Source of the DNA: Haloferax litoreum
Lineage (GTDB): Archaea > Halobacteriota > Halobacteria > Halobacteriales > Haloferacaceae
DNA length: 64,000 nt
NCBI RefSeq assembly: GCF_009674605.1
Contig: NZ_WKJO01000001.1
Span: 62,001-126,000, forward strand
Direction: 5' to 3'
Part shown: in pieces, positions 1 to 64,000 of the stretch
How the letters are laid out: each line of letters opens with the position of its first letter
How positions within the stretch are numbered: position 1 is the first letter of the stretch
The notes under the pieces: model-generated
Database searches by the model: none
Seen by the model: only the letters and a program-made list of their open reading frames with translations
Told to the model about the DNA's origin: nothing
Program-made: the position numbers and the translations under genes

Positions 1-564
1 AACGCGCGTGTCGTTTTCGACCGTCACGCTGTCGCCGGCTAGCGAGAGGCGAACGTTGCGAGCGATTGCTTCCTCGCCGTTCGAGACGGTGACCTGTACT
101 GGCGTGTCGGTGCCGATGACGGCGTCACCGACTTCGACCGAGAGTTGTGGGCCACCCTCGCGAACGCGGACGACCACGGGGTACTGGAGTCGCTGTGTCT
201 GCCCGTCGCTCCGCCCCACGACGGTCACGCGAAGGTCGTAGGTTCCTTGGTCTTCGAGTCGGGCCGAGAGCGGGATTCTGAGGTCACTTCCGGGGGGGAT
301 GACGCCGAGGTCTTCGACTCGCGCGAGGTCTCTCGTTCCGTCAGCGGTCCGGACGAACACGTCTGTGACTTCGAGGTTCGCCTGACTGTTCTGTGCGTTC
401 ACGACGACAGTCGTGAGCGTGAACCGTTCGCCCGGCGTCGGTTGGGCCGGCGAGACGGTCACGTCGTCGATGTAGGCGGTGGCCTCTTGGCCGAGCGTCG
501 GGGCCGGAACGCCGGCCAGAACGACGAGGGCGAGGAGGACAACCGGGAGGGCGCGTCTGCTCAT
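1..564 (-). CDS. Secreted CARDB-like extracellular domain protein (C-terminus cut by window edge)
   Basis: The reading frame is open from an ATG at 564 down to base 1, so the C-terminus lies outside the window. Residues 1-26 form a signal peptide: SRR at the start, a leucine/valine-rich core, then a small-residue region ending near GQEA. What follows is a beta-rich sequence of the kind found in haloarchaeal CARDB/COG1361 S-layer-like proteins, beginning with a DDVTVSPAQPTPGE segment. Such proteins are exported and often belong to exporter or cell-surface loci; the partner genes would lie to the left. Family assignment is from sequence style only; the specific role is unknown. Confidence 0.7.
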   Translation of the reverse strand, partial: MSRRALPVVLLALVVLAGVPAPTLGQEATAYIDDVTVSPAQPTPGERFTLTTVVVNAQNSQANLEVTDVFVRTADGTRDLARVEDLGVIPPGSDLRIPLSARLEDQGTYDLRVTVVGRSDGQTQRLQYPVVVRVREGGPQLSVEVGDAVIGTDTPVQVTVSNGEEAIARNVRLSLAGDSVTVENDTRV

Positions 565-689
565 GTTACTCGACTCACTTATCGTACAGACGACGGAAAT
601 ACCTGCCGAGTAATACTATCACATGAGACTGAATGCACTGGTTCTGCGTTCGAATTGCCACCGACCAAATGTGTTCTCGACCGGCGAAG

Positions 690-699
690 ATATTTAAGT
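690..699 (+). promoter_or_regulatory. TATA box of the helicase gene
   Basis: An ATATTTAAGT box lies about 25-34 bases before the ATG at 724. This is the normal haloarchaeal distance for a leaderless transcript and supports that start. Confidence 0.6.
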
Positions 700-723
700 G
701 AATCCGGACCCAGTGTGTGACAG

Positions 724-2643
724 ATGCGCGTGCGTGACCTCCCGTTGTCGGCGACCCTGGTCTCTCACTACGAGTCGAACGGTATCGAGGAGTTGTACCC
801 ACCGCAGGTCGCCGCCGTGGAGGCCGGTATCGCCGACGGCGGGCGAGTCGTCGCCGCGATTCCGACGGCCAGTGGCAAGACGTTCATCGCCGAGTTGGCG
901 ATGCTCACCGCCGACGGCCCGGGCCTGTACATCGTCCCACTCCGCGCGCTTGCCCGCGAGAAGTACGAGACGTTCGCCAAACTCCCCGGCGTGAGCGTCG
1001 GCATCTCGACCGGTGACTTCGACTCGGCCGAAGAGGACCTCGGCGAGTACGACATCGTCGTCGCCACGAGTGAGAAGGTCGATTCAGCGATTCGAAACGG
1101 GGCGTCGTGGGTCGAAGACCTCGCGTGCGTCGTCGTGGACGAGGTACACCTCCTCGGCGCGCCCGGACGTGGGCCCACGCTCGAAATCACGCTGGCGACG
1201 CTCCAGCGACGCGTCCCCGACCTGCAACTCGTCGCACTGTCGGCGACAGTCGACAACCCAGAGGTCATCGCGGCGTGGCTAGACGCCGAACTCGTCGAGA
1301 GTACGTGGCGGCCTGTCTCCCTCCGAACGGGCGTCTACGCCGACGGGACCGTCGAGTTCGACGACGACTCGTCGCTGTCCGTGGATGTCCCGCCGATTGG
1401 ACCGAACGACGACGGTGCCACCGAGGCAACTGTCTCGCTCGTCGCCGACGCCGTCGAGAACGGTGGCCAGTGCCTCGCGTTCGTCCGGTCGCGCCGGGAA
1501 GCGGAGACACTCGCCGACAGACTCGCCGACGAAGACCTCTCGCCCGCCCCCGAACTCGGCGACGAACTCGCCGAACTCGGCGGGACGACGACAGGAGAAC
1601 GCCTCTCTGAATGCGCACGGACTGGCGTCGGATTCCACCACGCCGGCCTGCGAAGCACGCACCGCGCCGCCGTCGAAAACGCGTTCCGCGACCGGCGACT
1701 CTCGGTCATCTGCGCGACGCCGACGCTCGCGGCGGGCGTGAACGTCCCGGCCCGGCGGGTCGTCATCCGGGACCAGAAGCGCTACACCGGCGACTCGATG
1801 ACGTGGATACCCGTCCTCGACGTCCACCAGATGTGCGGCAGAGCAGGCCGTCCCCACCTCGACCCATACGGTGAGGCAGTCCTCGTCGGCGACGAGTCGG
1901 TGAAAGACGAACTCGTCGAACGGTACGTGACGGCGGACGCAGAGGCGGTCGACTCCCAGTTCGCCGACCCCGAAGCACTCCGCACGCACGTCCTCTCGGT
2001 CGTGGCCTCTGGATTCGCCGACTCTCTGGACGGCATCGCCGACGTGTTCTCTGCGACCTACTACGCGCACCAACACCCGAACGTCTCGCTCGCCGACCTC
2101 GTCGCGGACGTCGTCTCCGACCTCGAATCGATGGAGATGCTCGCCGTCGACGGCGCGTCGTTGTCGGCGACGACGCTCGGTGCGCAGACCTCGCGGCAGT
2201 ACGTCTCGCCGACGACTGGCGCGCGAATCATCGCCGGTGTTCGGACAATCTCCGAGATGGCCGACGAGAACGTGACGGCGCGAACCGCACTCGAAGTCGT
2301 CTGCGACACGCCCGACATGCACGACACGTACCTCGGGAACCGAGAACGAGCGCTCATGTACCAGTACGCCCGGACGCACGCCGCCGAGTTCACCACCGCG
2401 ATGCACGAGGCCGACCCGTTCGAAGACTGGTTGACCGCGGTCAAGACCGCTCGCATCCTCCACGAGTGGTCCGAAGGTGCGGACATCGAAACCCTCGTAG
2501 ACCGCTACCGCATCGGGCCGGGGGACCTCGAATCGCGCGTCGAACGCGCCGAGTGGCTTTTGGGTGCCGCGGATGCGCTCTGTGCCGCACTCGACACCGA
2601 CGTTCCCGAGTTCCGTGAAGTTCGAGCGTTGCTCTCTCCGTGA
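724..2643 (+). CDS. Hel308/Ski2-type DNA helicase
   Basis: A superfamily 2 helicase of 639 residues. Visible motifs are a Q-like LYPPQ near 25-29, Walker A PTASGKT (47-53), DEVH (138-141), SATV near 173 and QMCGRAGR near 368, which is the order of Hel308/Ski2 enzymes. Hel308 unwinds lagging-strand forks and acts in archaeal recombination and fork repair. The protein is somewhat shorter than typical Hel308 (about 700 or more), with the loss mainly in the C-terminal ratchet/HLH part, so it may be a divergent paralogue (a 'Hel308b-like' form). It is a single gene with its own TATA box and is followed by a co-directional exchanger gene 71 bases downstream. Confidence 0.82.
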   Translation: MRVRDLPLSATLVSHYESNGIEELYPPQVAAVEAGIADGGRVVAAIPTASGKTFIAELAMLTADGPGLYIVPLRALAREKYETFAKLPGVSVGISTGDFDSAEEDLGEYDIVVATSEKVDSAIRNGASWVEDLACVVVDEVHLLGAPGRGPTLEITLATLQRRVPDLQLVALSATVDNPEVIAAWLDAELVESTWRPVSLRTGVYADGTVEFDDDSSLSVDVPPIGPNDDGATEATVSLVADAVENGGQCLAFVRSRREAETLADRLADEDLSPAPELGDELAELGGTTTGERLSECARTGVGFHHAGLRSTHRAAVENAFRDRRLSVICATPTLAAGVNVPARRVVIRDQKRYTGDSMTWIPVLDVHQMCGRAGRPHLDPYGEAVLVGDESVKDELVERYVTADAEAVDSQFADPEALRTHVLSVVASGFADSLDGIADVFSATYYAHQHPNVSLADLVADVVSDLESMEMLAVDGASLSATTLGAQTSRQYVSPTTGARIIAGVRTISEMADENVTARTALEVVCDTPDMHDTYLGNRERALMYQYARTHAAEFTTAMHEADPFEDWLTAVKTARILHEWSEGADIETLVDRYRIGPGDLESRVERAEWLLGAADALCAALDTDVPEFREVRALLSP

Positions 2644-2714
2644 ATCACTGAGGCAGCATCCACGCGTTCGACCCGACAGTTTACGTCGTCTCACTGAGAC
2701 GTTCGCCTCACGAG

Positions 2715-3635
2715 ATGATAGTCGAGGCTACGTTGTTCGTCGCTGGCCTCGCCACCCTCGTCTTCGGTGCCGACCGGGCCGTCACCGCGGCAGCGAAAGT
2801 CGCGCGGTTCTACGGCGTCTCAGAGTTCTTCATCGGGGTGACGCTCATCTCTGTGGGAACGTCGCTTCCGGAGATGACCACCTCCGTCATCGCCGCGTCC
2901 TACGGCGCGGGCGACATCGTCGTCGGGAACATCGTCGGGTCGGAGACGTCACAGATTACCCTCGCTATCGGCATCGTCGCGCTTATTTCGCCAATCGTGG
3001 CGAAGCGCCGTGAGGTGATGGTCTACGGCGGGGCGATGACGCTCGCGATGATTATCATGCTCCTCACGCTCGAAGACGGCGTCGTCCAGCGCTCCGAGGG
3101 CTTTCTGATGATGCTCGCGTACGTGAACTTCGTCTACACCCTCTACACCAACGAAGGCGGGGCGGAAATCGCCGAAGAAGTCGTCGAAAAAGAAGAGACG
3201 CCCGAGCGAGGACTGCCGCGCGTCGCGTTCGGCCTCCTCTTGGTCGTCGTCGGAGGACAGGTGATGGTGACGAACGGCATCGCTCTCGCCCGTCTCGTCG
3301 GTATCTCCGAGTATTTCGTCGGATTGCTCACCGGTCTCGGGACGACGGCCCCAGAAATCGTCGTCGCCGGCATCGCCGCAAAAGAGGGCCGCGGCGGTAT
3401 CTCGGTCGGCGCGATTCTCGGGAGCAACATCACCGACCCTGTCTTCTCGCTCGGTATCGGCGCGTTGGTCGCTGATGTGGTCGTCACCGACCTCGCGTCT
3501 GTGACACTCTCCGGTGTCTACATGCTCGCCGTCTCACTGGTCGTGTTAGCGCTGTTCTACTGGCGTGAGGGAATCGACCGACGGGCGGCACTCCTCTGTA
3601 TCGGCCTGTATCTTCCGACGTTCGTGGTGTTGTGA
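2715..3635 (+). CDS. Calcium/sodium antiporter (CaCA family, YrbG-like)
   Basis: A 306-residue polytopic membrane protein made of two homologous halves, each with the alpha-repeat signature of cation/Ca2+ exchangers. The first repeat is GTSLPEMTTS near residues 52-61 and the second is GTTAPEIVVA near 209-218, each followed by a GSN/GSE turn (NIVGSE, ILGSNITDP). About ten membrane segments are separated by a short charged loop (EEVVEKEETPER) in the middle. The family swaps Ca2+ for Na+ (or K+) across the cytoplasmic membrane. It follows the helicase gene on the same strand. Confidence 0.88.
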   Translation: MIVEATLFVAGLATLVFGADRAVTAAAKVARFYGVSEFFIGVTLISVGTSLPEMTTSVIAASYGAGDIVVGNIVGSETSQITLAIGIVALISPIVAKRREVMVYGGAMTLAMIIMLLTLEDGVVQRSEGFLMMLAYVNFVYTLYTNEGGAEIAEEVVEKEETPERGLPRVAFGLLLVVVGGQVMVTNGIALARLVGISEYFVGLLTGLGTTAPEIVVAGIAAKEGRGGISVGAILGSNITDPVFSLGIGALVADVVVTDLASVTLSGVYMLAVSLVVLALFYWREGIDRRAALLCIGLYLPTFVVL

Positions 3636-3717
3636 GGCTGGGTCGTGGCCCACGACGGCGGGTGGGCATCGAACCGTACTGATTGGTCCCCACCCGAGAA
3701 AGTCGCTTCGGGATGGC

Positions 3718-3726
3718 GTTTTAAGA
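3718..3726 (+). promoter_or_regulatory. TATA box of RubisCO gene
   Basis: A GTTTTAAGA box about 25-30 bases before the ATG at 3750. It argues against using the upstream in-frame GTG at 3645 as the RubisCO start. Confidence 0.55.
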
Positions 3727-3749
3727 TTCGTCGGGCCGTAGGCGAAGCT

Positions 3750-4994
3750 ATGGGCATCACATACGAGGACTTCCTCGACCTGGACTACGAACCGTCTGCC
3801 GAGGAACTCGTCTGCACCTTCCGAATCGACCCCGCGACCGGAATGACGCCCGAGGCGGCAGCGAGTCGCGTCGCCTCAGAGTCCTCCAACGGAACGTGGG
3901 CCGCACTCCAGACCGGCGACGACTTCACCGACATGGGTGCCACGGCGTTCTCCATCGACGGTGACACCGTCAAGGTCGCGTACCCCGCCGGCCTGTTCGA
4001 ACCCGGCAACATGCCGCAGGTGCTCTCGTGCATCGCCGGCAACATCATGGGGATGAAAGCAGTCGACACCATCCGACTGATGGACTGCGAGTGGCCGGAG
4101 TCCATCGTCTCGTCGTACCCCGGTCCCCTCCACGGGTCGTCGGTCCGAGAGGAGATATTCGGCGTCACCGACCGTCCCATCACCGCGACGGTCCCCAAGC
4201 CGAAAGTCGGTCTCTCGACGAAGGCGCACGCCCAAGTCGGGTACGACGCGTGGGTCGGTGGTGTGGACCTGCTGAAAGACGACGAGAACCTGACCGACCA
4301 GGACTTCAATCCCTTCTCCGACCGCCTCACCGAGTCGCTGTCACTCCGTGACGACGCCGAAGACGAGACTGGGGAGACGAAGTCGTACCTCATCAACGTC
4401 ACTGGGGACACCCAGACGATGCTGGACCGCGTGGACGAGGTGGCCGCACAGGGCGGCGAGTACGTCATGGTGGACATCATCACCGCGGGATGGGCGGGCC
4501 TCCAGACCGTCCGCGAGCGAACCGAAAAACACGGCATCGCTATCCACGCCCACCGTGCGATGCACGCCGCATTCGACCGCATGCCGACCCACGGCGTCTC
4601 GATGCGCGTCCTCGCACAGGTCTCCCGTCTCTGTGGGGTGGACCAACTCCACACGGGGACTGCCGGCCTCGGCAAACTCGCCAACGAAGACACCGTCGGC
4701 ATCAACGAGTGGATGCGGAGTGACCTCTACGGCATGACCGACGTGTTGCCCGTCGCGTCCGGTGGTCTCCACCCCGGCCTCTTGCCTGACCTGCTCGACG
4801 CCACGGGGACGAACGTCTGCGTCCAACTCGGCGGCGGTATCCACGGCCACCCGGACGGGACTCGCGCAGGAGCAGTCGCGCTTCGGGCGGCCATCGACGC
4901 CTACGTCGACGGAAAACCGATTACCGAGGCCGCAGAAGAGACACCAGAACTCGCCGTCGCCCTCGACAAGTGGGGCACAGAGACGCCGCGGTAA
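3750..4994 (+). CDS. rbcL: Form III ribulose-bisphosphate carboxylase (RubisCO)
   Basis: A 414-residue archaeal RubisCO large subunit. Catalytic features are TVPKPK (K150), the carbamylated-lysine motif GGVDLLKDDEN (K176, D178, E179), HAHRAMH near 267-272, the flexible loop GTAGLGK (K309), SGGLHPG and GGGIHGHPDG for phosphate binding. No small-subunit gene is present, as expected for form III. The enzyme carboxylates ribulose 1,5-bisphosphate made from AMP; the two enzymes that supply that substrate are encoded at 10,737 and 11,769. The start at 3750 is chosen over upstream in-frame codons because it matches the normal archaeal N-terminus and the TATA spacing. Confidence 0.95.
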   Translation: MGITYEDFLDLDYEPSAEELVCTFRIDPATGMTPEAAASRVASESSNGTWAALQTGDDFTDMGATAFSIDGDTVKVAYPAGLFEPGNMPQVLSCIAGNIMGMKAVDTIRLMDCEWPESIVSSYPGPLHGSSVREEIFGVTDRPITATVPKPKVGLSTKAHAQVGYDAWVGGVDLLKDDENLTDQDFNPFSDRLTESLSLRDDAEDETGETKSYLINVTGDTQTMLDRVDEVAAQGGEYVMVDIITAGWAGLQTVRERTEKHGIAIHAHRAMHAAFDRMPTHGVSMRVLAQVSRLCGVDQLHTGTAGLGKLANEDTVGINEWMRSDLYGMTDVLPVASGGLHPGLLPDLLDATGTNVCVQLGGGIHGHPDGTRAGAVALRAAIDAYVDGKPITEAAEETPELAVALDKWGTETPR

Positions 4995-5318
4995 CGGACC
5001 CGAATCTCGTTTCTCGTTTTTCTTGGCTGTCGTCACGACGCGTACGAGCGCCGTCGCCCTCGTGAACCGATTGGGTTCTGCGAGCGACCCAACGGTTATT
5101 CGTGTGATACATTTACAACATCAGTAAATAATTCACCCCGATATCGCGGGGATGGATGCGATTTGCGCACCAGCCAATATCAGTGACGATAATTGGTGCG
5201 AGAGGTTTAACCGGCCGTTTTTTCTCGGCTACAATAGCAGCCCGCAATTTACCACAGAATCGCCGTGACATGGGTTCTCTGTCAATAATTGCGGGAACTA
5301 CAATCACAGATACCAGCA
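4995..5318. other. Intergenic region between RubisCO and chemotaxis transducer
   Basis: No coding sequence is supported here. It holds the rbcL terminator, then an AT-richer stretch with a TATA-like GTTTAACC at about 5205-5212, which is the probable promoter region of the transducer and would leave a leader of roughly 80 bases. Confidence 0.4.
5009..5024 (+). terminator. T-rich transcription terminator after rbcL
   Basis: A pyrimidine tract containing two T runs lies about 15 bases after the RubisCO stop. Archaeal termination typically uses such oligo-T tracts. Confidence 0.4.
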
Positions 5319-8270
5319 ATGAAAATTCGGACAAAACTCGTCGCGTTGTGCCTCGCTATCTCTCTGATACCAGTTTCGGTAGTCGGCGTGGCAGGCGTAC
5401 AGAACATGCAGTCAGTTGGGTCGTACGCACAAGACCAGAGTACGGACCACCTCGAAGGACAGATTACAGGCGAACTGAACAACACCGTCGACGCGAGACA
5501 AGAGGGGATTCAGAATCTGCTCAACTCGCGGCAGGTGAACGCACGCTCACTCGCGGACTCCGCGCCGGTGCAGAACTATCAAGCCGCGAGTGCGGGAGAG
5601 ATGGAACTCGTCAAGCGTCAAAGCCAGAAACAACTCGGCTACACGGCACTCCAACTCCACGATACCATCGAGACAACCAAGCAGACTATTCTCGAATCGG
5701 AGTACGACGGTCGGGCGTGGGAGGAACTCAGCCCAGACGAGCAACGTCGAGTCGAGGACAGAGTCGAGCGAATCATCTCTGGGACGGACGGAGACGGCGT
5801 AGCCCAGCGTGGCACGGCGGCCGAGATGTTCCAGCCAGGATACATCGGTACGGGCGGGTACGTGTTCATCACCGACCTTGATTCGAACGTCGTCGTCCAC
5901 CCGGCACTTCCGGATGGTTTCAACGCGAGAGAAGAGGCGTCGTTGACGTTCTTCGAGGAGGTCAAAGAGGAAACTCGTTCGACGCCCGCCATTCAGAGTG
6001 GTGAGGAGTGGGGTATCGCCGAGTACGAGTGGGAAGACACGACCCAAGCAGGAAATCCGATGGAACAAAAAGTCGTCGCGTACACCTACTACGAGGACTT
6101 CGACTGGGTTCTCGCACCGAGTGTCTACTACTACGAACTCCAGAAGACGGCCCTCGCCGACGCAGAGGCAGGCATCGAGGACTCCTTCGAGAACTACCTC
6201 CGGACGCGAACCGTCGCAGTCAACGGCGAAGAACTGCCCGCGTACGACGAGATTATCCTCACCGACGAGGACGGGAACGGAATCGTCCGTGCGGCACGAA
6301 CCGACGGCGACGTCGTCGCCGAGTCTGTCGACACGTCGTACTCGAACAGTAACTGGTTCGGCGCGACGAAGTCGCTGGAGAAAGGCACAGTACACGTCGG
6401 CGAGGTCCGAACGGTCGACGGGAAGGCGAAAGGATACATCTCGACACCCGTCTACCGTGATGGCGAGTTCGCAGGAGTCGTCGCACTCAGACTCGACTAC
6501 GAAGTCTTCAACGCGGTGCTCGACGACATCACCGTCGGCGAAACCGGGCACCTGACCATGGTGAACGACAGGGGGAAACTCATCACCGACGGCGCGACCA
6601 ACTTCGGAGAGGTCGAATCAGCGGTTGCGACCACGGATTACGTCCTCTCGGACACGAAGGGACTCCAGACCTACGAACAATCGACCGACAGTAGTGCCGG
6701 TGACAGATACTACGTCGGGCACGCGCCACTCGACTTCGGTGACACGCAACTCACACTCGTCGCGACGGTTCCGGAACAGGACGTGACGGCACCGAGCGAA
6801 CAGTTGGGAGACGCGCTTCGTGACCGAACCGACTCCGCGCGGAACTTCCTGCTCTTGCTCGTCGGCGGCATCGTCGTCGTCGTCGTCGGACTCGGGTTCG
6901 CCGCGGCGAGGTACTTCTCGGAACCCATCGAAGCACTCCGAGACCAAGCGCAACTGCTCGCCCGGGGACGATTCGAGGACGATATCGACGTCGACGCCAC
7001 CGACGACGAACTCGGCGAACTCGTCGTCGCGTTCGAGGACATGCAAGAGAACCTGCAACGACAGGTATCCGAACTCCAGACCGTCGGCGAAGAACTGGGT
7101 GACGGAAACCTCGACCAGGAACTCCGCACGGACCTCCCCGGTGCGTTCGGCGCGATTATGACCGACCTCGAAGCGGGTATCGAGAAGTTACAAGACGGGT
7201 TCGTCGAGGTGCAATCGGTCGCCGACGAGTTCGCGGAAGTGAGCACGGAAACGGTCGCCAGTGCCGAGGAAATCGAGTCTGCGAGTCAGGAGACTGCGCA
7301 GTCCGTCGAAGAGATTGCCCACGGTGCAGAACAGCAGACCGAACAACTTCAGGTCGTGGCCAACGAGATGAACGACCTCTCGGCGACCATTGAAGAAGTC
7401 GCCGCCTCCGCCGACGGTGTCGTCCAGACGGCGAATCAGGCGGTAGACCTCGCTGAACAGGGCCGCGAACACGCCGCGGACGCCACAGACGAGATTTCGA
7501 CCATCGAGGCGGAGGCCACCGACGCCGTCGAACAGGTCGAATCCCTCGGCGACCAAATCGGCGAAATCAACGAAATCGTCCAACTCATCACCGACATCGC
7601 CGAGCAGACGAATCTGCTCGCGCTGAACGCCTCCATCGAGGCCGCACGTGCGGGTGAGGCAGGCGAAGGCTTCGCCGTCGTCGCGAACGAAATCAAGGCA
7701 CTCGCGAACGAAGCGAGCGAGGCGACCGACGAAGTCGAAGCGCGCATCGACGAGATTCAGGACCGAACCGACGACACCGTAGACGACATGCAGGAGATGC
7801 ACGAGAGCGTCGAAGCAGGGTCCGAGACTATCGAGGACGCTATCGAGATGTTCGACGATATCTCCGATGCGATTCGAGAGGCCGAACACGGCGTCGCGGA
7901 GATATCCGAGGCCACCGAAAATCAGGCTGTCTCGACCGAAGAAGTCGTCTCGATGGTCGACGACGTGTCGAGCGTCAGCGAGGAGACCACGTCCGAAGCG
8001 AGCACTGTCTCGGCGGCGACCGAAGAACAGACGGCGGCACTGAACGAAGTCACGAAGAACATCCAGCAGGTGTCGGCGTCTGCACAGTCGCTAAACGACC
8101 TCGTCGGCGAGTTCGACGTTGGAGCAACCGAAACCGGCACACGGACCGCAGATGCCACGACCGGTGCAGCAGCTGACGCGCAGGCGAACGTAGCAGGGAG
8201 CGCAGCACGCGACGTCGATGCCGCCCTCGCAGACGGTGGGTCTGCCTCTCCGTCACGCACGGACGACTGA
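5319..8270 (+). CDS. Methyl-accepting chemotaxis transducer with extracellular Cache domain
   Basis: A 983-residue halobacterial transducer. The N-terminus has a membrane helix (about 5-25), followed by a long extracellular region of roughly 480 residues with Cache-type sequence ([15 protein letters not shown], later [13 protein letters not shown]). A second membrane helix lies near 509-533, then a HAMP domain and a long signalling coiled coil. The conserved hairpin tip reads [20 protein letters not shown], the CheA/CheW contact region. Extracellular ligands are sensed and CheA activity is altered. The ATG at 5319 is preferred to an upstream TTG because it gives a clean membrane anchor. No other che genes are nearby. 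Confidence 0.93.
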
Positions 8271-8309
8271 GACCTCCGGAGACCGACACCGGGTGTCTCC
8301 TGTTCGGCA

Positions 8310-9965
8310 TCACCGGTCAACTTCGCCCATAATCGTATCGAGACTCCCGAGCGACGCGATGAGGTCCGGAATGTACTCACCTTCGGCCATCTCTGGAAGC
8401 GCTTGAAGGTTCGAGAACGAGGGGCCACGAATTTTAAACCGGGCCGGTTTGTCTGTCCCGTCGGCACGGATGTAGATGCCGAGTTCACCTTTTGCGGCCT
8501 CGACAGCGCGGTAGACCTCAGTATCGTCTTCCGGTTTGATGGTCCGAGGGACGTTCGCCTGAATCGTCCGCTCGTCTGCTGGCCAGTCTTCGAGCAGGTC
8601 CACACATTGGTCGATAATCTTTGCAGACTCCTCGACCTCTCGGAGTCGAACGAGCAGGCGCGCGAAGTTGTCGCACTCCTCTTCGACGACGACGTCCCAG
8701 TCGAGTTCGTCGTAGTAGCCGTAGGGGTCGTCGCGACGCAGGTCGTAGTCGATGCCTGACCCGCGGGCGACGGGACCGGTGACGCCGTAGGATTTGGCGA
8801 CGTTCGGTGGGAGGACACCCGTATCGACCGTCCGGGCCTGCAGAATCTCGTTCGCAGTCAGCAGGTCGTGATACTCTTCGAGTTTCGCGGGCAGGCCGTC
8901 GACGAACGTCCGAATCTTCTCGAAGAACTCCTCGCGCGGTTCGGGGAGGTCCCAGACGACGCCACCGAGGCGGAAGTAGTTGAACATCAATCGCTGGCCC
9001 GTGAGGTCTTCGAGGATGTCCTGGACGAGTTCGCGGTCACGCAGGGCGTACTGGAACGTCGCCGTGAAGTCGCCGATGACGTCAAGGGCGTACGCGCCGA
9101 CGGCGAGCATGTGTGAGAGAATTCGACTCAACTCGGCCGCAAGCGTTCGGACGACTTGCGCGTACTCCGGCACCTCGATGTCTGCGAGTGCCTCCGCAGT
9201 CCGTGCATAGGCCCACTCGTTGAGGAGGCCTGCACCACCCCAATCCCAGCGGTCGGGATACGGCATAATCTGGTGGCGGTACGTCCCCTCTTGACACATC
9301 TGCTCTTCACAGCGGTGGATGTAGCCGATGTCGGGTTCCACGTCGACGACTTGCTCGCCGTCGAGGACCACCTGGAGGTGCATCACCCCGTGGGTCGCCG
9401 GGTGGTGCGGGCCGATGTTGAGGAGCATCGTGTTGTCCTCGGCCCACCCGTCTTTGTGTAGCGGGTTCGCGTTCTCGTCGTACGGGACGATTTGTGGTCG
9501 CTGTTGGTCGTAGTCGCGGCTGAGTGGATGCCCCTGCCACGTCTCGGGGAGGAGGATGCGGCGAAGGTCCGGGTGGTCGTCGTACTGGATACCGACGAGG
9601 TCGTACGCTTCGCGTTCGTGCCACGCCGCCGTGTGAAAGACGGGCGCAGCAGACTCACTCACTGGTTCGGACCGAGGCGTGGGAACGACGACACTCAGTT
9701 CGTGTGTTGGGTCGTCGTACGACTTCAGGTGGTAAATCGACTCGTAGCGGTCTTCGTACTCCTGTGCGGTCACACACGAGAGGTGGTCGAACCCCAGTTC
9801 GCCTCGAAGTGTCGAGAGGACCGCCTGCACATCGTCGGGGCGAATCGTCACTTCCGGGGCGTGAACGTGCGTGTCGAGGTCGACGATGGCATCACCGACG
9901 TGGCGCCGGAGTCGGTCGGGAAGCGACACCACCGTCGACGACACCTGTGGAGGATTGGATGACAT
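8310..9965 (-). CDS. nuoCD: NADH dehydrogenase-like complex subunit NuoCD (C-D fusion)
   Basis: A 551-residue fusion. Residues 1 to about 150 match the NuoC 30-kDa domain (HTAAWHEREAYDLVGI, DHPDLRRILLPETWQGHPL); residues from about 170 match NuoD of 49 kDa (GPHHPATHGVMH, IGYIHRCEE, RSF-type tail replaced by IRGPSFSNLQALPEMAEG). In complex I this subunit helps form the quinone site next to NuoB. The gene is intact, yet no nuoA, B, H, I, J, K, L, M or N lies beside it, so it is isolated from the operon in this window. It may be an extra copy or a gene separated from the main cluster. Confidence 0.92.
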   Translation of the reverse strand: MSSNPPQVSSTVVSLPDRLRRHVGDAIVDLDTHVHAPEVTIRPDDVQAVLSTLRGELGFDHLSCVTAQEYEDRYESIYHLKSYDDPTHELSVVVPTPRSEPVSESAAPVFHTAAWHEREAYDLVGIQYDDHPDLRRILLPETWQGHPLSRDYDQQRPQIVPYDENANPLHKDGWAEDNTMLLNIGPHHPATHGVMHLQVVLDGEQVVDVEPDIGYIHRCEEQMCQEGTYRHQIMPYPDRWDWGGAGLLNEWAYARTAEALADIEVPEYAQVVRTLAAELSRILSHMLAVGAYALDVIGDFTATFQYALRDRELVQDILEDLTGQRLMFNYFRLGGVVWDLPEPREEFFEKIRTFVDGLPAKLEEYHDLLTANEILQARTVDTGVLPPNVAKSYGVTGPVARGSGIDYDLRRDDPYGYYDELDWDVVVEEECDNFARLLVRLREVEESAKIIDQCVDLLEDWPADERTIQANVPRTIKPEDDTEVYRAVEAAKGELGIYIRADGTDKPARFKIRGPSFSNLQALPEMAEGEYIPDLIASLGSLDTIMGEVDR

Positions 9966-10029
9966 ACCGGGTTCGATACGCTAGTGTTGGTTCACGAACC
10001 AGTTCGGCGTTCTGCCTCACTGGTGCGGC

Positions 10030-10040
10030 GGGTATTTATT
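10030..10040 (+). promoter_or_regulatory. TATA box of the Bat-type regulator
   Basis: A GGGTATTTATT box some 25-35 bases before the ATG at 10065, supporting that start over an upstream in-frame codon. Confidence 0.5.
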
Positions 10041-10064
10041 GAGGAGTGTAGTCAACTGACTCAC

Positions 10065-10736
10065 ATGAAGTCGCTTCGGTTACGTCTCCACCCGGACGAC
10101 GAACAGATGCATCCGATGCACGCATTTGTGGTCGAACACGAAGCGTTCGAGCAGACGCGATTGCTCCACTGGAACCCCGCTGTCAGCGAGGTGAACACCA
10201 TCATCTTCGAAGTCGTTGGGACCGACGTCGAGGCGTATCGGGACGCGCTCGACGCGAGTCCGTCTGTCCTGTCGTACGAAGTGGTTCCGACGGGTGGCGA
10301 GACGTTTTATCTCTCGGTTCAGGACCGACTCGACGTGACGGCTGCCGAGCAGACGACTGCGTTCACGCAGGACGGTCTCGTCGTCGTCCCGCCGGTCGTC
10401 TTCGACGGCGACGGGTCGATTCAGGTCACTGTCGTCGGCACCACCACCGCGTTGCAGTCGGCAGTCGACGAGACGCCGGACGGTATCGACGTCGAAGTGC
10501 TCCAGATTCGACAGTACGCCGGTGAAACAGAGCTATCTGCCCCTGCTCTCTCGCGTCGCCAACGAGAGGCGGTCGACGAAGCGGTCGCCTGCGGTTACTA
10601 CCGAGAACCGCGCGAGGGAACAGTCTCGGAAGTGGCAGACAGACTCGGTTGTTCAGCGGGGACTGCGGCAGAGCACCTCAGGAAAGCGGAGATGAAGGTC
10701 ATGTCTGCTGTCGCCGACGAACGTGGTGTCGACTGA
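10065..10736 (+). CDS. Bat-type (HTH_10) transcriptional regulator
   Basis: A 223-residue cytoplasmic protein. The N-terminal two-thirds resemble the GAF/HTH-associated sensor-like domain of haloarchaeal bacterio-opsin-activator homologues. The C-terminus carries the HTH_10 domain: LSRRQREAVDEAVACGYY, then a helix-turn-helix around EVADRLGCSAGTAAEHLRKAE. This family controls many metabolic genes in haloarchaea. It ends one base before the convergent isomerase gene, so the AMP-pathway pair is its immediate neighbour; whether it regulates that pair is inference. Confidence 0.82.
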   Translation: MKSLRLRLHPDDEQMHPMHAFVVEHEAFEQTRLLHWNPAVSEVNTIIFEVVGTDVEAYRDALDASPSVLSYEVVPTGGETFYLSVQDRLDVTAAEQTTAFTQDGLVVVPPVVFDGDGSIQVTVVGTTTALQSAVDETPDGIDVEVLQIRQYAGETELSAPALSRRQREAVDEAVACGYYREPREGTVSEVADRLGCSAGTAAEHLRKAEMKVMSAVADERGVD

Positions 10737-11690
10737 TTACGGTTCGACCCACGGTTCGGTCGTCCCTTCGCCGAACAGTTCACGCATCAAGATGACGATG
10801 CTCTCGGGCGGGAACTGTCCGCGCTCGGTGACGATGGCGTCCACGTAGCGCGGGGGCGTCACGTCGAACGCCGGGTTCTTGACGGTCGGATTCCCCAACT
10901 CTGCGAGTGTCTCGTCGTCGATGACCTCGTCCGTGTCTCGCATCTCGATATCGACGGTGTGGCCGGTCATCGTTCCCGGATGGAGTTTGAGTGTCTGTGC
11001 GGCGACCATGATTGGCGTGCCTCTGTCGCGGGCGTTGACCGCGAGGCCACTCGTCCCAATCTTGTTGATGACGCTCCCGTCCGCGGCGACGGCGTCCGCA
11101 CCGACCAGCACGTGGTCCACGTCGTTGAGGTAGCGTCGGGCCGCCGAGTCGACGATGAGCGTCACGGGGACGCCCATCTCGTGGAGTTCGCTCGCCGTGA
11201 TGTGCCCCTGATTCCGCGGGCGCGTCTCTTTGACGATAGCCTCGATGTGTTTTCCTTGCTCGACTGCGGCTTCGACGCACGCGAGGGCGTCAGTCGAGTG
11301 ACAGTGGGTCATGATGACGTCCCCATCGCGGAGGCGGTTCGCACCGACGTGGCCGAGGTCGGCCTGTGCCCGGTCGAGACGCGCACAGAACTCGTCTGCC
11401 GATTCGACGACGTTCTGTCGGAGTCCTTCGACTGTCGTACTCGACATTCCACGGAGGACGTACCGGAGGGCGTTGGGGAGACTCACGGCGGTCGGACGGG
11501 TCTCGTAGAGTGTCCGGGCCGCAGCACGGAGTTCACCCCGAAACGCTCCCGGGTCGATGGCGTCGCTCTCTTCGGCCTGCGTTCGGAGGGCACGGGCCAC
11601 CGCGTCGGCGATGGTCGCCGCACCGCGAATCTCCATCGTGTCGATTTCGTCCGCGATGCGTCGCACCTCGGGGTGTACGCGCTCGTCCAT
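10737..11690 (-). CDS. Ribose-1,5-bisphosphate isomerase
   Basis: A 317-residue member of the eIF2B-alpha/beta/delta-like family. It has the isomerase signature of archaeal R15P isomerase: catalytic Cys in MTHCHSTDA (C130) and catalytic Asp in LVGADAVAADGSV (D199), with KIGTSGLAVNARDRG for phosphate binding. It converts ribose 1,5-bisphosphate to ribulose 1,5-bisphosphate, feeding the RubisCO encoded at 3,750. The AMP phosphorylase gene lies 78 bases upstream on the same strand, so co-transcription is likely. Alternative members of the family (methylthioribose-1-phosphate isomerase, translation factor eIF2B) are less likely given this context. Confidence 0.88.
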   Translation of the reverse strand: MDERVHPEVRRIADEIDTMEIRGAATIADAVARALRTQAEESDAIDPGAFRGELRAAARTLYETRPTAVSLPNALRYVLRGMSSTTVEGLRQNVVESADEFCARLDRAQADLGHVGANRLRDGDVIMTHCHSTDALACVEAAVEQGKHIEAIVKETRPRNQGHITASELHEMGVPVTLIVDSAARRYLNDVDHVLVGADAVAADGSVINKIGTSGLAVNARDRGTPIMVAAQTLKLHPGTMTGHTVDIEMRDTDEVIDDETLAELGNPTVKNPAFDVTPPRYVDAIVTERGQFPPESIVILMRELFGEGTTEPWVEP

Positions 11691-11768
11691 ACGCCGAACT
11701 ACGTCGGTAGAGTGGAAAAAAGGTCGCTGCGGTGGTGGGTTCTGAGAGACGCGACCAGCGAGGTCGGA

Positions 11769-13247
11769 TTATACGCGGTCGACCAACGCCTCGTCGGGGT
11801 GTCGGACGCGAACCATCTCGACGCGTTCGGTCAGGTCGACCGCGTCCGCGAGTTTGTCCGGCGACTCCGCGTGGATGGTAAAGAGCGATTCACCTTCGGC
11901 AGCCATGTCTCCAGTCCGGAGGTGGAGTTCGATTCCCGCCCCGGCGTCTCTCGGTGCGCCCGCGCGTCTGGCGATTTCGTTCACGAGGCGGTTGTTGATG
12001 TGGGTGACCACGCCGTCTCTGTCGGCACGGACGGTGTGCGTGTGCCGACCGGGAACGAGGTCCGCCGCCGTCACGTCGGGGTCGCCGTTCTGCGCCGCGA
12101 GAATCTCGTTGAACGTCTCACGGGCAGTCCCAGAGTCGAGTATTTCGGCGGCGTCGGCATCGACGCCCGCAGACTCGAACAGGAGGTCGGCGAGGCGAAT
12201 CGCTTTCACCCGGAGGTCGTTGGGGCCGCCACCCGCGAGTGTGGCGAGTACCTCGCGCGCTTCGAGGACAGGACCGACACCGCGTCCGACCGGTGCGACG
12301 CCGTTCGTAATCGCGCACTCGATTGCTATCCCGAGGTGCGACCCCACGCGGTTGAAGTCCTCGGCGAGTTCGCGTGCCTCGGCGAGACTCTCGACTTTCG
12401 CCCCCTCGCCGTAGGGGATGTCGACCACGACGTGCGTCGACCCGGCACTCTTCTTCTTCGAGAGGACAGAGGCGATGAGTTGCCCCCGGGGGTCGATAGA
12501 AAGCGGCGTCTCTGCGCGGATGATTCGGTCGTCGACAGGCGAGAGGTTCACCGCGCCACCCCAGACGAGACACCCGCCCGTCTCGCCGACGATGTTGCGA
12601 ATCTCTTCGACAGAGAACTCCACGTCGCAGAGGACTTCCATGGTATCGGCGGTTCCTGCGGCGGACGTGACCGCCCTCGACGACGTTTTGGGAATCTTCA
12701 GACCGGCGGCGGCGACGATTGGGACGAGAATCGGGGTGACACGGTTGCCCGCGACGCCGCCGATAGAGTGCTTGTCTGCGATTATCGACTCGTCCCACGT
12801 AATCGACTCACCCACGTCGGCCATGCACTCGGTGAGGTGGAGCGTCTCTTCCATCGACAGACCGTTGGTGTACGTCGCGGAGACGTACGCCCCGAGTTCC
12901 ACGTCTGCGAGACGCTCTTCGTAGATGTCGCGAACGATACGCGAGAGTTCGTGTCGTTCGAGTTCGATGTCGTTGAGTTTCTTTCGGATGTAGTAGACCG
13001 AGTTGGGTTGGGGTGCGACAGAGACGTCGATTGTGCCGTCGATGTGTCCGAGTCGACGTGTCACACCGAGCGTCCCTTCCGAGACGAGTTCGTCGGTCAA
13101 CTCCACGATGCCGATGGTGGTTCGGTTGTCGTGCCGGAGTTGGATGCGTTCGAGGGCGTGCACACCGAGTTCGGCCGCGTCCGACTCGTTGAGGATGACC
13201 GTGGGAGAACGCGTCCCGATGTCGATGGGTTCGGCGACGAGTTGCAT
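11769..13247 (-). CDS. deoA: AMP phosphorylase
   Basis: A 492-residue nucleoside phosphorylase of the thymidine-phosphorylase fold with the N-terminal extra domain (about 1-85) typical of the archaeal AMP-specific form. Conserved segments include DKHSIGGVAGNRVTP near 163-177, the phosphate-binding TSSRAVTSAAGTADTMEVL and GGAVNLSPVDD. It phosphorolyses AMP (also CMP/UMP) to the free base and ribose 1,5-bisphosphate. It is the first step of the route completed by the isomerase just downstream and by RubisCO. A divergent promoter region (13,248-13,384) separates it from the DoxX gene. Confidence 0.93.
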   Translation of the reverse strand: MQLVAEPIDIGTRSPTVILNESDAAELGVHALERIQLRHDNRTTIGIVELTDELVSEGTLGVTRRLGHIDGTIDVSVAPQPNSVYYIRKKLNDIELERHELSRIVRDIYEERLADVELGAYVSATYTNGLSMEETLHLTECMADVGESITWDESIIADKHSIGGVAGNRVTPILVPIVAAAGLKIPKTSSRAVTSAAGTADTMEVLCDVEFSVEEIRNIVGETGGCLVWGGAVNLSPVDDRIIRAETPLSIDPRGQLIASVLSKKKSAGSTHVVVDIPYGEGAKVESLAEARELAEDFNRVGSHLGIAIECAITNGVAPVGRGVGPVLEAREVLATLAGGGPNDLRVKAIRLADLLFESAGVDADAAEILDSGTARETFNEILAAQNGDPDVTAADLVPGRHTHTVRADRDGVVTHINNRLVNEIARRAGAPRDAGAGIELHLRTGDMAAEGESLFTIHAESPDKLADAVDLTERVEMVRVRHPDEALVDRV

Positions 13248-13337
13248 AGGTGAACTTCGAGCGAGTGTGACATAAACGAACCTCGCGGAGTCTCAGTTGG
13301 TACGTCACGATTCCTCAGACGCGAGAACCACGTCGCC

Positions 13338-13346
13338 GTTATATCG
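13338..13346 (+). promoter_or_regulatory. TATA-like box of the DoxX gene
   Basis: A GTTATATCG sequence about 40 bases before the ATG at 13385, in the divergent gap with AMP phosphorylase. Confidence 0.35.
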
Positions 13347-13384
13347 GATTTCCGGGCGTCTTGACGACTAGAGGTGTACGTCAC

Positions 13385-13924
13385 ATGGCAACGAACGATT
13401 TCGAGAGTACCGTCGCGGGGGTGACCGTCCACGCAGAGGCGCACCCACTCAGCGTGTGGTTCGTCCTCGCGCTCAGACTCGTGATGGGTATCGCATTCGC
13501 CGTCTCAGGCGTCGAGAACATCGGTAGTGGGTTCGATGCACGGAATTATCTCCTGTATTCCGTCGTCGAAAACGGGAGTCCCGTCGCCGACCTGTTCGTC
13601 GCACTGGGTGGGAACGACCTCTTCGTCCAGTTCGTCAGCGTCGTCGTCCCGTGGGGTGAGTTGTTCGTCGGTCTCGCACTCGTCTTCGGCGTCGCGACTC
13701 GACTGGCGGCCTTCTCCGGTGCGGTGATGATGGCCCTGTTCTATCTCGGGAACTGGAACGTCGAAAACGGCGTCGTCAACCTCACCTACATCGTCGTCTT
13801 GCTCGCAATCGCGGCGTTCGGTGCGGGTCGTATCCTCGGCCTCGACCTGTTCGTCGAACGGTACCGCGTCGGCGGCGTCCCACTCCTCGAACGGTATCCT
13901 GCGCTCGATTACGTCCTCGGGTGA
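13385..13924 (+). CDS. DoxX family membrane protein
   Basis: A 179-residue protein with four membrane segments: LALRLVMGIAFAVSGVENI (about 26-44), a segment around FVSVVVPWGELFVGLALVFG, then RLAAFSGAVMMALFYLGNW and YIVVLLAIAAFGAGRILGLD. The GWELxVG-like turn and spacing match the DoxX/DoxD family, named for the thiosulfate:quinone oxidoreductase subunit. Most members are uncharacterised, with suggested roles in quinone or thiol redox chemistry. ATG at 13385 is favoured over TTG at 13361. The gene stands alone. Confidence 0.8.
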   Translation: MATNDFESTVAGVTVHAEAHPLSVWFVLALRLVMGIAFAVSGVENIGSGFDARNYLLYSVVENGSPVADLFVALGGNDLFVQFVSVVVPWGELFVGLALVFGVATRLAAFSGAVMMALFYLGNWNVENGVVNLTYIVVLLAIAAFGAGRILGLDLFVERYRVGGVPLLERYPALDYVLG

Positions 13925-14241
13925 AGAACTGCGCGTACGAGTGTCTCTGTGTCGGTGTGGAGGTGGGCGGCGAAGAACGCCGCCCAGCATGGTGGTGGAA
14001 AATCGAGGAGGTGGCGACCCATATGGAGGGCCGCCAGCACGGTGCTGACGCGGGTGTTCTGGATTGGTGGTGTTTCAGATGCCTACGGACAGTCTCGCAT
14101 CGACGTGTGGTGGTGGTGTTGTGGTGGTGATGGGGGAGCCGTCGATGCAGACTGAAATACCGAGTGGTGGGTGGTGGTGATGGGCCGATGGAACGTCTCC
14201 CACTCGGTACAGTCACGTCAGCACGCAGGTGGGGGGGCCGA
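13925..14241. other. Intergenic region rich in GGTGG units with a strong hairpin
   Basis: No gene is supported here. At 13965-13985 there is an inverted repeat with eight-base arms (GGGCGGCG / CGCCGCCC) around AAGAA, just after the DoxX stop. The remainder contains several GTGGTGG runs on the plus strand (about 13,990-14,005, 14,105-14,130 and 14,163-14,180). It could hold the DoxX terminator or a small RNA, but no promoter is evident. Confidence 0.35.
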
Positions 14242-14667
14242 TTAGGCGAGGTGGGAGTCGATGAGACCCTTCAGGTCGTCGTATCCGCGGACGCCGACGA
14301 TTTGCTCGGCGACTTCGCCGTCGGCGAAGAGGACCATCGTCGGGACGCCACGAACCTGATACTGCGCGGCGAGTTGCTGGTTCGCGTCGACGTCGACTTT
14401 CACCATCGCGGCGTCGGTGTTCTCGGCGAGTTGCTCGACGGTGGGTTCGAGCATCTTGCACGGTCCACACCAATCTGCGTAGAAGTCGGCGAGGACGACG
14501 TCGTACTTCGAGACGGCGTCGTTCAGCTCGTCGGCACCGTTTACGTAGATTGGCTCGGAGGGCGCTTCGGAGACTTCCTCGACGGCACCACTGCCGTCAC
14601 CGCGGAGCTGGGATTCGAGTTGTTCGCGTTTTTGCTGGCGAATTTCGTTCAGTTCGTCGTCGGACAT
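14242..14667 (-). CDS. trxA: Thioredoxin
   Basis: A 141-residue thioredoxin. An N-terminal charged helix (about 1-25, MSDDELNEIRQQKREQLE) precedes the thioredoxin fold, as is common in haloarchaea. The active site ADWCGPCK places the redox cysteines at 67 and 70, and the cis-proline motif RGVPTMV follows. It reduces protein disulfides in the cytosol. The ATG at 14667 lies 23-30 bases from a TTATTAGG box; an upstream in-frame ATG at 14718 would place the start before the promoter and was not used. Confidence 0.94.
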   Translation of the reverse strand: MSDDELNEIRQQKREQLESQLRGDGSGAVEEVSEAPSEPIYVNGADELNDAVSKYDVVLADFYADWCGPCKMLEPTVEQLAENTDAAMVKVDVDANQQLAAQYQVRGVPTMVLFADGEVAEQIVGVRGYDDLKGLIDSHLA

Positions 14668-14688
14668 ACCTATCGGTATCGTCCGCAC

Positions 14689-14697
14689 CCTAATAAC
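14689..14697 (-). promoter_or_regulatory. TATA box of thioredoxin gene
   Basis: On the minus strand, TTATTAGGG lies 22-30 bases before the ATG at 14667. Confidence 0.5.
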
Positions 14698-14797
14698 GGT
14701 TTTGCACATTTCGAACAATAGTAATCGTGAGACGGTATGGCATCTCAGAGGTAGAGACGAGTGAAGAAAAGCGGCGGGTCGCGGGTCGCGACGAGCG

Positions 14798-15091
14798 CTA
14801 CTCGACGTAGAGCGAGTAGGTGATGACTGCGAACCCGATGAGCGTCAATATCGCGTCGATGAGGACGCCCGTCGCCAAATCGACGGCGAGGAGGACGTCG
14901 AAGGCACCGGCGAGGAGAGCACCCGAGGTGACGACTCCGAACCCGATAGCCAACGCCCGAAGCGACGGCGAGCGAGTTCGTCTGTACGCCTTGTAGCTGA
15001 AGTAGGTGATGAGGCCGCCGAGGACGAGGATTGCCGTCTTGACGACGATGATGAACGTCGTAATCGTCGGCGACGCGGTCAGGTGTCCCAT
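14798..15091 (-). CDS. Small three-helix membrane protein paired with ArsR-type regulator
   Basis: A 97-residue protein with three hydrophobic helices: TTFIIVVKTAILVLGGLITY, a segment around ALAIGFGVVTSGALLAG, and VLIDAILTLIGFAVITYSLY. The two-residue-charged YKAYRRTRS loop follows helix one. It resembles the small membrane proteins (DUF7521-like) that sit beside winged-helix regulators in haloarchaea. The ATG directly abuts the stop of the upstream regulator, so the two are co-transcribed and probably translationally coupled. The function is unknown; a membrane sensor or stress partner for the regulator is one possibility. Confidence 0.75.
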   Translation of the reverse strand: MGHLTASPTITTFIIVVKTAILVLGGLITYFSYKAYRRTRSPSLRALAIGFGVVTSGALLAGAFDVLLAVDLATGVLIDAILTLIGFAVITYSLYVE

Positions 15092-15466
15092 CTACGTCTC
15101 CCTCCGGACTTGCGTCCAGATGTCTGCAATCCGTTCTTCGGGCGTCTGTTCGGGTCGGCCGACGGCCACGTCGAAATCCCGGTCTTCGTTGAGGGCGATT
15201 CGTACCTCGTCGAACGCTACCTCGTACGTCGTCGCGTGGTGACCATCGGCCCGAATCTGCGTTCCTTCTGCGAGGAGCGCTGCATCGGTGAGTAAGTCCA
15301 ACTTTCGGTACGTGGTCGAAAGTGGGATGTCACACGTATCTGATATTTCACTTGCCGTCATGGGTTCTTCGAGTCCTCTGATGATGGCTCGTGCGTCCGC
15401 GTCGTCGAGCGCGTTGAGCACCGCCGTTAGTTCGGCCGACTCCATCGCGGACCGGTCGCGCGCCAT
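15092..15466 (-). CDS. ArsR-like winged-helix transcriptional regulator
   Basis: A 124-residue HTH_20/ArsR-type protein. The DNA-binding part is about 12-75, with LNALDDADARAIIRGLEEPMTASEISDTC and a recognition helix around PLSTTYRKLDLLTDAALL. The rest is a short beta-rich tail ending in a charged C-terminus. No metal-binding cysteine cluster of classical ArsR is present (single Cys45). It is the first gene of a two-gene operon with the membrane protein downstream. The start at 15466 is chosen; Met8 is an alternative. Confidence 0.8.
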   Translation of the reverse strand: MARDRSAMESAELTAVLNALDDADARAIIRGLEEPMTASEISDTCDIPLSTTYRKLDLLTDAALLAEGTQIRADGHHATTYEVAFDEVRIALNEDRDFDVAVGRPEQTPEERIADIWTQVRRET

Positions 15467-15493
15467 TATCCTGACACTCCGGCGAGAGCCTTA

Positions 15494-16840
15494 TTAACCC
15501 ACCGGGTCATCGTCGTCTCTTGCCCCGATTTCGGTGGGTCTGGTGTATGAACCCTCCTTTCTGTGGGTTCCCGCCCGGCGCAGCACCGCGGGCGTCTGGC
15601 AGACGCCGCTCACACCCGTCACCTGCGGCACCGCGCAGTTGTTGCAACTCTCGCAGACGACGCGCGTGTCGCTCGACACGCCGGGTCCGAGGAGTCGCGC
15701 CGGGAGTTCGGGTTCCGCGTAGAACGGCCGGGCCATCCCGACGGCGTCGCATGCATCTCCGAGGAGGTTGTCGATTTCGCCTCGCTCGCGGATGCCCCCC
15801 TCACAGAACACGGGGACAGAGACTTCCTCGCGGACCCGACGACACAGTGAGGCGTTCCACGCCGGGTCGAAGTCGTACCACGCCGCTTCGATGCGACTCC
15901 CAAGTTCCACGAGTCGTGCCCGAATCGGTCCGCCGAACGCGTCCGCGTACCCCTCGCGGTACCGTTCGTCTCGCCACGCGCGCGCCGGGAACGACCCGCG
16001 GACGATACTCGCATCCCAGAAGACGGACCCCGAGACGGGTACCAACGCGTCGTACCCGTAGTCTGCCAGTCGACGACAGATGTCGACTGCGTCGTCTTCG
16101 GTCAAGTGGGGGCGAAGTCCCGGCGGGGCGGCAGTCTCGGCGGGCACTTTCGTCATCAGCGGAACGTCGCCGGCCTGCGCTCGAATCTCGTCGGCGACGA
16201 CTTCGAGGAACCGGACGCCGTCTGCGAATTCGTCGTCGCGGCGGTTGTAGAACGGTGAGAGGAACTGGTGGACGATGCCCATATTCGCGCCGGCGATGTG
16301 AATCACGTCGTACCCGGCGTCGACGGCCATCGACGCGGACCGCCCGAAGTCGGCGGCGAGGTCGTACACCTCCTCGGTGGTCAACACGTGCGCGTCGTAG
16401 TCGAGAAAGCCGAGTGCGTCGAGGAGTCGGAGGAGACGCGGCGGGCGAGAGACGGCGAGTTGACGAAGCGCGGGGTGTTTTCGGCGATACTCGGCGTGCC
16501 ACGTCTCCATACTCCGTAATCCGCCGTGTTCCAACTGGATGGCAATCGCCGACCCGTGGGCGTGGACTCGGTCCGTCACCGTCTGGAGGGCCTCGACGAA
16601 CGCCGGGTCGGCGACGCGAGTCATCCCCGGCGCGGCGCACCCACCTGTCTCCCTGACGATGGTCGCCCCCTGACAGACGAGACCAGCGCCGGCCTTCGCA
16701 GCGGGGGCGAGTTCGGACGCCAGTATCTCGGGGGCGTCCGCCCCGTTCCCGGCGCATTCGAGTAACGGTGCGCGGTACAGTCGGTTCCGGAGTGTGAACC
16801 CACCGACGTCGACTGGGTCCTCGAGTCGAGGGGTGGTCAT
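15494..16840 (-). CDS. NADH:flavin oxidoreductase / old yellow enzyme family
   Basis: A 448-residue FMN enzyme of the OYE / 2,4-dienoyl-CoA reductase group. It has the TIM-barrel start LRNRLYRAPLLECAGNG, the HGSAIAIQLEHGGLRS strand near 90-105, DAGYDVIHIAGANM, and PVFCEGGIRERGEID plus VGMARPFYAEPELP at the phosphate site. After the barrel comes a cysteine cluster CESCNNCAVP...C (spacing 2, 3, about 11) that fits the 4Fe-4S motif of the long dienoyl-CoA reductase type, although the second NAD(P)H domain of those enzymes is absent. It reduces activated alkenes; the substrate is unknown. Confidence 0.85.
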   Translation of the reverse strand: MTTPRLEDPVDVGGFTLRNRLYRAPLLECAGNGADAPEILASELAPAAKAGAGLVCQGATIVRETGGCAAPGMTRVADPAFVEALQTVTDRVHAHGSAIAIQLEHGGLRSMETWHAEYRRKHPALRQLAVSRPPRLLRLLDALGFLDYDAHVLTTEEVYDLAADFGRSASMAVDAGYDVIHIAGANMGIVHQFLSPFYNRRDDEFADGVRFLEVVADEIRAQAGDVPLMTKVPAETAAPPGLRPHLTEDDAVDICRRLADYGYDALVPVSGSVFWDASIVRGSFPARAWRDERYREGYADAFGGPIRARLVELGSRIEAAWYDFDPAWNASLCRRVREEVSVPVFCEGGIRERGEIDNLLGDACDAVGMARPFYAEPELPARLLGPGVSSDTRVVCESCNNCAVPQVTGVSGVCQTPAVLRRAGTHRKEGSYTRPTEIGARDDDDPVG

Positions 16841-16946
16841 ACCGGGGACGTAGGGTTCGAGAGAGGTAAACTAGCACACTCGGGCAGGTAACTGGCAGTT
16901 CCGCCGCTGGTCAATCTTCTTACCAGTCGCTCCCCTCTGCCGTCTC

Positions 16947-17975
16947 ATGGAGTCCAAACCGTTCCGCTACGACTCGGAGGTCCCCCCGGGCGAAGTGCGG
17001 CACCTCCGCTACGAGATTAGCGAGACCTATCTCGGAGACCCAGTCGAGATTCCCGTCACTATCATCAACGGTGAGCACGGCGGCCCCTCGGTGTTCATGA
17101 ACGCCGCCCTCCACGGCGACGAACTCAACGGTGTGAAGGTGATGCAGGAAGTGGCGAGTCGGTACGACCCGTCAGACATCCACGGAACGCTCGTCTGCAT
17201 CCACGTCGCGAACGTCCCCGGCTATCTCGCCCAACAGCGCTACATCCCTATCTACGACCTCGACCTGAATCGGTCGTTTCCCGGGCGAGACGGGGCCAAC
17301 ACCGCAGAGCGAATGGCGAACCAGATTTACCGACACTTCGTCGAACCCTGCGACATCGGCATCGACTTCCACACCTCGACCCGGAATCGGACGACGATGT
17401 ATCACGTCCGCGCCGACATGGCACGCCCCGACGTCGCCCGTCTCGCCCGGGCGTTCGGTGCCAACCTCATCCTCTCTGGAGAGGCCGAAGCGAGTTCTCT
17501 GCGGACCGTCGCCACCAACGACGGTATCCCGACGATTACCGTCGAGATGGGTCGCGCCCACCGATTCCAACCGGCGCTGGTGGACCGGGCGCTCGACGGC
17601 GTCGAGAGCGTGCTCGCCGAGTACGGCGTCCTCCCCGACGTTCCCGTCAGTTGGCCGGGGTGGACGCGCATCATCGACTCCGCGAGAGACAAGACGTGGC
17701 TTCGCGCAGACGTGGGCGGACTCGTCGAGATGCAGTACGGCGAAGTCCCACTCGTCCACGAAGGCGAGACCATCTGCACCATCTCCGACCACTTCAAGAC
17801 GAGGGAGAAGCGCGTCGCGGCACCCTTTACCGGCCTCGTCGTGGGCGTCCTCCAGAACCCAGTCGCGGCACCGGGCCACCCGTTGTGTCATCTCGTGAGC
17901 GTCGACGACGCGACACTCCGCGAGATAGAACGCGAAATCGAGGCTGGAGAGTTCACCGAACGGCCGTGGAGTTAG
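16947..17975 (+). CDS. Succinylglutamate desuccinylase/aspartoacylase family protein (zinc amidohydrolase)
   Basis: A 342-residue AstE/AspA (M14-like) protein. Zinc ligands are visible in NAALHGDELNGVKV (His and Glu, near 52-56) and GIDFHTSTRNRT (His near 142), with DLNRSFPGRDG binding substrate carboxylate. The C-terminal third (from about 240) is a beta domain with GETICTISDHF and VAAPFTGLVVGVL, common in the haloarchaeal and bacterial DUF2817-like members. These enzymes cleave N-acyl amino acids; the actual substrate is unknown. The gene converges with a small zinc-finger gene three bases away. Confidence 0.85.
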   Translation: MESKPFRYDSEVPPGEVRHLRYEISETYLGDPVEIPVTIINGEHGGPSVFMNAALHGDELNGVKVMQEVASRYDPSDIHGTLVCIHVANVPGYLAQQRYIPIYDLDLNRSFPGRDGANTAERMANQIYRHFVEPCDIGIDFHTSTRNRTTMYHVRADMARPDVARLARAFGANLILSGEAEASSLRTVATNDGIPTITVEMGRAHRFQPALVDRALDGVESVLAEYGVLPDVPVSWPGWTRIIDSARDKTWLRADVGGLVEMQYGEVPLVHEGETICTISDHFKTREKRVAAPFTGLVVGVLQNPVAAPGHPLCHLVSVDDATLREIEREIEAGEFTERPWS

Positions 17976-17978
17976 GAT

Positions 17979-18191
17979 TCACTCGTCTGTCCCCACTTGT
18001 TCGTGCGTGTGGTGGAAGAACTGGACGTGTGGGCGACCATCACGTTCCACCGGGTCGAAACAGACCCGGCGATAGCGAGCGTTGTCGAGCAGATTGACCA
18101 TCAATCCGTGGTCGTGAATCGACACGGAGTCGTACGCCGTCGAGCAGACGGGGCACCGGTCGGTGGTCGGTGAGGGAGTCGAATCTGGCAC
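17979..18191 (-). CDS. Small CPxC/H-rich haloarchaeal protein
   Basis: A 70-residue protein with one CPVC pair near residue 18, a further single Cys (RVCFDPVERDG) and HHTHEQ near the end, a pattern suggesting a small zinc-binding fold, though a full four-ligand set is not unequivocal. It is similar in style to the many small haloarchaeal zinc-finger proteins. The gene converges with the aspartoacylase gene and faces a short gap to the SDR gene on the same strand. The function is not known. Confidence 0.6.
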   Translation of the reverse strand: MPDSTPSPTTDRCPVCSTAYDSVSIHDHGLMVNLLDNARYRRVCFDPVERDGRPHVQFFHHTHEQVGTDE

Positions 18192-18254
18192 AGTTCCTCT
18201 CCACGTCGATTCGGGCGCAAAAACGAAGACAGTTTGTGGAAGTCGACTCCGCAG

Positions 18255-19028
18255 TCAGAGCGTGTTAGTCATGCCGCCGTCGACGACGAGCGACTCTCCG
18301 TTGACGTAGTCTGCCATGTCGCTCGCGAGGTACAGCGCCGCGTTTGCCACGTCGTCGGGATGACCCTCACGTCGTGTCGGAATGGTCTCGATGTATCCCT
18401 CTTCGGCTTCGGTGCCGAAAATCGGGACGTCCTCAGTCGTCATCGTCGTCTCGATGAGGCCGGGGTGAATCGCGTTGACTCTGATACCCTCGGGACCGAG
18501 TTCTGCGGCAAGTGCGTAAGTCAGGAGTCGCACCGCACCTTTCGAGGTGTGGTAGGCCGAAAAGCCCGCCGACCCGCGGAGCCCAGCGACGCTGGACAGG
18601 TTGATGATGGACCCTCCTTCGCCGCTGTCGACCATCTTCTTCGCCGCCTCTTGTGCGCCGAAGTACACCCCCTTGACGTTGATGTCCATCAACTGGTCGT
18701 ACTCCGCTTCGGTCGCTTCGAGGAAGTCGTGTTGTCGGAAGATACCCGCGTTGTTCACCATCACGTCGACGCCTCCGAACTCGTCGGCCGCGTCGACGGC
18801 GGCGGCGAGTTGGTCGAGGTTCGTCACGTCGCACTCGACGAACGTCGCACTCGCGTCTGTCTCTTCTTCGACGTACTCGTGGGTCGGGGTCCCGCCTTCC
18901 CGCGGGTCTGACTGGATATCTGCGACCACCACGTTGCAGCCTTCACGAGCGAACGCCATCGAAATCGCGCGTCCGTTCCCACTTGCACCACCTGTTACCA
19001 CGGCCGTCTTGTCTGCCAAGAGAGACAT
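18255..19028 (-). CDS. Short-chain dehydrogenase/reductase
   Basis: A 257-residue SDR. It has the cofactor motif [12 protein letters not shown] (near 12-23), the NNAG-type motif [10 protein letters not shown], catalytic Ser in [17 protein letters not shown] with the Tyr-Lys pair, and [11 protein letters not shown]. An aspartate at the end of beta2 (VVADIQSD) suggests a preference for NAD over NADP. The C-terminus [13 protein letters not shown] is typical of classical SDRs. The start at 19028 ([14 protein letters not shown]) is chosen over an ATG 30 bases upstream. The substrate is unknown. Confidence 0.9.
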
Positions 19029-19103
19029 GTAATCTCGTACTACATGACAGGTTTTCAATCATTTTTCACGATTTCCGACGGGTTCGTTCTGCGTCCGTAG
19101 ACG

Positions 19104-19606
19104 TCACTCGACTGCCTCAGCAACCCGGGCGATGGTGGCGTACTCGTCGTCACTGTAGGCGACGAACCGAACGTCACGGAGCGAGTCGGGGTCGAAGTCG
19201 CGAATCTCCTCGGCGATGAGGCGGGCACCGTCTTCGAGGTCGAATCCAGCGACACCGCACCCCAACGCCGGGACGACGACGGACTCGCAGTCCCGGTCGT
19301 CTGCGGCCTGTAAGGCGTTCCGCGTCGCGTCGCGGAGGCTCTCTTCGGTCGCTCTCCCGTCCCCGTAGTGAGGCATGGCCGCGGCGTGAACGACGTACTT
19401 CGCGTCCAAGTCGAACGCGTCGGTAACCGCGACCTCTCCGAGGTCGATAGGTCCCTTCGCCATCGCGGCCTCGTTCAACTGTGGGCCGCCCCTCGCCGAA
19501 GCGCGCCGGCGACACCGGACCCCATGCGAAGACTCGTCCCGGCGGCGTTCACGAGGGCGTCCGCCGACAGCGTGGCGATGTCGCCCTGTACGACGATGAA
19601 CTGCAT
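19104..19606 (-). pseudogene. Macrodomain (ADP-ribose phosphatase-like) gene broken by a frameshift
   Basis: The N-terminal part starting at the ATG at 19606 reads as a macrodomain (VQGDIATLSADALVNAAG, then GSGVAGALRRG) and runs into a stop near 19,480. The rest of the domain (LNEAAMAKGPIDLGEVAVT, VVVPALGCGVAGFDLE) continues in another frame down to 19104. One missing base inside the GGGGCGGCCC run near 19,483-19,492 would restore a full ~167-residue protein, with GAG-PQLNEAA joined smoothly. Macrodomains bind or hydrolyse ADP-ribose derivatives. It follows the aldo/keto reductase by two bases. Either a real pseudogene or a sequencing error in a G/C run. Confidence 0.82.
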
Positions 19607-19608
19607 GG

Positions 19609-20454
19609 TCACTCGTCGAGGCGGGCCATGTCCTCGTCGTCGAGGCCGATGTGCGATGCAGCGATGTTGTCGCGGAGGTGCGACACGCTCGCGGTTCCGG
19701 GGATGGGTAACATCACGTCCGACCGGTGGAGCAACCACGCGATTGCGATTTGCTGGGGGGTGCTGTCGTGCTTGGTCGCGACTGCGGAGACGGCATCCGC
19801 TTTGTCGCCGAGGTCACCTGCACCGAGGGGGAACCACGGGATGAAGCCGATGTCGTAGCCTTCGCAGGCGTCGAGTACCGCCTCGAATTCCCGGTCTGCG
19901 ACGTTGTACCGGTTCTGAACCGTCGCGATATCGACGATGTCGCGTGCGGCGTCGAGTCTCTCGACCGAGACGTTCGACAACCCGACGTGTCGAATCAGCC
20001 CTTCGTCTTTCATCTCTGCGAGCGCGTGGACCGAGTCCTCGAAGGGGACGTGCGGGTCCGGACGGTGTAGTTGGTACACGTCGATAGTGTCGACGCGAAG
20101 TCGGTCGAGGCTTCCGAGGATGGCGTTCCGGAGATAGTCGGGGTCGCCGTTCGGTTTCCAGTCGCCGTCGGTGTTCCGGAGCAACCCTCCCTTCGTGGCT
20201 ACGACGAGGGTGTCCGGGTAGGGTGCCAGCGCTTCGCCGATGAGACGTTCGGAGACGGCCGGGCCGTAGGAGTCCGCCGTATCGATGAGATCGACACCGT
20301 GTGCGATGGATTCGTGGAGAACTTTCTTCGCGTTCTCGACGTCGTCGGGTTCGCCGATGATGTCGTCACCGGTGATGCGCATCGCGCCGAATCCGAGTCG
20401 GTGGACTGTCAACTCGCCGCCGATGTCGAAGGTTCCGCTCGCGTTCTCGACCAT
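19609..20454 (-). CDS. Aldo/keto reductase
   Basis: A 281-residue aldo/keto reductase. The catalytic tetrad regions are LIDTADSYG (Asp, Tyr), VVATKGGLL (Lys) and VYQLHRPDP (His); the NADPH site is in SNVSVERLDAARDI and GTASVSHLRDNIAASHIGL. The family reduces aldehydes and ketones with NADPH. The stop overlaps the promoter side of the macrodomain gene (two-base gap), so the pair is one operon. The start at 20454 is chosen; longer upstream readings have no support. It is divergent from a DUF2071 gene. Confidence 0.9.
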   Translation of the reverse strand: MVENASGTFDIGGELTVHRLGFGAMRITGDDIIGEPDDVENAKKVLHESIAHGVDLIDTADSYGPAVSERLIGEALAPYPDTLVVATKGGLLRNTDGDWKPNGDPDYLRNAILGSLDRLRVDTIDVYQLHRPDPHVPFEDSVHALAEMKDEGLIRHVGLSNVSVERLDAARDIVDIATVQNRYNVADREFEAVLDACEGYDIGFIPWFPLGAGDLGDKADAVSAVATKHDSTPQQIAIAWLLHRSDVMLPIPGTASVSHLRDNIAASHIGLDDEDMARLDE

Positions 20455-20567
20455 GGTAGATGATAGACGGCCAACAAAGTGGTCGTTTCGGCGAATCCGG
20501 GGCGACGCACGCGCGTCCGACCACCGACTGCCGAAATCGACTCCCGTCACCAGCTCCTACACCTCGT

Positions 20568-21254
20568 ATGGACCTCCTCTCGATGCGGTGGCGAGACACG
20601 CTGTTCGCCCACTGGCCAGTGGACCCAGAACTCGTCCAGTCTCACCTCCCGGAGCACCTCTCCGTCGCGACGTACGATGGGGACGCGTGGCTTGGCGTCG
20701 TCTCGTTCGACATGGTGGATATCCGTCCGCGCGGGTCGCCGCTTGGCCTCTCGTTTCCCGAGGTGAACCTCCGGACGTACGTCGAACCCGCCGATGGAGG
20801 TGAACGGGGCGTCTACTTCTTCACCCTCGAAGCGGCGGACCGACTCGGTGTGCTGACCGCGCGGCTGGGCTTTCGACTAGCGTATCACCACGCGACGATG
20901 TCCGTAGAATCACGGGACGGCACCGTCGATTTCCAGAGTTATCGACCTGCCTCTCGCGACTCGCCCGCGGCGCACTTCGACGCGACGTACCGGCCAGTCG
21001 GCGACCCAGAACCACCAGAACCGGGGTCGCTCACCGAGTTCCTCGTCGAGAACTATCGGTTCTACACCGACGAGTGGCCCGTCGTCGTGGGCGTCATCGA
21101 CCACGACCCGTGGCCGATACAGGGAGTCGACGTCGAGATTCGAGCCAACACGCTGTTCGAAGCCTGTGGATTCGACCACCCCGGAAGCGACCCACTCGTC
21201 CACTACGCGCGAGAAATCGATGTGACGGCGGAACCACCGGCGATACTCCGGTGA
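20568..21254 (+). CDS. DUF2071 (YqjF-like) protein
   Basis: A 228-residue protein of the DUF2071/acetoacetate-decarboxylase-like fold. Typical segments are MRWRDTLFAHWPVDPELVQSHLPEHL (N-terminal), AWLGVVSFDMVDIRPRG, the FPEVNLRTYVEP strand and GVYFFTLEAADRLGVLTARLGFRLAYH. The reaction is unknown. ATG at 20568 lies directly before the conserved start; the longer in-frame reading is likely not used. The gene stands alone next to a small membrane gene on the same strand. Confidence 0.85.
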   Translation: MDLLSMRWRDTLFAHWPVDPELVQSHLPEHLSVATYDGDAWLGVVSFDMVDIRPRGSPLGLSFPEVNLRTYVEPADGGERGVYFFTLEAADRLGVLTARLGFRLAYHHATMSVESRDGTVDFQSYRPASRDSPAAHFDATYRPVGDPEPPEPGSLTEFLVENYRFYTDEWPVVVGVIDHDPWPIQGVDVEIRANTLFEACGFDHPGSDPLVHYAREIDVTAEPPAILR

Positions 21255-21329
21255 CAATCGTCGCCACGGTGGAGTACCACCCAGGACGAAGGTGAAACCT
21301 TCAAGCATCGGTGAACGAACCTCACGGAC

Positions 21330-21776
21330 ATGGCACTCATCGACACCGTGATGGCAACAGTCCACCTGCTGGTCGGCGGCCTGTGGACCGGGAGCGTCCT
21401 CTTTTTCGCACTCGCAGTCCTGCCCACCGCGCGCGCCGGGAACATCCGCGCCGCCGCGTTCGAATCGATAATCTCTCGGCTCACCATGGGGTCGCGCGTC
21501 TCTGCACTCCTCATGTTCGTCACCGGTGGTCACCTCGCCGGGACCCGCTACACCGTCGGGAGTCTCTTCGGGTCGGGTCGCGGCCACCTCGTCCTCACGA
21601 TGCTCGCCCTCTGGTTGGTCCTGACCGGACTCGTCGAAGTCGGTCGGAGTCGGGCGGTAGACGGACTCGTCGAGAAGAAGGTTCGTACCCCTGCGGAGAA
21701 CGCTGCACCGTTCTACCTCGGTGCCGCCCTCGTCGCCGTCTTGCTCCTCCTCGACGCCGGACTCCTCCTCAATTGA
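21330..21776 (+). CDS. CopD/DUF4149-like four-helix membrane protein
   Basis: A 148-residue protein with four helices: a start VMATVHLLVGGLWTGSVLFFALAVLP, ISRLTMGSRVSALLMFVTGGHLAG, HLVLTMLALWLVLTGLVEVG and YLGAALVAVLLLLDAGLLL. The His after TV and the GGLWTGS and TGGHLAG segments resemble the copper-resistance CopD-like/transporter families of haloarchaea, but specific copper ligands are not obvious. The gene is co-directional with the DUF2071 gene 75 bases upstream; a separate transcript is possible. Confidence 0.7.
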   Translation: MALIDTVMATVHLLVGGLWTGSVLFFALAVLPTARAGNIRAAAFESIISRLTMGSRVSALLMFVTGGHLAGTRYTVGSLFGSGRGHLVLTMLALWLVLTGLVEVGRSRAVDGLVEKKVRTPAENAAPFYLGAALVAVLLLLDAGLLLN

Positions 21777-21840
21777 ACTATTGAGGACTCTGTAGAATAT
21801 CTATAACTATAATCTAAAATATATATTCTGTGCGATATGT

Positions 21841-21850
21841 TTATCATTCC
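21841..21850 (+). promoter_or_regulatory. AT-rich promoter region before the metallophosphoesterase operon
   Basis: Positions 21,790-21,850 are strongly AT-rich, with a TTTATCATT box at about 21,840-21,848 some 24-32 bases before the ATG at 21872. Confidence 0.45.
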
Positions 21851-21871
21851 GCTACTGGTGGATACGCGTGT

Positions 21872-21997
21872 ATGCAAGGGGACGAGTCAGGCGTCGTCGA
21901 TACGTCACTTCGAATCGAGTTGTGTCCCGACACCGGAGAGATTCGCGTCCACAGAACGACCGAACTGGGCACGTACACCCGAACGATAGACCGATGA
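21872..21997 (+). CDS. Small acidic protein (41 residues) starting the metallophosphoesterase operon
   Basis: An ATG at 21872 opens a 41-codon frame reading MQGDESGVVDTSLRIEL and ending TYTRTIDR, with a TGA at 21995-21997. This stop overlaps the ATG of the metallophosphoesterase (ATGA), the usual sign of a translated upstream gene in haloarchaeal operons. A charged sequence with Cys in ELCPDTGEIR is present, and codon use is chromosomal (GC-rich third positions). It is too short for reliable family assignment and the function is unknown. Confidence 0.55.
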   Translation: MQGDESGVVDTSLRIELCPDTGEIRVHRTTELGTYTRTIDR

Positions 21998-22992
21998 GGT
22001 GGGACGGGTCCCCCTCCGCCGGACCTGTGCTCGCTCGACTCGCACGGCCGGTTTCGCGGACACCGACTCGACTCGCCGTCGTCTCGGACCCGCACGTCAC
22101 CCCGACGGGGTCGGGAACGTGGAAAGTGTACCACCGAACCGAGACCAGACTCCGAACCGCCGTCACGACCATCACGGACCTCGACGTCGATGCCACCGTC
22201 CTCCTCGGTGACCTGACGCGAGACGGCCGGCCCAGCGAGTACGACGTCGTCGACGAGATTCTCGCAGACCTCCCGGCCCCGTGGGTGTCGGTTCCCGGCA
22301 ACCACGACGTGCCGAAGCAGTGGGACGACTACGACGCCCCGACGCCGGACGCATTCGCCGACCGATACTCGACTGGCGAGTTCCCGTTCGTCCACCGCGT
22401 GGGTGGCGTCGACATCGTCGGCCTCGACTCCGCCAGCGGCGGTCCTGCCCTCGACCTGTACGACTCGCACGAAGGAGTCATCCCCGACCAGCACCTCCGC
22501 TGGTTGGACGAACACCTCGCTGACGCGACGACACCGCTCGTCGTCCTCCACCACAACCTCTTCCACCCCCGCCAACACACCGGTCAGTTCCCCGACGGCG
22601 ACTTCTATCAACTCCGGAATGCTTCGGCCCTGACAGAGATTCTCGCCACACACCGTGTTCCACTCGTTCTCTCTGGACACATCCACTGGTCCGCGACTGC
22701 CGTTCGAGACGGTGTCCGGGAGATAATCGCACCTGCCACGTGTTCGTTCCCACAGTCGTTCCTCCTCGTGGACATCGACCGGATGGGAACAACGATTCGA
22801 CTCGTCCCCCTCGCCGGTCCGAAGGGAATCGCCGAGGCGTACACCCTCGCCAGCAGGGGCGCAGCACACGGACAGGGAATCGCTGCCCACGCCGACCGTG
22901 GCCTCCTCTCGTCGCTCCCGTTGGTCGACGAACGAACGCCGCCAAACCGACCCGTCGGGTCGGACGTTCCGGGGGCGGTTCGATGGCGGTGA
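21994..22992 (+). CDS. Calcineurin-like metallophosphoesterase
   Basis: A 332-residue metallophosphoesterase. The dimetal-site motifs occur in order: VVSDPHV (DxH), LLGDLTRDG (GDxxR-like), VPGNHDVPK (GNHD), then VVLHHNLFH and LSGHIHWSA (GHxHW-like). The proteins of this family hydrolyse phosphomonoesters or diesters, including cyclic nucleotides and phospholipid intermediates; the substrate is unknown. The start at 21994 overlaps the stop of the small upstream gene, and its own stop overlaps the start of the next gene (22983), so three genes form a tight operon. Confidence 0.9.
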   Translation: MRWDGSPSAGPVLARLARPVSRTPTRLAVVSDPHVTPTGSGTWKVYHRTETRLRTAVTTITDLDVDATVLLGDLTRDGRPSEYDVVDEILADLPAPWVSVPGNHDVPKQWDDYDAPTPDAFADRYSTGEFPFVHRVGGVDIVGLDSASGGPALDLYDSHEGVIPDQHLRWLDEHLADATTPLVVLHHNLFHPRQHTGQFPDGDFYQLRNASALTEILATHRVPLVLSGHIHWSATAVRDGVREIIAPATCSFPQSFLLVDIDRMGTTIRLVPLAGPKGIAEAYTLASRGAAHGQGIAAHADRGLLSSLPLVDERTPPNRPVGSDVPGAVRWR

Positions 22993-23744
22993 GTCTCACC
23001 CGACTCGACGCCGCTCAGGAGGCACTTCGACAGGAACGTCGCCGATGCGTGGACGAACGGGAAGCGTTTCGCGCGTTCCGAAGCGACCTCAGCGACCTGA
23101 CGGCGACGGCACCGGCGCGGACACCGATGGCCGCGCAATCACTCGGACACGTCCAGGCGAACGACGGGTCACTCACTCGTGTCCGGCGGTCATACGAACG
23201 GACCGTGATGTCGGTTCCGCACTACGACGAAGAGTACGGCGACACGTTCGAAGATAGCATGGTCGCCGAGTTCGGACCCGACGTAACCGTGGCGTTCCAG
23301 TCGGCGAGTGTCTTCTCACCTGCACTCCACCAGACAGTCACCTCCTCCGCGGCCACAGCAGTCTCCGAGCGCGACGAGTTCATCGAGGTACTCGACGACG
23401 AAACCGCGTCTGTCGAGTCCATGCGGGAGCGTCTCTCCTCACTTCTCGACCGACTCGTGGCGCTCGACGACCGGCCACTCTCCGAGCGTGGGTTCGGCGA
23501 GTTGCTGGCGCTTCACGAGCAGGTTTCGGTCCTCCGGACGCGACTCGAAACCATCGCCTCGGACAGACAGGAGACACTCGTCGCGCACCGTCGTGCGCTC
23601 TCGTCGTTGGTACCTGACGTGACCGAGTTTCTGTACGAGGACCTTCCGTGTCGCTACCCCGTCTTAGCGACCATCGCCGACGTGAGAGAGACACTAGACA
23701 CTGCCGAACGGCGCGTCGAACGCCACATCGCTTCGACACCGTAG
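22983..23744 (+). CDS. DUF7260-like coiled-coil haloarchaeal protein
   Basis: A 253-residue protein rich in Arg/Glu/Asp, with coiled-coil stretches around 8-45 (AQEALRQERRRCVDEREAF) and near the centre (RERLSSLLDRLVALDDRPL). Conserved single PHYDEEYGDTFEDSM segment lies near 75-90. It resembles haloarchaeal hypothetical proteins grouped as DUF7260; I recognise the type but the function is not known. It overlaps the metallophosphoesterase stop by ten bases, so it belongs to that operon. Confidence 0.7.
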   Translation: MAVSLTRLDAAQEALRQERRRCVDEREAFRAFRSDLSDLTATAPARTPMAAQSLGHVQANDGSLTRVRRSYERTVMSVPHYDEEYGDTFEDSMVAEFGPDVTVAFQSASVFSPALHQTVTSSAATAVSERDEFIEVLDDETASVESMRERLSSLLDRLVALDDRPLSERGFGELLALHEQVSVLRTRLETIASDRQETLVAHRRALSSLVPDVTEFLYEDLPCRYPVLATIADVRETLDTAERRVERHIASTP

Positions 23745-23759
23745 GTCGATTCGGCCACA

Positions 23760-23769
23760 GATATTTATC
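23760..23769 (+). promoter_or_regulatory. TATA box before the PH-domain pair
   Basis: GATATTTATC at 23,760-23,769, about 55 bases ahead of the ATG at 23823, leaving a short leader. Confidence 0.45.
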
Positions 23770-23822
23770 TACTCACGGCGACCCCTGAACTATAGTATGT
23801 TCACGCCTGCGGAGGGGTTCCG

Positions 23823-24287
23823 ATGAATCGCCTCCACCCTCGTATTCGTCTCCTCTGGGTCGCCCGCGCAGTCGTCTTTGCACTTCTCGTCGGTGGTGTG
23901 GCAGCAGCAGGAGTGTTGTTTACGCCGCTTCCGATTCCGACACTCGCCCCGGTGGCGATTAGTTTCGTCTTGCTCGTCGTCGGCGTCGGGTACGCCCTGC
24001 TCCGCTACCGCGCGTGGGGGTACGAGGTTCGAGACGACTCGCTGTACCTCCAGCGCGGCGTCCTCACCAAAGTCTACACCGTCGTTCCGTACGTCCGCGT
24101 CCAGCACGTCGATTCGGCGCGTGGCCCCCTCGAACGTCTGGCGGGTCTCGCTTCGACTATCGTCTACACTGCGGGGTCACGCGGGGCCGATGTCTCGATT
24201 CCCGGATTGACACCTGAAGGTGCAGAAGACCTCCAAGACCGCCTGAAGCGACTCGCCATCCGGGCCGAGGGCGACGACGCGGTATGA
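23823..24287 (+). CDS. YdbS-like PH (DUF304/bPH2) membrane protein
   Basis: A 154-residue protein with two N-terminal membrane helices (about 12-58, VVFALLVGGVAAAGVLF and FVLLVVGVGYALL) followed by a bacterial PH-like domain: GYEVRDDSLYLQRGVLTKVYTVVPYVRVQHVD and GPLERLAGLASTIVYTAGS. It is the YdbS half of the YdbS-YdbT pair found in bacteria and haloarchaea. The function is unclear, possibly in membrane envelope homeostasis. It overlaps the next gene by four bases (ATGA). Confidence 0.85.
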   Translation: MNRLHPRIRLLWVARAVVFALLVGGVAAAGVLFTPLPIPTLAPVAISFVLLVVGVGYALLRYRAWGYEVRDDSLYLQRGVLTKVYTVVPYVRVQHVDSARGPLERLAGLASTIVYTAGSRGADVSIPGLTPEGAEDLQDRLKRLAIRAEGDDAV

Positions 24288-26014
24288 CCCACCTCTCGCC
24301 ACTCTCGGTCCCGTATCGGGCGGCACAGCGGAGCATCAGCATCGTCTTCGCACTCGCGTTTCTCGCGTTCTCCGGTGGTGCTGCGTTCGGTGGATTCCTC
24401 GGCGGCATCGGCGCGGTGGCACTCGTCGGGTTCGCCGTCCTCGCTATCGCGGGGTACGAGTTCGCCTACTACCAGCGGTTCGAGTACGAACTCACCTCGG
24501 ACACCCTCGACATCCGGTCCGGCGTCTTCTCACGTCGCAACCGCGAGATTCCGTATCGTCGCATCCAGAACGTCGATATCTCCCGCAACGTCGCGCAACG
24601 ACTCTTCGGCCTCGCCGCCGTCGACCTCGAAACCGCCGGTGGCGGCGGCACCGAAGGAAGTCTCCGCTTCGTCACCTACGAAGAAGCCCTGCGCATCCAG
24701 AAGGAAGTCGCTCGTCTGAAGCGTGGCGACACCGCACCGGACGCTCCCGAACCGGACCGCGACGTCCTCTTCGAGTTGACGCCGCGTGAACTCGCCATCG
24801 TCGGCGCACTCTCGTTCGACCTGCGCTTGCCCGGCATCGTGTTCCTGTTCGCGACGAGTGTCTTCCCCATCGCCGCCTCGTTCGTGGACGTTCCAATCCC
24901 CACGAGGGGTATCGCCGCAGGAGTCGTCGGCGCGGCCACCATCGCCTTTCTCATCGCCGCGGCCTCGTGGGTCGCTGGATTCGCCTCGTCGGTGGTGAAC
25001 TACTACGGGTTCAAGTTGACCCGCGTCGGTGACGAACTCCAGTACGAACGCGGCCTCATCCAGCACTACACCGGGTCGATACCAATCGATAAACTCCAGA
25101 CGCTCACTATCGAGGACAACCCGCTGAAGCGGCGATTCGGCTACGCGACGCTCCTCGTAGAGACGGCGGGATACGCTCCCAGTGCGGACAACGGCGCCAG
25201 TGCGAGTCGTTCGCGCCGCGGGTCGGAGGCGGCGATTCCACTCGCCACCCGTGACCGGGTGCAAGCACTCGTCGAAGAAATCGAAGGCGTCACCGAACCG
25301 AGCTTCGAGCGTCCGCCGACGCGCATCCGTCGCCGGTACGTCGTCCGGTACCTCCTCGCTATCGGTGCCATCGTGCTCGGCCTCTACGGGGCGAACACCA
25401 TCTTCGGCGGGATTCCGTGGTACACACCGCTGATACTCGCTCCCGTCGCCGCCGTGGCCGGCGTCTACCAGTGGCGGCACCGCGGCCGCGCCCTCACCGA
25501 GAACCACTTTGTGACCCGAAACGGCTTCTGGAAACGCGAGATTCGGTTCGTCCCGTACTACCGCATCCAGACGACAATCGAGACGCGGACTATCTTCCAG
25601 CGTCGCTGGCGCGTCTCGACGGTTACGGCCGACACCGCCGGGAGTCTCTCTCTCGTCGGCGGTGACGCGGCAGCGGTCGATATCGAAGTCGCCGCCGCCA
25701 CAGACCTTCGGGACGAACTCGACGACCGACTCCGTGACGCACTCGCCGCACGTCGTGAAGAGCGGAGACTGGCCCGGCAACGAGCACTCGGCATCGACCC
25801 GACTGGCGACAGTCACACGCAGACGGACGCGCCCGACACCGACGACCGGTCGCCCGACGACCTGACGGACCCATTCGTCTACCGCACCCCCAAATCACGG
25901 ACGGAGCAACAAGAGAGGGTCAGCGACCGACAGGTCGACGACGACGCAGGTGCGGAGACCGGTGACGACGCCGACTCGAACGACGACGCGAGGGGCGGCA
26001 CGGACAACCGGTGA
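24284..26014 (+). CDS. YdbT-like triple PH-domain membrane protein
   Basis: A 576-residue membrane protein with repeated pairs of helices plus bPH2 domains. The PH repeats can be seen as YELTSDTLDIRSGVFSRRNREIPYRRIQNVD, as FKLTRVGDELQYERGLIQHYTGSIPIDKLQ and as HFVTRNGFWKREIRFVPYYRIQTTIE. The C-terminal 80 residues are charged and low-complexity (DDRSPDDLTDP, DDDAGAETGDDADSND). It is the partner of the preceding YdbS-like protein and the start ATGA is shared. Probably acts in the cytoplasmic membrane; the ligand is unknown. Confidence 0.88.
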   Translation: MTHLSPLSVPYRAAQRSISIVFALAFLAFSGGAAFGGFLGGIGAVALVGFAVLAIAGYEFAYYQRFEYELTSDTLDIRSGVFSRRNREIPYRRIQNVDISRNVAQRLFGLAAVDLETAGGGGTEGSLRFVTYEEALRIQKEVARLKRGDTAPDAPEPDRDVLFELTPRELAIVGALSFDLRLPGIVFLFATSVFPIAASFVDVPIPTRGIAAGVVGAATIAFLIAAASWVAGFASSVVNYYGFKLTRVGDELQYERGLIQHYTGSIPIDKLQTLTIEDNPLKRRFGYATLLVETAGYAPSADNGASASRSRRGSEAAIPLATRDRVQALVEEIEGVTEPSFERPPTRIRRRYVVRYLLAIGAIVLGLYGANTIFGGIPWYTPLILAPVAAVAGVYQWRHRGRALTENHFVTRNGFWKREIRFVPYYRIQTTIETRTIFQRRWRVSTVTADTAGSLSLVGGDAAAVDIEVAAATDLRDELDDRLRDALAARREERRLARQRALGIDPTGDSHTQTDAPDTDDRSPDDLTDPFVYRTPKSRTEQQERVSDRQVDDDAGAETGDDADSNDDARGGTDNR

Positions 26015-26029
26015 CCGACTCGGGAGAGC

Positions 26030-26041
26030 ATAATATCTTTC
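26030..26041 (+). promoter_or_regulatory. TATA box of the Lrp/AsnC gene
   Basis: ATAATATCTTTC lies 24-35 bases before the ATG at 26065, consistent with a leaderless transcript. Confidence 0.5.
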
Positions 26042-26064
26042 TCACGTCCTGGAGACGTACAGAC

Positions 26065-26547
26065 ATGGCCGACCACCGCATCGACGACGTGGACCGCGCG
26101 ATTCTCCACGCCCTGCAAGAGGACGCGCGAAATCTGTCGTCGGGCGACATCGCAGAGCGGTCCGGAACGTCCGACAGCACCGTTCGAAAGCGCATCAAGC
26201 GCCTCGAAGAGGAGGGTGTTATCAAAGGGTACAACGCCGCCATCGACTACCCGAAGTCGGGGTTCCCGTTCAAGATGCTCCTGTTTTGTACCGCACCGAT
26301 TCCCAAACGAGGAGAGATGATAGAGGACGTGTTGGCAATCGATGGCGTCGTCTCCGTGCAGGAACTCGTTACCGGCGAGAAAAACCTCCTCGTCACGGTC
26401 GTCGGCGAAAACGACGACGACGTCACACCGGTCGCACAGGAGTTACTCGAACTGGGACTGACCGTCGCCGACGAGGTGCTCGTTCGAACCCACAAGACGA
26501 CGGCGTTCGGCGGGTTCAAGAGCGACCAATCTACAGAGACCGAGTGA
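26065..26547 (+). CDS. Lrp/AsnC family transcriptional regulator
   Basis: A 160-residue Lrp-like protein. HTH at about 1-50: DVDRAILHALQEDARNLSSGDIAER, then SDSTVRKRIKRLEEEGVIKGYN. The RAM ligand domain follows: FPFKMLLFCTAPIPKRGEMIEDVLAIDGVVSV and ELVTGEKNLLVTVVGEN, lacking an obvious additional domain. The regulator usually senses amino acids or metabolites and controls local and distal genes. It stands before a 368-base non-coding stretch leading to dabB. Confidence 0.9.
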   Translation: MADHRIDDVDRAILHALQEDARNLSSGDIAERSGTSDSTVRKRIKRLEEEGVIKGYNAAIDYPKSGFPFKMLLFCTAPIPKRGEMIEDVLAIDGVVSVQELVTGEKNLLVTVVGENDDDVTPVAQELLELGLTVADEVLVRTHKTTAFGGFKSDQSTETE

Positions 26548-26747
26548 CTGACCCCCAGCGCCACCGCGAACACCGCTGTCTTTTCGCACCGACGTAACCG
26601 AGACTGCACAGTTCGCTCGATACGTCTCGACACTCGAACAGCGGTGCAACCGGAGAGGGATGCGCTATCGACGACGAGCGATGTGGTGCCCCCCGAAGAA
26701 CAGGGCCGAACAAGACCATAGATACGGGCAGACCCGACCATCTGGTA

Positions 26748-26759
26748 ATTGTTAACAAT
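26748..26759. promoter_or_regulatory. Perfect 12-base palindrome upstream of dabB
   Basis: ATTGTTAACAAT reads the same on both strands and lies about 55 bases before the TATA-like box of dabB. It shares the TTGTT/AACAA half-site with a second palindrome downstream, so the two could be paired operators. Confidence 0.45.
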
Positions 26760-26789
26760 GACTATGATGTTCTCCCAATGGCTGTTTTG

Positions 26790-26804
26790 CGAACAAATTG
26801 TTCG
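26790..26804. promoter_or_regulatory. 15-base inverted repeat directly before the dabB TATA box
   Basis: CGAACAA-A-TTGTTCG has seven-base perfect arms, ending about 7 bases before the TATA-like box, the position of an activator or repressor site in archaea. Confidence 0.5.
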
Positions 26805-26915
26805 GATGGGAGTTTTTATTAACTAATACGTTCGTACTAAGGGTGAACAAGACGGTCTGTGGTCGGCTCACTCCCGAGGTGGAGAGACTCACGGACTGTC
26901 GACAGCCCACGAACG

Positions 26916-28403
26916 ATGACAGACGAGACGAGATTACCCCAGGTCGGACCGCTTCCGAAGACGACGACTGCGACAACACGGGTCCCGGTTGCTCTCACGC
27001 GAATCGTGTGGCTCCTGTGGACGGTGAGTCTCAGTCTGGCGATACTCCGACTGTCGAGTTCCGAGAGCTGGTCGCTGCTGGGTGTGTTCTCGGTCGACGG
27101 GCTGACCGTCGTGATGTGGGTCGTCGTGACGTTCTTCAGCGGAATCGTCCACAGTTACTCGCGGCGCTACATGGCGGGAGACAGTGGGCTCACCAGATTT
27201 TTCGGCACCGTGTTCGCGTTCACGCTCGTCGTGATGGCGCTCGTCGCGGCGGATTCACTCGTCGTGTTCGCGGCGCTGTGGTTGACGATGGGGCTGGTGA
27301 TGGCCACCCTCATCGGTCACGTCGATTCGTGGCAACACGCGCGCACGGCCGCCACATACGCCCGTCGCGCCTTCGTTGGAAGCAGTACGTTGCTGGCCGT
27401 CTCCTTCGCGACGCTGTGGTGGCACACCGGCGCGACGACCATCTCCGGTCTCGCCTCAGTGCAAGTCACACCCTCTGCGACTGTTCTGTTCGCAGTTGTG
27501 ATGCTTCTGCTGGCGGCGATGATTCAGTCCTCACTGCTCCCGTTCCACACGTGGTTACTCTCGTCGATGACCGCGCCGACGCCCGCGTCGGCACTCATGC
27601 ACGCCGGATTCGTCAACGCAGGGGGAATCCTGTTACTTCGGTTCGCACCGGTCGTCACTGCTGACGGCGGCTTCATGCTCGCAATCGTCGTCGTGGGCGC
27701 GACGAGTGCCCTCCTCGGAAAACTGCTGAAGACCGTGCAGACGGACGTCAAGAGTCAACTCGGCTGTTCGACCGTCGGACAGATGGGGTTCATGTTCATG
27801 CAGGCGGGACTCGGCTTCTTCGGTGCCGCCATCACGCACCTCGTCTTGCACGGCTTCTACAAGGCGTACCAGTTCCTCTCGTCGGGGAGCAGTGTCGAAC
27901 ACGGAAGCCCAGATGGAAAGTACGCTGTGACACAGTCAGCGGGAATCACCGGTGCCGCCGCGACGGTGCTGACTGCACTCGCAGGTGGTGTCTTGTTCGC
28001 CGTCACGACCGGCGAAGGACTGGCGTTCGATAGCGGACTGATTCTCGCAGGACTCGTCGTGCTGACCACGATGCACGCTACCCGCGAGACGGTTCACCAC
28101 ACGGCGCTCCCAACGGTCCTTCGCTACGGCACCATCCCGCTGGTATTCCTGCCAGCAATCGTGGTGTACGCGGCGGTGTACAAGCTCATCGAGCACGCGT
28201 TAGTCGGGGTCCCTATCGTTACGGCACCAACCGAACTGACGCCCGTCCACGTCGTCGTCGCCGCGGCGTTCGTCTTGTCGTACGTCGTTATCGAGAGCGG
28301 GTTCTACCGCCGCAGCACTCGCCTGTACGTAACACTCGTGAATGCGACGCGCCCCGCGTCAGGGACTATCGTGACAACCAGAGAGGAGTACAATGAACAC
28401 TAA
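26916..28403 (+). CDS. dabB: DabB inorganic carbon transporter subunit (NuoL-like)
   Basis: A 495-residue polytopic membrane protein of the proton-conducting antiporter (NuoL/MrpA) family, with about 13 helices. Conserved segments are GIVHSYSRRYMAGD near 80-93, SSLLPFHTWLLSSMTAPTPASALMHAG near 205-230, KLLKTVQTDVKSQLGCSTVGQMGFM with the central Lys, and VLHGFYKAYQFLSSGS. Its product partners with DabA, whose gene overlaps the stop by 11 bases, to form an energy-coupled bicarbonate/CO2 uptake complex. ATG at 26916 matches the family start. Confidence 0.93.
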   Translation: MTDETRLPQVGPLPKTTTATTRVPVALTRIVWLLWTVSLSLAILRLSSSESWSLLGVFSVDGLTVVMWVVVTFFSGIVHSYSRRYMAGDSGLTRFFGTVFAFTLVVMALVAADSLVVFAALWLTMGLVMATLIGHVDSWQHARTAATYARRAFVGSSTLLAVSFATLWWHTGATTISGLASVQVTPSATVLFAVVMLLLAAMIQSSLLPFHTWLLSSMTAPTPASALMHAGFVNAGGILLLRFAPVVTADGGFMLAIVVVGATSALLGKLLKTVQTDVKSQLGCSTVGQMGFMFMQAGLGFFGAAITHLVLHGFYKAYQFLSSGSSVEHGSPDGKYAVTQSAGITGAAATVLTALAGGVLFAVTTGEGLAFDSGLILAGLVVLTTMHATRETVHHTALPTVLRYGTIPLVFLPAIVVYAAVYKLIEHALVGVPIVTAPTELTPVHVVVAAAFVLSYVVIESGFYRRSTRLYVTLVNATRPASGTIVTTREEYNEH

Positions 28404-30873
28404 CGAACCAATCCGCGACACCATCGAACAGGCTGCAACGACCGTCGGGTCGGTCTGGCCGCTTCACTCGTTCGTGACGGCGAACCCCCTCAGTGGCTTC
28501 GAAGACGACCCGTTCCACGAGGCCGTCCAACAGGCCGAACGCCTGTTCGGCGGTCGCGGCTACCCGAGTGCGGACGTGTTCCGCGCCGCGCTCGAAACGG
28601 GACAAATCGACCCCGAGACGCTTCGGAGCGAACTGCGTGCACACGGGTACGAGGAGGACCCAAAGACCCTTCTGGCGCGCATGGAGACCGACGAAGAGCC
28701 GACTTCCGAAACTGACGAGTCGAGTCCACACGACGCCGTGGACACGGTACTGACGAAGTGGCTCGCCGCCTTCCTCGACGAGGAACAGGCGACGTGGTCG
28801 ATGCCGAACCGCGAACGTGGGTTCTACGCCGCATTCCGCTCTGTGGCGCGCTACGACGCGTCGCTCCCGGACCAGAGTGCGGTCACGGCCTTCCCGGACG
28901 ACCCAGTCGAGGCAATCGAACAGGTCGTCTCGACGTACCCACGAGAGCAATTGCCCGACCTCTTCGAGTTCCACCTCGGGAAACTCCCGGGATGGACCGG
29001 GTTCATCAAACAACGGGCGGCCAGTGGCGGTTCCTGGCAAGCGACGTACCCCATCACGCTCACGGAGTATCTGGCGGTACGGTTAGTTCTCACCGACTGC
29101 TTCGATGTACCGCTCGGCCCGCCGACGGACGCATCAGAATCGACACGTACCGAACGGAGCCTGCAAAACGACGACGGCCTCCCGCTTCCGGAAGTCTGGT
29201 TGAACGCGTGGGAGGACACGTATCGCACGCAACTCGTCGAGGCGATAACCGAACAGCGCCAGTCGTCGTCAGCATCCGAAGACGGCGAGAAAGCGGTCGC
29301 TCTCGAAGATGGGGGGCGTCCGGACGCCCAACTCGTCTTTTGCATCGACACACGCTCGGAGGTCATCCGTAGGCACGTGGAGAACGTGGGTGCCTACGAG
29401 ACCTACGGCTACGCGGGCTTCTTCGGCATTCCGATGCGCTACGAAGCTTACGACTCCGGGGTCACGATAGACGCATGCCCGCCCATTCTCGATGCACAAC
29501 ACTACATCGCAGAGAATCCGGCCGAGGGGTGTGAACCCGAACACGGACGCTACGAGACGTGGGCAACGGGCACCCGTGCTGCCTCGAACGTCCTCAAATC
29601 GCTCAAATCCAACGCCTCGACCGTGTTCAGTTTCGTCGAGAGTGCCGGGAGTGGCTACGGTCTGGCACTCACCGCACGGACGCTCTTCCCGGCGCGGGTG
29701 TACGACTTCCTCACCGCTACGTCGAAGCGGGTCCCCAGCGAGCCGGACTTCTGTGAACCAGCACTCGACCACGACCCGAGCGCCGAGGGTAACCTGCCAC
29801 GCGGACTGTCCACTGCGGAGAAAGTCGAGTACGCCGCAACTGCGTTCGAACTGATGGGGTGGGACGAATTTGCCCGCGTCGTCGCGTTCGTCGGCCACGC
29901 CAGTCAGACGGCGAACAATCCGTTCGAGTCCAGCCTCGATTGCGGTGCTTGTGCCGGGAACGCCGGCGGCCCGAGCGCTCGCGTCCTCGCGGCCATCTGT
30001 AACGACGACGCGGTCAGGTCCGCACTCCGCGAACGCGGGTTCGACATTCCGTCGGACACCGTCTTCGTCGCCGGCGAACACAACACCACGACGGACGAAG
30101 TGACACTCTTTACGGCGTCTGTTCCGGAGAGCCACGAGGCCGACGTCGAACAACTTCGGTCTGACCTCGAAACTGCCCGTGAGGGCTCGACCGCAGAACG
30201 CACCGAGTCGATGGACGTGTCGTCGCCGGGGCCGCGCGAGACCGAACGCCGCGCCACAGACTGGGCCGAGACGCGGCCCGAGTGGGGACTGGCCGGCAAC
30301 GCAGGCTTCGTCGTCGGTCCCCGGTCGCTCACACAGGGACTCGACCTCGACGGTCGTTCGTTCCTCCACTCGTACGACTGGCGGAACGACGACTCCGGCG
30401 AGGCACTGGCGGCCATCGTGGGCGGACCGATGGTCGTCACCCAGTGGATAAACATGCAGTATTACTTCTCGACTGTGGACAACGCAGTCTACGGCAGTGG
30501 GTCGAAGATTACCCACAACCCGGTCGGGAACGTCGGCGTCTATCAGGGGAACGGCGGCGACCTGATGACGGGCTTGCCGCTCCAGTCGGTCATGGCGGCC
30601 GACGACGACCCGTATCACCAACCGCTGCGCCTCTCGGTGGTGATTCACGCACCGGTCGAGCGTGTGACCACCATCCTCGCCGAGAATTCAGACGTGGCCG
30701 AATTGCTTGACAACGGCTGGCTCTCGCTGACCGTCGTCGACCCGACGCAAAACGGGGCATCGTTCCAGTACGACGGGAACCTGACGTGGGTCGCCGACGA
30801 GACGACCGATGCGGCCGAGGAACCGAAACGGACGGAAGAACCGGTCGTCCCACCGATGGCGGCCGACGACTGA
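28393..30873 (+). CDS. dabA: DabA inorganic carbon transporter subunit (DUF2309)
   Basis: An 826-residue cytoplasmic protein of the DUF2309/YbcC family with a beta-carbonic-anhydrase-like zinc site: C317 and D319 in VFCIDTRSE, H502 in VGHASQ and C517 in LDCGAC, the same spacing known from characterised DabA. The C-terminal third ends in GADLMT-like QGNGGDLMTGLPLQSVM and a surface-acidic tail. It captures CO2 as bicarbonate driven by the DabB ion flow. A GGAG Shine-Dalgarno-like sequence lies 7-10 bases before the ATG inside dabB. Confidence 0.95.
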   Translation: MNTNEPIRDTIEQAATTVGSVWPLHSFVTANPLSGFEDDPFHEAVQQAERLFGGRGYPSADVFRAALETGQIDPETLRSELRAHGYEEDPKTLLARMETDEEPTSETDESSPHDAVDTVLTKWLAAFLDEEQATWSMPNRERGFYAAFRSVARYDASLPDQSAVTAFPDDPVEAIEQVVSTYPREQLPDLFEFHLGKLPGWTGFIKQRAASGGSWQATYPITLTEYLAVRLVLTDCFDVPLGPPTDASESTRTERSLQNDDGLPLPEVWLNAWEDTYRTQLVEAITEQRQSSSASEDGEKAVALEDGGRPDAQLVFCIDTRSEVIRRHVENVGAYETYGYAGFFGIPMRYEAYDSGVTIDACPPILDAQHYIAENPAEGCEPEHGRYETWATGTRAASNVLKSLKSNASTVFSFVESAGSGYGLALTARTLFPARVYDFLTATSKRVPSEPDFCEPALDHDPSAEGNLPRGLSTAEKVEYAATAFELMGWDEFARVVAFVGHASQTANNPFESSLDCGACAGNAGGPSARVLAAICNDDAVRSALRERGFDIPSDTVFVAGEHNTTTDEVTLFTASVPESHEADVEQLRSDLETAREGSTAERTESMDVSSPGPRETERRATDWAETRPEWGLAGNAGFVVGPRSLTQGLDLDGRSFLHSYDWRNDDSGEALAAIVGGPMVVTQWINMQYYFSTVDNAVYGSGSKITHNPVGNVGVYQGNGGDLMTGLPLQSVMAADDDPYHQPLRLSVVIHAPVERVTTILAENSDVAELLDNGWLSLTVVDPTQNGASFQYDGNLTWVADETTDAAEEPKRTEEPVVPPMAADD

Positions 30874-30924
30874 CCGGACGGCCTGCCGGTCTCTCGGTCG
30901 GCGTGAATCTTCGTCTCTTTCCCC

Positions 30925-30934
30925 GGTATTTACC
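30925..30934 (+). promoter_or_regulatory. TATA box of carbonic anhydrase gene
   Basis: GGTATTTACC lies about 25-34 bases before the ATG at 30959; the anhydrase can be transcribed independently of dabBA. Confidence 0.5.
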
Positions 30935-30958
30935 TCTCCGGGGCGATAGTCAATCGCA

Positions 30959-31654
30959 ATGGCGAATTCGGTACTGGAAGCGCTCATGACCGGAAACGAA
31001 CACTACGTCGAACACCTCGACTCGGACCACTTCGAGGGAGTCCGAGACGTGCAGAAACCGCCAGTCGTTTCCGTCGGGTGCGCAGATTCTCGCGTCCCGG
31101 TCGGGGCGCTCTGGGCGACCGATGAAGCAGGGAAACTCTTCAAATCGGTCAACATCGCCAATCAGGCGTGGACGACCATCGACGGCCGACTCGTCGTCAA
31201 CGACGTCGTCGGCTATGCAGTCGCAGAACTCGGCGTCTCGGATATCGTTATCCTCGGACACACGGGGTGTGGCGGGGTCACGTCGGCTTACGAGTCCGTC
31301 GTCGGAGACGGGTCGAAAGACCTGCCAGTCGCCGTCGAGGAGGCAGTCTCGCGTCTCGTCCCACTGGTCGAAGAGGCACGCGAGTTAGGCCTCTTCGACG
31401 AAGAGACACCCACGAAAGACGCCGTCAACCGTCTGGTCGAGTACGCCGTCGTCCGGCAAGTCGAGTTCCTCACCGAGAGCGACGAGGTACCCGAAACCAC
31501 CGACTGCTGGGGCTTCGTCTACGACTTCCAGCACGTCTACGGTGACGACGACGGCGCGGCGTACCTCGTCGCCGCGAACGGCGACTCGGACCCGGACCTC
31601 GTCGCCGAGTGGGTCCCCGACGAGTTCGCGGGGCGTGTAAAATCGATACGGTGA
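30959..31654 (+). CDS. Beta-class carbonic anhydrase
   Basis: A 231-residue beta-carbonic anhydrase. Zinc ligands occur in VGCADSRVPVGALW (Cys with the Asp-Arg dyad), GHTGCGGVTSAYE (His and Cys). It interconverts CO2 and bicarbonate. It follows dabA by 85 bases on the same strand with its own TATA box. The NIANQA segment replaces the VRNAGN motif of bacterial enzymes, as seen in divergent members; activity is expected but not shown. The pairing with dabAB suggests a role in carbon supply. Confidence 0.9.
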   Translation: MANSVLEALMTGNEHYVEHLDSDHFEGVRDVQKPPVVSVGCADSRVPVGALWATDEAGKLFKSVNIANQAWTTIDGRLVVNDVVGYAVAELGVSDIVILGHTGCGGVTSAYESVVGDGSKDLPVAVEEAVSRLVPLVEEARELGLFDEETPTKDAVNRLVEYAVVRQVEFLTESDEVPETTDCWGFVYDFQHVYGDDDGAAYLVAANGDSDPDLVAEWVPDEFAGRVKSIR

Positions 31655-31672
31655 CAAGGCGATTCGAGGCGG

Positions 31673-32332
31673 TTACTCGTCTCTCGCGCCGTCGATAATC
31701 TCGGAGAACTCGCGGGCCATCTCGGTGATGACTTCGAAGTCGCCGTTCTCGATGGCCTCGTCGTCCATGAGTGCGCCGCCCGCACCGACGACGACTGCTC
31801 CCGCCTCGATGTAGTCGGCGGCGTTGTCGAGGCCGACGCCACCAGTCGGCATCATCGGAATCTGCGGAAGTGGGCCCTTCATGCTCTTGAGGTGGCCCGG
31901 CCCGAGCGACGAGGCGGGGAAGACCTTCACGAGGTCGGCACCGGCCGAGTAGGCGTCGACGGCCTCTGTCGGAGTCATGATACCCGGCGCGACGAGCGTG
32001 CCGTACCGATTGCACGTCTCGACGACGCCCTCGTCGAAGTTCGGGCCGACGACGAACTCCGCCCCGGCCTGAATCGCCGCGTTGGCCGTCGGCGCGTCGA
32101 GGACGGTCCCTGCACCGACGATAGCCTCACGGTCCGAGAACGACGCCGACACCTCGCTGATGAGGTCCATCGCGTCGGGGTTGTCGGCCGTAATCTCGTA
32201 GGCGGTGACACCACCTTCGTTGAGGGCGTCGGCGACGTCGATGATGGTGTCGGCGTCTGCGCCGCGCATCACCGCGACGACACCACTGTCGGCGAGTCGT
32301 TGCATGTTCTCGTGTACGTCGAGCGTGACCAT
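31673..32332 (-). CDS. kdgA: 2-dehydro-3-deoxy-6-phosphogluconate (KDPG) aldolase
   Basis: A 219-residue class I aldolase of the KDPG/KHG family. The Schiff-base lysine lies in GADLVKVFPASSLG, with Glu in TAYEITADNP near 43, GAGTVLD, NFDEGVVETC, APGIMTPTEAVDAYSAG and PTGGVGLDNAADYIEAG. It splits KDPG into pyruvate and glyceraldehyde 3-phosphate in the semi-phosphorylative Entner-Doudoroff path. It is bacterial-type rather than the archaeal KD(P)G aldolase. The start at 32332 sits about 25 bases from a TATA box (on the minus strand around 32,354-32,364). Confidence 0.9.
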   Translation of the reverse strand: MVTLDVHENMQRLADSGVVAVMRGADADTIIDVADALNEGGVTAYEITADNPDAMDLISEVSASFSDREAIVGAGTVLDAPTANAAIQAGAEFVVGPNFDEGVVETCNRYGTLVAPGIMTPTEAVDAYSAGADLVKVFPASSLGPGHLKSMKGPLPQIPMMPTGGVGLDNAADYIEAGAVVVGAGGALMDDEAIENGDFEVITEMAREFSEIIDGARDE

Positions 32333-32353
32333 TGTCGACCCGATATTTACTAC

Positions 32354-32364
32354 AGAAGTTAATA
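32354..32364 (-). promoter_or_regulatory. TATA box of KDPG aldolase gene
   Basis: On the minus strand, AATTTATTAAC lies 22-32 bases before the ATG at 32332. Confidence 0.5.
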
Positions 32365-32574
32365 AATTGAGGGTCCGCGATATCTGACGGTCGATGTGTC
32401 GTCTGCTGGCCAACGTGCCAACTCGACGGGGAACCGTCACGGGCCGCGTCGATATCGACGTGTCTGATTCACGTCCACGGTGACTGTCATCACACGACAT
32501 GCTCAAATTCTCCGGGCACTAACCCGAGGTAAGCGACCGCCGGACGGCGTGTGTCGTCCCGCTTTCGCACCATC

Positions 32575-33597
32575 ATGTCCACTCACCTCGATTTCGAAGG
32601 ACTGTACCGCGACGTCATCCCGTCGGTCGTCTCCGTCTACGTCGGCGGGCGACGTCGCCCCGGCGGTGCCGGCAGTGCGTTCGTCTACGACGACCAGCAC
32701 CTCGTGACGAACGAGCACGTCTCCAGACTCGCCGACCGCGACTCGAAGCGCGTCGAACTCCGGTTCGCCGACGGGTCGTGGCGCGTGGGCGACGTCGTCG
32801 GTGCCGACGCGTACACGGACCTCGCCGTCGTCGCCCTCGACGACCTGCCCGACGACGCCGTAGCACTCCACCTCGCGACACAAAACCCGGCCCCGGGCCG
32901 TGCAGTCGCCGCCCTCGGGAACCCACTCGGTCTCGACGGGTCGATATCCGCCGGCATCGTCTCCGGAGCGAACCGGTCGCTCCCCACCTCGAACGGGTTC
33001 GCTATCCCCGATGTCGTCCAGACTGACGCACCAATCAACCCCGGAAACTCCGGTGGTCCACTCGTCGGGATTACGAGCGACGGCGACGGCCCACCCTACG
33101 AAGTCGTCGGCGTCAACCGGGCGAAGCAGGGCGACAACATCGGATTCGCCGTCTCACCAGTCATCGCGAGTCGCATCCTCCCTGACCTCGTCGCCGATGG
33201 CTACTATCGCCACTCGTATCTCAGGGCGCGGACCCTCGACGTGACGCCTACTATCGCAGAGGTAAACGGCCTCGACGCGCCTCGTGGCGTCCTAGTCGTC
33301 GGGTCTGCCTCCAGCGATGGCGGTGACGCCGTTCTCCGTGGATGCACCGACAAGGCGGTGTTCCGTGGCTGGGAGATTCCCGTCGGCGGCGACGTCGTCG
33401 TCGCCATCGAAGGGAACCCGGTCCGGACACACGAGGAGTTGATGCGCTACCTCATCACCGAGACTCGGCCCGGCGAACCCGTCGCAATCGACGTCCTCCG
33501 CGAAGGCGACCCGATGACGCTCGTCGTCGAACTCGACGAACGGCCGTCTGCGACCCGAGACAACCGGGACGGTGGGAGCCAAATCCCCATCGAGTGA
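32575..33597 (+). CDS. DegP/HtrA-like serine protease (cytoplasmic)
   Basis: A 340-residue trypsin-like protease. The catalytic triad is His48 (LVTNEHV), Asp82 (AYTDLAVV) and Ser159 (INPGNSGGP). A PDZ-like domain follows from about 225 to 325 (RTLDVTPTIAEVNGLDAPRGV to AIEGNPVRTHEELM). No signal peptide is present, so the protease is likely cytoplasmic, unlike bacterial DegP. It presumably degrades or chaperones misfolded proteins. The next gene is a short membrane protein on the same strand. Confidence 0.9.
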   Translation: MSTHLDFEGLYRDVIPSVVSVYVGGRRRPGGAGSAFVYDDQHLVTNEHVSRLADRDSKRVELRFADGSWRVGDVVGADAYTDLAVVALDDLPDDAVALHLATQNPAPGRAVAALGNPLGLDGSISAGIVSGANRSLPTSNGFAIPDVVQTDAPINPGNSGGPLVGITSDGDGPPYEVVGVNRAKQGDNIGFAVSPVIASRILPDLVADGYYRHSYLRARTLDVTPTIAEVNGLDAPRGVLVVGSASSDGGDAVLRGCTDKAVFRGWEIPVGGDVVVAIEGNPVRTHEELMRYLITETRPGEPVAIDVLREGDPMTLVVELDERPSATRDNRDGGSQIPIE

Positions 33598-33627
33598 GTA
33601 CCATTTTGACACTACTTCCACAATATC

Positions 33628-34035
33628 GTGGTCGTGTCTTCACGCTTCGACCACTCGACTGACGACGCTCCGACGGCAGTCCCGCCCGACGCCTCACTGT
33701 TCGACGAAATCGCCCCGCTCAGACTCGCCATCGGCGTGGTGTTCAGTGCGTTCGCTGCCCTCGCCGTCGTCACAGGATGGCTCTCACCCCTCTCTCCCGA
33801 TGCTGTCGGCGTCGTCCTCCTCTGTCTCGTCTTCCTCTCGGGAGGGTTCGTCCCGTTCAACTCGACGCTGGCGTACAACGTCAGCCAATCCGCGGCGTTC
33901 ATGCTCTGGGGAGGTCTCAGATTGCTGGTCGTCGGGTTCGACGTGATTCCACTCCTCCTCGGTGGGTTCGGCGTCGTCAGCCTCGTCTTCTACGGCCGGC
34001 GAGCACTCACCGACGGACTACGGGCGTACGCCTGA
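33628..34035 (+). CDS. Small membrane protein
   Basis: A 135-residue protein from a GTG with four hydrophobic segments (about 28-50, 58-78, 84-100 and 105-120: RLAIGVVFSAFAALAVVTGW, AVGVVLLCLVFLSGGFVPF, AFMLWGGLRLLVVGFDV and LLLGGFGVVSLVFYG). It follows the protease gene by 30 bases on the same strand, so co-transcription is likely. I do not recognise the family. The GTG choice is uncertain. Confidence 0.6.
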   Translation: MVVSSRFDHSTDDAPTAVPPDASLFDEIAPLRLAIGVVFSAFAALAVVTGWLSPLSPDAVGVVLLCLVFLSGGFVPFNSTLAYNVSQSAAFMLWGGLRLLVVGFDVIPLLLGGFGVVSLVFYGRRALTDGLRAYA

Positions 34036-34071
34036 GTGGCCCAGTCGGGACTGCCGACAGCGAACGCTCCG

Positions 34072-34503
34072 CTACTCGCGAACGGTCAACACCGGAACCT
34101 CGGAGAGTCGAACGACTCGTTCGGTCGTACTCCCCAAAATCGCGTGTTCGAGGCCGGTCCGACCGTGTGTCGCCATCACGACGAGGTCGGCACCGACTTC
34201 CTCGGCGTAGTCGAGTATCTCACGGTGTGGGACGCCGATTCGGACCGCTGTTTCACAGGGGAGGCCGGCGTCGTCGGCGAGCGACGCGATTTCTTCGACG
34301 GCCATCTCTGCGGCGTCGCGAAGACTCGCCTGAACTCGTTCGACCGGCACGTCGGCGGCGGTCCAGAGACCGAGGTCACTGGAGTCGATGACAGACAAGA
34401 CGCGAATCGTCGCGTCGTAGGTGTCGGCGATGTCGATAGCACGGCGGGCGGCGGCGAGAGAACGGGCGCTCCCATCGGTAGGGACGAGGACTGAATCATA
34501 CAT
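34072..34503 (-). CDS. Universal stress protein (UspA family)
   Basis: A 143-residue UspA protein starting MYDSVLVPTDGSARSLAAARRAIDI. The ATP-binding loop GxxGxxxxxxG(S) appears as MATHGRTGLEHAILGSTTERV, so it probably binds nucleotide. Similar proteins aid stress survival. It is one of three Usp genes in the window (also 46,928 and 47,426). The gene stands alone between two membrane-protein genes. Confidence 0.9.
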   Translation of the reverse strand: MYDSVLVPTDGSARSLAAARRAIDIADTYDATIRVLSVIDSSDLGLWTAADVPVERVQASLRDAAEMAVEEIASLADDAGLPCETAVRIGVPHREILDYAEEVGADLVVMATHGRTGLEHAILGSTTERVVRLSEVPVLTVRE

Positions 34504-34624
34504 GTCGTACTGTTTGCGTGCTGCGGCTATGGTTCTTCGCGTCGGATTTCGGGCGTCTCGCGGCCGCGAAGCTACGGTGTGTCAACTATCGTCGTGAGAA
34601 TGGAGGTTACCGGGGGTGTCGGAT

Positions 34625-34843
34625 TCAGACGCGGGTGCGCGGCCGTGGCACTGCCTTGCGGACTGCCGCGGCGGACGCGACAAGAAGTCCACCGAACAGG
34701 ATGGAGACGAACAGTTCGGGCGCGACAGTCAGGCCAGCCACGCCACCGACGGTGGCGAACAGTGCGTACCCGGCGACTACCGTGAGGGTGATGCCGATGA
34801 CGACTGCGAGGCCGATTCCGACTTTCATCAAGTCGAGTTTCAT
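34625..34843 (-). CDS. Small two-helix membrane protein
   Basis: A 72-residue protein with two membrane helices (LMKVGIGLAVVIGITLTVVAGYALF and VAPELFVSILFGGLLVASA), ending in a basic tail KAVPRPRTRV. The ATG at 34843 is preferred over an upstream GTG because a CCATATATAGG TATA box lies 27-38 bases before it. The family is unknown. Confidence 0.65.
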   Translation of the reverse strand: MKLDLMKVGIGLAVVIGITLTVVAGYALFATVGGVAGLTVAPELFVSILFGGLLVASAAAVRKAVPRPRTRV

Positions 34844-34870
34844 GGTCACCTCTGTCTACGCCACAGAATT

Positions 34871-34881
34871 CCATATATAGG
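34871..34881 (-). promoter_or_regulatory. TATA box of the small membrane gene
   Basis: CCATATATAGG (palindromic core CCATATATGG-like) 28-38 bases before the ATG at 34843 on the minus strand. Confidence 0.5.
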
Positions 34882-35010
34882 CAGATTGGTTCCCAGTCAC
34901 CGGGAAACTGCCGGGATTCCCCCACGTTATCGAGGGGACATTATATGCGCTCTTCGCTCGTCGAGAGCTATCGAAAAAATCGCAGCAAAACCGGTCTCGA
35001 CGACCGGCGA

Positions 35011-35205
35011 TTACGACGCCGACTCCGATCCCTCACCGTAGAGTCCGTACAGCACGAACATCAAGGCGAGGAACAGGAACTCGATGACTGCGATGGCGAT
35101 GAGGGGCAAGTCGATGTTGAAGAACCCCGCAACAGTCCGGAGTTCGATGGCGATGGGAACGCTGAACGCGATGATGACCAGCGCTCGTGCCTTGGTCAAC
35201 TTCAT
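35011..35205 (-). CDS. Cytochrome ba3-type oxidase small subunit
   Basis: A 64-residue protein with two membrane helices (ARALVIIAFSVPIAIELR and LIAIAVIEFLFLALMFVLYGLYG), last in the oxidase operon. The ATG at 35205 overlaps the cbaA stop at 35202 (ATGA). It corresponds to one of the small subunits of halophilic ba3 oxidase (CbaD/CbaE type), though which is not certain. Confidence 0.7.
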   Translation of the reverse strand: MKLTKARALVIIAFSVPIAIELRTVAGFFNIDLPLIAIAVIEFLFLALMFVLYGLYGEGSESAS

Positions 35206-36974
35206 GCGGCCACCTCCAGCAGGGTGTTGACCGTCGTGGTAACCAGCGTCGTCACGAAGTCGAGACCCGCCGAGACGGTAGCCGGAATGGGCAGGCCACC
35301 GCCGAACAGGCCGCCACCGTTCTGGATGATGCCAGCGAGCGGAAGCGTGTAGGCGAGGATGACGAGGACGACGGCGATGCCGGTCCACAGACCAAGGTTG
35401 TCGAGGACGCGCGGACTGCCCTCGGGACCCGAGAGCGGTTCGGGGAGGTACTCGTCGACCGGACGGTCGGACTTCTCACCGAGCGAGGTCAGGAGCATGT
35501 TGAACAGGAACAGCACCACCGACAGGAACAGGAGCGTTCCGCCGAGGGCAATCTGCACACGTAGTTCGAAGATGCTCCCGATTGGCGTCAGGAACTCGAA
35601 GTTCTGGTACTGCGGTTCTGCGGTCCGACGCGGGATGCCAGCGAGGCCGGCGCGGTGCATCGCGTTCGACATGAAGACCATGCCGATAAACCACATGATG
35701 ACCTGCAGGAGGCCAATCGGTCTGCTGTAGAGTTTCGTCCCGGTGAGTTGCGGAACCAGCCAGTAGGACCCTGCCATCATGGTCAAGGCGACGGCAGTCC
35801 CGACGGTGAGGTGGAAGTGACCGGGGACCCACAGCGTGTTGTGGATGAGGTAGTTGATGTTCATCCCGGCGTTGATCATACCGGAGAATCCACCTGCGGC
35901 GAACAGAATCCCGGCGAGGGCCATGCCGGTGAAGGCAGGGTCACGCCACGGGAGTGCACCAAGCCAGCGAAGGTAGCCTTCGCCACCACGCTGTCGTGCA
36001 CCGTGTTCCATGCTGGCGACGGCGGTGAACGCCGTGAGCAGCGACGGAAGCAGCAGGAACATCGTGTTCGTCATCGCGATGAACTTGAAGCCCTCTGCGA
36101 TACCCGGGTCGAGGTACTGGTGGTGAATTCCGACCGGCGTCGAAAGCAAGAGGAACAACAGGAACACCACGCGTGCGAGGGGGTCACTGAACAGGCGACC
36201 ACCCGAGAGTTTCGGGAGGATGGTGTACCACATCATGTACGCCGGCATCAGCCAGAAGTACACGATGGGGTGCCCGAAGTACCAGAACAGCGTCCGCGTG
36301 AGAAGCGGGTTGACACTCGGAATCAGTCCGAGCGACCACGGGATGAGGAAGAACACCACCGAGACGGCGACACCGAGCGTCGCGAGGTACCACATAATCA
36401 TGGTCGTCAGGACCATGAACATCTGCAGCGGGATGCGCTCGCCCTTGTTGTCGCTCCGCCACGCGCGGTACGAGAGGAACCAGTCGGCACCTGCGAGCCA
36501 CGTTCCGACGATGAACATCGCCAGCCCGATGTAGAATATCGGGTGGGCTTGCAGCGGGGCGTAGAACGTGAACAGCACGTCTGCGCTAATTCCAAGGTTC
36601 GGGACGAGGCCACCGAGAATCGCGATGGTGGCGAGGACGGTTCCGGTCGTCATCAGTCCGAACCACGCCCACGAGTACAGCGTACTCACGGCCGGTTGGT
36701 CCAAGCTCCGGGCGGTTGCCCAGTGGAAGAACCCGGTGAGGAAGAAGATGGTGAACACGATTGCCAAGAGGACACCGTGCCCAGTCAGCATCGTGTAGTA
36801 GTCCGCGGAGTCGATGACGCGAAGGATGTCTGTCCGGTGGAGCGCCTGAATGAGGCCGAAGAACGCCCCGATTCCGAGTGCGACGAACGAGACAAGGAGG
36901 TTCGCCTTGATGACACCTGCCTCGGAAGGGAACCTCTCGACGAACGTCCGGGCCGGGCCAGAAGCGGTCGCCAT
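35202..36974 (-). CDS. cbaA: Cytochrome ba3-type terminal oxidase subunit I
   Basis: A 590-residue heme-copper oxidase subunit I with about 13 membrane helices. Heme-ligand and copper-site residues lie in MLTGHGVLLAIVF (low-spin heme His), YFGHPIVYFWLMPAYMM (CuB His and the adjacent Tyr), GIHHQYLD (CuB His pair) and HFHLTVGTAVALTMMA (heme a3 His). The proton-channel residues of class A oxidases are not obvious, fitting the ba3/B-type. It is the catalytic subunit that reduces O2 to water. It follows subunit II directly (the two genes touch at 36974). Confidence 0.95.
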   Translation of the reverse strand: MATASGPARTFVERFPSEAGVIKANLLVSFVALGIGAFFGLIQALHRTDILRVIDSADYYTMLTGHGVLLAIVFTIFFLTGFFHWATARSLDQPAVSTLYSWAWFGLMTTGTVLATIAILGGLVPNLGISADVLFTFYAPLQAHPIFYIGLAMFIVGTWLAGADWFLSYRAWRSDNKGERIPLQMFMVLTTMIMWYLATLGVAVSVVFFLIPWSLGLIPSVNPLLTRTLFWYFGHPIVYFWLMPAYMMWYTILPKLSGGRLFSDPLARVVFLLFLLLSTPVGIHHQYLDPGIAEGFKFIAMTNTMFLLLPSLLTAFTAVASMEHGARQRGGEGYLRWLGALPWRDPAFTGMALAGILFAAGGFSGMINAGMNINYLIHNTLWVPGHFHLTVGTAVALTMMAGSYWLVPQLTGTKLYSRPIGLLQVIMWFIGMVFMSNAMHRAGLAGIPRRTAEPQYQNFEFLTPIGSIFELRVQIALGGTLLFLSVVLFLFNMLLTSLGEKSDRPVDEYLPEPLSGPEGSPRVLDNLGLWTGIAVVLVILAYTLPLAGIIQNGGGLFGGGLPIPATVSAGLDFVTTLVTTTVNTLLEVAA

Positions 36975-37507
36975 CAGTTACTTCCCTCCTGTTGCTGCTG
37001 TTCGTACCAACTGTCGAATTCACTCTGTTCCATGACGACGAGTTTGCCTTCCATGACGTGGTGGCCTGAGCCACAGTATTCGTTACAAACCAGACCGTAC
37101 TCACCGGCCTCGTCGAACTCGACGGTGAACTTAGCCACTTGGCCGGGAATCGCCATCGTGTTCGCGTTGGTTCCCACAACGTTGAAGCCGTGGATGACGT
37201 CTGCTGCGGTCACGTAGAACGTGACGGTACTCCCTTCGGGGACGCGGATGGGTTGCGTCGTGCCGGGTTCGAAGACGAACTGTCGAGCGACGACGTACAC
37301 GTCGTAGGAGTTCTCACCGGTCTGTTCGACGCCCGGGTCGCCGAACTTCGGGTGGTCGTCGAGCGTTGCCGGGTCGACGGTTCCACCCTCGTCGTCTATC
37401 ATCTCGATACCGACGCCGGCAGCGCCGTACGTAATCGTTCCAATGAACCCGACAATGAGGACGAGTGCGAGTGCCAGCCAGAGTTTCTCGTACGTGTGTA
37501 TCTCCAT
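36974..37507 (-). CDS. cbaB: Cytochrome ba3-type oxidase subunit II
   Basis: A 177-residue subunit II with one N-terminal membrane helix (about 9-33) and a periplasmic-side cupredoxin domain. The CuA site is present as VCNEYCGSGHHVMEGKL (Cys, Cys, His, Met) plus the earlier HGFNVVGT His. It receives electrons from halocyanin or similar donors and passes them to subunit I. The stop codon at 36974 overlaps the cbaA start, so the two are coupled. Confidence 0.95.
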   Translation of the reverse strand: MEIHTYEKLWLALALVLIVGFIGTITYGAAGVGIEMIDDEGGTVDPATLDDHPKFGDPGVEQTGENSYDVYVVARQFVFEPGTTQPIRVPEGSTVTFYVTAADVIHGFNVVGTNANTMAIPGQVAKFTVEFDEAGEYGLVCNEYCGSGHHVMEGKLVVMEQSEFDSWYEQQQQEGSN

Positions 37508-37510
37508 CTG

Positions 37511-37801
37511 TCACCCCACCACCGTCAGACCCCGACCGAGGAACTCGATGAAGTACATGAACACCCACATCGAAAGCAGGATGACCATGTAGATGATGAC
37601 GAGAATGAGTGTCCCGACTGGGTCGAAATCGTCGTGCCCAATTTGCCGTACGATACCGTCGTCGGCCGTCCCGACGATAGAATCTACAGGTGGTTCTGAC
37701 GAACCACGTTGAGTCGCCGCATCTGCTGGCACGTCTCCAGAGCCTGAAGCCTGTGAGACAGGGGCCGCGGCGCTCCCCTCTGCTGTCGAATCAACGGCCA
37801 T
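37511..37801 (-). CDS. Cytochrome ba3-type oxidase small subunit (single helix)
   Basis: A 96-residue protein with a disordered Ala/Ser-rich N-terminus (about 1-60) and one membrane helix (GTLILVIIYMVILLSMWVFMYFIEF). It is the first gene of the oxidase operon, three bases before cbaB. It resembles the small single-helix subunit of archaeal ba3 oxidases (CbaE type). Confidence 0.75.
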   Translation of the reverse strand: MAVDSTAEGSAAAPVSQASGSGDVPADAATQRGSSEPPVDSIVGTADDGIVRQIGHDDFDPVGTLILVIIYMVILLSMWVFMYFIEFLGRGLTVVG

Positions 37802-37900
37802 ACCCGGTCATGAGCAAGAACGTACCTTCAAAGCATCAGGCGATTCTCACCACGTTGGAATGAGCGAAATCCGAAACAATACCACCGCGTATCAACCGAT

Positions 37901-38113
37901 ATGGAACTCACTCCGCGTCTCGCCGGAACGGTCGCACTCCTAGCACTCTTGCCAGCAATCGTCTTCGGTGTCACGAACAACCTACTCGCGGGCGTCGTCA
38001 CGGCTATCAACGTGCTTCTCATCTCGGCGATTATCTACCTCCTCATGAGTCCGACCGAGGGTGGACACGAACACGAGACCGAACACGACGTCGAGCAGGA
38101 ACAGGCAGTCTAA
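37901..38113 (+). CDS. Small two-helix membrane protein before SafE-like gene
   Basis: A 70-residue protein with two membrane helices (GTVALLALLPAIVFGVTNNL and VVTAINVLLISAIIYLLM) and a His/Glu-rich tail GGHEHETEHDVEQEQAV that could bind metal. It is divergent from the ba3 operon and one base before the SafE-like gene, so it likely belongs to copper delivery. The function is inferred from context only. Confidence 0.7.
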   Translation: MELTPRLAGTVALLALLPAIVFGVTNNLLAGVVTAINVLLISAIIYLLMSPTEGGHEHETEHDVEQEQAV

Positions 38114-38114
38114 G

Positions 38115-38909
38115 ATGGACGGAGGGGTGACACCGCCCGTCCTTTCCGCGAACCCACCGGAGGCCGCCGCCTTTCTCCTCGTTGGCCTCCTCGGTGGCGC
38201 GCACTGTCTGGGGATGTGCGGACCACTCGTGAGCGTCTACGCCGACCGACTGAGCGGCCGTGCTGGGACGGACTCACTCACACTCTTCCACGTCCGACAG
38301 CACGCGCTCTTCAACGTCGGCCGGGCGCTTAGCTACGCCACTATCGGGGCACTCTTCGCCCTCGTCGGTGGGTTGTTCTTCGGTGCGTTCGACTCGCTCG
38401 CAACCATCGGGAATGGTGTCCGTGCGACGACGGGTCTGCTCGTCGGGACGGCAATCATCCTCACTGGCCTCGGCTACGTCGTCGGGCGTTCGGCCGCACT
38501 CGACCGACTCACGCCCGCGCCCGTGACACGGCTATTCGGCCGCGTCAGTGGGTGGGCGACGGCACGGGTCGACCGACTCGTCGGTGGCCCGCGAATCCTC
38601 GGACTCGGAGCGATTCACGGACTGCTCCCCTGTCCCATCATCTATCCAGCGTATCTGTACGCCTTCGCTACCGGTGCCCCGGTTCGGGCCGCCGCGTTGC
38701 TTGGCCTGCTGGGACTCGGGACGATACCGACGCTGTTCCTGTACGGAACGCTGCTCGGTACGGTCTCGGCGCGTCGTCGCGCAGTCCTCCACCGGGCGCT
38801 CGGAGCGGCGTTCCTCGTCCTCGGGTACATCCCGCTGTCGCACGGGCTGATGCTCCTCGGCGTCTCGGTCCCACACCTTCACGTCCCCTTCTACCAACCC
38901 TTGGGGTGA
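38115..38909 (+). CDS. SafE-like/UreH-like sulfite-exporter family membrane protein (copper delivery)
   Basis: A 264-residue membrane protein of the DsbD_2/SafE (UreH-like) family. The first helix carries LLGGAHCLGMCGPL (His-Cys-x-x-Met-Cys), a motif often seen in copper-transport or cytochrome-oxidase-assembly homologues (CcoS/UreH-like). A matching GAIHGLLPCPIIYPAYLYA lies in the second half with a Cys-Pro. It precedes a copper P-type ATPase by two bases and faces the ba3 operon, so it probably supports copper insertion into the oxidase. Exact transport activity is inferred. Confidence 0.78.
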   Translation: MDGGVTPPVLSANPPEAAAFLLVGLLGGAHCLGMCGPLVSVYADRLSGRAGTDSLTLFHVRQHALFNVGRALSYATIGALFALVGGLFFGAFDSLATIGNGVRATTGLLVGTAIILTGLGYVVGRSAALDRLTPAPVTRLFGRVSGWATARVDRLVGGPRILGLGAIHGLLPCPIIYPAYLYAFATGAPVRAAALLGLLGLGTIPTLFLYGTLLGTVSARRRAVLHRALGAAFLVLGYIPLSHGLMLLGVSVPHLHVPFYQPLG

Positions 38910-38911
38910 GC

Positions 38912-41341
38912 ATGGCGACGAAGACGCAGTCGCGTGGCGCAGGTGACGACGAAGCCAGCGGATGCGACCTCTGTGGGTTGCCGACGCCGACACCGCCCGT
39001 GACGGGCGACGACGTCGATGGCGAGTTCTGCTGCCGTGGCTGTCTCGAAATCACGCGCACGCTTGGCGACGCCGCGAGCGCCGACCCAGAGACGGTCGAG
39101 CAAGAACTCGCCGGCGAGGCAGAGGCGGTCCCAGAGGGTGCCGAACGTACCTACATGTCCGTCGACGGGATGCACTGTGCCACGTGTGAGGCGTTCGTCT
39201 CCGGAACGGCACGGTCCTGCGACGGTATCTACGCCGCGGACGCGAGTTACGCCAACGACATGGTCCGTGTCACCTACGACCCGGAGACCGCTGACCTCGA
39301 TGGGCTCTCGGGGACGCTCTCGCGGTACGGGTACGGAACGCGCGACCCGAACGAACGTGAGGCCGCAGAGCGCGGCGACAACCAAGTCGCGCGGTTCGTC
39401 ATCGGCGGCGGCGTCTTCGGGATGATGGTGATGATGTGGTACATCCTCTTTCTGTACCCGACCTACGTCGGATTCTCGCCGGTGGTCGAACTCGGTGTCT
39501 TCGACGGCATCTACATCGTCGCCAACATCTGGCTGATGACCTCTATCGTCCTGTTCTACACTGGGTTCCCCATCCTTCGGGGGGCCGTCGTCAGCCTTCG
39601 GGCGGGCCAACCGAACATGGACTTGCTCGTCTCTCTCGCGGCAACGAGCGCGTACGTCTACTCGACGGCCGCCATGGTCGTCGGCGAGACGCACGTCTAC
39701 TTCGACGTGACCGTCGCCATCATCCTCGTCGTGACGCTCGGAAACTACTACGAGGACCGAATCAAACGAAAGGCGGCCGGGATGCTCTCGGACCTCGCCG
39801 CGTCGCGCGTCTCCGAGGCCCGACTGCGGACCCCCGACGGCGTCGAGTCTGTCTCTGTCGATACCCTCGACCCGGGCGACATCGTCGAGATTCGACCGGG
39901 TGAACGAGTTCCGGTAGACGGGACGGTCCGCGAAGGGACCGCGGCAGTGGACGAAGCCCTCGTCACGGGCGAGTCGATGCCACGGACGAAACGACCCGGC
40001 GACGACGTTCTCGGTGGCACCGTCGTCACCGACCGGCCACTCGTCGTCGAAGTCGGCGAGGACGCGACGAGTACGCTCGATAGACTCGTCGAACTCCTCT
40101 GGGACATCCAGAGCGCTCGCTCGGGCGTCCAGCGCCTCGCGGACAAACTCGCGACGATATTCGTCCCGACTGTCCTCGTCCTCGCGGTCATCGCGTTCGG
40201 GTGGACGCTTCTCCGTGGTGAGTCGGCGACGGCGGCACTCCTCATCGGCCTCACGGTCCTCATCGTCTCGTGTCCGTGTGCGCTCGGCCTCGCCACACCA
40301 CTGGCCGTCGCGTCGGGCATCAAAGAGGCCGCGAGTCGCGGCATCGTCGTCGCCTCCGAGGCCGTCTTCGAAGCGGTCCCCGACGTGGACGTGGTCGTCT
40401 TCGACAAGACAGGAACACTGACCGACGGCGACATGACCGTGCTTAGAATCGACGGTGGCGACGACGACACTGACAGCGAACACACCGACAGCGACGTTGA
40501 GGCCACACTCCGAGTGGCCGCCGCGCTCGAACGCTTCTCCGCACATCCACTGGCGACAGCAATTGTCACGGCCGCCGACGATGCCGATATCGAGATTCCC
40601 GATATCGCCGCAGACGACGCCGTCGTTCACGACCGAGGCGTCTCCGGAACCGTCGACGGCGAACGAGTCGTGGTCGGGCACCCGACGCTCGTCCGCGACG
40701 AGGGAATGGCCATCGGCGACGACGTCGAATCCGCAATCGACGCGGCCCGCGACGAAGGCGCGGTGCCAGTCGTCGTAGGGCGAGGGAGTCGCGCCCGCGC
40801 AGTACTCGTGGTCGGCGACGAACCGCGCGAGGCGTGGGACGACGTGGTTTCGGCCGTCGCCGACGACGGCAGGCGCGACGTGGTCGTCCTCACCGGCGAC
40901 TCCGAGCGTGCCGCACGCCGGTTCCGCGACCACCCGGACGTGACTGACGTGTTCGCCGGCGTCCCACCCGAGGCGAAAGCCGAGACGGTCGAACGCCTCC
41001 GAAGTCGCGGGACCGTCGCGATGGTCGGTGACGGGAGCAACGACGCGCCCGCACTCGCGGCCGCAGACATCGGTATCGCGCTCGGCACCGGGACAGATAT
41101 CGCAGGTGACGCGGCAGACGCCGTTCTCGTCGGCCGTGACATCGACGCGATTCCGGAGGTGTTCTCGCTATCTGCCGGCGTGAATCGACGCATCCGCGGG
41201 AACCTGACGTGGGCGTTCGGCTACAACGCCGTCGCCATCCCACTGGCCGCACTGGGCGTCCTCAACCCACTGTTCGCCGCGATTGCGATGGGAACGTCGA
41301 GTCTCCTCGTCGTGGCCAACTCCGCTCGGTCGTTGGACTGA
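38912..41341 (+). CDS. Copper-translocating P1B-type ATPase (CcoI/CopA-like)
   Basis: An 809-residue heavy-metal P-type ATPase. Two N-terminal metal-binding modules are visible: a CDLC pair (C18, C21) plus FCCRGC (C40, C41, C44), the 'YHS-like' treble-clef of CcoI-type pumps, and an HMA domain with DGMHCATC (C89, C92). Then come the CPC motif SCPCALGLATPLA (in the transmembrane channel), DKTGTLTDGD for phosphorylation, SAHPLA, and MVGDGSNDAPAL. It moves Cu+ from the cytosol. The neighbouring SafE-like gene and the ba3 oxidase suggest a role in oxidase copper loading rather than simple resistance. Confidence 0.93.
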   Translation: MATKTQSRGAGDDEASGCDLCGLPTPTPPVTGDDVDGEFCCRGCLEITRTLGDAASADPETVEQELAGEAEAVPEGAERTYMSVDGMHCATCEAFVSGTARSCDGIYAADASYANDMVRVTYDPETADLDGLSGTLSRYGYGTRDPNEREAAERGDNQVARFVIGGGVFGMMVMMWYILFLYPTYVGFSPVVELGVFDGIYIVANIWLMTSIVLFYTGFPILRGAVVSLRAGQPNMDLLVSLAATSAYVYSTAAMVVGETHVYFDVTVAIILVVTLGNYYEDRIKRKAAGMLSDLAASRVSEARLRTPDGVESVSVDTLDPGDIVEIRPGERVPVDGTVREGTAAVDEALVTGESMPRTKRPGDDVLGGTVVTDRPLVVEVGEDATSTLDRLVELLWDIQSARSGVQRLADKLATIFVPTVLVLAVIAFGWTLLRGESATAALLIGLTVLIVSCPCALGLATPLAVASGIKEAASRGIVVASEAVFEAVPDVDVVVFDKTGTLTDGDMTVLRIDGGDDDTDSEHTDSDVEATLRVAAALERFSAHPLATAIVTAADDADIEIPDIAADDAVVHDRGVSGTVDGERVVVGHPTLVRDEGMAIGDDVESAIDAARDEGAVPVVVGRGSRARAVLVVGDEPREAWDDVVSAVADDGRRDVVVLTGDSERAARRFRDHPDVTDVFAGVPPEAKAETVERLRSRGTVAMVGDGSNDAPALAAADIGIALGTGTDIAGDAADAVLVGRDIDAIPEVFSLSAGVNRRIRGNLTWAFGYNAVAIPLAALGVLNPLFAAIAMGTSSLLVVANSARSLD

Positions 41342-41440
41342 CCGCCGTCGACTGAGACAGGTGGTCGTCACGAAATGGAGTCGTCCCGGTCGCTGCCGCG
41401 AGCGTACCAATCAAGTCCCTCCGCTTCGTCACAGAATATA

Positions 41441-41764
41441 ATGACAGACGACCCCTTCGCACTCTCGATTCCACAGGGGTGGACTGTCGCTCTCGACGAG
41501 GACACCGACGACGCCAGCGCACAGACCATCTACGAGTCGCCGGAGTGTGACTACCGAGTCGTCGTCACCGAGTTCGCACGTGGACTCACGCTCTACTGGT
41601 GGGTCGATATCTTCGCCCGCGCGGGCGGTGAGTGGCACCGCCGAGAAGTCGGCCTCGGCGATTCGTACCGCGACCCGGCAGTCGTCGCCGACGCGGCACA
41701 GGACGCCATCGACGGCCTCGCAGAGCAGTCGTCCAGCGTGCTCGAAACGTACCTCGACGACTGA
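41441..41764 (+). CDS. Conserved haloarchaeal protein of unknown function
   Basis: A 107-residue acidic protein (MTDDPFALSIPQGWTVALDEDTD, then ESPECDYRVVVTEFARGL and YWWVDIFARAGGEWHRREVGLGDSY). It looks like a DUF7111-type halo-specific protein. It is preceded by the AATATAATG start context, which gives a possible TATA-like start region. The gene is isolated between CopA and the next operon and its role is unknown. Confidence 0.7.
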   Translation: MTDDPFALSIPQGWTVALDEDTDDASAQTIYESPECDYRVVVTEFARGLTLYWWVDIFARAGGEWHRREVGLGDSYRDPAVVADAAQDAIDGLAEQSSSVLETYLDD

Positions 41765-41964
41765 CGTATCGTCTCTCGGGAACGACTGACAGGTCTGTAC
41801 CTCGTCGCCTACGAGGAGAACGCAGACACCGTGGTCGTCGGTAGTGAAAAAGCGGTTCCCGGAGTCAGACTTCTCCCTCCCCTGAGCGACCTGTCACCCC
41901 TCTCAAAAAACCGCCAGACAGCGTCGAGCCGTCATTTCATGTTCCGGGGGTGCGAAGGAGACGT

Positions 41965-42405
41965 ATGAAAGACATCAGGTACGTCTACACGGTGGGGATG
42001 GACGCCGACGACATCTCCAGACGCCTCGACGAGGTATCCTCGGGGATATTGTCGCTCGCGGACGATAGTCGGGCGTACGGAATCCCCGTCCACGTCTCCC
42101 TCGACGAGGAGAACGGACGCCTCCTCTTTCGCCTGACCGACGACGGCCACAGCGAAAAGTTCGAGTACATCGAATCGACCGACGAAGCGACGTTCATCTG
42201 CTACGAGGACGCCGGGAAGGACTCGTGGAGCATCATGGCGCGAGGGTCGATTCGGGTGCTCCCAGACGACGAACTCCCCGACGAGTCGACCATCAACGAG
42301 ATGTACGGAGGCGTTCGCGTCTTCGACGAAGAGGTCGACGACTTGCAACTCCACATCGTCGAACTGGTCTACGACGAGTTGACGGGGCGTGAGACGGCCA
42401 GATGA
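41965..42405 (+). CDS. Pyridoxamine 5'-phosphate oxidase-like FMN-binding protein
   Basis: A 146-residue split-barrel flavin-type protein: LADDSRAYGIPVHVSLDE, RLLFRLTDDGHSEKFEYIESTDEATFICYED and SWSIMARGSIRVLPDDE. It fits the PNPOx-like family of haloarchaea; the substrate is unknown. A start at 41998 (MDADDISRRLDE) is possible, but the ATG at 41965 follows AAGGAG. It overlaps mobA by four bases (ATGA), so the two form an operon. Confidence 0.78.
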   Translation: MKDIRYVYTVGMDADDISRRLDEVSSGILSLADDSRAYGIPVHVSLDEENGRLLFRLTDDGHSEKFEYIESTDEATFICYEDAGKDSWSIMARGSIRVLPDDELPDESTINEMYGGVRVFDEEVDDLQLHIVELVYDELTGRETAR

Positions 42406-43037
42406 CGCGCGTCGCGGGCGTCGTCCTCGCCGGCGGTCGGTCACGACGGTTCGGTGAGACGGACAAAGCACTCGCCCATCTCGATGGCGTCCCCCTCGTG
42501 CGCCGAACCGCCGGGCGGGTGATGCAGGCCAGCGACGAACTCGTCCTCAACTGTCGGCGCGAGCAGGCGTCTGCACTCGAAGACGCGTGTGCCGACCTCG
42601 CCCCCAGGATGGCTATCGATACCGACCCAGACACCGGTCCACTCGGCGGTATCCGAACCGGTCTCGCTGCCACCGACGCGCCACTCTCTGCCGTCGTCGC
42701 CTGCGACATGCCGTTCGTGGACCCCGGCCTCCTCGAATTGCTCCTCGCAGAGGCCGACGAGACGGGTGCCGACGTCGTGGTTCCCCGGGTCGAAGACGGA
42801 TGGTTCCAGACGACACAAGCGGTCTACCGAACTGCCAGTGTCTCGATGGCCGCCGAAGAAGTCCTCGACAGAGGCGGTGGGCGGATACTCGACGCCTTCG
42901 ACTCACTCGACGTTCGCACCGTCGGTGCCGAGGTTCTGGGCCGATTCGACCCGCGGACCTTCGAGAACGTCAATACACGGGCAGAACTCGACGCCGCAGA
43001 AGCGGAGATTCGGCGTCGAAACGCCGAACTGGGGTGA
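42402..43037 (+). CDS. mobA: Molybdenum cofactor guanylyltransferase MobA
   Basis: A 211-residue nucleotidyltransferase. It has the N-terminal LAGGRSRRFGETDKALAHL motif for GTP binding (near 8-26), GGIRTGLAA, CDMPFVDPGLLELL and the DVVVPRVEDGWFQTTQAVYR segment. It attaches GMP to molybdopterin to make the bis-MGD cofactor used by formate-dehydrogenase-type enzymes; such an enzyme is encoded at 43,810. The gene converges with yqeC 36 bases away. Confidence 0.92.
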   Translation: MTRVAGVVLAGGRSRRFGETDKALAHLDGVPLVRRTAGRVMQASDELVLNCRREQASALEDACADLAPRMAIDTDPDTGPLGGIRTGLAATDAPLSAVVACDMPFVDPGLLELLLAEADETGADVVVPRVEDGWFQTTQAVYRTASVSMAAEEVLDRGGGRILDAFDSLDVRTVGAEVLGRFDPRTFENVNTRAELDAAEAEIRRRNAELG

Positions 43038-43073
43038 AATAGCGGTGCTGTGCGGCGTCGGAGACTGCGTCCG

Positions 43074-43817
43074 TCAGTAGATGTCGACGATGGGGTCGTC
43101 TGCGACGAGTCGAGTTGCGACGACCCGTTCGACACGCGGGTGCTCGCGAACCCACCCTGCGATTCGTTCCGCTGTCTCCGCCTCTGTCTCTCCATCGACC
43201 ATGTTGAGCACCGGCACGATACGTGCCGTCTCGGGTACGTCTTTCATCCCGCCGCGGTCACTCGTCAATACTGCTGCGACGTCCCACGCCGAGATTGGGT
43301 CGCCGGTGGCCGTGCCCGTAATCTCCGAGACGAGTGCCGGTCTGTGGACGTGTGTTTCTTCCAGTGGTTCGCCGACGACGCGGACGCTCGCAACCGGGCA
43401 GACGAGGGTTGTACTGTGGGGGACGCGCGGTTCGTGGTCGGCAGGTGCCTTCAACCACCGCGAGCGTGCGCCATCGGCTTTCGTCAGCACGACATCGTCT
43501 GTTCTGCGACCAACGGTGTCGACAGTTTCCGGGTCGTAGCCCCGGTATCGGTCTGCGCGTTCTCGCTCTGGAACGACGCCGAGGGGGCGCGTCGAGGTTT
43601 CTTCGACGACCGTGGCAGGGTCGTCGGTGACCATCACCTCGGCCACTTCGTCGTCGAAGATGGGGATTCTGACGGTACTCGTGACGACGCCGTCGAGCGA
43701 CCGAGCGAGTCGATAGATGAGCGACTTCTTGCCGCCCGCGCCGACCATGCACGTCAGGTCGTCGGGGCCGACACCGAGGGCGTCCGCGAGCGTCGTGTCA
43801 GCCGGGTTCTCAGTCAT
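43074..43817 (-). CDS. YqeC-like molybdoenzyme accessory protein
   Basis: A 247-residue P-loop protein: MVGAGGKKSLIYRLARSL (near 25-40) is a GxxGxGK-type loop. It continues with TSTVRIPIFDDEV, TKADGARSRWLKAPADHEP and VPHSTTLVCPVASV. This is the family annotated as putative selenium-dependent hydroxylase accessory protein YqeC, thought to help mature molybdenum or selenium enzymes. It overlaps the formate dehydrogenase gene end by eight bases on the same strand, suggesting an operon. Confidence 0.8.
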   Translation of the reverse strand: MTENPADTTLADALGVGPDDLTCMVGAGGKKSLIYRLARSLDGVVTSTVRIPIFDDEVAEVMVTDDPATVVEETSTRPLGVVPERERADRYRGYDPETVDTVGRRTDDVVLTKADGARSRWLKAPADHEPRVPHSTTLVCPVASVRVVGEPLEETHVHRPALVSEITGTATGDPISAWDVAAVLTSDRGGMKDVPETARIVPVLNMVDGETEAETAERIAGWVREHPRVERVVATRLVADDPIVDIY

Positions 43818-45858
43818 CGTTCGCAGGGTCGACGAGGACGCGGACGGCGCTGTGTTTGTACTCGGGGATCTTCGCTGTCGGGTCGAGAGCGTCCCCCGTG
43901 AGTTTGTTCACGAGTGGGTCGGCGTAGTGGAACGTGGTGAACACGGTTCCTCGGCGAACGGCAGGCGTGACTTCGGCGGCGACGGTGACGGTTCCGCGGT
44001 CGTTTTCGATGCGGACTCGGTCGCCATCCTCGATACCCCGGTCTGCGGCGTCGTCGGGATGGATCTGAAGCACGTCCTCGCCGCGCATCCGCATCAAGAC
44101 GCCCGACCGTCGGGTGAGCGCGCCGCTGTTGAAGTGCTGGAGGACGCGCCCCGTCGTGAGGACGAGTTCGTCGTCTTCGACGGGGTCTGCCGGGTCCACG
44201 TGTTCGACGACGCGCAGAGGGGCAGTCTTCGACCCGGTTTCGAACTGTTCGGTGTGGAGGATTGCGGTCCCCTCGGTTGCACCCTCGGGGAACGGCCACC
44301 GCTGACTCCCGGTGCCGATTCCGTCGTACGACATTCCGGCGTAGAGTGGTGAGACTGCTCGTAACTCGTCGAAGACGCCTTCTGGCGTCTCCGGCGTGTC
44401 GAGACCGGCGACGCGCTGGGCGAACTCTCGGAGCACGTCGAAGTCGGTTCGGGCGTCGCCCGGCGGTGCGACGTTCTGGCGCATGCGAATGACCTGTCTA
44501 TCGGTATTGGTCACGGTTCCCGACTTCTCCGCCCAGACGCTTCCGGGGAGTACCACGTCGGCGAACTCGGCCGTTTCGGTCGGGAACACGTCGTGGACGA
44601 CACAGAAGTCGAGTTTCTCGAACTGCGCTTCGACGTGGTTCGCGTTCGGTTCGGTAACGGCGGGGTTCTCGCCGAAGACGTACGCCGCTCGGACCTCGTC
44701 GCCGAAGCGGTGGGTCGCTTCGACTTCGGTGAGACCGGGGGTCGCCGGCGGTTCGAACCCCCACACCTCGGCGACAGCGGCGCGGGCGACGGCGTCAGTG
44801 ACCTGCTGATAACCGGGGAGGACGTTCGGTAGCCCTCCCACGTCACCAGCACCCTGCACGTTGTTCTGGCCGCGAAGTGGGTTCACGCCGGTCCCCGCCT
44901 TGCCGACGTTGCCGGTGAGGAGTGGCAGATTGATGAGCGTCTGGACGTTGTCGGTGCCGCAGTGATGCTGACTCATCCCCATCCCGGTGAAGATGGCGGC
45001 GCGCCCCGCTTCGCCGTAGATTCGGGCCGCTTCTCTGAGGTCCTCGGGGTCCACGCCGGCGCGGTCTGCTTCCGCGTCGATGTCGATACCAGCGAGGTAC
45101 TCGCGGAGGTCCTCGAACCCGGTGGTTCGCTCGGCGACGAACTCCTCGTCCACGAGTCCCTCCTCGACGATGACGGCCGCCATCGCGTTCAACAGCGGGA
45201 TGTCGAATCCGGGTTTGACGGGGAGGTGGATGTCGGCGGCCTTCGTGGTCGGGTTCTCTCGTGGGTCGACGTGTATCAGTTTCGTGCCCGACTTGAGCGC
45301 CGGGAGGAGGTACGACCGGAAGATGACGGGATGCTGTTCGGCCGGGTTTGCACCCGTGACGAGGTACACGTCTGCTTCCATCAGGTCTTCGAGTGAGTTC
45401 GTCATCGCCCCCGCGCCGAACCGGTCGCCCATCGCAGCAACCGTCGAGGAGTGACAGAGACGCGCGCAGTTGTCGATATTGTTCGTCCCGAGTTTCCGTG
45501 CCGTCTTCTGGAGGAGGTAATTCTCCTCGTTCGTGCAGTTCGAAGACGTGAAAAAGAACACCGAGTCAGGACCGTGGTCCGCGACGATACGGTCGAACTC
45601 TCGTTCGATTCGGTCGAACGCCTCTTCCCACGTCGCTTCGACTAACGTTCCGTTGACGCGGACGAGCGGTCTCGTCAACCGCTCTTCATGTTCGACGACG
45701 TCCCACGCCGCGGCACCCTTCGGACAGAGTTCTCCTTTCTGATTCACCGGTCCTTTCCACCCGACGGCGCTCTCGCGGTCTGCATCGTACTTGATGCCGC
45801 ACCCGACACCACAGTACGGGCAGACGCTCTCGTTCGGTTCTACCACTCGGTCACTCAT
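43810..45858 (-). CDS. Formate dehydrogenase alpha-like molybdopterin oxidoreductase
   Basis: A 682-residue FdhA-type enzyme. The N-terminal 4Fe-4S ligands are CPYCGVGCGIKY plus LCPKG (Cys spacing x2, x3, about x26). The active-site position is a cysteine in NCARLCHSSTVAAM, where selenocysteine occurs in other FDHs. Domain segments TGANPAEQHPVIF and LTTGRVLQHFNSGALT bind bis-MGD. Formate oxidation to CO2 is most likely; nitrate-reductase-like activity cannot be excluded. ATG at 45858 is preferred to 45885 because of TATA spacing. mobA and yqeC alongside support an FDH assignment. Confidence 0.85.
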   Translation of the reverse strand: MSDRVVEPNESVCPYCGVGCGIKYDADRESAVGWKGPVNQKGELCPKGAAAWDVVEHEERLTRPLVRVNGTLVEATWEEAFDRIEREFDRIVADHGPDSVFFFTSSNCTNEENYLLQKTARKLGTNNIDNCARLCHSSTVAAMGDRFGAGAMTNSLEDLMEADVYLVTGANPAEQHPVIFRSYLLPALKSGTKLIHVDPRENPTTKAADIHLPVKPGFDIPLLNAMAAVIVEEGLVDEEFVAERTTGFEDLREYLAGIDIDAEADRAGVDPEDLREAARIYGEAGRAAIFTGMGMSQHHCGTDNVQTLINLPLLTGNVGKAGTGVNPLRGQNNVQGAGDVGGLPNVLPGYQQVTDAVARAAVAEVWGFEPPATPGLTEVEATHRFGDEVRAAYVFGENPAVTEPNANHVEAQFEKLDFCVVHDVFPTETAEFADVVLPGSVWAEKSGTVTNTDRQVIRMRQNVAPPGDARTDFDVLREFAQRVAGLDTPETPEGVFDELRAVSPLYAGMSYDGIGTGSQRWPFPEGATEGTAILHTEQFETGSKTAPLRVVEHVDPADPVEDDELVLTTGRVLQHFNSGALTRRSGVLMRMRGEDVLQIHPDDAADRGIEDGDRVRIENDRGTVTVAAEVTPAVRRGTVFTTFHYADPLVNKLTGDALDPTAKIPEYKHSAVRVLVDPANDD

Positions 45859-46158
45859 GGTCGGACCCCACGCATAGTCGGACATGCAACGGCAGTGATA
45901 TTCATCGTACCGCCGGAACCAGCGACGTGACAATCGTCGGTGGAGATACGTCCTCGCGTGTCGTTCAGTCGGAACGTGCGGAACCGTCCAAATGCGCGAG
46001 ACTGGAGGCCCGAGCAAACGCACCGAAGAAGCTAGCGTCTCGCCTCTCTCGTTCTTCGTCTCGCAGTTCACTGGTTCGTTCGTCCCGTCTCTCTCGCAAA
46101 CCTGCATCCCAGCTGGGTGAACGGCTGCGTGTTCACCGAGTGAGTGGGTTCTGAATCC

Positions 46159-46851
46159 TCATCCGCCGACCATGGCCATGATTCGGTCGCGGTAGAGGTA
46201 TCCGAAAACCGACGCCGAGACGAGGACAGAGACGAGTACCACGACGAGGACGGGGTCGCCGTTTGCCGCCGCGGACCCTGCGAGGTTCACGAGGAGGAAA
46301 CCCGGAAGTCGCCCGACTGCGGCGACGGCGACGATACGCCGAATCGGGATGTCTGTGAGACCCGCCGCGAAGCAGATGGCGTCGTCGGGGAGTCCCGGAA
46401 CGAGGAAGATGAGAAAAAGGACGGCGAGGCCGTGGTCCGCCACCACGTCGTCGAAGAGGGCGAGGGCGTCGTCCGTGATGACGCGTTCGACGTAGGGCCG
46501 ACCGTAGTAGCGGGCGATAGCGACGGCGAGTGCCGTCCCGAGGACGATGCCGACCATGCTGTAGACCGTGCCCCAGAACGCACCGAAGAGGAACCCGCTG
46601 GCGAACCCGAGTGCCTGCCCCGGAACCGGTGCGAGGAGGACCTGAAGGACCTGGACGGCGACGAACGCCACCGGTGCCAGCGGACCGACGTCGAGGAGCA
46701 CTACCCTGAGTTGCCTCGGGTCGGCGAGGAAGGGGTACTGACTCACGACGTACGACCCGCCGACGAGCGTGAGCGCGACGAGTACGCCGACGAGAAGCAC
46801 CGTCTGCCAGCGGTCGGACGTCGACTCGAAGAGGGACGGAACACGAGACAC
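46159..46851 (-). CDS. TVP38/TMEM64 family (DedA-like) membrane protein
   Basis: A 230-residue membrane protein with about six helices. The conserved motif is VLLAPVPGQALGFASGFLFGAFWGT (VxPGxxLxxxxGxxFG-like) and a second FLVPGLPDDAICFAAGLTDI. TVP38/DedA proteins are linked to membrane lipid flipping and proton-coupled homeostasis. A GTG start at 46851 gives VSRVPSLFE; a longer frame overlaps the divergent UspA gene and is rejected. Divergent promoter space separates it from that gene. Confidence 0.85.
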   Translation of the reverse strand: MSRVPSLFESTSDRWQTVLLVGVLVALTLVGGSYVVSQYPFLADPRQLRVVLLDVGPLAPVAFVAVQVLQVLLAPVPGQALGFASGFLFGAFWGTVYSMVGIVLGTALAVAIARYYGRPYVERVITDDALALFDDVVADHGLAVLFLIFLVPGLPDDAICFAAGLTDIPIRRIVAVAAVGRLPGFLLVNLAGSAAANGDPVLVVVLVSVLVSASVFGYLYRDRIMAMVGG

Positions 46852-46927
46852 ACTGACGCTCTCGCGCGCCGGAGGGAAAAACCTCGCCGCGAGAGCGCTT
46901 TTGTGTCGAGAGCGCGTACTGACACGT

Positions 46928-47371
46928 ATGCCCGATGTCATCCTCGTCGCAGTCGATGGGTCACCACTCTCGAAGCGAGCGTTCGAGCAGGCGCTCTCGG
47001 ATGCCGGCTCGACCGTCATCGCGCTGCACGTCATCGACCCCTCTGACCCGGGGTACAGCGCACCGATAGACGTGGACGTGACCCTCGAACCGCTCCACGG
47101 GTCCGCAGAATGGTACGAGAAGGCGAACAAAATCGCCGACGAGATATTCGAGGAACTCACCGCCCTCGCAGACGGGAGCGGTGTCGACGTTCGGACGGAG
47201 ACGCTCCGCGGCGACCCCGCTCGGAGCATCGTCGAGCACGCGCGTGACGAAGACGTAGACGCCATCTACGTCGGTGGTCACGGCCGGACAGGTGAGACGA
47301 ACCTTATGCTCGGGAGCGTCGCGGAACTCGTCGCGAGCAGAGCACCGGTCAGCGTCACCGTCGTCCGCTAG
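46928..47371 (+). CDS. Universal stress protein (UspA family)
   Basis: A 147-residue UspA protein: MPDVILVAVDGSPLSKRAFEQ, then VGGHGRTGETNLMLGSVAELV, the ATP-binding loop. It faces the convergent UspA at 47,426 and is divergent from the TVP38 gene. A likely stress-response protein of unknown partner. Confidence 0.88.
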   Translation: MPDVILVAVDGSPLSKRAFEQALSDAGSTVIALHVIDPSDPGYSAPIDVDVTLEPLHGSAEWYEKANKIADEIFEELTALADGSGVDVRTETLRGDPARSIVEHARDEDVDAIYVGGHGRTGETNLMLGSVAELVASRAPVSVTVVR

Positions 47372-47425
47372 CTGGGCGCAGACGACCATTCGACGGCCGT
47401 TCTGACAGGCCCCGTCCGGGCGTCT

Positions 47426-47851
47426 TCACTCGTCGTCGAGCGCGGGTGGAACACACATCACTGGCACGTCTGAGAGTCTGACCACTCGCTCGGCGACACT
47501 CCCGACGAGGTATCGTTCGAGTCCACTCGTTCCGTGTGTCCCCATCACGACGAGGTCTACGTTTCGCTCCTTGCCGTAGTCGACAATCGTCTCGGACGGC
47601 AGTCCGACCCGAATCTCCGTCTCGACGGGCACGTCACGTGCTGCAGCGAGGTCAGCGACGGAGGAGACTACCGCTTCGCCGCGCGTCTCTTCGTCGTCTT
47701 CACCGGGACTGTCGGTGTGCGACACTCGCACGTCGACGACGTAGAGCACGTGGAGTGCCGCGCCGTACGTCGCCGCGAGGTCGACCGCGTACTCGGCCGC
47801 ACGCTCTGCGTGGGTACTTCCGTCGGTGGGAACGAGGATGTGGTCGAACAT
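47426..47851 (-). CDS. Universal stress protein (UspA family)
   Basis: A 141-residue UspA protein starting MFDHILVPTDGSTHAERAAEYAVDLA. Its ATP loop reads MGTHGTSGLERYLVGSVAERV. The start at 47851 is chosen over a longer in-frame reading. A tail VPPALDDE ends the protein. It converges with the Usp gene at 46,928. Confidence 0.9.
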   Translation of the reverse strand: MFDHILVPTDGSTHAERAAEYAVDLAATYGAALHVLYVVDVRVSHTDSPGEDDEETRGEAVVSSVADLAAARDVPVETEIRVGLPSETIVDYGKERNVDLVVMGTHGTSGLERYLVGSVAERVVRLSDVPVMCVPPALDDE

Positions 47852-47993
47852 GTGTGGAGACACGCAGGCAATCCGGATAAAACCGGATACCCGACCACGA
47901 AGTGGTGGAAATTCACCCGTTTTCTCGGGTGTCGGGAAGTGAGAATCTGTCTTATGGTGAGTGCAGTCGTACTTACTCACGGGGGAGTTACAG

Positions 47994-48464
47994 ATGCCAA
48001 CCAACGAACAACGAACTGCCGAACTCTGGATTCGACCGATTCGAGACGGCCTCAGAGAGGAACACCAGTCGCTCGTCGTCCGACTGGAGCGACTCGTCAG
48101 AGAGGGTTACCTCGACGACGTGTGCATGCGGACGTGGAACCGTAACGTCGACGTCGAGGGCGACACTGCGCCGACACAGCGGGACGCACTCGTCCGAGAA
48201 CGTCTCGCTGCATTCAGACAGTGGGCGCGTCGCGAGGGTGTCGAGCTGCCGACGCTCGACGAACACGCCACTGTCGGGTCGGGGCGGATGGGCCCTTCCC
48301 ACGACACTATCGTCCTCCCACAGACACTCGTCGCAGTGTTCCGTGGCGAGGACGTCGAGGCAGTCTACCCGCACGAACGGCGCGGGGAGATGAAGGCTGT
48401 CGCCGATTGGGTCGAAGACGCAGAGTCTGCCCTCGGTATCGATACCGACCGAATCGACATCTGA
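47994..48464 (+). CDS. HTH-like haloarchaeal protein of unknown function
   Basis: A 156-residue protein: a charged N-terminal part (ELWIRPIRDGLREEHQSLVVRLERL), a single VCMRTWN segment and a C-terminal stretch RGEDVEAVYPHERRGEMKAVADW. It resembles halo-specific HTH-containing proteins, but I cannot identify a clear DNA-binding motif. Stop at 48464 converges with the Bat regulator one base away. The function is unknown. Confidence 0.65.
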   Translation: MPTNEQRTAELWIRPIRDGLREEHQSLVVRLERLVREGYLDDVCMRTWNRNVDVEGDTAPTQRDALVRERLAAFRQWARREGVELPTLDEHATVGSGRMGPSHDTIVLPQTLVAVFRGEDVEAVYPHERRGEMKAVADWVEDAESALGIDTDRIDI

Positions 48465-48465
48465 G

Positions 48466-49128
48466 TCACTGACTCGACGGAATGTCGGAGCAGACGGTGG
48501 ACGAGACGAGTGTGGCGATGCCCCGCCGGAGGCGTTCGGATGCCGACTGAGGAGAGATGTCCAAGTCGTCCGCGAGGTCCGATAGCGACACCGACCGGGG
48601 TATCTCGAAGTATCCCGACTCGGCGGCGAGGGTGATGACTTGCCGCTGTTTTTCACTGAGACCGTACCCAGTCGCACTCGGGGCATCACCGCGGTAGATG
48701 CGCTCGACGGACATCTCGAGACCCATCTCGGCACAGAGTCTTCGATACCGAACGAGTGCGTCTCGGTCTGGGAACCGCATTCGGGTGTGGAGTCCGTCCG
48801 TCGTGAACGACACATCGAGACGTGAAGCACCGACTTCGACGTCGTTCGGATAGATGACTGCACCGGCGTCGTCCGTAATCTGAACCCGGTAGAGTCGCCG
48901 TTGTGGGAGTGACTCCATCAGTTCAGGAGACGCAACCGTCTCGTCTCTTCGCATCCCCTCTTCGAAGGCGTCGAAATCACCGCCACTCGCCCACACGAAG
49001 AGGACCGGACGCTCTGGGTCTGCCGCGACGGCCTGTTCGACGTCGAGTCGCATCGCCGGTGCGTAGCCAATCGCGGTCGTCAGAGGAAGGACTTGACTGG
49101 TAATGGTGAACTCTGCGATGCAACTCAT
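48466..49128 (-). CDS. Bat-type (HTH_10) transcriptional regulator
   Basis: A 220-residue bacterio-opsin-activator-type regulator. Residues 1 to about 145 form the sensor-like domain (EAVAADPERPVLFVWASGGD, RRLYRVQITDDAGAVIYPNDV); the C-terminal HTH_10 reads LSEKQRQVITLAAESGYFEIPRSVSLSDLADDLDISPQSASERLRRG. A 17-base palindrome (49,161-49,177) sits directly upstream of a TATA box, suggesting autoregulation or a partner site. It converges with the gene ending at 48,464. Confidence 0.85.
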   Translation of the reverse strand: MSCIAEFTITSQVLPLTTAIGYAPAMRLDVEQAVAADPERPVLFVWASGGDFDAFEEGMRRDETVASPELMESLPQRRLYRVQITDDAGAVIYPNDVEVGASRLDVSFTTDGLHTRMRFPDRDALVRYRRLCAEMGLEMSVERIYRGDAPSATGYGLSEKQRQVITLAAESGYFEIPRSVSLSDLADDLDISPQSASERLRRGIATLVSSTVCSDIPSSQ

Positions 49129-49147
49129 TTTCGTCAGCAACGTGCTG

Positions 49148-49160
49148 GAGAATATAAAAT
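49148..49160 (-). promoter_or_regulatory. TATA box of the Bat-type gene at 49128
   Basis: On the minus strand, GTATTTTATATTC lies about 20-32 bases before the ATG at 49128. Confidence 0.55.
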
Positions 49161-49177
49161 ACAGTCATTCTGACTGT
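49161..49177. promoter_or_regulatory. 17-base palindrome next to the Bat gene TATA box
   Basis: ACAGTCA-TTC-TGACTGT has seven-base perfect arms around a three-base centre and lies directly upstream of the TATA box, the place where archaeal regulators usually bind. Confidence 0.5.
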
Positions 49178-49379
49178 TATATTCGGGGTCGTACGAAGGG
49201 CCCCGGGCGAGGCCCAAAACTGTTGTCAGAGGCACGCCCACTGGCACGACAGTGTCGTATAATCGTGGGCGAATCAATTTTCTACGTCTGGTCACGAATA
49301 GGTGCGCCCTGATTTATCAAGTCATTATATATGGGCGACGAAGCGTCACCCTTACTCGGAGTCACGCAGTGGGACAGAT

Positions 49380-50366
49380 ATGAACGTCCCCTGTGTCCGT
49401 GTTCCCCGCGAGACGGGTGAAGCGACACGCCAACGTCTCGCAGACGCCGGCCTGTTGGACCACGAACATCAGATAACGGTCGTGGAGGGACACCTCTACA
49501 TTCCCGTCGTCGCTGTCGGTGCAGTCCCGGCAGATTTCGAAGTCGTCGAATACGAATCGCCGGCCCGAGACACGCAGACGACGCCCGCCGAGATTCTCGG
49601 CTACGAACCGTCGTACGAACGACTCGGTGATATCGTCATCCTCGACGAAGACGACCCGGAACGCGCCCGAGAGATTGCCGAGGCCATCGTCGAGTCCGAC
49701 CTGAAGGCCGACACGGTAGTGAATCGCGCTTCGAAGATTAAAGGCGAACTCCGCGTTCGTGACTGGGACGTACTCGTCGGCGACTCGACGGAGACGGTCC
49801 ACCGCGAGTACGGTACCGAACTGCACCTGGATATCGACACGGTCTACTTCTCGCCTCGTCTCGCCACGGAGCGTCACCGCGTCGTCGAGCAGATTCGCGA
49901 GGGAGAGCACGTCTTCGACATGTTCGCCGGTGTCGGCCCGTTCGCCGTCCCGGCGGCCGAGGCGGGCGCTGAAGTCGTCGCCTGCGACCTGAACGAAGCG
50001 GCCATCGAGTTCCTCCGGGAGAACGCCAAGCGAAACGACGTGGCAGACCGAATCACCGCGGTTCACGGCGACGTCCGTGAAATCGCCGACGACTACGAAG
50101 GGTGGGCCGAGCGCCTCATCATGAACCTCCCCCACAGCGCCGACGAGTTCCTCGACACCGCGGTCCGACTCGCCGGTGACGAGTGTGTCGTCCACCTCTA
50201 CGACATCCAGCACGAAGACGACCCGTTCGGACCCGGCCTCGCCGCCGTCCGCGCCGCCGCCGAACCCGAGTACGACGTGGAGGTGCTCGAAGAGCAAATC
50301 GTCCGCTCGTACGCCCCCCACGAGTTCAACGTCTGTCTCGACGTTCGCCTGACGAAGCGGTCGTGA
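49380..50366 (+). CDS. trm5: tRNA (guanine37-N1)-methyltransferase Trm5
   Basis: A 328-residue archaeal Trm5. The N-terminal D1 domain includes VPRETGEATRQRLADAGLLD; the middle domain has ILGYEPSYERLGDIVILDED; the SAM-binding Rossmann part has DMFAGVGPFAVPAAEAGAEV and CDLNEAAIEFLRENAK, and the catalytic NLPHSADEFLD. It methylates G37 next to the anticodon to prevent frameshifting. ATG at 49380 matches the family start. It is immediately upstream of the tRNA-Thr gene. Confidence 0.93.
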   Translation: MNVPCVRVPRETGEATRQRLADAGLLDHEHQITVVEGHLYIPVVAVGAVPADFEVVEYESPARDTQTTPAEILGYEPSYERLGDIVILDEDDPERAREIAEAIVESDLKADTVVNRASKIKGELRVRDWDVLVGDSTETVHREYGTELHLDIDTVYFSPRLATERHRVVEQIREGEHVFDMFAGVGPFAVPAAEAGAEVVACDLNEAAIEFLRENAKRNDVADRITAVHGDVREIADDYEGWAERLIMNLPHSADEFLDTAVRLAGDECVVHLYDIQHEDDPFGPGLAAVRAAAEPEYDVEVLEEQIVRSYAPHEFNVCLDVRLTKRS

Positions 50367-50410
50367 GGTGGCGTGGTGACGACCGGCAGACACCGGGTTG
50401 ATTCGCAAGT

Positions 50411-50418
50411 CTTAATTA
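50411..50418 (+). promoter_or_regulatory. TATA-like box of tRNA-Thr
   Basis: CTTAATTA at 50,411-50,418, about 42-49 bases before the mature tRNA 5' end, a normal spacing for a short 5' leader. Confidence 0.4.
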
Positions 50419-50459
50419 CGTCTCCGGGGTACGAAAGAATGCGTTCGGAAGCCCACCGC

Positions 50460-50532
50460 GCCGGTGTAGCTCAGCTGGCAGAGCGATTCCTTCGTAAGGA
50501 ATAGGCCGAGGGTTCAAATCCCTCCACCGGCT
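50460..50532 (+). tRNA. tRNA-Thr (anticodon CGT)
   Basis: A 73-base cloverleaf. Acceptor GCCGGTG pairs with CACCGGC and is followed by discriminator T73. D-arm GCTC/GAGC, anticodon stem ATTCC/GGAAT around TTCGTAA gives anticodon CGT, and T-arm GAGGG TTCAAAT CCCTC. No intron and no encoded CCA. The anticodon reads ACG codons for Thr. The gene marks the left boundary of the integrated element. Confidence 0.96.
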
Positions 50533-50603
50533 TCTACTGATTCCTTAACAATCCCACGAGTCAACTCCAGAGACGAAGGTCTCTGTTCGTGGGGTGGTCT
50601 CGC

Positions 50604-52733
50604 GTGAGCGACGATTCCACCGGTGAAGTCGTCGCTGAGTTCTCCGCACTCGAAGACGCCGAAGTCGTCACTTCCGATAGTGATGACACAGTTGGGTCTT
50701 CGGTCGAGACCGATTATGAACCGGGTTCAACCGTCGACGATAGTGAGGAAGAACCCGAGTTCGAGCTTCCCGAGTTCGTCGCGGCGTGCCGTTACTGCCA
50801 GACGACTTTTGAGACCGAAGAGAATGCGCTTGACCACGAATGGAATTGCGACCTCGAACCAACCGGAGAGTGTCGCTTCTGTGGTGACACCCACATCCGG
50901 AAAGACGATCGCGAGGATCACTTCTATTCCTGCAGCGAAGCCGAGATGCACGAGCGGAGGCAGAAGCGTGGGGTCCGGGCTCGGTCGATGCGCGGACAGG
51001 ACGCCAGGACCACTGCCTCCGGGCTCAGAAAGTTCCTTCTTCCGCAGGCACACGAGTTCTCTGCTTACCTCAAGTGGGACGACTCTCTTTCGACGTACTT
51101 CGGTCTCGTCTCCCTCTACAAAATGCACGACTTCGAAGAGCACGGCCGTCTCCGTGCCGGTCTAGAACACAACGGGGAAGAGTGGAACATTGAGTTTGGT
51201 TACGCCGACAACCCCGGTCTCGCTGTTCCCGGTGAAGATACAGATCTGGGTCCGTACGATTGGCGTCTTGAGGATGTTCCTGAGTTCACCATTCACGTCT
51301 ACCCAGACGCTTACGAGTCGTATACAGATGCGAAAGACGACAACCGCAAGCGTGCGTATTTCCGCGTGCGTCCACGGTGGCCCGGTGTATACTCGAAGAG
51401 TGGGAAGAGTGTACCGAACCCGCACGACATTCTCGGCGTCGACGTCGAGACTCGCGGAAGCTACTTCGAGTTCACTGAGTACCCTTCGCTCCTGTACCAC
51501 GCACTCGACGAACTCGGTGACCGCCAAGAGGCGTTCAACTGGAACTCGTACACAGAAATTAACGCCGAACTCTGCCACCCAGAAAAGTTGCACCGTTCGT
51601 CGAATATCACCGACGCCGAACTCTACGTGCGCGGGAAGAAAGGAGAGACTGGCAAGGTATTCGCGATTGACGGGACGCTACACCGAATCTCGCTGATTCT
51701 CGGCCGTGAGCGGAGCGGATACGCAAAAACTGTTCGCGATGACCGCAAGTGCAAAGGATTCTACCACACTGCTACGATCTGCTCGATGCGTGCCAGCGAG
51801 GTTGTTGGCGATCACAAACTCCCCAAGGAGTTCAAGCACTACCACGTTAAGCACCCGGACGCCGTCGAAGGCACCGAACTCGAAAATCCGAAGATTGGTG
51901 TCTCTTATCAGAACTCACTGCATGACGATGTTCTCCGTTTCAAAGACGTCGACAGGCTCCACAACGAGCTCGAAGAAGGATTGCTGAACGTCCTCAAGTG
52001 GTCCGATATGCCGGTGACGCCGGACCACCAGAAGTACGTTGAGGACGATTATTTCAAAGTCGAAGGTGAGGCCAGGATGGTCAAAATCATCGACAACCCA
52101 CTTCCACGTATTGCCCAACAACAAGACGAAGAGGTTCGCCTCTTCGCGACTGCAGGTAACCTCTACGAAACCGACGTTGCGATTGTCGACGAACTCGTCA
52201 CCGACGGCGGGAACTGGTCTCCTGCCGAACTCGCTGATGCAATCGGCGTCACTCTCGATACTGCCTACAAGTCGCTCAAGCGACTCGGTGACCTCGTCAT
52301 CCGCGAGTACGGTCACGTCGAACTCGCTTCGAAGCATATCGCGAACGGGCTGGTCGAGCATATCGAATCCGCCCGTCGCACTGTTGAAGCGACTCTCGAA
52401 GAGACCGCTGAAGATATCATCCGGGCGGATACCTACGGCGAGAGCGACGACCCGTGGTCGCATTGGCTTCGCCACTGGGTCCGAAATCGAAAAGACGGCG
52501 AGTACAACGAGCGCCTCGAACTCGCCCCACAGAAGTCTCGGTCAGAAATCAAACGCCTCATCCGCTCTGGTGTGAATGCGTGGGCGCAAGTCACCGGAAA
52601 CAACCAAGCCGACTTCGCACACGAGTTTGAGGTTGAGGCTACTGACCTGGATACATCACGGAGACACGTGTTCAAATTCATCGACTTGAAGAATCTCATC
52701 GGCACCAGGAGTGTAGTCAAACTCGCCAGATAG
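50604..52733 (+). CDS. Zinc-finger and winged-helix protein of the integrated element
   Basis: A 709-residue protein with an acidic N-terminus (1-60) and two Cys/His fingers: CRYCQTTF...H...C (C62, C65, H78, C82) and CRFCGDTH...H...C (C90, C93, H106, C110). A long central domain is of unknown type. Near 505-575 a winged helix is visible (ELADAIGVTLDTAYKSLKRLGDLVIREYGHVEL). Either a replication initiator or a regulator is possible. GTG at 50604 is chosen (GTG at 50589 is an alternative). It directly follows tRNA-Thr, a usual site for element-borne genes. Confidence 0.7.
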   Translation: MSDDSTGEVVAEFSALEDAEVVTSDSDDTVGSSVETDYEPGSTVDDSEEEPEFELPEFVAACRYCQTTFETEENALDHEWNCDLEPTGECRFCGDTHIRKDDREDHFYSCSEAEMHERRQKRGVRARSMRGQDARTTASGLRKFLLPQAHEFSAYLKWDDSLSTYFGLVSLYKMHDFEEHGRLRAGLEHNGEEWNIEFGYADNPGLAVPGEDTDLGPYDWRLEDVPEFTIHVYPDAYESYTDAKDDNRKRAYFRVRPRWPGVYSKSGKSVPNPHDILGVDVETRGSYFEFTEYPSLLYHALDELGDRQEAFNWNSYTEINAELCHPEKLHRSSNITDAELYVRGKKGETGKVFAIDGTLHRISLILGRERSGYAKTVRDDRKCKGFYHTATICSMRASEVVGDHKLPKEFKHYHVKHPDAVEGTELENPKIGVSYQNSLHDDVLRFKDVDRLHNELEEGLLNVLKWSDMPVTPDHQKYVEDDYFKVEGEARMVKIIDNPLPRIAQQQDEEVRLFATAGNLYETDVAIVDELVTDGGNWSPAELADAIGVTLDTAYKSLKRLGDLVIREYGHVELASKHIANGLVEHIESARRTVEATLEETAEDIIRADTYGESDDPWSHWLRHWVRNRKDGEYNERLELAPQKSRSEIKRLIRSGVNAWAQVTGNNQADFAHEFEVEATDLDTSRRHVFKFIDLKNLIGTRSVVKLAR

Positions 52734-52873
52734 AGCACGACTGCTGAGTGGCAACACTATCGCTAGTCTAACTTGGCGGCAATTTGTTCCGCATTTCCAG
52801 AACCTTAGCGACTGTATTTTTCTGGACATTGTCTCGACCTTGCAGGGACCGCGTCCGCCGTCACTTCGAATCC

Positions 52874-52886
52874 GGGGGGTCCCCCC
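52874..52886. repeat. Hairpin 1: six G / six C
   Basis: GGGGGG-T-CCCCCC, six-base perfect arms. Confidence 0.6.
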
Positions 52887-52901
52887 TGATTCTCCGTTAG
52901 A

Positions 52902-52923
52902 TGTGTGGCTAAAGAGCCACACA
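52902..52923. repeat. Hairpin 2: nine-base arms
   Basis: TGTGTGGCT and AGCCACACA around the loop AAAG, perfect pairing. Confidence 0.7.
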
Positions 52924-52934
52924 CCAAGATTACC

Positions 52935-52955
52935 GGAGTCTGCTTCGCAGACTCC
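52935..52955. repeat. Hairpin 3: nine-base arms
   Basis: GGAGTCTGC and GCAGACTCC around TTC, perfect pairing. Confidence 0.7.
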
Positions 52956-52980
52956 AGATGAAGCACATGAAACGGAGGTC

Positions 52981-53001
52981 GCCGCGCCTACTCGGCGCGG
53001 C
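52981..53001. repeat. Hairpin 4: eight-base arms
   Basis: GCCGCGCC and GGCGCGGC around TACTC, perfect pairing. Confidence 0.7.
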
Positions 53002-53043
53002 TTGTCTGCGCTGAAATGTCTACTATCCAATCCAAACAAAAAC

Positions 53044-53451
53044 TCAGAATAAAAGTGTAGATAAGTACAATATGGTATAGAGAAGTAACCCACCCAGTAG
53101 GGTCTTCACCATATTTTTAATGCTCATGTCATACTGATTACTATGTCGTAAAAACATACGAATCACGCTCATCGCAATCAATAGCATGAAAACTTCGACC
53201 GCTTGAATTGCATTTTCAATTGCAGGTGAACTGGTTGATCTAATGAGGTGATCACCTAGTTCTTTTCCAGCATAACCTAGTGTCAAGAAGCCTGAGGCTA
53301 CAGTAGCAAGGACCACGTACTCATTTGTGGATTCGTCACCTAATTTCTGGAGTCCGTATTGGCTGATACCCAGCCAGAGGGACAATGCGACGAGAATCGC
53401 GGGATACAAACTGAGCGCAACATTTGTATCAGATATTTGAATATTAATCAT
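53044..53451 (-). CDS. Small membrane protein of the integrated element
   Basis: A 135-residue protein with three to four hydrophobic segments (LSLYPAILVALSLWLGIS, YVVLATVASGFLTLGYAG, AVEVFMLLIAMSVIRMFL and TLLGGLLLYTILYLSTLLF). AT-rich codon use differs from the chromosomal genes. It is divergent from the Ntn-hydrolase gene. I do not recognise the family; a holin-like or immunity-type membrane partner is possible but unproven. Confidence 0.65.
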   Translation of the reverse strand: MINIQISDTNVALSLYPAILVALSLWLGISQYGLQKLGDESTNEYVVLATVASGFLTLGYAGKELGDHLIRSTSSPAIENAIQAVEVFMLLIAMSVIRMFLRHSNQYDMSIKNMVKTLLGGLLLYTILYLSTLLF

Positions 53452-53645
53452 GCATCAGCAATTGAGTTTGGATACTAAACCCACTCCATTATTTCTATGG
53501 ATGGAATAGAGTCATAGTTCACAACCACAAAAACAGGCCCTTCTCGAGTATGAGTGAGACCAGCCGATAACCACAGAGAGTATTATTGTCAAATCTTCCA
53601 AATTTATCGGAAATTCTAAACTTACTCTGGTCATGTTATTCGTTG

Positions 53646-54350
53646 ATGACCGCCATCTTCGCAATGTGTTTGAAAGACGGGGCGTTTATTGCAGCCGACT
53701 CATTAGTGCGGCTTCCCGACGGTAGCACACGTGATATTCAGGACACACCTGAATTCTCCAACAGCAAAATTACAAAAGTCTCGGAGCAATTGGTCTTGAC
53801 GTCTTCTGGAGCTGTCGACACCGACTTCCGCCTTATTGAGTCTCTGAAAACCAACTCACCTTTTGACACAGTAGACGAGATCGGTAGTGAAATCTCCAAA
53901 CTAACAAGGCGGGATCATCAACGAAGTCTTGGAGACGAAGAGAATCAGCAATATGATAGGGAACAGCTCGATTTTCTTGTCCAATTTGGTGGTATTGATC
54001 CAGCCTCGGGAACGGGCTTCGTCGGAAATGTCGTAACGAGAAAAACGCAGAACCGAGACCCATACGAGCCATTTATCTCTAAAGAACCGGGATGGCGGCT
54101 TGCCGCCGGAACAAATCATGATCTCATCACTACTGTTTCGGACCAAGTCGCGTCTAATATTAAGAGACAGCAGGGGCACATCGCCCCAGATCGATGGGCC
54201 TCAACTTCGATTAGCGAGATTTCAAAGCAATCTGACAACGTTAGCCTACCCGCCCACCTTGTGAGCATTACTCAATCGAACGGCTATTATTTCGACGAAT
54301 ATGACACACCACAGCAAAAAAGGAACACCCCGTTTGACGTGACTATTTGA
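53646..54350 (+). CDS. Proteasome-beta-like Ntn hydrolase
   Basis: A 234-residue protein starting MTAIFAMCLKDGAFIAADS. After Met removal, Thr would be the N-terminal nucleophile. Numbered from this Thr, L8-K9-D10 and D17 match archaeal proteasome beta exactly. K40 (SKITKV) and G54 (SSGAVD) match K33 and G47 with a single seven-residue loop insertion. A later AAGTN could replace the GSG strand motif. The fold is thus Ntn-hydrolase, proteasome/HslV type, without a visible propeptide. The substrate and partner are unknown. AT-rich codon use marks it as element-borne. Confidence 0.72.
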   Translation: MTAIFAMCLKDGAFIAADSLVRLPDGSTRDIQDTPEFSNSKITKVSEQLVLTSSGAVDTDFRLIESLKTNSPFDTVDEIGSEISKLTRRDHQRSLGDEENQQYDREQLDFLVQFGGIDPASGTGFVGNVVTRKTQNRDPYEPFISKEPGWRLAAGTNHDLITTVSDQVASNIKRQQGHIAPDRWASTSISEISKQSDNVSLPAHLVSITQSNGYYFDEYDTPQQKRNTPFDVTI

Positions 54351-54528
54351 TACAATCTCGTCGAGAAGATTAACGAACTTAGAAAAACACTTTCCGCTTC
54401 TGTTCAGTGAGTTGTGGGTGATCGGGAAAAGCGACCTATCCGCTCAGCATGTAATTGCGTCAGCATTCAATTATCCTGTTGGATGTTGAGAACTGAGATT
54501 TAACATGCTACATGTTGTTAATCCAACA
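54351..54528. other. Intergenic region upstream of the integrase
   Basis: No gene is supported. A GAGATTTAAC box at 54,493-54,502 lies about 27-36 bases before the ATG at 54529 and is the likely integrase promoter. Confidence 0.4.
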
Positions 54529-55224
54529 ATGTCGGGGAAGAATCTACAGGTGAGAAGTGCTAGACTCGATGCACCCTCTTTTCGCGAGTACCGGATGCTA
54601 AAACATGAAGCTAGACACAAAATTCCAGAGAAGTTTAGAGAGTCAACGCTGTTCGTCCTCGTTTCCATGGGCGAGCTAGGCCTACGCGCAGGTGAAGTCT
54701 CACATATGCGCCAGAGCTGGGTCGACGTCGACAACAAGGTCATCCGGATTCCGTCCTATGAACAGTGTAACCAAGGGCAAGACGGTGGGGTCTGTGGATA
54801 CTGCAAACAACAGGCGAAACAGGCACTTGGCGATGGGAGTTATGATTCGTATGAAGAGGCACTCGCCGACCGATGGACACCTAAAAACGAGGAGTCTGCA
54901 CGGACAGTCCCCTACGGGTGGTCAGATGAAATTGTAGACATCTACGACCGATTCTTCTACAAGCACGACGGGTATCCGTACTGCAGAACCTCAATCAACC
55001 GCCGAATATCCCGACTTGCCGAAGCGTCGGAGATTTTTGACGACCGTAACGACCTTTACCCTCACGCATTCCGGGGGCACGCGGGGAAACTCCATGCTTC
55101 AAATGGAATCAACGCGCTTCAGCTCAAGAAATTCATGGGTTGGGGGTCAGTTCGGGGGGCACTTCCCTATATCAAGATGGCTGCAAAAGACGTTCAAGCG
55201 GCTTTCACGCGAGTTTACGAGTAA
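54529..55224 (+). CDS. Tyrosine recombinase / site-specific integrase
   Basis: A 231-residue integrase with only the catalytic domain and a short N-terminus. Active-site residues visible are Arg in MGELGLRAGEVSHM, an internal CGYCKQQ zinc-like pair, HAFRGHAGKLH (His-x-x-Arg), and nucleophile Tyr near the end in GALPYIKMA. It is like the compact integrases of haloarchaeal proviruses (SNJ2-type). It probably drives recombination at the tRNA-Thr site. ATG at 54529 is preferred over 54505 because of TATA spacing. Confidence 0.85.
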   Translation: MSGKNLQVRSARLDAPSFREYRMLKHEARHKIPEKFRESTLFVLVSMGELGLRAGEVSHMRQSWVDVDNKVIRIPSYEQCNQGQDGGVCGYCKQQAKQALGDGSYDSYEEALADRWTPKNEESARTVPYGWSDEIVDIYDRFFYKHDGYPYCRTSINRRISRLAEASEIFDDRNDLYPHAFRGHAGKLHASNGINALQLKKFMGWGSVRGALPYIKMAAKDVQAAFTRVYE

Positions 55225-55274
55225 CCAGACCCTTGCTCAGATATAATTGAGTCTCAGTCCACTCTTGCACAAGC

Positions 55275-55691
55275 TCACTTAGTTTCGGACCACTCAACCA
55301 ATCCGTCAATGAGTTCCTCACGTACCTGATCCGGAACGTCGGACAGCTTCCACTCAGAGGACTCGACGAAAATCGTAATCGCGTCGCGAGTCGCACGTTC
55401 AGGCACCCAGTACGGGAGAGAATATCCGGGCTCAGATTCGAACTCGATAACGATTCCCGAGTCGGACTTCCAAAGCCAGAGTAGCAAATCGTGGTTCTCT
55501 TTGTGGTAGAAGAGTGCCAATAGCCCATCGTCTTCAAGCACCCCCATGTCATCAGCTTCCTGTTGAGATATTGGGCTTGCCCGTTCCGGGACCCACGTAG
55601 GGGCGTCGTCAAGTGTGTGTTCTCCGTCGCCGTCTTTGACAATCCAGGGACGTTTCAGTTCGTCTTCTTTCCGTTCGGTGTATTCTGACAT
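55275..55691 (-). CDS. Uncharacterised acidic protein of the integrated element
   Basis: A 138-residue protein beginning MSEYTERKEDELKRPWIVKDG, with a PTWVPERA motif twice (near 31 and 94: TWVPERASP, YWVPERATRD) separated by a strand-rich middle (LLALFYHKENHDLLLWLWKSD). The repeated WVPERA suggests two similar structural units. The function is not known. It is convergent with the integrase gene. Confidence 0.6.
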   Translation of the reverse strand: MSEYTERKEDELKRPWIVKDGDGEHTLDDAPTWVPERASPISQQEADDMGVLEDDGLLALFYHKENHDLLLWLWKSDSGIVIEFESEPGYSLPYWVPERATRDAITIFVESSEWKLSDVPDQVREELIDGLVEWSETK

Positions 55692-55770
55692 CGCGCTATA
55701 GTCACACTCAGGGGCTAAAACTCCCCATCTCGCCGCCTTTAGACGCAATCTAGACGTATTGATACATGTA

Positions 55771-58257
55771 ATGGCAAGACTAGGATCAGGCGGTGAGACT
55801 GCACCTGCCGAGGCGCAGGACCCGCCAGACGAAGAGAGAAAAGTGTCCGACAACGACACTTCCTCTAGCGACCCAGTAGGTGGCAACGACCCCGGAGAGA
55901 GCCCGGACCCACTCGGCAGTTCGTCCGGTGGTAGTTCTGGTGGTTCGGCAACTTCGAACGGCGACAATTCTGCAGAACAGGACCGGCAGGCGGTCGAAGA
56001 GCGAAAGCGACAGATGCGCAACGACCCGCCAGAGACGGGTGACGACACTACGCGCAGGCTTCGGAAAGACGCGAACTCAGACCCAATGCGTCAGCAGACC
56101 GAACCCGACCAACCGCAGGGTGGGGAGATGGTAAGAGAGTCAGGCTACAGCGTCGGTAGCCGCGGCCCGATGACCCGACAGGAGGCACGCACCCGCCGCG
56201 CGGTTCGCGAGCAAGTGGCCGAAGAAAACAACGTCGACGTCGGTGACGTCACGGTGAGTCGTGACGAGAACGGCGACACAAACGTGAACCTTCGGCCATC
56301 GGCACAAAGCGAACTTCAACAACGGGCGGAAGAGGACGCCCGACAAGCTCGACGTGCCGAACAGAACAAGGCACGGTCGGCACAGATGGACGTAAGTTCA
56401 CAGTCGGCAGAACCGCAACCTCGACAACAGTCAGGGCCAGTTAACCCGCCGACGCTTCGAACGGTTGCGAAACAGCAAGTCGCGGCCACTGCGTCGGAAC
56501 AGACCGGTCTCGACTACTCACCATCGGACGTCCAGGTAATGGAGAACCCCGACGGTTCTCTTGATGTCGACGTCCAGGAGAAGGAGGCGTTCGACATGGA
56601 TTGGTCGTTCGGACTCGGCGGGCCGGGTGACGAAGTGGAGGACGCAGTGAACTTCGCCAGTCAGACCTACTCGCAGTTCGCTGGCGGCCTCGCCGATGCT
56701 ACAACGTCAACGTCCGCCCTTCGGACGGCCTTCAACCCGAGTGTTGTGTTCCTGCAATCGATGGGCGCGGACGTTGGCACGGTCGCTGAGCGGCCGACGG
56801 GGACTGCCGAGTTCGACACGCCAGAGGAGTTCTTGTCGTCGTACAACGAGCAAAGTTCTCGCGTGGCCTCAAAGACGTTGGAAACACGGTTCGCATCGTC
56901 GGCCCTTTCGTCGTCGTTCGAACTGGTGAACCTCCCCGGACTCGGAAAAGCCGGAATGGAACTCGGCGAGACGGGTGGTGCGGCTGTTAACGACGCTGCT
57001 ACTGGGGATGCCGAGTTCGCTTCAAAGGCGAAGAAGCGGGGAACTGCACTCGGTACGCAAGCCGTCGAGACCGCCACCGAGAATCCGGCCGAGACAGCTG
57101 GAATGGTAGCCGGTTCGCTGGTCGCATCGTCAGCTATCATGTCGGGCGCAGCCAAGATCGGGCCGCGTGCCGGAGCTGCAGCCCGATACGCAATTCAACC
57201 GGGGGAAGAACTCGCCGGGACTCTCGGCTACAAGGCGACGAAAGCGGCAGGTGGCACCCGTGCCGCAGACAAACTGTTCCCCAACCAGGAACCACTGATA
57301 TTCTCGGAAGAGGCGGCCCTGGCGGCCGGTGGAAAGCTTGCAGGAAAGGTGAAAAGCCTCGAATATCAAGACGCAGAGACACGTGCGCGGCCGTCTCGGC
57401 TGGCGCAGGAAATGACGTCGGCCCGGTTCAAAGCCGAAGAGATACTTCGTGCAGGCGGACCCACCCGCGTCAACACTGAGTTGAATACTCCCGTAGCGGA
57501 CAGTCTCCGCCGTGAGATAAAGTCTGCAGAGTTCAAGGCGGCGGAAGGCGCGTCGGCGGCCAAGAGCAAGATTCGAGATATTCAGGACGGTCTCGATGAG
57601 TTCACAGGAGATACGCGGGGGCAAGGTCAAGTCCCCCACTCGAAACTCCGTGGCGAACTTGAGACCGACCAAGGTCCATCGTCGACGTTCCAGTCTGGCC
57701 TTCGGTCGGAGCTAAGCACCGACTTACAGAGTGACCTGCAGGGCGGGTCTCGGGGGGCGGAACTCGGGCGTCCGTCGTCGGACCTCGGCATCAGTACGTT
57801 CCGCTCCGAACTTCGGACCGAACTCGGCGGCCGTGACACTGGGAGTAGTCTTTCGAGCACGATGGAAAGCCCACTCTCGCGGGCGGCTGATGCGCAACGC
57901 CCATCTCTTGACGTCGGGCACGGCATGCGGTCCGACGCACGGACCGACATCTTTGGACGGTCGGACCTCAGCATGGATACGGAACTCGACATGCGGGCAG
58001 AGACGGGCCTTGATCTGCGAAGTGATACCGAACTCGACCTGGGAACAGAAACCGGCCTCGACCTCGAAAGCGAACTGGCGATGGACTTCGAGACGGAACT
58101 TGAGTTCGAGACGGAGCTAGCGACGGAAAGTCGACGAGAGTTCGAAGACACCGGCCTTGACCTTGGCATGGGACCGTCCGGCGGCCGGTCGAAGAAACGA
58201 AAGGCGAGTGCGACGCGGTTGGAACGCGATCTCATCAATCCGTTCACCGGTCGCTGA
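55771..58257 (+). CDS. Large low-complexity element protein, possible structural protein
   Basis: An 828-residue protein. The first ~90 residues are disordered (Ser/Gly/Asp/Pro-rich), followed by charged helices, a central Ala/Gly-rich part with a hydrophobic helix (AGMVAGSLVASSAIMSGAAKIG, about 450-470), then a C-terminal region of short repeats of the type ELRTEL / DLRSDTEL / TGLDLESEL (about 620-800), and a basic tail KKRKASATRLERD ending NPFTGR. It is unrelated to anything I can name. The size and location suit a virus-like or conjugation structural/effector protein, but this is inference. Confidence 0.6.
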   Translation: MARLGSGGETAPAEAQDPPDEERKVSDNDTSSSDPVGGNDPGESPDPLGSSSGGSSGGSATSNGDNSAEQDRQAVEERKRQMRNDPPETGDDTTRRLRKDANSDPMRQQTEPDQPQGGEMVRESGYSVGSRGPMTRQEARTRRAVREQVAEENNVDVGDVTVSRDENGDTNVNLRPSAQSELQQRAEEDARQARRAEQNKARSAQMDVSSQSAEPQPRQQSGPVNPPTLRTVAKQQVAATASEQTGLDYSPSDVQVMENPDGSLDVDVQEKEAFDMDWSFGLGGPGDEVEDAVNFASQTYSQFAGGLADATTSTSALRTAFNPSVVFLQSMGADVGTVAERPTGTAEFDTPEEFLSSYNEQSSRVASKTLETRFASSALSSSFELVNLPGLGKAGMELGETGGAAVNDAATGDAEFASKAKKRGTALGTQAVETATENPAETAGMVAGSLVASSAIMSGAAKIGPRAGAAARYAIQPGEELAGTLGYKATKAAGGTRAADKLFPNQEPLIFSEEAALAAGGKLAGKVKSLEYQDAETRARPSRLAQEMTSARFKAEEILRAGGPTRVNTELNTPVADSLRREIKSAEFKAAEGASAAKSKIRDIQDGLDEFTGDTRGQGQVPHSKLRGELETDQGPSSTFQSGLRSELSTDLQSDLQGGSRGAELGRPSSDLGISTFRSELRTELGGRDTGSSLSSTMESPLSRAADAQRPSLDVGHGMRSDARTDIFGRSDLSMDTELDMRAETGLDLRSDTELDLGTETGLDLESELAMDFETELEFETELATESRREFEDTGLDLGMGPSGGRSKKRKASATRLERDLINPFTGR

Positions 58258-58497
58258 CGTCTGAAGTTGTGGCTCTGTTGAAATCTCCAGAAGATGACAC
58301 GAGTGGTGTGCTGAATATAGAGGGAGAATTCAGCAGACTGCTATCGTTCGTTTCAGCCCGTCGGTGATGAACCACCTAATAGGTAGGTGTCCAAAAACCA
58401 CGGAGTAATCTTCTAAGAATGCTATTGTTCGAGACTTCTTCAGCAGTGGGTTATTTATCAAGTAGATTCAAGAAAGTATGGCTCATCAGATTATTAC
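58258..58497. other. Spacer with IS6-like terminal sequence and promoter
   Basis: No gene is supported. It contains GGCTCTGTTGAAATC at 58,271-58,285, which resembles the ends of IS6-type haloarchaeal insertion sequences. Imperfect hairpin arms GCTGAAT/ATTCAGC at 58,310-58,316 and 58,328-58,334 follow. A TTATTTATC box at 58,451-58,459 is the probable promoter of the AAA gene at 58498. Confidence 0.4.
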
Positions 58498-59796
58498 ATG
58501 AGTGACGAGAAGCTGGCTCTCGTTAATGAAATAGCCGACAGTGGCGACCTCATTGTAGGTTATACAGATGGTTCTGGGTCAGCCACCGTATCTAATTATA
58601 CGGACGATGCCGAAGTCGGTGATATCGTTAAAGTTGAAGAAACAATCTATAGAAGTGACGGTGACAGGGCGGTAGAAGTTGTCAAGAAAGGAGGCTACGA
58701 CCGAGGACGAACGATTGGAGTTGTAGAAGCTATCTTCGACGAGAACATTGCCGTAAGAACGGAAAACGGACTCGCCGAAATCAACCGTCCCGATGAAACC
58801 ATAGAGGAAGGATACACCATCGCAATAACACCTTCTCAAACCTTCTCTCAGGTCTTATCCGAGGACCCCATCGAAATCACGCCCAAGCCAGACCTTGAAG
58901 TAGACGCAATCAACCTGAACCTTGGATCTGACAACGAAGACGAGCAAGAACAAACCAAGGAAAAGAGCCTATACAAACCTGAAAATATCGAAGAGGTCTC
59001 ATTTGACGATGTAATCGGGTTACAGGACGCAAAAGACCGGCTTACAGAGGCAGTGAGCCTTCCAATGGAAAAACCCGACAAGATGGCTGAATTCGATCTT
59101 GAAGGCCGGTTCGGAATTCTATTCTACGGGCCACCAGGCACAGGAAAGACCATGATGGCAAAAGCAGCTGCCAACGAATGGGGATCTTCCGACTCATTCT
59201 TCCATATCGGCGGACCAGAAATAGTGAGCAAATACTATGGAGAGAGCGAACGCCAGATCCGAGATGTTTTCGAAGCCGCTAAACAGAAGGCAGAGGAGGA
59301 AGACAAACCGGCAGTAGTATTCATCGACGAGATTGACAGCGTCGTACCACGCCGGGATCGGGCCGATGAGACGGAACGTCGGATCGTTGCACAGTTTCTG
59401 AGTGAGCTAGACGGGTTAGAGGATCGAGGAGACATCGTAGTGATTGGTGCAACCAACTTGATTGAGGTTATTGATCCAGCGGTGCGACGACCAGGGCGAT
59501 TTGACGAAGAGATTGAATTTAGCTTGCCTGACGCCGGAGAACGAAGAAGTATTCTGAAAGTCCACTCACAGAATATGCCAGTTTCCTCCACTGTGGATTT
59601 CCAGGATATCGCGGAGCGGACTCGTGGATGGTCGGGTGCCGACCTCGAATCCATAGTAAAGAAAGCCGGACTCATAGCGGTCAAGGAAGACAGGCCTGAA
59701 GTTCATCACGAGGACTTCATGATCGCTCTCGAAAGGTTCGATGAGCAAAGAGAGGCCAAACGCAGGCAATTAAAAGAGGTGAGGCAGCAGGAATGA
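58498..59796 (+). CDS. CDC48-like AAA+ ATPase
   Basis: A 432-residue protein with one AAA domain. N-terminal residues 1-125 form a beta-rich part with two OB/TRAM-like repeats. The AAA part follows: FDDVIGLQDAKDRL, Walker A GPPGTGKT (211-218), Walker B VVFIDEID (273-280), sensor ATN (318-320), and VRRPGRFD with the Arg fingers (R330, R334). The C-terminus EVRQQE lacks the HbYX motif of proteasome-activating ATPases. It is likely an unfoldase or remodelling ATPase. The stop overlaps the DUF6414-like gene start (ATGA), so it works with that protein. Confidence 0.88.
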   Translation: MSDEKLALVNEIADSGDLIVGYTDGSGSATVSNYTDDAEVGDIVKVEETIYRSDGDRAVEVVKKGGYDRGRTIGVVEAIFDENIAVRTENGLAEINRPDETIEEGYTIAITPSQTFSQVLSEDPIEITPKPDLEVDAINLNLGSDNEDEQEQTKEKSLYKPENIEEVSFDDVIGLQDAKDRLTEAVSLPMEKPDKMAEFDLEGRFGILFYGPPGTGKTMMAKAAANEWGSSDSFFHIGGPEIVSKYYGESERQIRDVFEAAKQKAEEEDKPAVVFIDEIDSVVPRRDRADETERRIVAQFLSELDGLEDRGDIVVIGATNLIEVIDPAVRRPGRFDEEIEFSLPDAGERRSILKVHSQNMPVSSTVDFQDIAERTRGWSGADLESIVKKAGLIAVKEDRPEVHHEDFMIALERFDEQREAKRRQLKEVRQQE

Positions 59797-61097
59797 CCCG
59801 TCTAAAAATCCGTCAAAAGCTGTATATAGTTGTCACACGGCTACAGCGATGGCTTGCTAATAACCAGTTTGACGATCTCCGAGAATTCGTTTATCTTGAC
59901 GAAATCAGTGTTAGAAGCCTGCTGGCTTCAACCGGAGAGGGAGGTATTGTTTCTGAGACGGTCAATGAGGAGATGCGAAGGCGGCGTTCTGGGTCTAGTG
60001 CAGGTGGTTCAGTATCTGCTGGGGCCTCTGTCAATGCAAAGGTTTCAGAAGAAAGTGAGCACCAAAGGACGACAGTTGAGACTCGGAACTACGACTTGAT
60101 TCAGTCAAAGTTTACGAGGCTGTACAAGAGCGATGTAGTAGAGAAGAAGCTGTCACTGGATCGGATACCGAAAGAAGATGAATCTGTAGACGACCCGTTT
60201 TCAGGTCTTGCAACATCCGAGTTGACTCGTGGTGATGTAGCCGAGCTTCGAGTGAACATTTCTGCGAATCTCTTATTCAGACTCTATCGGACTATTGATT
60301 ACTTCGCTGACGCATTCGAAGATCAAATTGATTCAGATACCGAAGAAATGCTGGAGCTAATCGGCAGCAGTCTCGGTAATCGTATTCCGGTTGTTGGCAA
60401 GGCTGTTGACTACGAAGTCGTTGACGAAGGCGACGGGCAGACGATCAAACGCAGTACTGAAATTGATGACGACGAGGAAGCGCAGGGTTTGGAGGTTGTT
60501 ACACTGCTTAATTTGGATAGTCTGTGGGTTGACCCGATACAGACCTTATTCAACAATGATCGGTTCGTGATTTACTGTAGGGTGGAAGATGTAGACATTG
60601 ATCGTTGGTATCCGTTGAAGGTGACTCGTGCGATTAACAGTCTCTCAGAGCCGGCTGCGGAGAATTTGAACCGGGAGTTCGAACGAGGACTGCAAGATGT
60701 AAGGAACCAGTTATCTGAGATTCAGAATTTCACCGACTGGTCTACTGATTCAGCTGCAAGGTGGAGCCGAGATATTCAGCAGTACACTGAATCTTTGGAA
60801 GAGGAGTACGATCAAGATGTTTCTGATGATGAACAGGAACAGTTGATTGTAGAGGCTTTGGGAACCGTTGATATTGGCGAGGAGGTTAGCCAAACGGCAA
60901 AACGAAAGAGAATTCTTAACGCGTATACAGATGCGTTCATCAAGATGTTTGATCTAAATCCTATCGGTGATGAGAAGCGTCAACAGTTACGGTCAGACGC
61001 TTCAGCAACTGGCGGAGCTGGTGATCAGGAAGATGCATCAGACGAGAGTAGCAATGTATTCCGAATTGAAGCGAAAACCGTAGCAATGTACTGGTGA
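59793..61097 (+). CDS. DUF6414-like partner of the AAA+ ATPase
   Basis: A 434-residue protein. Residues 25-60 read LREFVYLDEISVRSLLASTGEGG, resembling the DUF6414 N-terminal signature as I recall it. A Ser/Gly/Ala-rich strand near 70-85 (SSAGGSVSAGASVNAKVSE) follows. The middle is alpha/beta with a hydrophobic core (ELRVNISANLLFRLYRTIDYF), then a charged coiled coil (RGLQDVRNQLSEIQNFTDWS, ESLEEEYDQDVSDDEQEQL). No enzyme motif is seen. The start overlaps the ATPase stop (ATGA). Function unknown; partner or target of the AAA protein is the inference from coupling. Confidence 0.7.
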   Translation: MTRLKIRQKLYIVVTRLQRWLANNQFDDLREFVYLDEISVRSLLASTGEGGIVSETVNEEMRRRRSGSSAGGSVSAGASVNAKVSEESEHQRTTVETRNYDLIQSKFTRLYKSDVVEKKLSLDRIPKEDESVDDPFSGLATSELTRGDVAELRVNISANLLFRLYRTIDYFADAFEDQIDSDTEEMLELIGSSLGNRIPVVGKAVDYEVVDEGDGQTIKRSTEIDDDEEAQGLEVVTLLNLDSLWVDPIQTLFNNDRFVIYCRVEDVDIDRWYPLKVTRAINSLSEPAAENLNREFERGLQDVRNQLSEIQNFTDWSTDSAARWSRDIQQYTESLEEEYDQDVSDDEQEQLIVEALGTVDIGEEVSQTAKRKRILNAYTDAFIKMFDLNPIGDEKRQQLRSDASATGGAGDQEDASDESSNVFRIEAKTVAMYW

Positions 61098-61196
61098 GGC
61101 AGACATCGAGATATTCAGTATCTTCTAATCAGCACAGAGGACTCGTTTATTCCGTCTCACCCACGCTGAACTAACCATTAGGTAGCACCTGTATGT

Positions 61197-61598
61197 TTAT
61201 TTGAATGAGTCAGCGTATTTATCAAACCAATCTTCCCCATCGTCATTTTTCCCATCGGATACCGAATGAGATGAGAATTGCCAACGATCACTACTTTCTT
61301 TTGAGGGTTGCCAACTACCACTACTATCTGTTTCAACATTTTCAACTTTGAATTTGTCAGCATCAACTTCGCTAATGAAAGAGAGACTACCAATATACCA
61401 ATTCCACATATATCCGGGGGAAAATTGTCCTGAAGATTTCATCTTCGATACTATCAAATCGGATGTGAATTTCTCATTAAATATTTCTTCAAAAATGGGT
61501 TCAAATTCTACCGCCTTATCGGCGATCATATTAGCTCCACTTTCAGTACATCCGAACGTTTCCTGAAGTTGCTTAACAAGCTCAGTCCGCTTAACCAT
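61197..61598 (-). CDS. Small acidic protein of the element
   Basis: A 133-residue protein beginning MVKRTELVKQLQETFGCTESGANMI. The first half is helical; the second is Ser/Asp-rich with repeated SSGSWQPSKESSDRWQFS. AT-rich codon use. It converges with the DUF6414-like gene 100 bases away. No family is recognised. Confidence 0.55.
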   Translation of the reverse strand: MVKRTELVKQLQETFGCTESGANMIADKAVEFEPIFEEIFNEKFTSDLIVSKMKSSGQFSPGYMWNWYIGSLSFISEVDADKFKVENVETDSSGSWQPSKESSDRWQFSSHSVSDGKNDDGEDWFDKYADSFK

Positions 61599-61894
61599 AT
61601 ATCAATGAGAAATAGTCAATGTCAAAAAATCGTTGCTTGATACGGCGATTGGCTGTTCTGAGCGATTCGATTCTCTCGTACTGGTCGCTATGTCAGCGAC
61701 CAACTCGCGCGTTGTATTCAGCACGACAGCGGAAACCCATCACCGATTGAGGGTTTCAACAATGCCGAAGTTGTTGACCTATCACGACTTTTTTTTTGTT
61801 AATCCGGCGGTGTGCGGGGAGTTCGCCGGTCTGGACGCTGTTTCACCCGACCGAACCTTGGTGTCATGCCCTTAGGATGGGCACTCGGCGGCGG
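61599..61894. other. Non-coding region with a nine-T tract
   Basis: No gene is supported. A long T run (about 61,790-61,798) and a region of mixed composition are seen. The T tract could be the terminator of a plus-strand transcript. Confidence 0.35.
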
Positions 61895-62161
61895 CTATTC
61901 TTCGCCAACCGAGTATGCCGTCTCCGCACGCACGGGGAGATAATCTGTGTCGAGAACTTCGGCAATCTCCTCGGGCGTCACACTCCCCTGTTCCTTCGCC
62001 CGTGCAAGAAGTTGCTCGAGCTGGCCGTCTCGGTGTGCCCCGGCCATCGCAATGTAGAACTCCACTGCCCGGTCGATGGCCTTCGACTTAGTGTTCTCCG
62101 GCGAAGCCATCATTAGTTCGTCGAACCGTGCCTTCCGCGCCTCAGTATCCCTGATTCTCAT
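61895..62161 (-). CDS. Ribbon-helix-helix-like small protein (DUF7386-type)
   Basis: An 88-residue protein starting MRIRDTEARKARFDELMMASPENTKSKA, then IDRAVEFYIAMAGAHRDGQLEQLLARAKEQGSVTPEEIAEVLDT. The start resembles ribbon-helix-helix DNA-binding proteins, with TKSKAIDRAV in the helix region. It is like haloarchaeal DUF7386 proteins. It may be an element-encoded DNA-binding regulator. Confidence 0.6.
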   Translation of the reverse strand: MRIRDTEARKARFDELMMASPENTKSKAIDRAVEFYIAMAGAHRDGQLEQLLARAKEQGSVTPEEIAEVLDTDYLPVRAETAYSVGEE

Positions 62162-62386
62162 TGTACACACATCCTCTCTGTAGTGGTGATTCTCGTCTCA
62201 CCGAAACGTTTCTCGTATATATACCAATAAGAGAAAGCAGTTGTTCGTCCTCTCGTCGACGCAGTGATTCGGCCGCGTCGAGTGCGTTCTTACACACGCC
62301 GATTCTCGCGGAGTGTGCAATTCGACAGAACTCATTTTGTCGACGTCTCACCCCGTGCAGTCGCACCGAAACACCTACTCTTGAGT

Positions 62387-62638
62387 CTACTCCTCCTCCG
62401 GGTCTTTGGTTAGTTCGTACAACCCGGCGTGCAACTTTCGGACGTATCCATGCTCAACAAGGCGGCCAAGACGATTGGTTACATTCTGTCGGCTGTAGTT
62501 CTGCTCGCTCGCAATGTACGCAGGACTGCAGCGGCCCTCTCGCAGCATCGACAGTATCGCACGGTCTGTGGGGTTCAGATCAATATCCTCCATGCTCACC
62601 GCTTGATGCGACGAGTGTATCAGTATGTTCGTCTGCAT
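62387..62638 (-). CDS. PhiH1-like winged-helix repressor
   Basis: An 83-residue winged-helix protein: MEDIDLNPTDRAILSMLREGRCSPAYIASEQNYSRQNVTNRLGRLVEHGYV, then KKLHAGLYEL. This is the phage PhiH1-repressor type frequent in haloarchaeal proviruses. The ATG at 62638 is adopted; an internal ATG at 62593 (MEDIDL) is an alternative. The flanking inverted repeat (62,616-62,625 and 62,656-62,665) could be its operator, one arm lying just inside the gene. Confidence 0.75.
   Translation of the reverse strand: MQTNILIHSSHQAVSMEDIDLNPTDRAILSMLREGRCSPAYIASEQNYSRQNVTNRLGRLVEHGYVRKLHAGLYELTKDPEEE
62616..62625. promoter_or_regulatory. Left arm of repressor inverted repeat
   Basis: TGTATCAGTA, the exact reverse complement of TACTGATACA at 62,656-62,665; the two arms flank the repressor start. 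Confidence 0.5.
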
Positions 62639-62655
62639 TCATATTAGTAGTTTCG

Positions 62656-62665
62656 TACTGATACA
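62656..62665. promoter_or_regulatory. Right arm of repressor inverted repeat
   Basis: TACTGATACA, reverse complement of the arm at 62,616-62,625, located in the upstream region of the repressor gene. Confidence 0.5.
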
Positions 62666-62862
62666 TTGTAAAGAATTAAGTCATTGCCCAGTTGACTAAC
62701 CAGTATCATCGGAAGTTCGGCTGTAGAAGGCCGACAGGCGCGGGAACGCCTTCGACCGGTGGTAGGAGAACCACCAATGGTAAAATCGACTGGAAGAGGG
62801 AAGAATCCAACGGAAGGCCGTACCGAAAGTAAACCGAATATCTCTGACAGGGGTGCAGGTGG

Positions 62863-63153
62863 ATGAGTTCCGCACGTGCGGGTGGGATGATTTGCACCCA
62901 CTGTGGGAAGTTCGTCGACAACTTCGCCCGGCACGTTGGCCGTGAAGAGTGCTCGGCCGTCGGGTTCGTCAACCGGGGCACCACCGGTGTCGACCCTCAC
63001 CAAACCGAGTTCGCTACGTCCGTCCGCATGATCACGTGGGACGACGTACCGACGTTAGAGGACGCACCCGACGGCGTGCACGGCGACGACGGTCTCGACG
63101 ACGTCCGGGAGCTGGCCGACGAACTCGAAGCCGAAGGCGTTTGGCCAGCGTAA
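62863..63153 (+). CDS. Small zinc-finger protein of the element
   Basis: A 96-residue protein with a Cys-Cys-His-Cys finger, CTHCGKFVDNFARHVGREEC near 11-30, followed by an acidic tail (DDGLDDVRELADELEAEG). A GC-rich, chromosomal-like composition contrasts with neighbours. It may bind DNA. ATG at 62863 is used; Met9 is an alternative. Confidence 0.65.
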   Translation: MSSARAGGMICTHCGKFVDNFARHVGREECSAVGFVNRGTTGVDPHQTEFATSVRMITWDDVPTLEDAPDGVHGDDGLDDVRELADELEAEGVWPA

Positions 63154-63514
63154 CGCGCGCACGGACTGTCCTGTGTCGGCCTAGGGAGCCACGATACAGA
63201 ATGTATCGACACCCACCGGAGTGACCGGGACGTCTCGGAAGCAATGGAATGGCGGGGCAAAGAGAACTCAGCTGCTCGCCCTTGGAGGGACCGGCCGGGA
63301 AGTCTGTCACTGCTGACGGGCAAGGCCACTATTCTTTATCCACGTGTTTGGTCGATTGTTCACCGATTTCTGAACAGTGCACTCGTACTCCCAGTGTTAG
63401 CTACCGGACCTCTCTCCCCACTCTCCCATATAGAACGACCAGGTACTGCTATTAACACCTGGATTTGAGAAACGAAACTGGCAGACTGCGGTGATTTCAC
63501 ACCGGCATAGGATG
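63154..63514. other. Non-coding region between zinc-finger gene and terminal gene
   Basis: No gene is supported. It contains the inverted repeat CCAGGT (63,439-63,444) / ACCTGG (63,457-63,462) and an 11-base direct repeat GATTTGAGAAA at 63,462-63,472 and 63,533-63,543, the second inside the next gene. The inverted repeat could help end the minus-strand transcript. Confidence 0.35.
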
Positions 63515-64000
63515 TTAGCCCCGTTGATTATAGATTTGAGAAATGCGCGAGCGGCTCAGACCAACGGCCTCGCCTACTTTCCCCTGTGGAATCCCCACCT
63601 CGACCATGTCGCATATCATCCCATTTCGGAGTTCTGTCTCAACTTCCTGCTTTGCGTTGTCAACCATCTCCTTGGCCTCAGAACGCTGTATGAATCCGTC
63701 CCCTTCTTTTCCACGGAGACGCGATTCTTTCTCTTCAGTCAGGTGCTTGTACACCGAATTAACAGAGTGACTCTTCGGTATCGGGTCCCACTCAAGCGTC
63801 CCCATACTTCTCGTCATTGGGTGGCCTGCGTGTGGGTTCCAATCCATCCGAAAAACGTTCGCGAAGCCTCTCCGTTCAACAAGAATCCAGACGTCGACGA
63901 GTGATTTCAGGTCGCCGTCAACGAGGTGGTCTGCCGGTGCGTTCATAATGAGGTATTTTTGCTCAACGCGCCCCGTTGCCACCAACTCCCGAATTGCCTT
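63515..64000 (-). CDS. HTH-containing protein (5' end cut by window)
   Basis: The reading frame is open through base 64,000, so the N-terminus lies beyond the window. Visible parts are KSLVDVWILVERRGFANVFRMDWNP, a charged middle (HLTEEKESRLRGKEGDG), and a C-terminal helix-turn-helix, GIPQGKVGEAVGLSRSRISQIYNQRG. It is a probable DNA-binding protein of the element, perhaps in replication or regulation. The family is not recognised. Confidence 0.6.
   Translation of the reverse strand, partial: KAIRELVATGRVEQKYLIMNAPADHLVDGDLKSLVDVWILVERRGFANVFRMDWNPHAGHPMTRSMGTLEWDPIPKSHSVNSVYKHLTEEKESRLRGKEGDGFIQRSEAKEMVDNAKQEVETELRNGMICDMVEVGIPQGKVGEAVGLSRSRISQIYNQRG

Follow-up and report, generated by a model that had tools for sequence, protein, structure and literature searches.

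Gene content of the locus

The window analysed here is the whole stretch of 64,000 nucleotides from Haloferax litoreum. On its plus strand, positions 53646 to 54350 encode a protein of 234 aa, called P0001 in the following, which begins with Met-Thr (MTAIFAMCLKDGAFIAADS...NSKITKVSEQLVLTSSGA...) and is translated without internal stop codons. In 2000 composition shuffles no equivalent of this open frame occurred. In-frame TTG codons that may offer alternative starts are present at 53586 and 53643; the ATG at 53646 is the supported start, because the Marinomonas homologue P0002 described below and all phage relatives begin with MT in the same register. An initial annotation made from the letters alone had read the gene as a beta-like Ntn hydrolase without propeptide. 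Its residue assignments agreed exactly with our recount: numbered from the Thr with the Met removed, P0001 contains T1, L8-K9-D10, D17, K40 and G54, and the last two are displaced by seven positions relative to K33 and G47 of proteasome beta. The protein starts directly with MT, which supports the absence of a propeptide.

The codon for the presumed N-terminal nucleophile, Thr1 after removal of Met, is located at 53649 to 53651 and its residue is invariant in an alignment of 32 relatives (A2). Asp18 (mature D17; 53697 to 53699), assigned from A2 and from the residue count, is the equivalent of the catalytic Asp. Lys41 (mature K40; 53766 to 53768) corresponds to proteasome Lys33, is invariant in A2 and is in register with haloarchaeal beta, and Gly55 (mature G54; 53808 to 53810), equivalent to the oxyanion Gly47, is nearly invariant; all four codons are on the plus strand. 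Ser129 of the proteasome is replaced by Thr (within AGTN), and the equivalents of D166 and S169 are ambiguous.

The gene lies on an island behind a tRNA-Thr (CGT) gene (50460 to 50532, plus strand) that is conserved in relatives and forms the left edge. Synteny with four genomes of the same genus ends at 50532, the end of the tRNA gene, and restarts at 68913. The strain-specific island of 18.4 kb thus extends from 50533 to about 68912, past the end of the window, with the part from 50533 to 64000 inside it. The corresponding interval of the four relatives is occupied by different DNA of 1.1, 4.7, 7.7 and 11.4 kb, which identifies the place as a site of variable integration and the Ntn gene as strain-specific cargo. 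Counting all five genomes of the genus, the inserts downstream of tRNA-Thr(CGT) are unrelated and range from 1.1 to 18.4 kb. The G+C content of the island is lower (48% for the Ntn gene versus 63% for a flanking gene). We looked for a second copy of the 3' end of tRNA-Thr, which would mark an attachment site, and detected none. The acquired island supports the earlier suggestion that the gene resides on a mobile element. The placement outside the normal proteasome operon was likewise correct: the host retains an intact, separate proteasome, whose alpha1, alpha2 and propeptide-bearing beta genes occupy other positions of the same contig (2.2-2.9 Mb).

Just downstream of the Ntn gene a tyrosine recombinase/integrase of the short form (239 aa) is encoded at 54505 to 55224 on the plus strand (Pfam PF00589, E=8.9e-10; phrog_1, 7.6e-14); its relatives are annotated as site-specific integrases and occur on haloarchaeal plasmids. 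A Halorussus gene adjoining a related integrase was considered as a homologue of P0001 and rejected, as it is not an Ntn gene. Upstream and divergent, at 53044 to 53451 on the minus strand, lies a gene for a small orphan protein that appears membrane-like from its sequence and has no established link to the Ntn gene. Directly behind the tRNA gene (50589 to 52733) we found a gene of haloarchaeal virus or plasmid type with a match to DUF7845 and PHROG_3288 ('transcriptional regulator'). The protein encoded at 55759 to 58257 has 832 aa and a highly charged, repetitive C-terminus, and it belongs to no family in Pfam, PHROGs, NCBIfam or PADLOC.

An AAA+ ATPase is encoded at 58498 to 59796, on the same island and strand as P0001. 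It is a Cdc48/VCP-like protein with a single AAA ring, and both genes could in principle form a mobile unfoldase-protease pair. We consider such a pair very unlikely, since the genes are separated by 4.1 kb and two further genes, the ATPase is translationally coupled to a DUF6414 gene, no Ntn gene occurs within 8 kb of the ATPase/DUF6414 pair on haloarchaeal plasmids, the ATPase sequence reads without a C-terminal HbYX motif, and for none of the new proteasome homologues did Fuchs et al. find an AAA+ partner (PMC8665760). Because of the coupling and the occurrence of the pair elsewhere without an Ntn gene, ATPase and DUF6414 are probably a module separate from P0001. Both genes (58498 to 61097) overlap by 4 bp. 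On plasmids of Natrinema, DL31 and Halorussus the pair is found near HEPN, HNH or restriction genes and may therefore be a defence module; PADLOC labels the ATPase IetA.

Homologues and ancestry of P0001

P0001 showed no match at a useful E-value to any family in Pfam, NCBIfam, PHROGs or PADLOC or to the sequences of the PDB. The gathering cut-off of Pfam PF00227 (Proteasome) was not reached, with no match at E<=1, and the profile PHROG_1040 (peptidase HslV family) gave no score. Used directly as the query, P0001 retrieved no homologue from 450 haloarchaeal genomes, IMG/VR, plasmids, phages or GTDB contigs (by exact peptides); about 18 of the weak class-level matches were translated and inspected, and these look like chance.

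We therefore list here the relatives obtained with a degenerate DNA pattern for the N-terminal motif, MT-I...DG...AAD[ST]. Among 391 haloarchaeal genomes the sole in-frame match was the P0001 gene itself, and two others had no usable frame. Nearly every match in viral contigs opened a frame of at least 90 aa that reads as an Ntn protein, and more than 100 stand-alone phage proteins starting with MTTI..DG..AAD[ST] were collected in this way; all four representatives tested belong to PHROG_1040. A stricter pattern that included the Lys identified P0002 in Marinomonas sp. UCMA 3892, a full-length homologue with 25% identity over 213 aligned aa (pairwise E=2e-15). Since the N-terminal pattern biases which relatives are found, significance was tested with the motif removed. 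The score between P0001 and P0002 persisted without the 19-residue motif (Z=14, 2000 shuffles), so their homology is independent of the search pattern; both proteins have AGTN, D[RK]W and V.xP..LV in common. Compared with the phage families alone, the part of P0001 after the motif gave no significant score.

Profile comparisons connected P0001 with the wider family. A profile built on 30 further stand-alone Ntn proteins, with P0001 and P0002 left out, detected P0001 with E=2.7e-5, compared with about 3 or worse for the unrelated decoys among 2636 ORFs, and also recovered haloarchaeal beta and alpha subunits. With a sister profile including P0002, P0001 was the single match within the window. 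Haloarchaeal beta subunits that had been collected independently aligned with the combined profile of P0001 and P0002 over 130 columns, beginning at the mature Thr1 (P=2e-4), and D17, K33, G47 and the GG.D..G strand stayed in register; the same profile aligned with a group of bacterial stand-alone homologues (L216, L213 and L220) at P=1.2e-7. The match of P0002 by itself to Pfam Proteasome was weak (E=0.018) and began at profile position 5. Homology of P0001 to the proteasome-like Ntn family is seen only via profiles or via P0002.

Five residues, T2, A16, A17, D18 and K41, are invariant across the 32 relatives in A2, where T, D and the motif had been preselected by the first pattern and the Lys had not been preselected for the phage members. 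Conservation of Thr, Asp and Lys in homologues, proposed earlier as a check of the Ntn reading, was consequently observed. Within the subfamily itself residue conservation rests on two sequences, because P0002 is the one intact homologue known. Further relatives of P0002 were sought in 195 + 369 gammaproteobacterial genomes and in viral contigs and none was found; the P0001/P0002 family is rare.

Proteasome alpha subunits are examples of Ntn-fold proteins with a structural or binding role, and P0001 could similarly be a catalytically dead or non-proteolytic member. The unclear D166 and S169 equivalents, the Thr in place of Ser129 and a subfamily defined by two intact sequences, with a broken relative in Sphingomonas, are in line with this explanation. 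Yet both intact members, and distant relatives too, retain T1, D17 and the K33 and G47 equivalents, which a dead member could freely lose, and we regard an inactive protein as unlikely.

In a tree and in the profile comparison P0001 and P0002 were nearest to the bacterial stand-alone homologues mentioned above and away from archaeal alpha and beta subunits and from the phage families. Owing to long branches, good support (99/96) is confined to the pairing of P0001 with P0002; this pairing itself joins two long branches and is confirmed independently by the pairwise test. Haloarchaeal beta is about 23% identical to P0001 over the aligned part. A true archaeal beta subunit was rejected in view of the MT start without propeptide and the grouping, on long branches, with bacterial homologues. 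The earlier term 'beta-like' therefore holds for the active site and fails for the ancestry.

The bacterial loci and two further archaeal proteins provided additional observations. The P0002 gene is preceded by genes that read as transposase-like and integrase-like, and the broken copy in Sphingomonas adjoins transposase genes on a plasmid. Directly 3' of P0002 a 145-aa protein consisting mostly of 11 GGxYTGPGG repeats is encoded (L217:7194-7631); no such repeat protein was present at the other Ntn loci examined. The Ntn gene of Bradyrhizobium shares 4 bp with the gene before it, which encodes a putative SocA/Panacea-type antitoxin domain (locus L220:1107-1538), and the poribacterial Ntn gene lies immediately 5' of a putative type I restriction methylase subunit gene (locus L219:1250-4428). 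Two small haloarchaeal proteasome-like proteins without propeptide, L194 and L199 (MATIVGIEADGGAVLAGD..., MSTVVAIQTDHGVVIAGD...), group beside archaeal alpha and beta and represent a separate stand-alone archaeal family.

Predicted fold and comparison with known proteasome homologues

The AF2 model of P0001 from the single sequence was meaningless (pLDDT 32). Guided by A2, the model reached a mean pLDDT of 64, with about 80 over residues 1-90 and an unreliable region at 102-158. The order of its elements, strands, H1-H2, strands, H3-H4 and strands, corresponds to an alpha-beta-beta-alpha sandwich with two helix pairs at moderate confidence, and helices are predicted at residues 57-69 and 76-98. 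In a Foldseek search all of the best 50 PDB matches belonged to proteasomes, with probabilities reaching 1.00 (best E 2.6e-3; TM about 0.46, range 0.37-0.56), and the top named viral structure was a phage HslV-type protein. As the model was steered by an alignment of Ntn proteins, it is not independent evidence; with this qualification, the sandwich that the initial annotation had named as a check is present and matches proteasome subunits.

The missing matches in curated libraries and the meaningless single-sequence model would suit a protein that is not an Ntn hydrolase and carries its N-terminal match by coincidence. Against this stand the homology outside the motif, the profile match relative to decoys, the register with beta subunits and the fold, which make a coincidence extremely unlikely. 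Homology, profile match, conserved residues and predicted fold instead support the assignment as Ntn hydrolase: P0001 has the N-terminal Thr (Thr/Ser in the family) and the equivalents of Asp17, Lys33 and Gly47 that are characteristic of proteasome-like Ntn proteins.

Lone proteasome homologues have been known since 2021, when Fuchs, Alva and Lupas described 22 new ones from prokaryotes and phages (PMC8665760). These homologues (PPH, AAH, WPH, PHI, GPH, PMI and others) have no propeptides, AAA+ partners or known function, and more were predicted (PMC8665760). P0001 has in common with them the T1/D17/K33/G47 active site, the absence of a propeptide, the stand-alone gene, the sporadic spread, often via phages or transfer, and the co-occurrence with other proteasome-like proteins. 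In contrast to the clusters of 2021, which were compared by description, P0001 and P0002 match no library and are rare; P0001 is a new divergent member on a small unnamed branch. GPH (Gammaproteobacterial Proteasome Homolog) is found mainly in Gammaproteobacteria and in some Euryarchaeota (PMC8665760), a published host range that fits the combination of Marinomonas and a haloarchaeon.

The phage proteins of PHROG_1040, which include PPH-like ones, also have the MT start, DG...AADS and the K33 and G47 equivalents. P0001 differs from them in its length (234 versus about 140-210 aa), in the prediction of both first helices and in the lack of a profile score. It is not a PPH, as these have about 140 residues and no helix H2. 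With haloarchaeal beta (L028 in the host genome) P0001 has the active-site register and the fold class in common, but it lacks the propeptide and the partner alpha genes of the latter. Fold and catalytic logic are also common to HslV, Anbu, BPH and connectase; P0001 differs in that there is no HslU neighbour, no connectase insertion and no close sequence similarity.

As connectase demonstrates, a stand-alone member can function as a monomeric ligase (PMC8665760), and an unfoldase partner is absent for P0001, so that a highly specific, connectase-like protein ligase or amidase instead of a degradative protease has to be considered. The hallmark of connectase, two helices inserted between strands 3 and 4 (S3-S4), is missing in P0001, which has just 7 extra residues between D17 and K40, and we judge a function of this kind quite unlikely.

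Proposed function

Taken together, P0001 is very probably a divergent stand-alone proteasome-like Ntn hydrolase that was acquired on an integrated island. Methionine aminopeptidase would remove Met1, which the Thr at position 2 allows, and thereby expose the nucleophile Thr1. K40 would lower the pKa of Thr1, D17 would position the pair and the backbone of G54 would provide the oxyanion hole, and cleavage of a peptide or amide bond would proceed by an acyl-enzyme route. Because P0001 has neither a propeptide nor a partner alpha gene nor a dedicated unfoldase, it is most likely to form homo-oligomers or small assemblies, which may act on unfolded or specific peptide substrates. The protein would then be accessory cargo that benefits the element, apart from the proteasome of the host.

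A more far-reaching idea is that P0001 and P0002 constitute a new proteasome-like subfamily found on mobile DNA of haloarchaea and marine Gammaproteobacteria, whose role would lie with the element, for example in the cleavage or ligation of one particular host or viral protein, and not in general turnover; this is conceivable, albeit rather improbable. If the preferred reading of P0001 as an active stand-alone hydrolase is correct, the protein would be a small single-gene threonine hydrolase operating in high salt, and its substrate could reveal for what purpose mobile elements use proteasome-like enzymes, a question that has been open since the survey of 2021.
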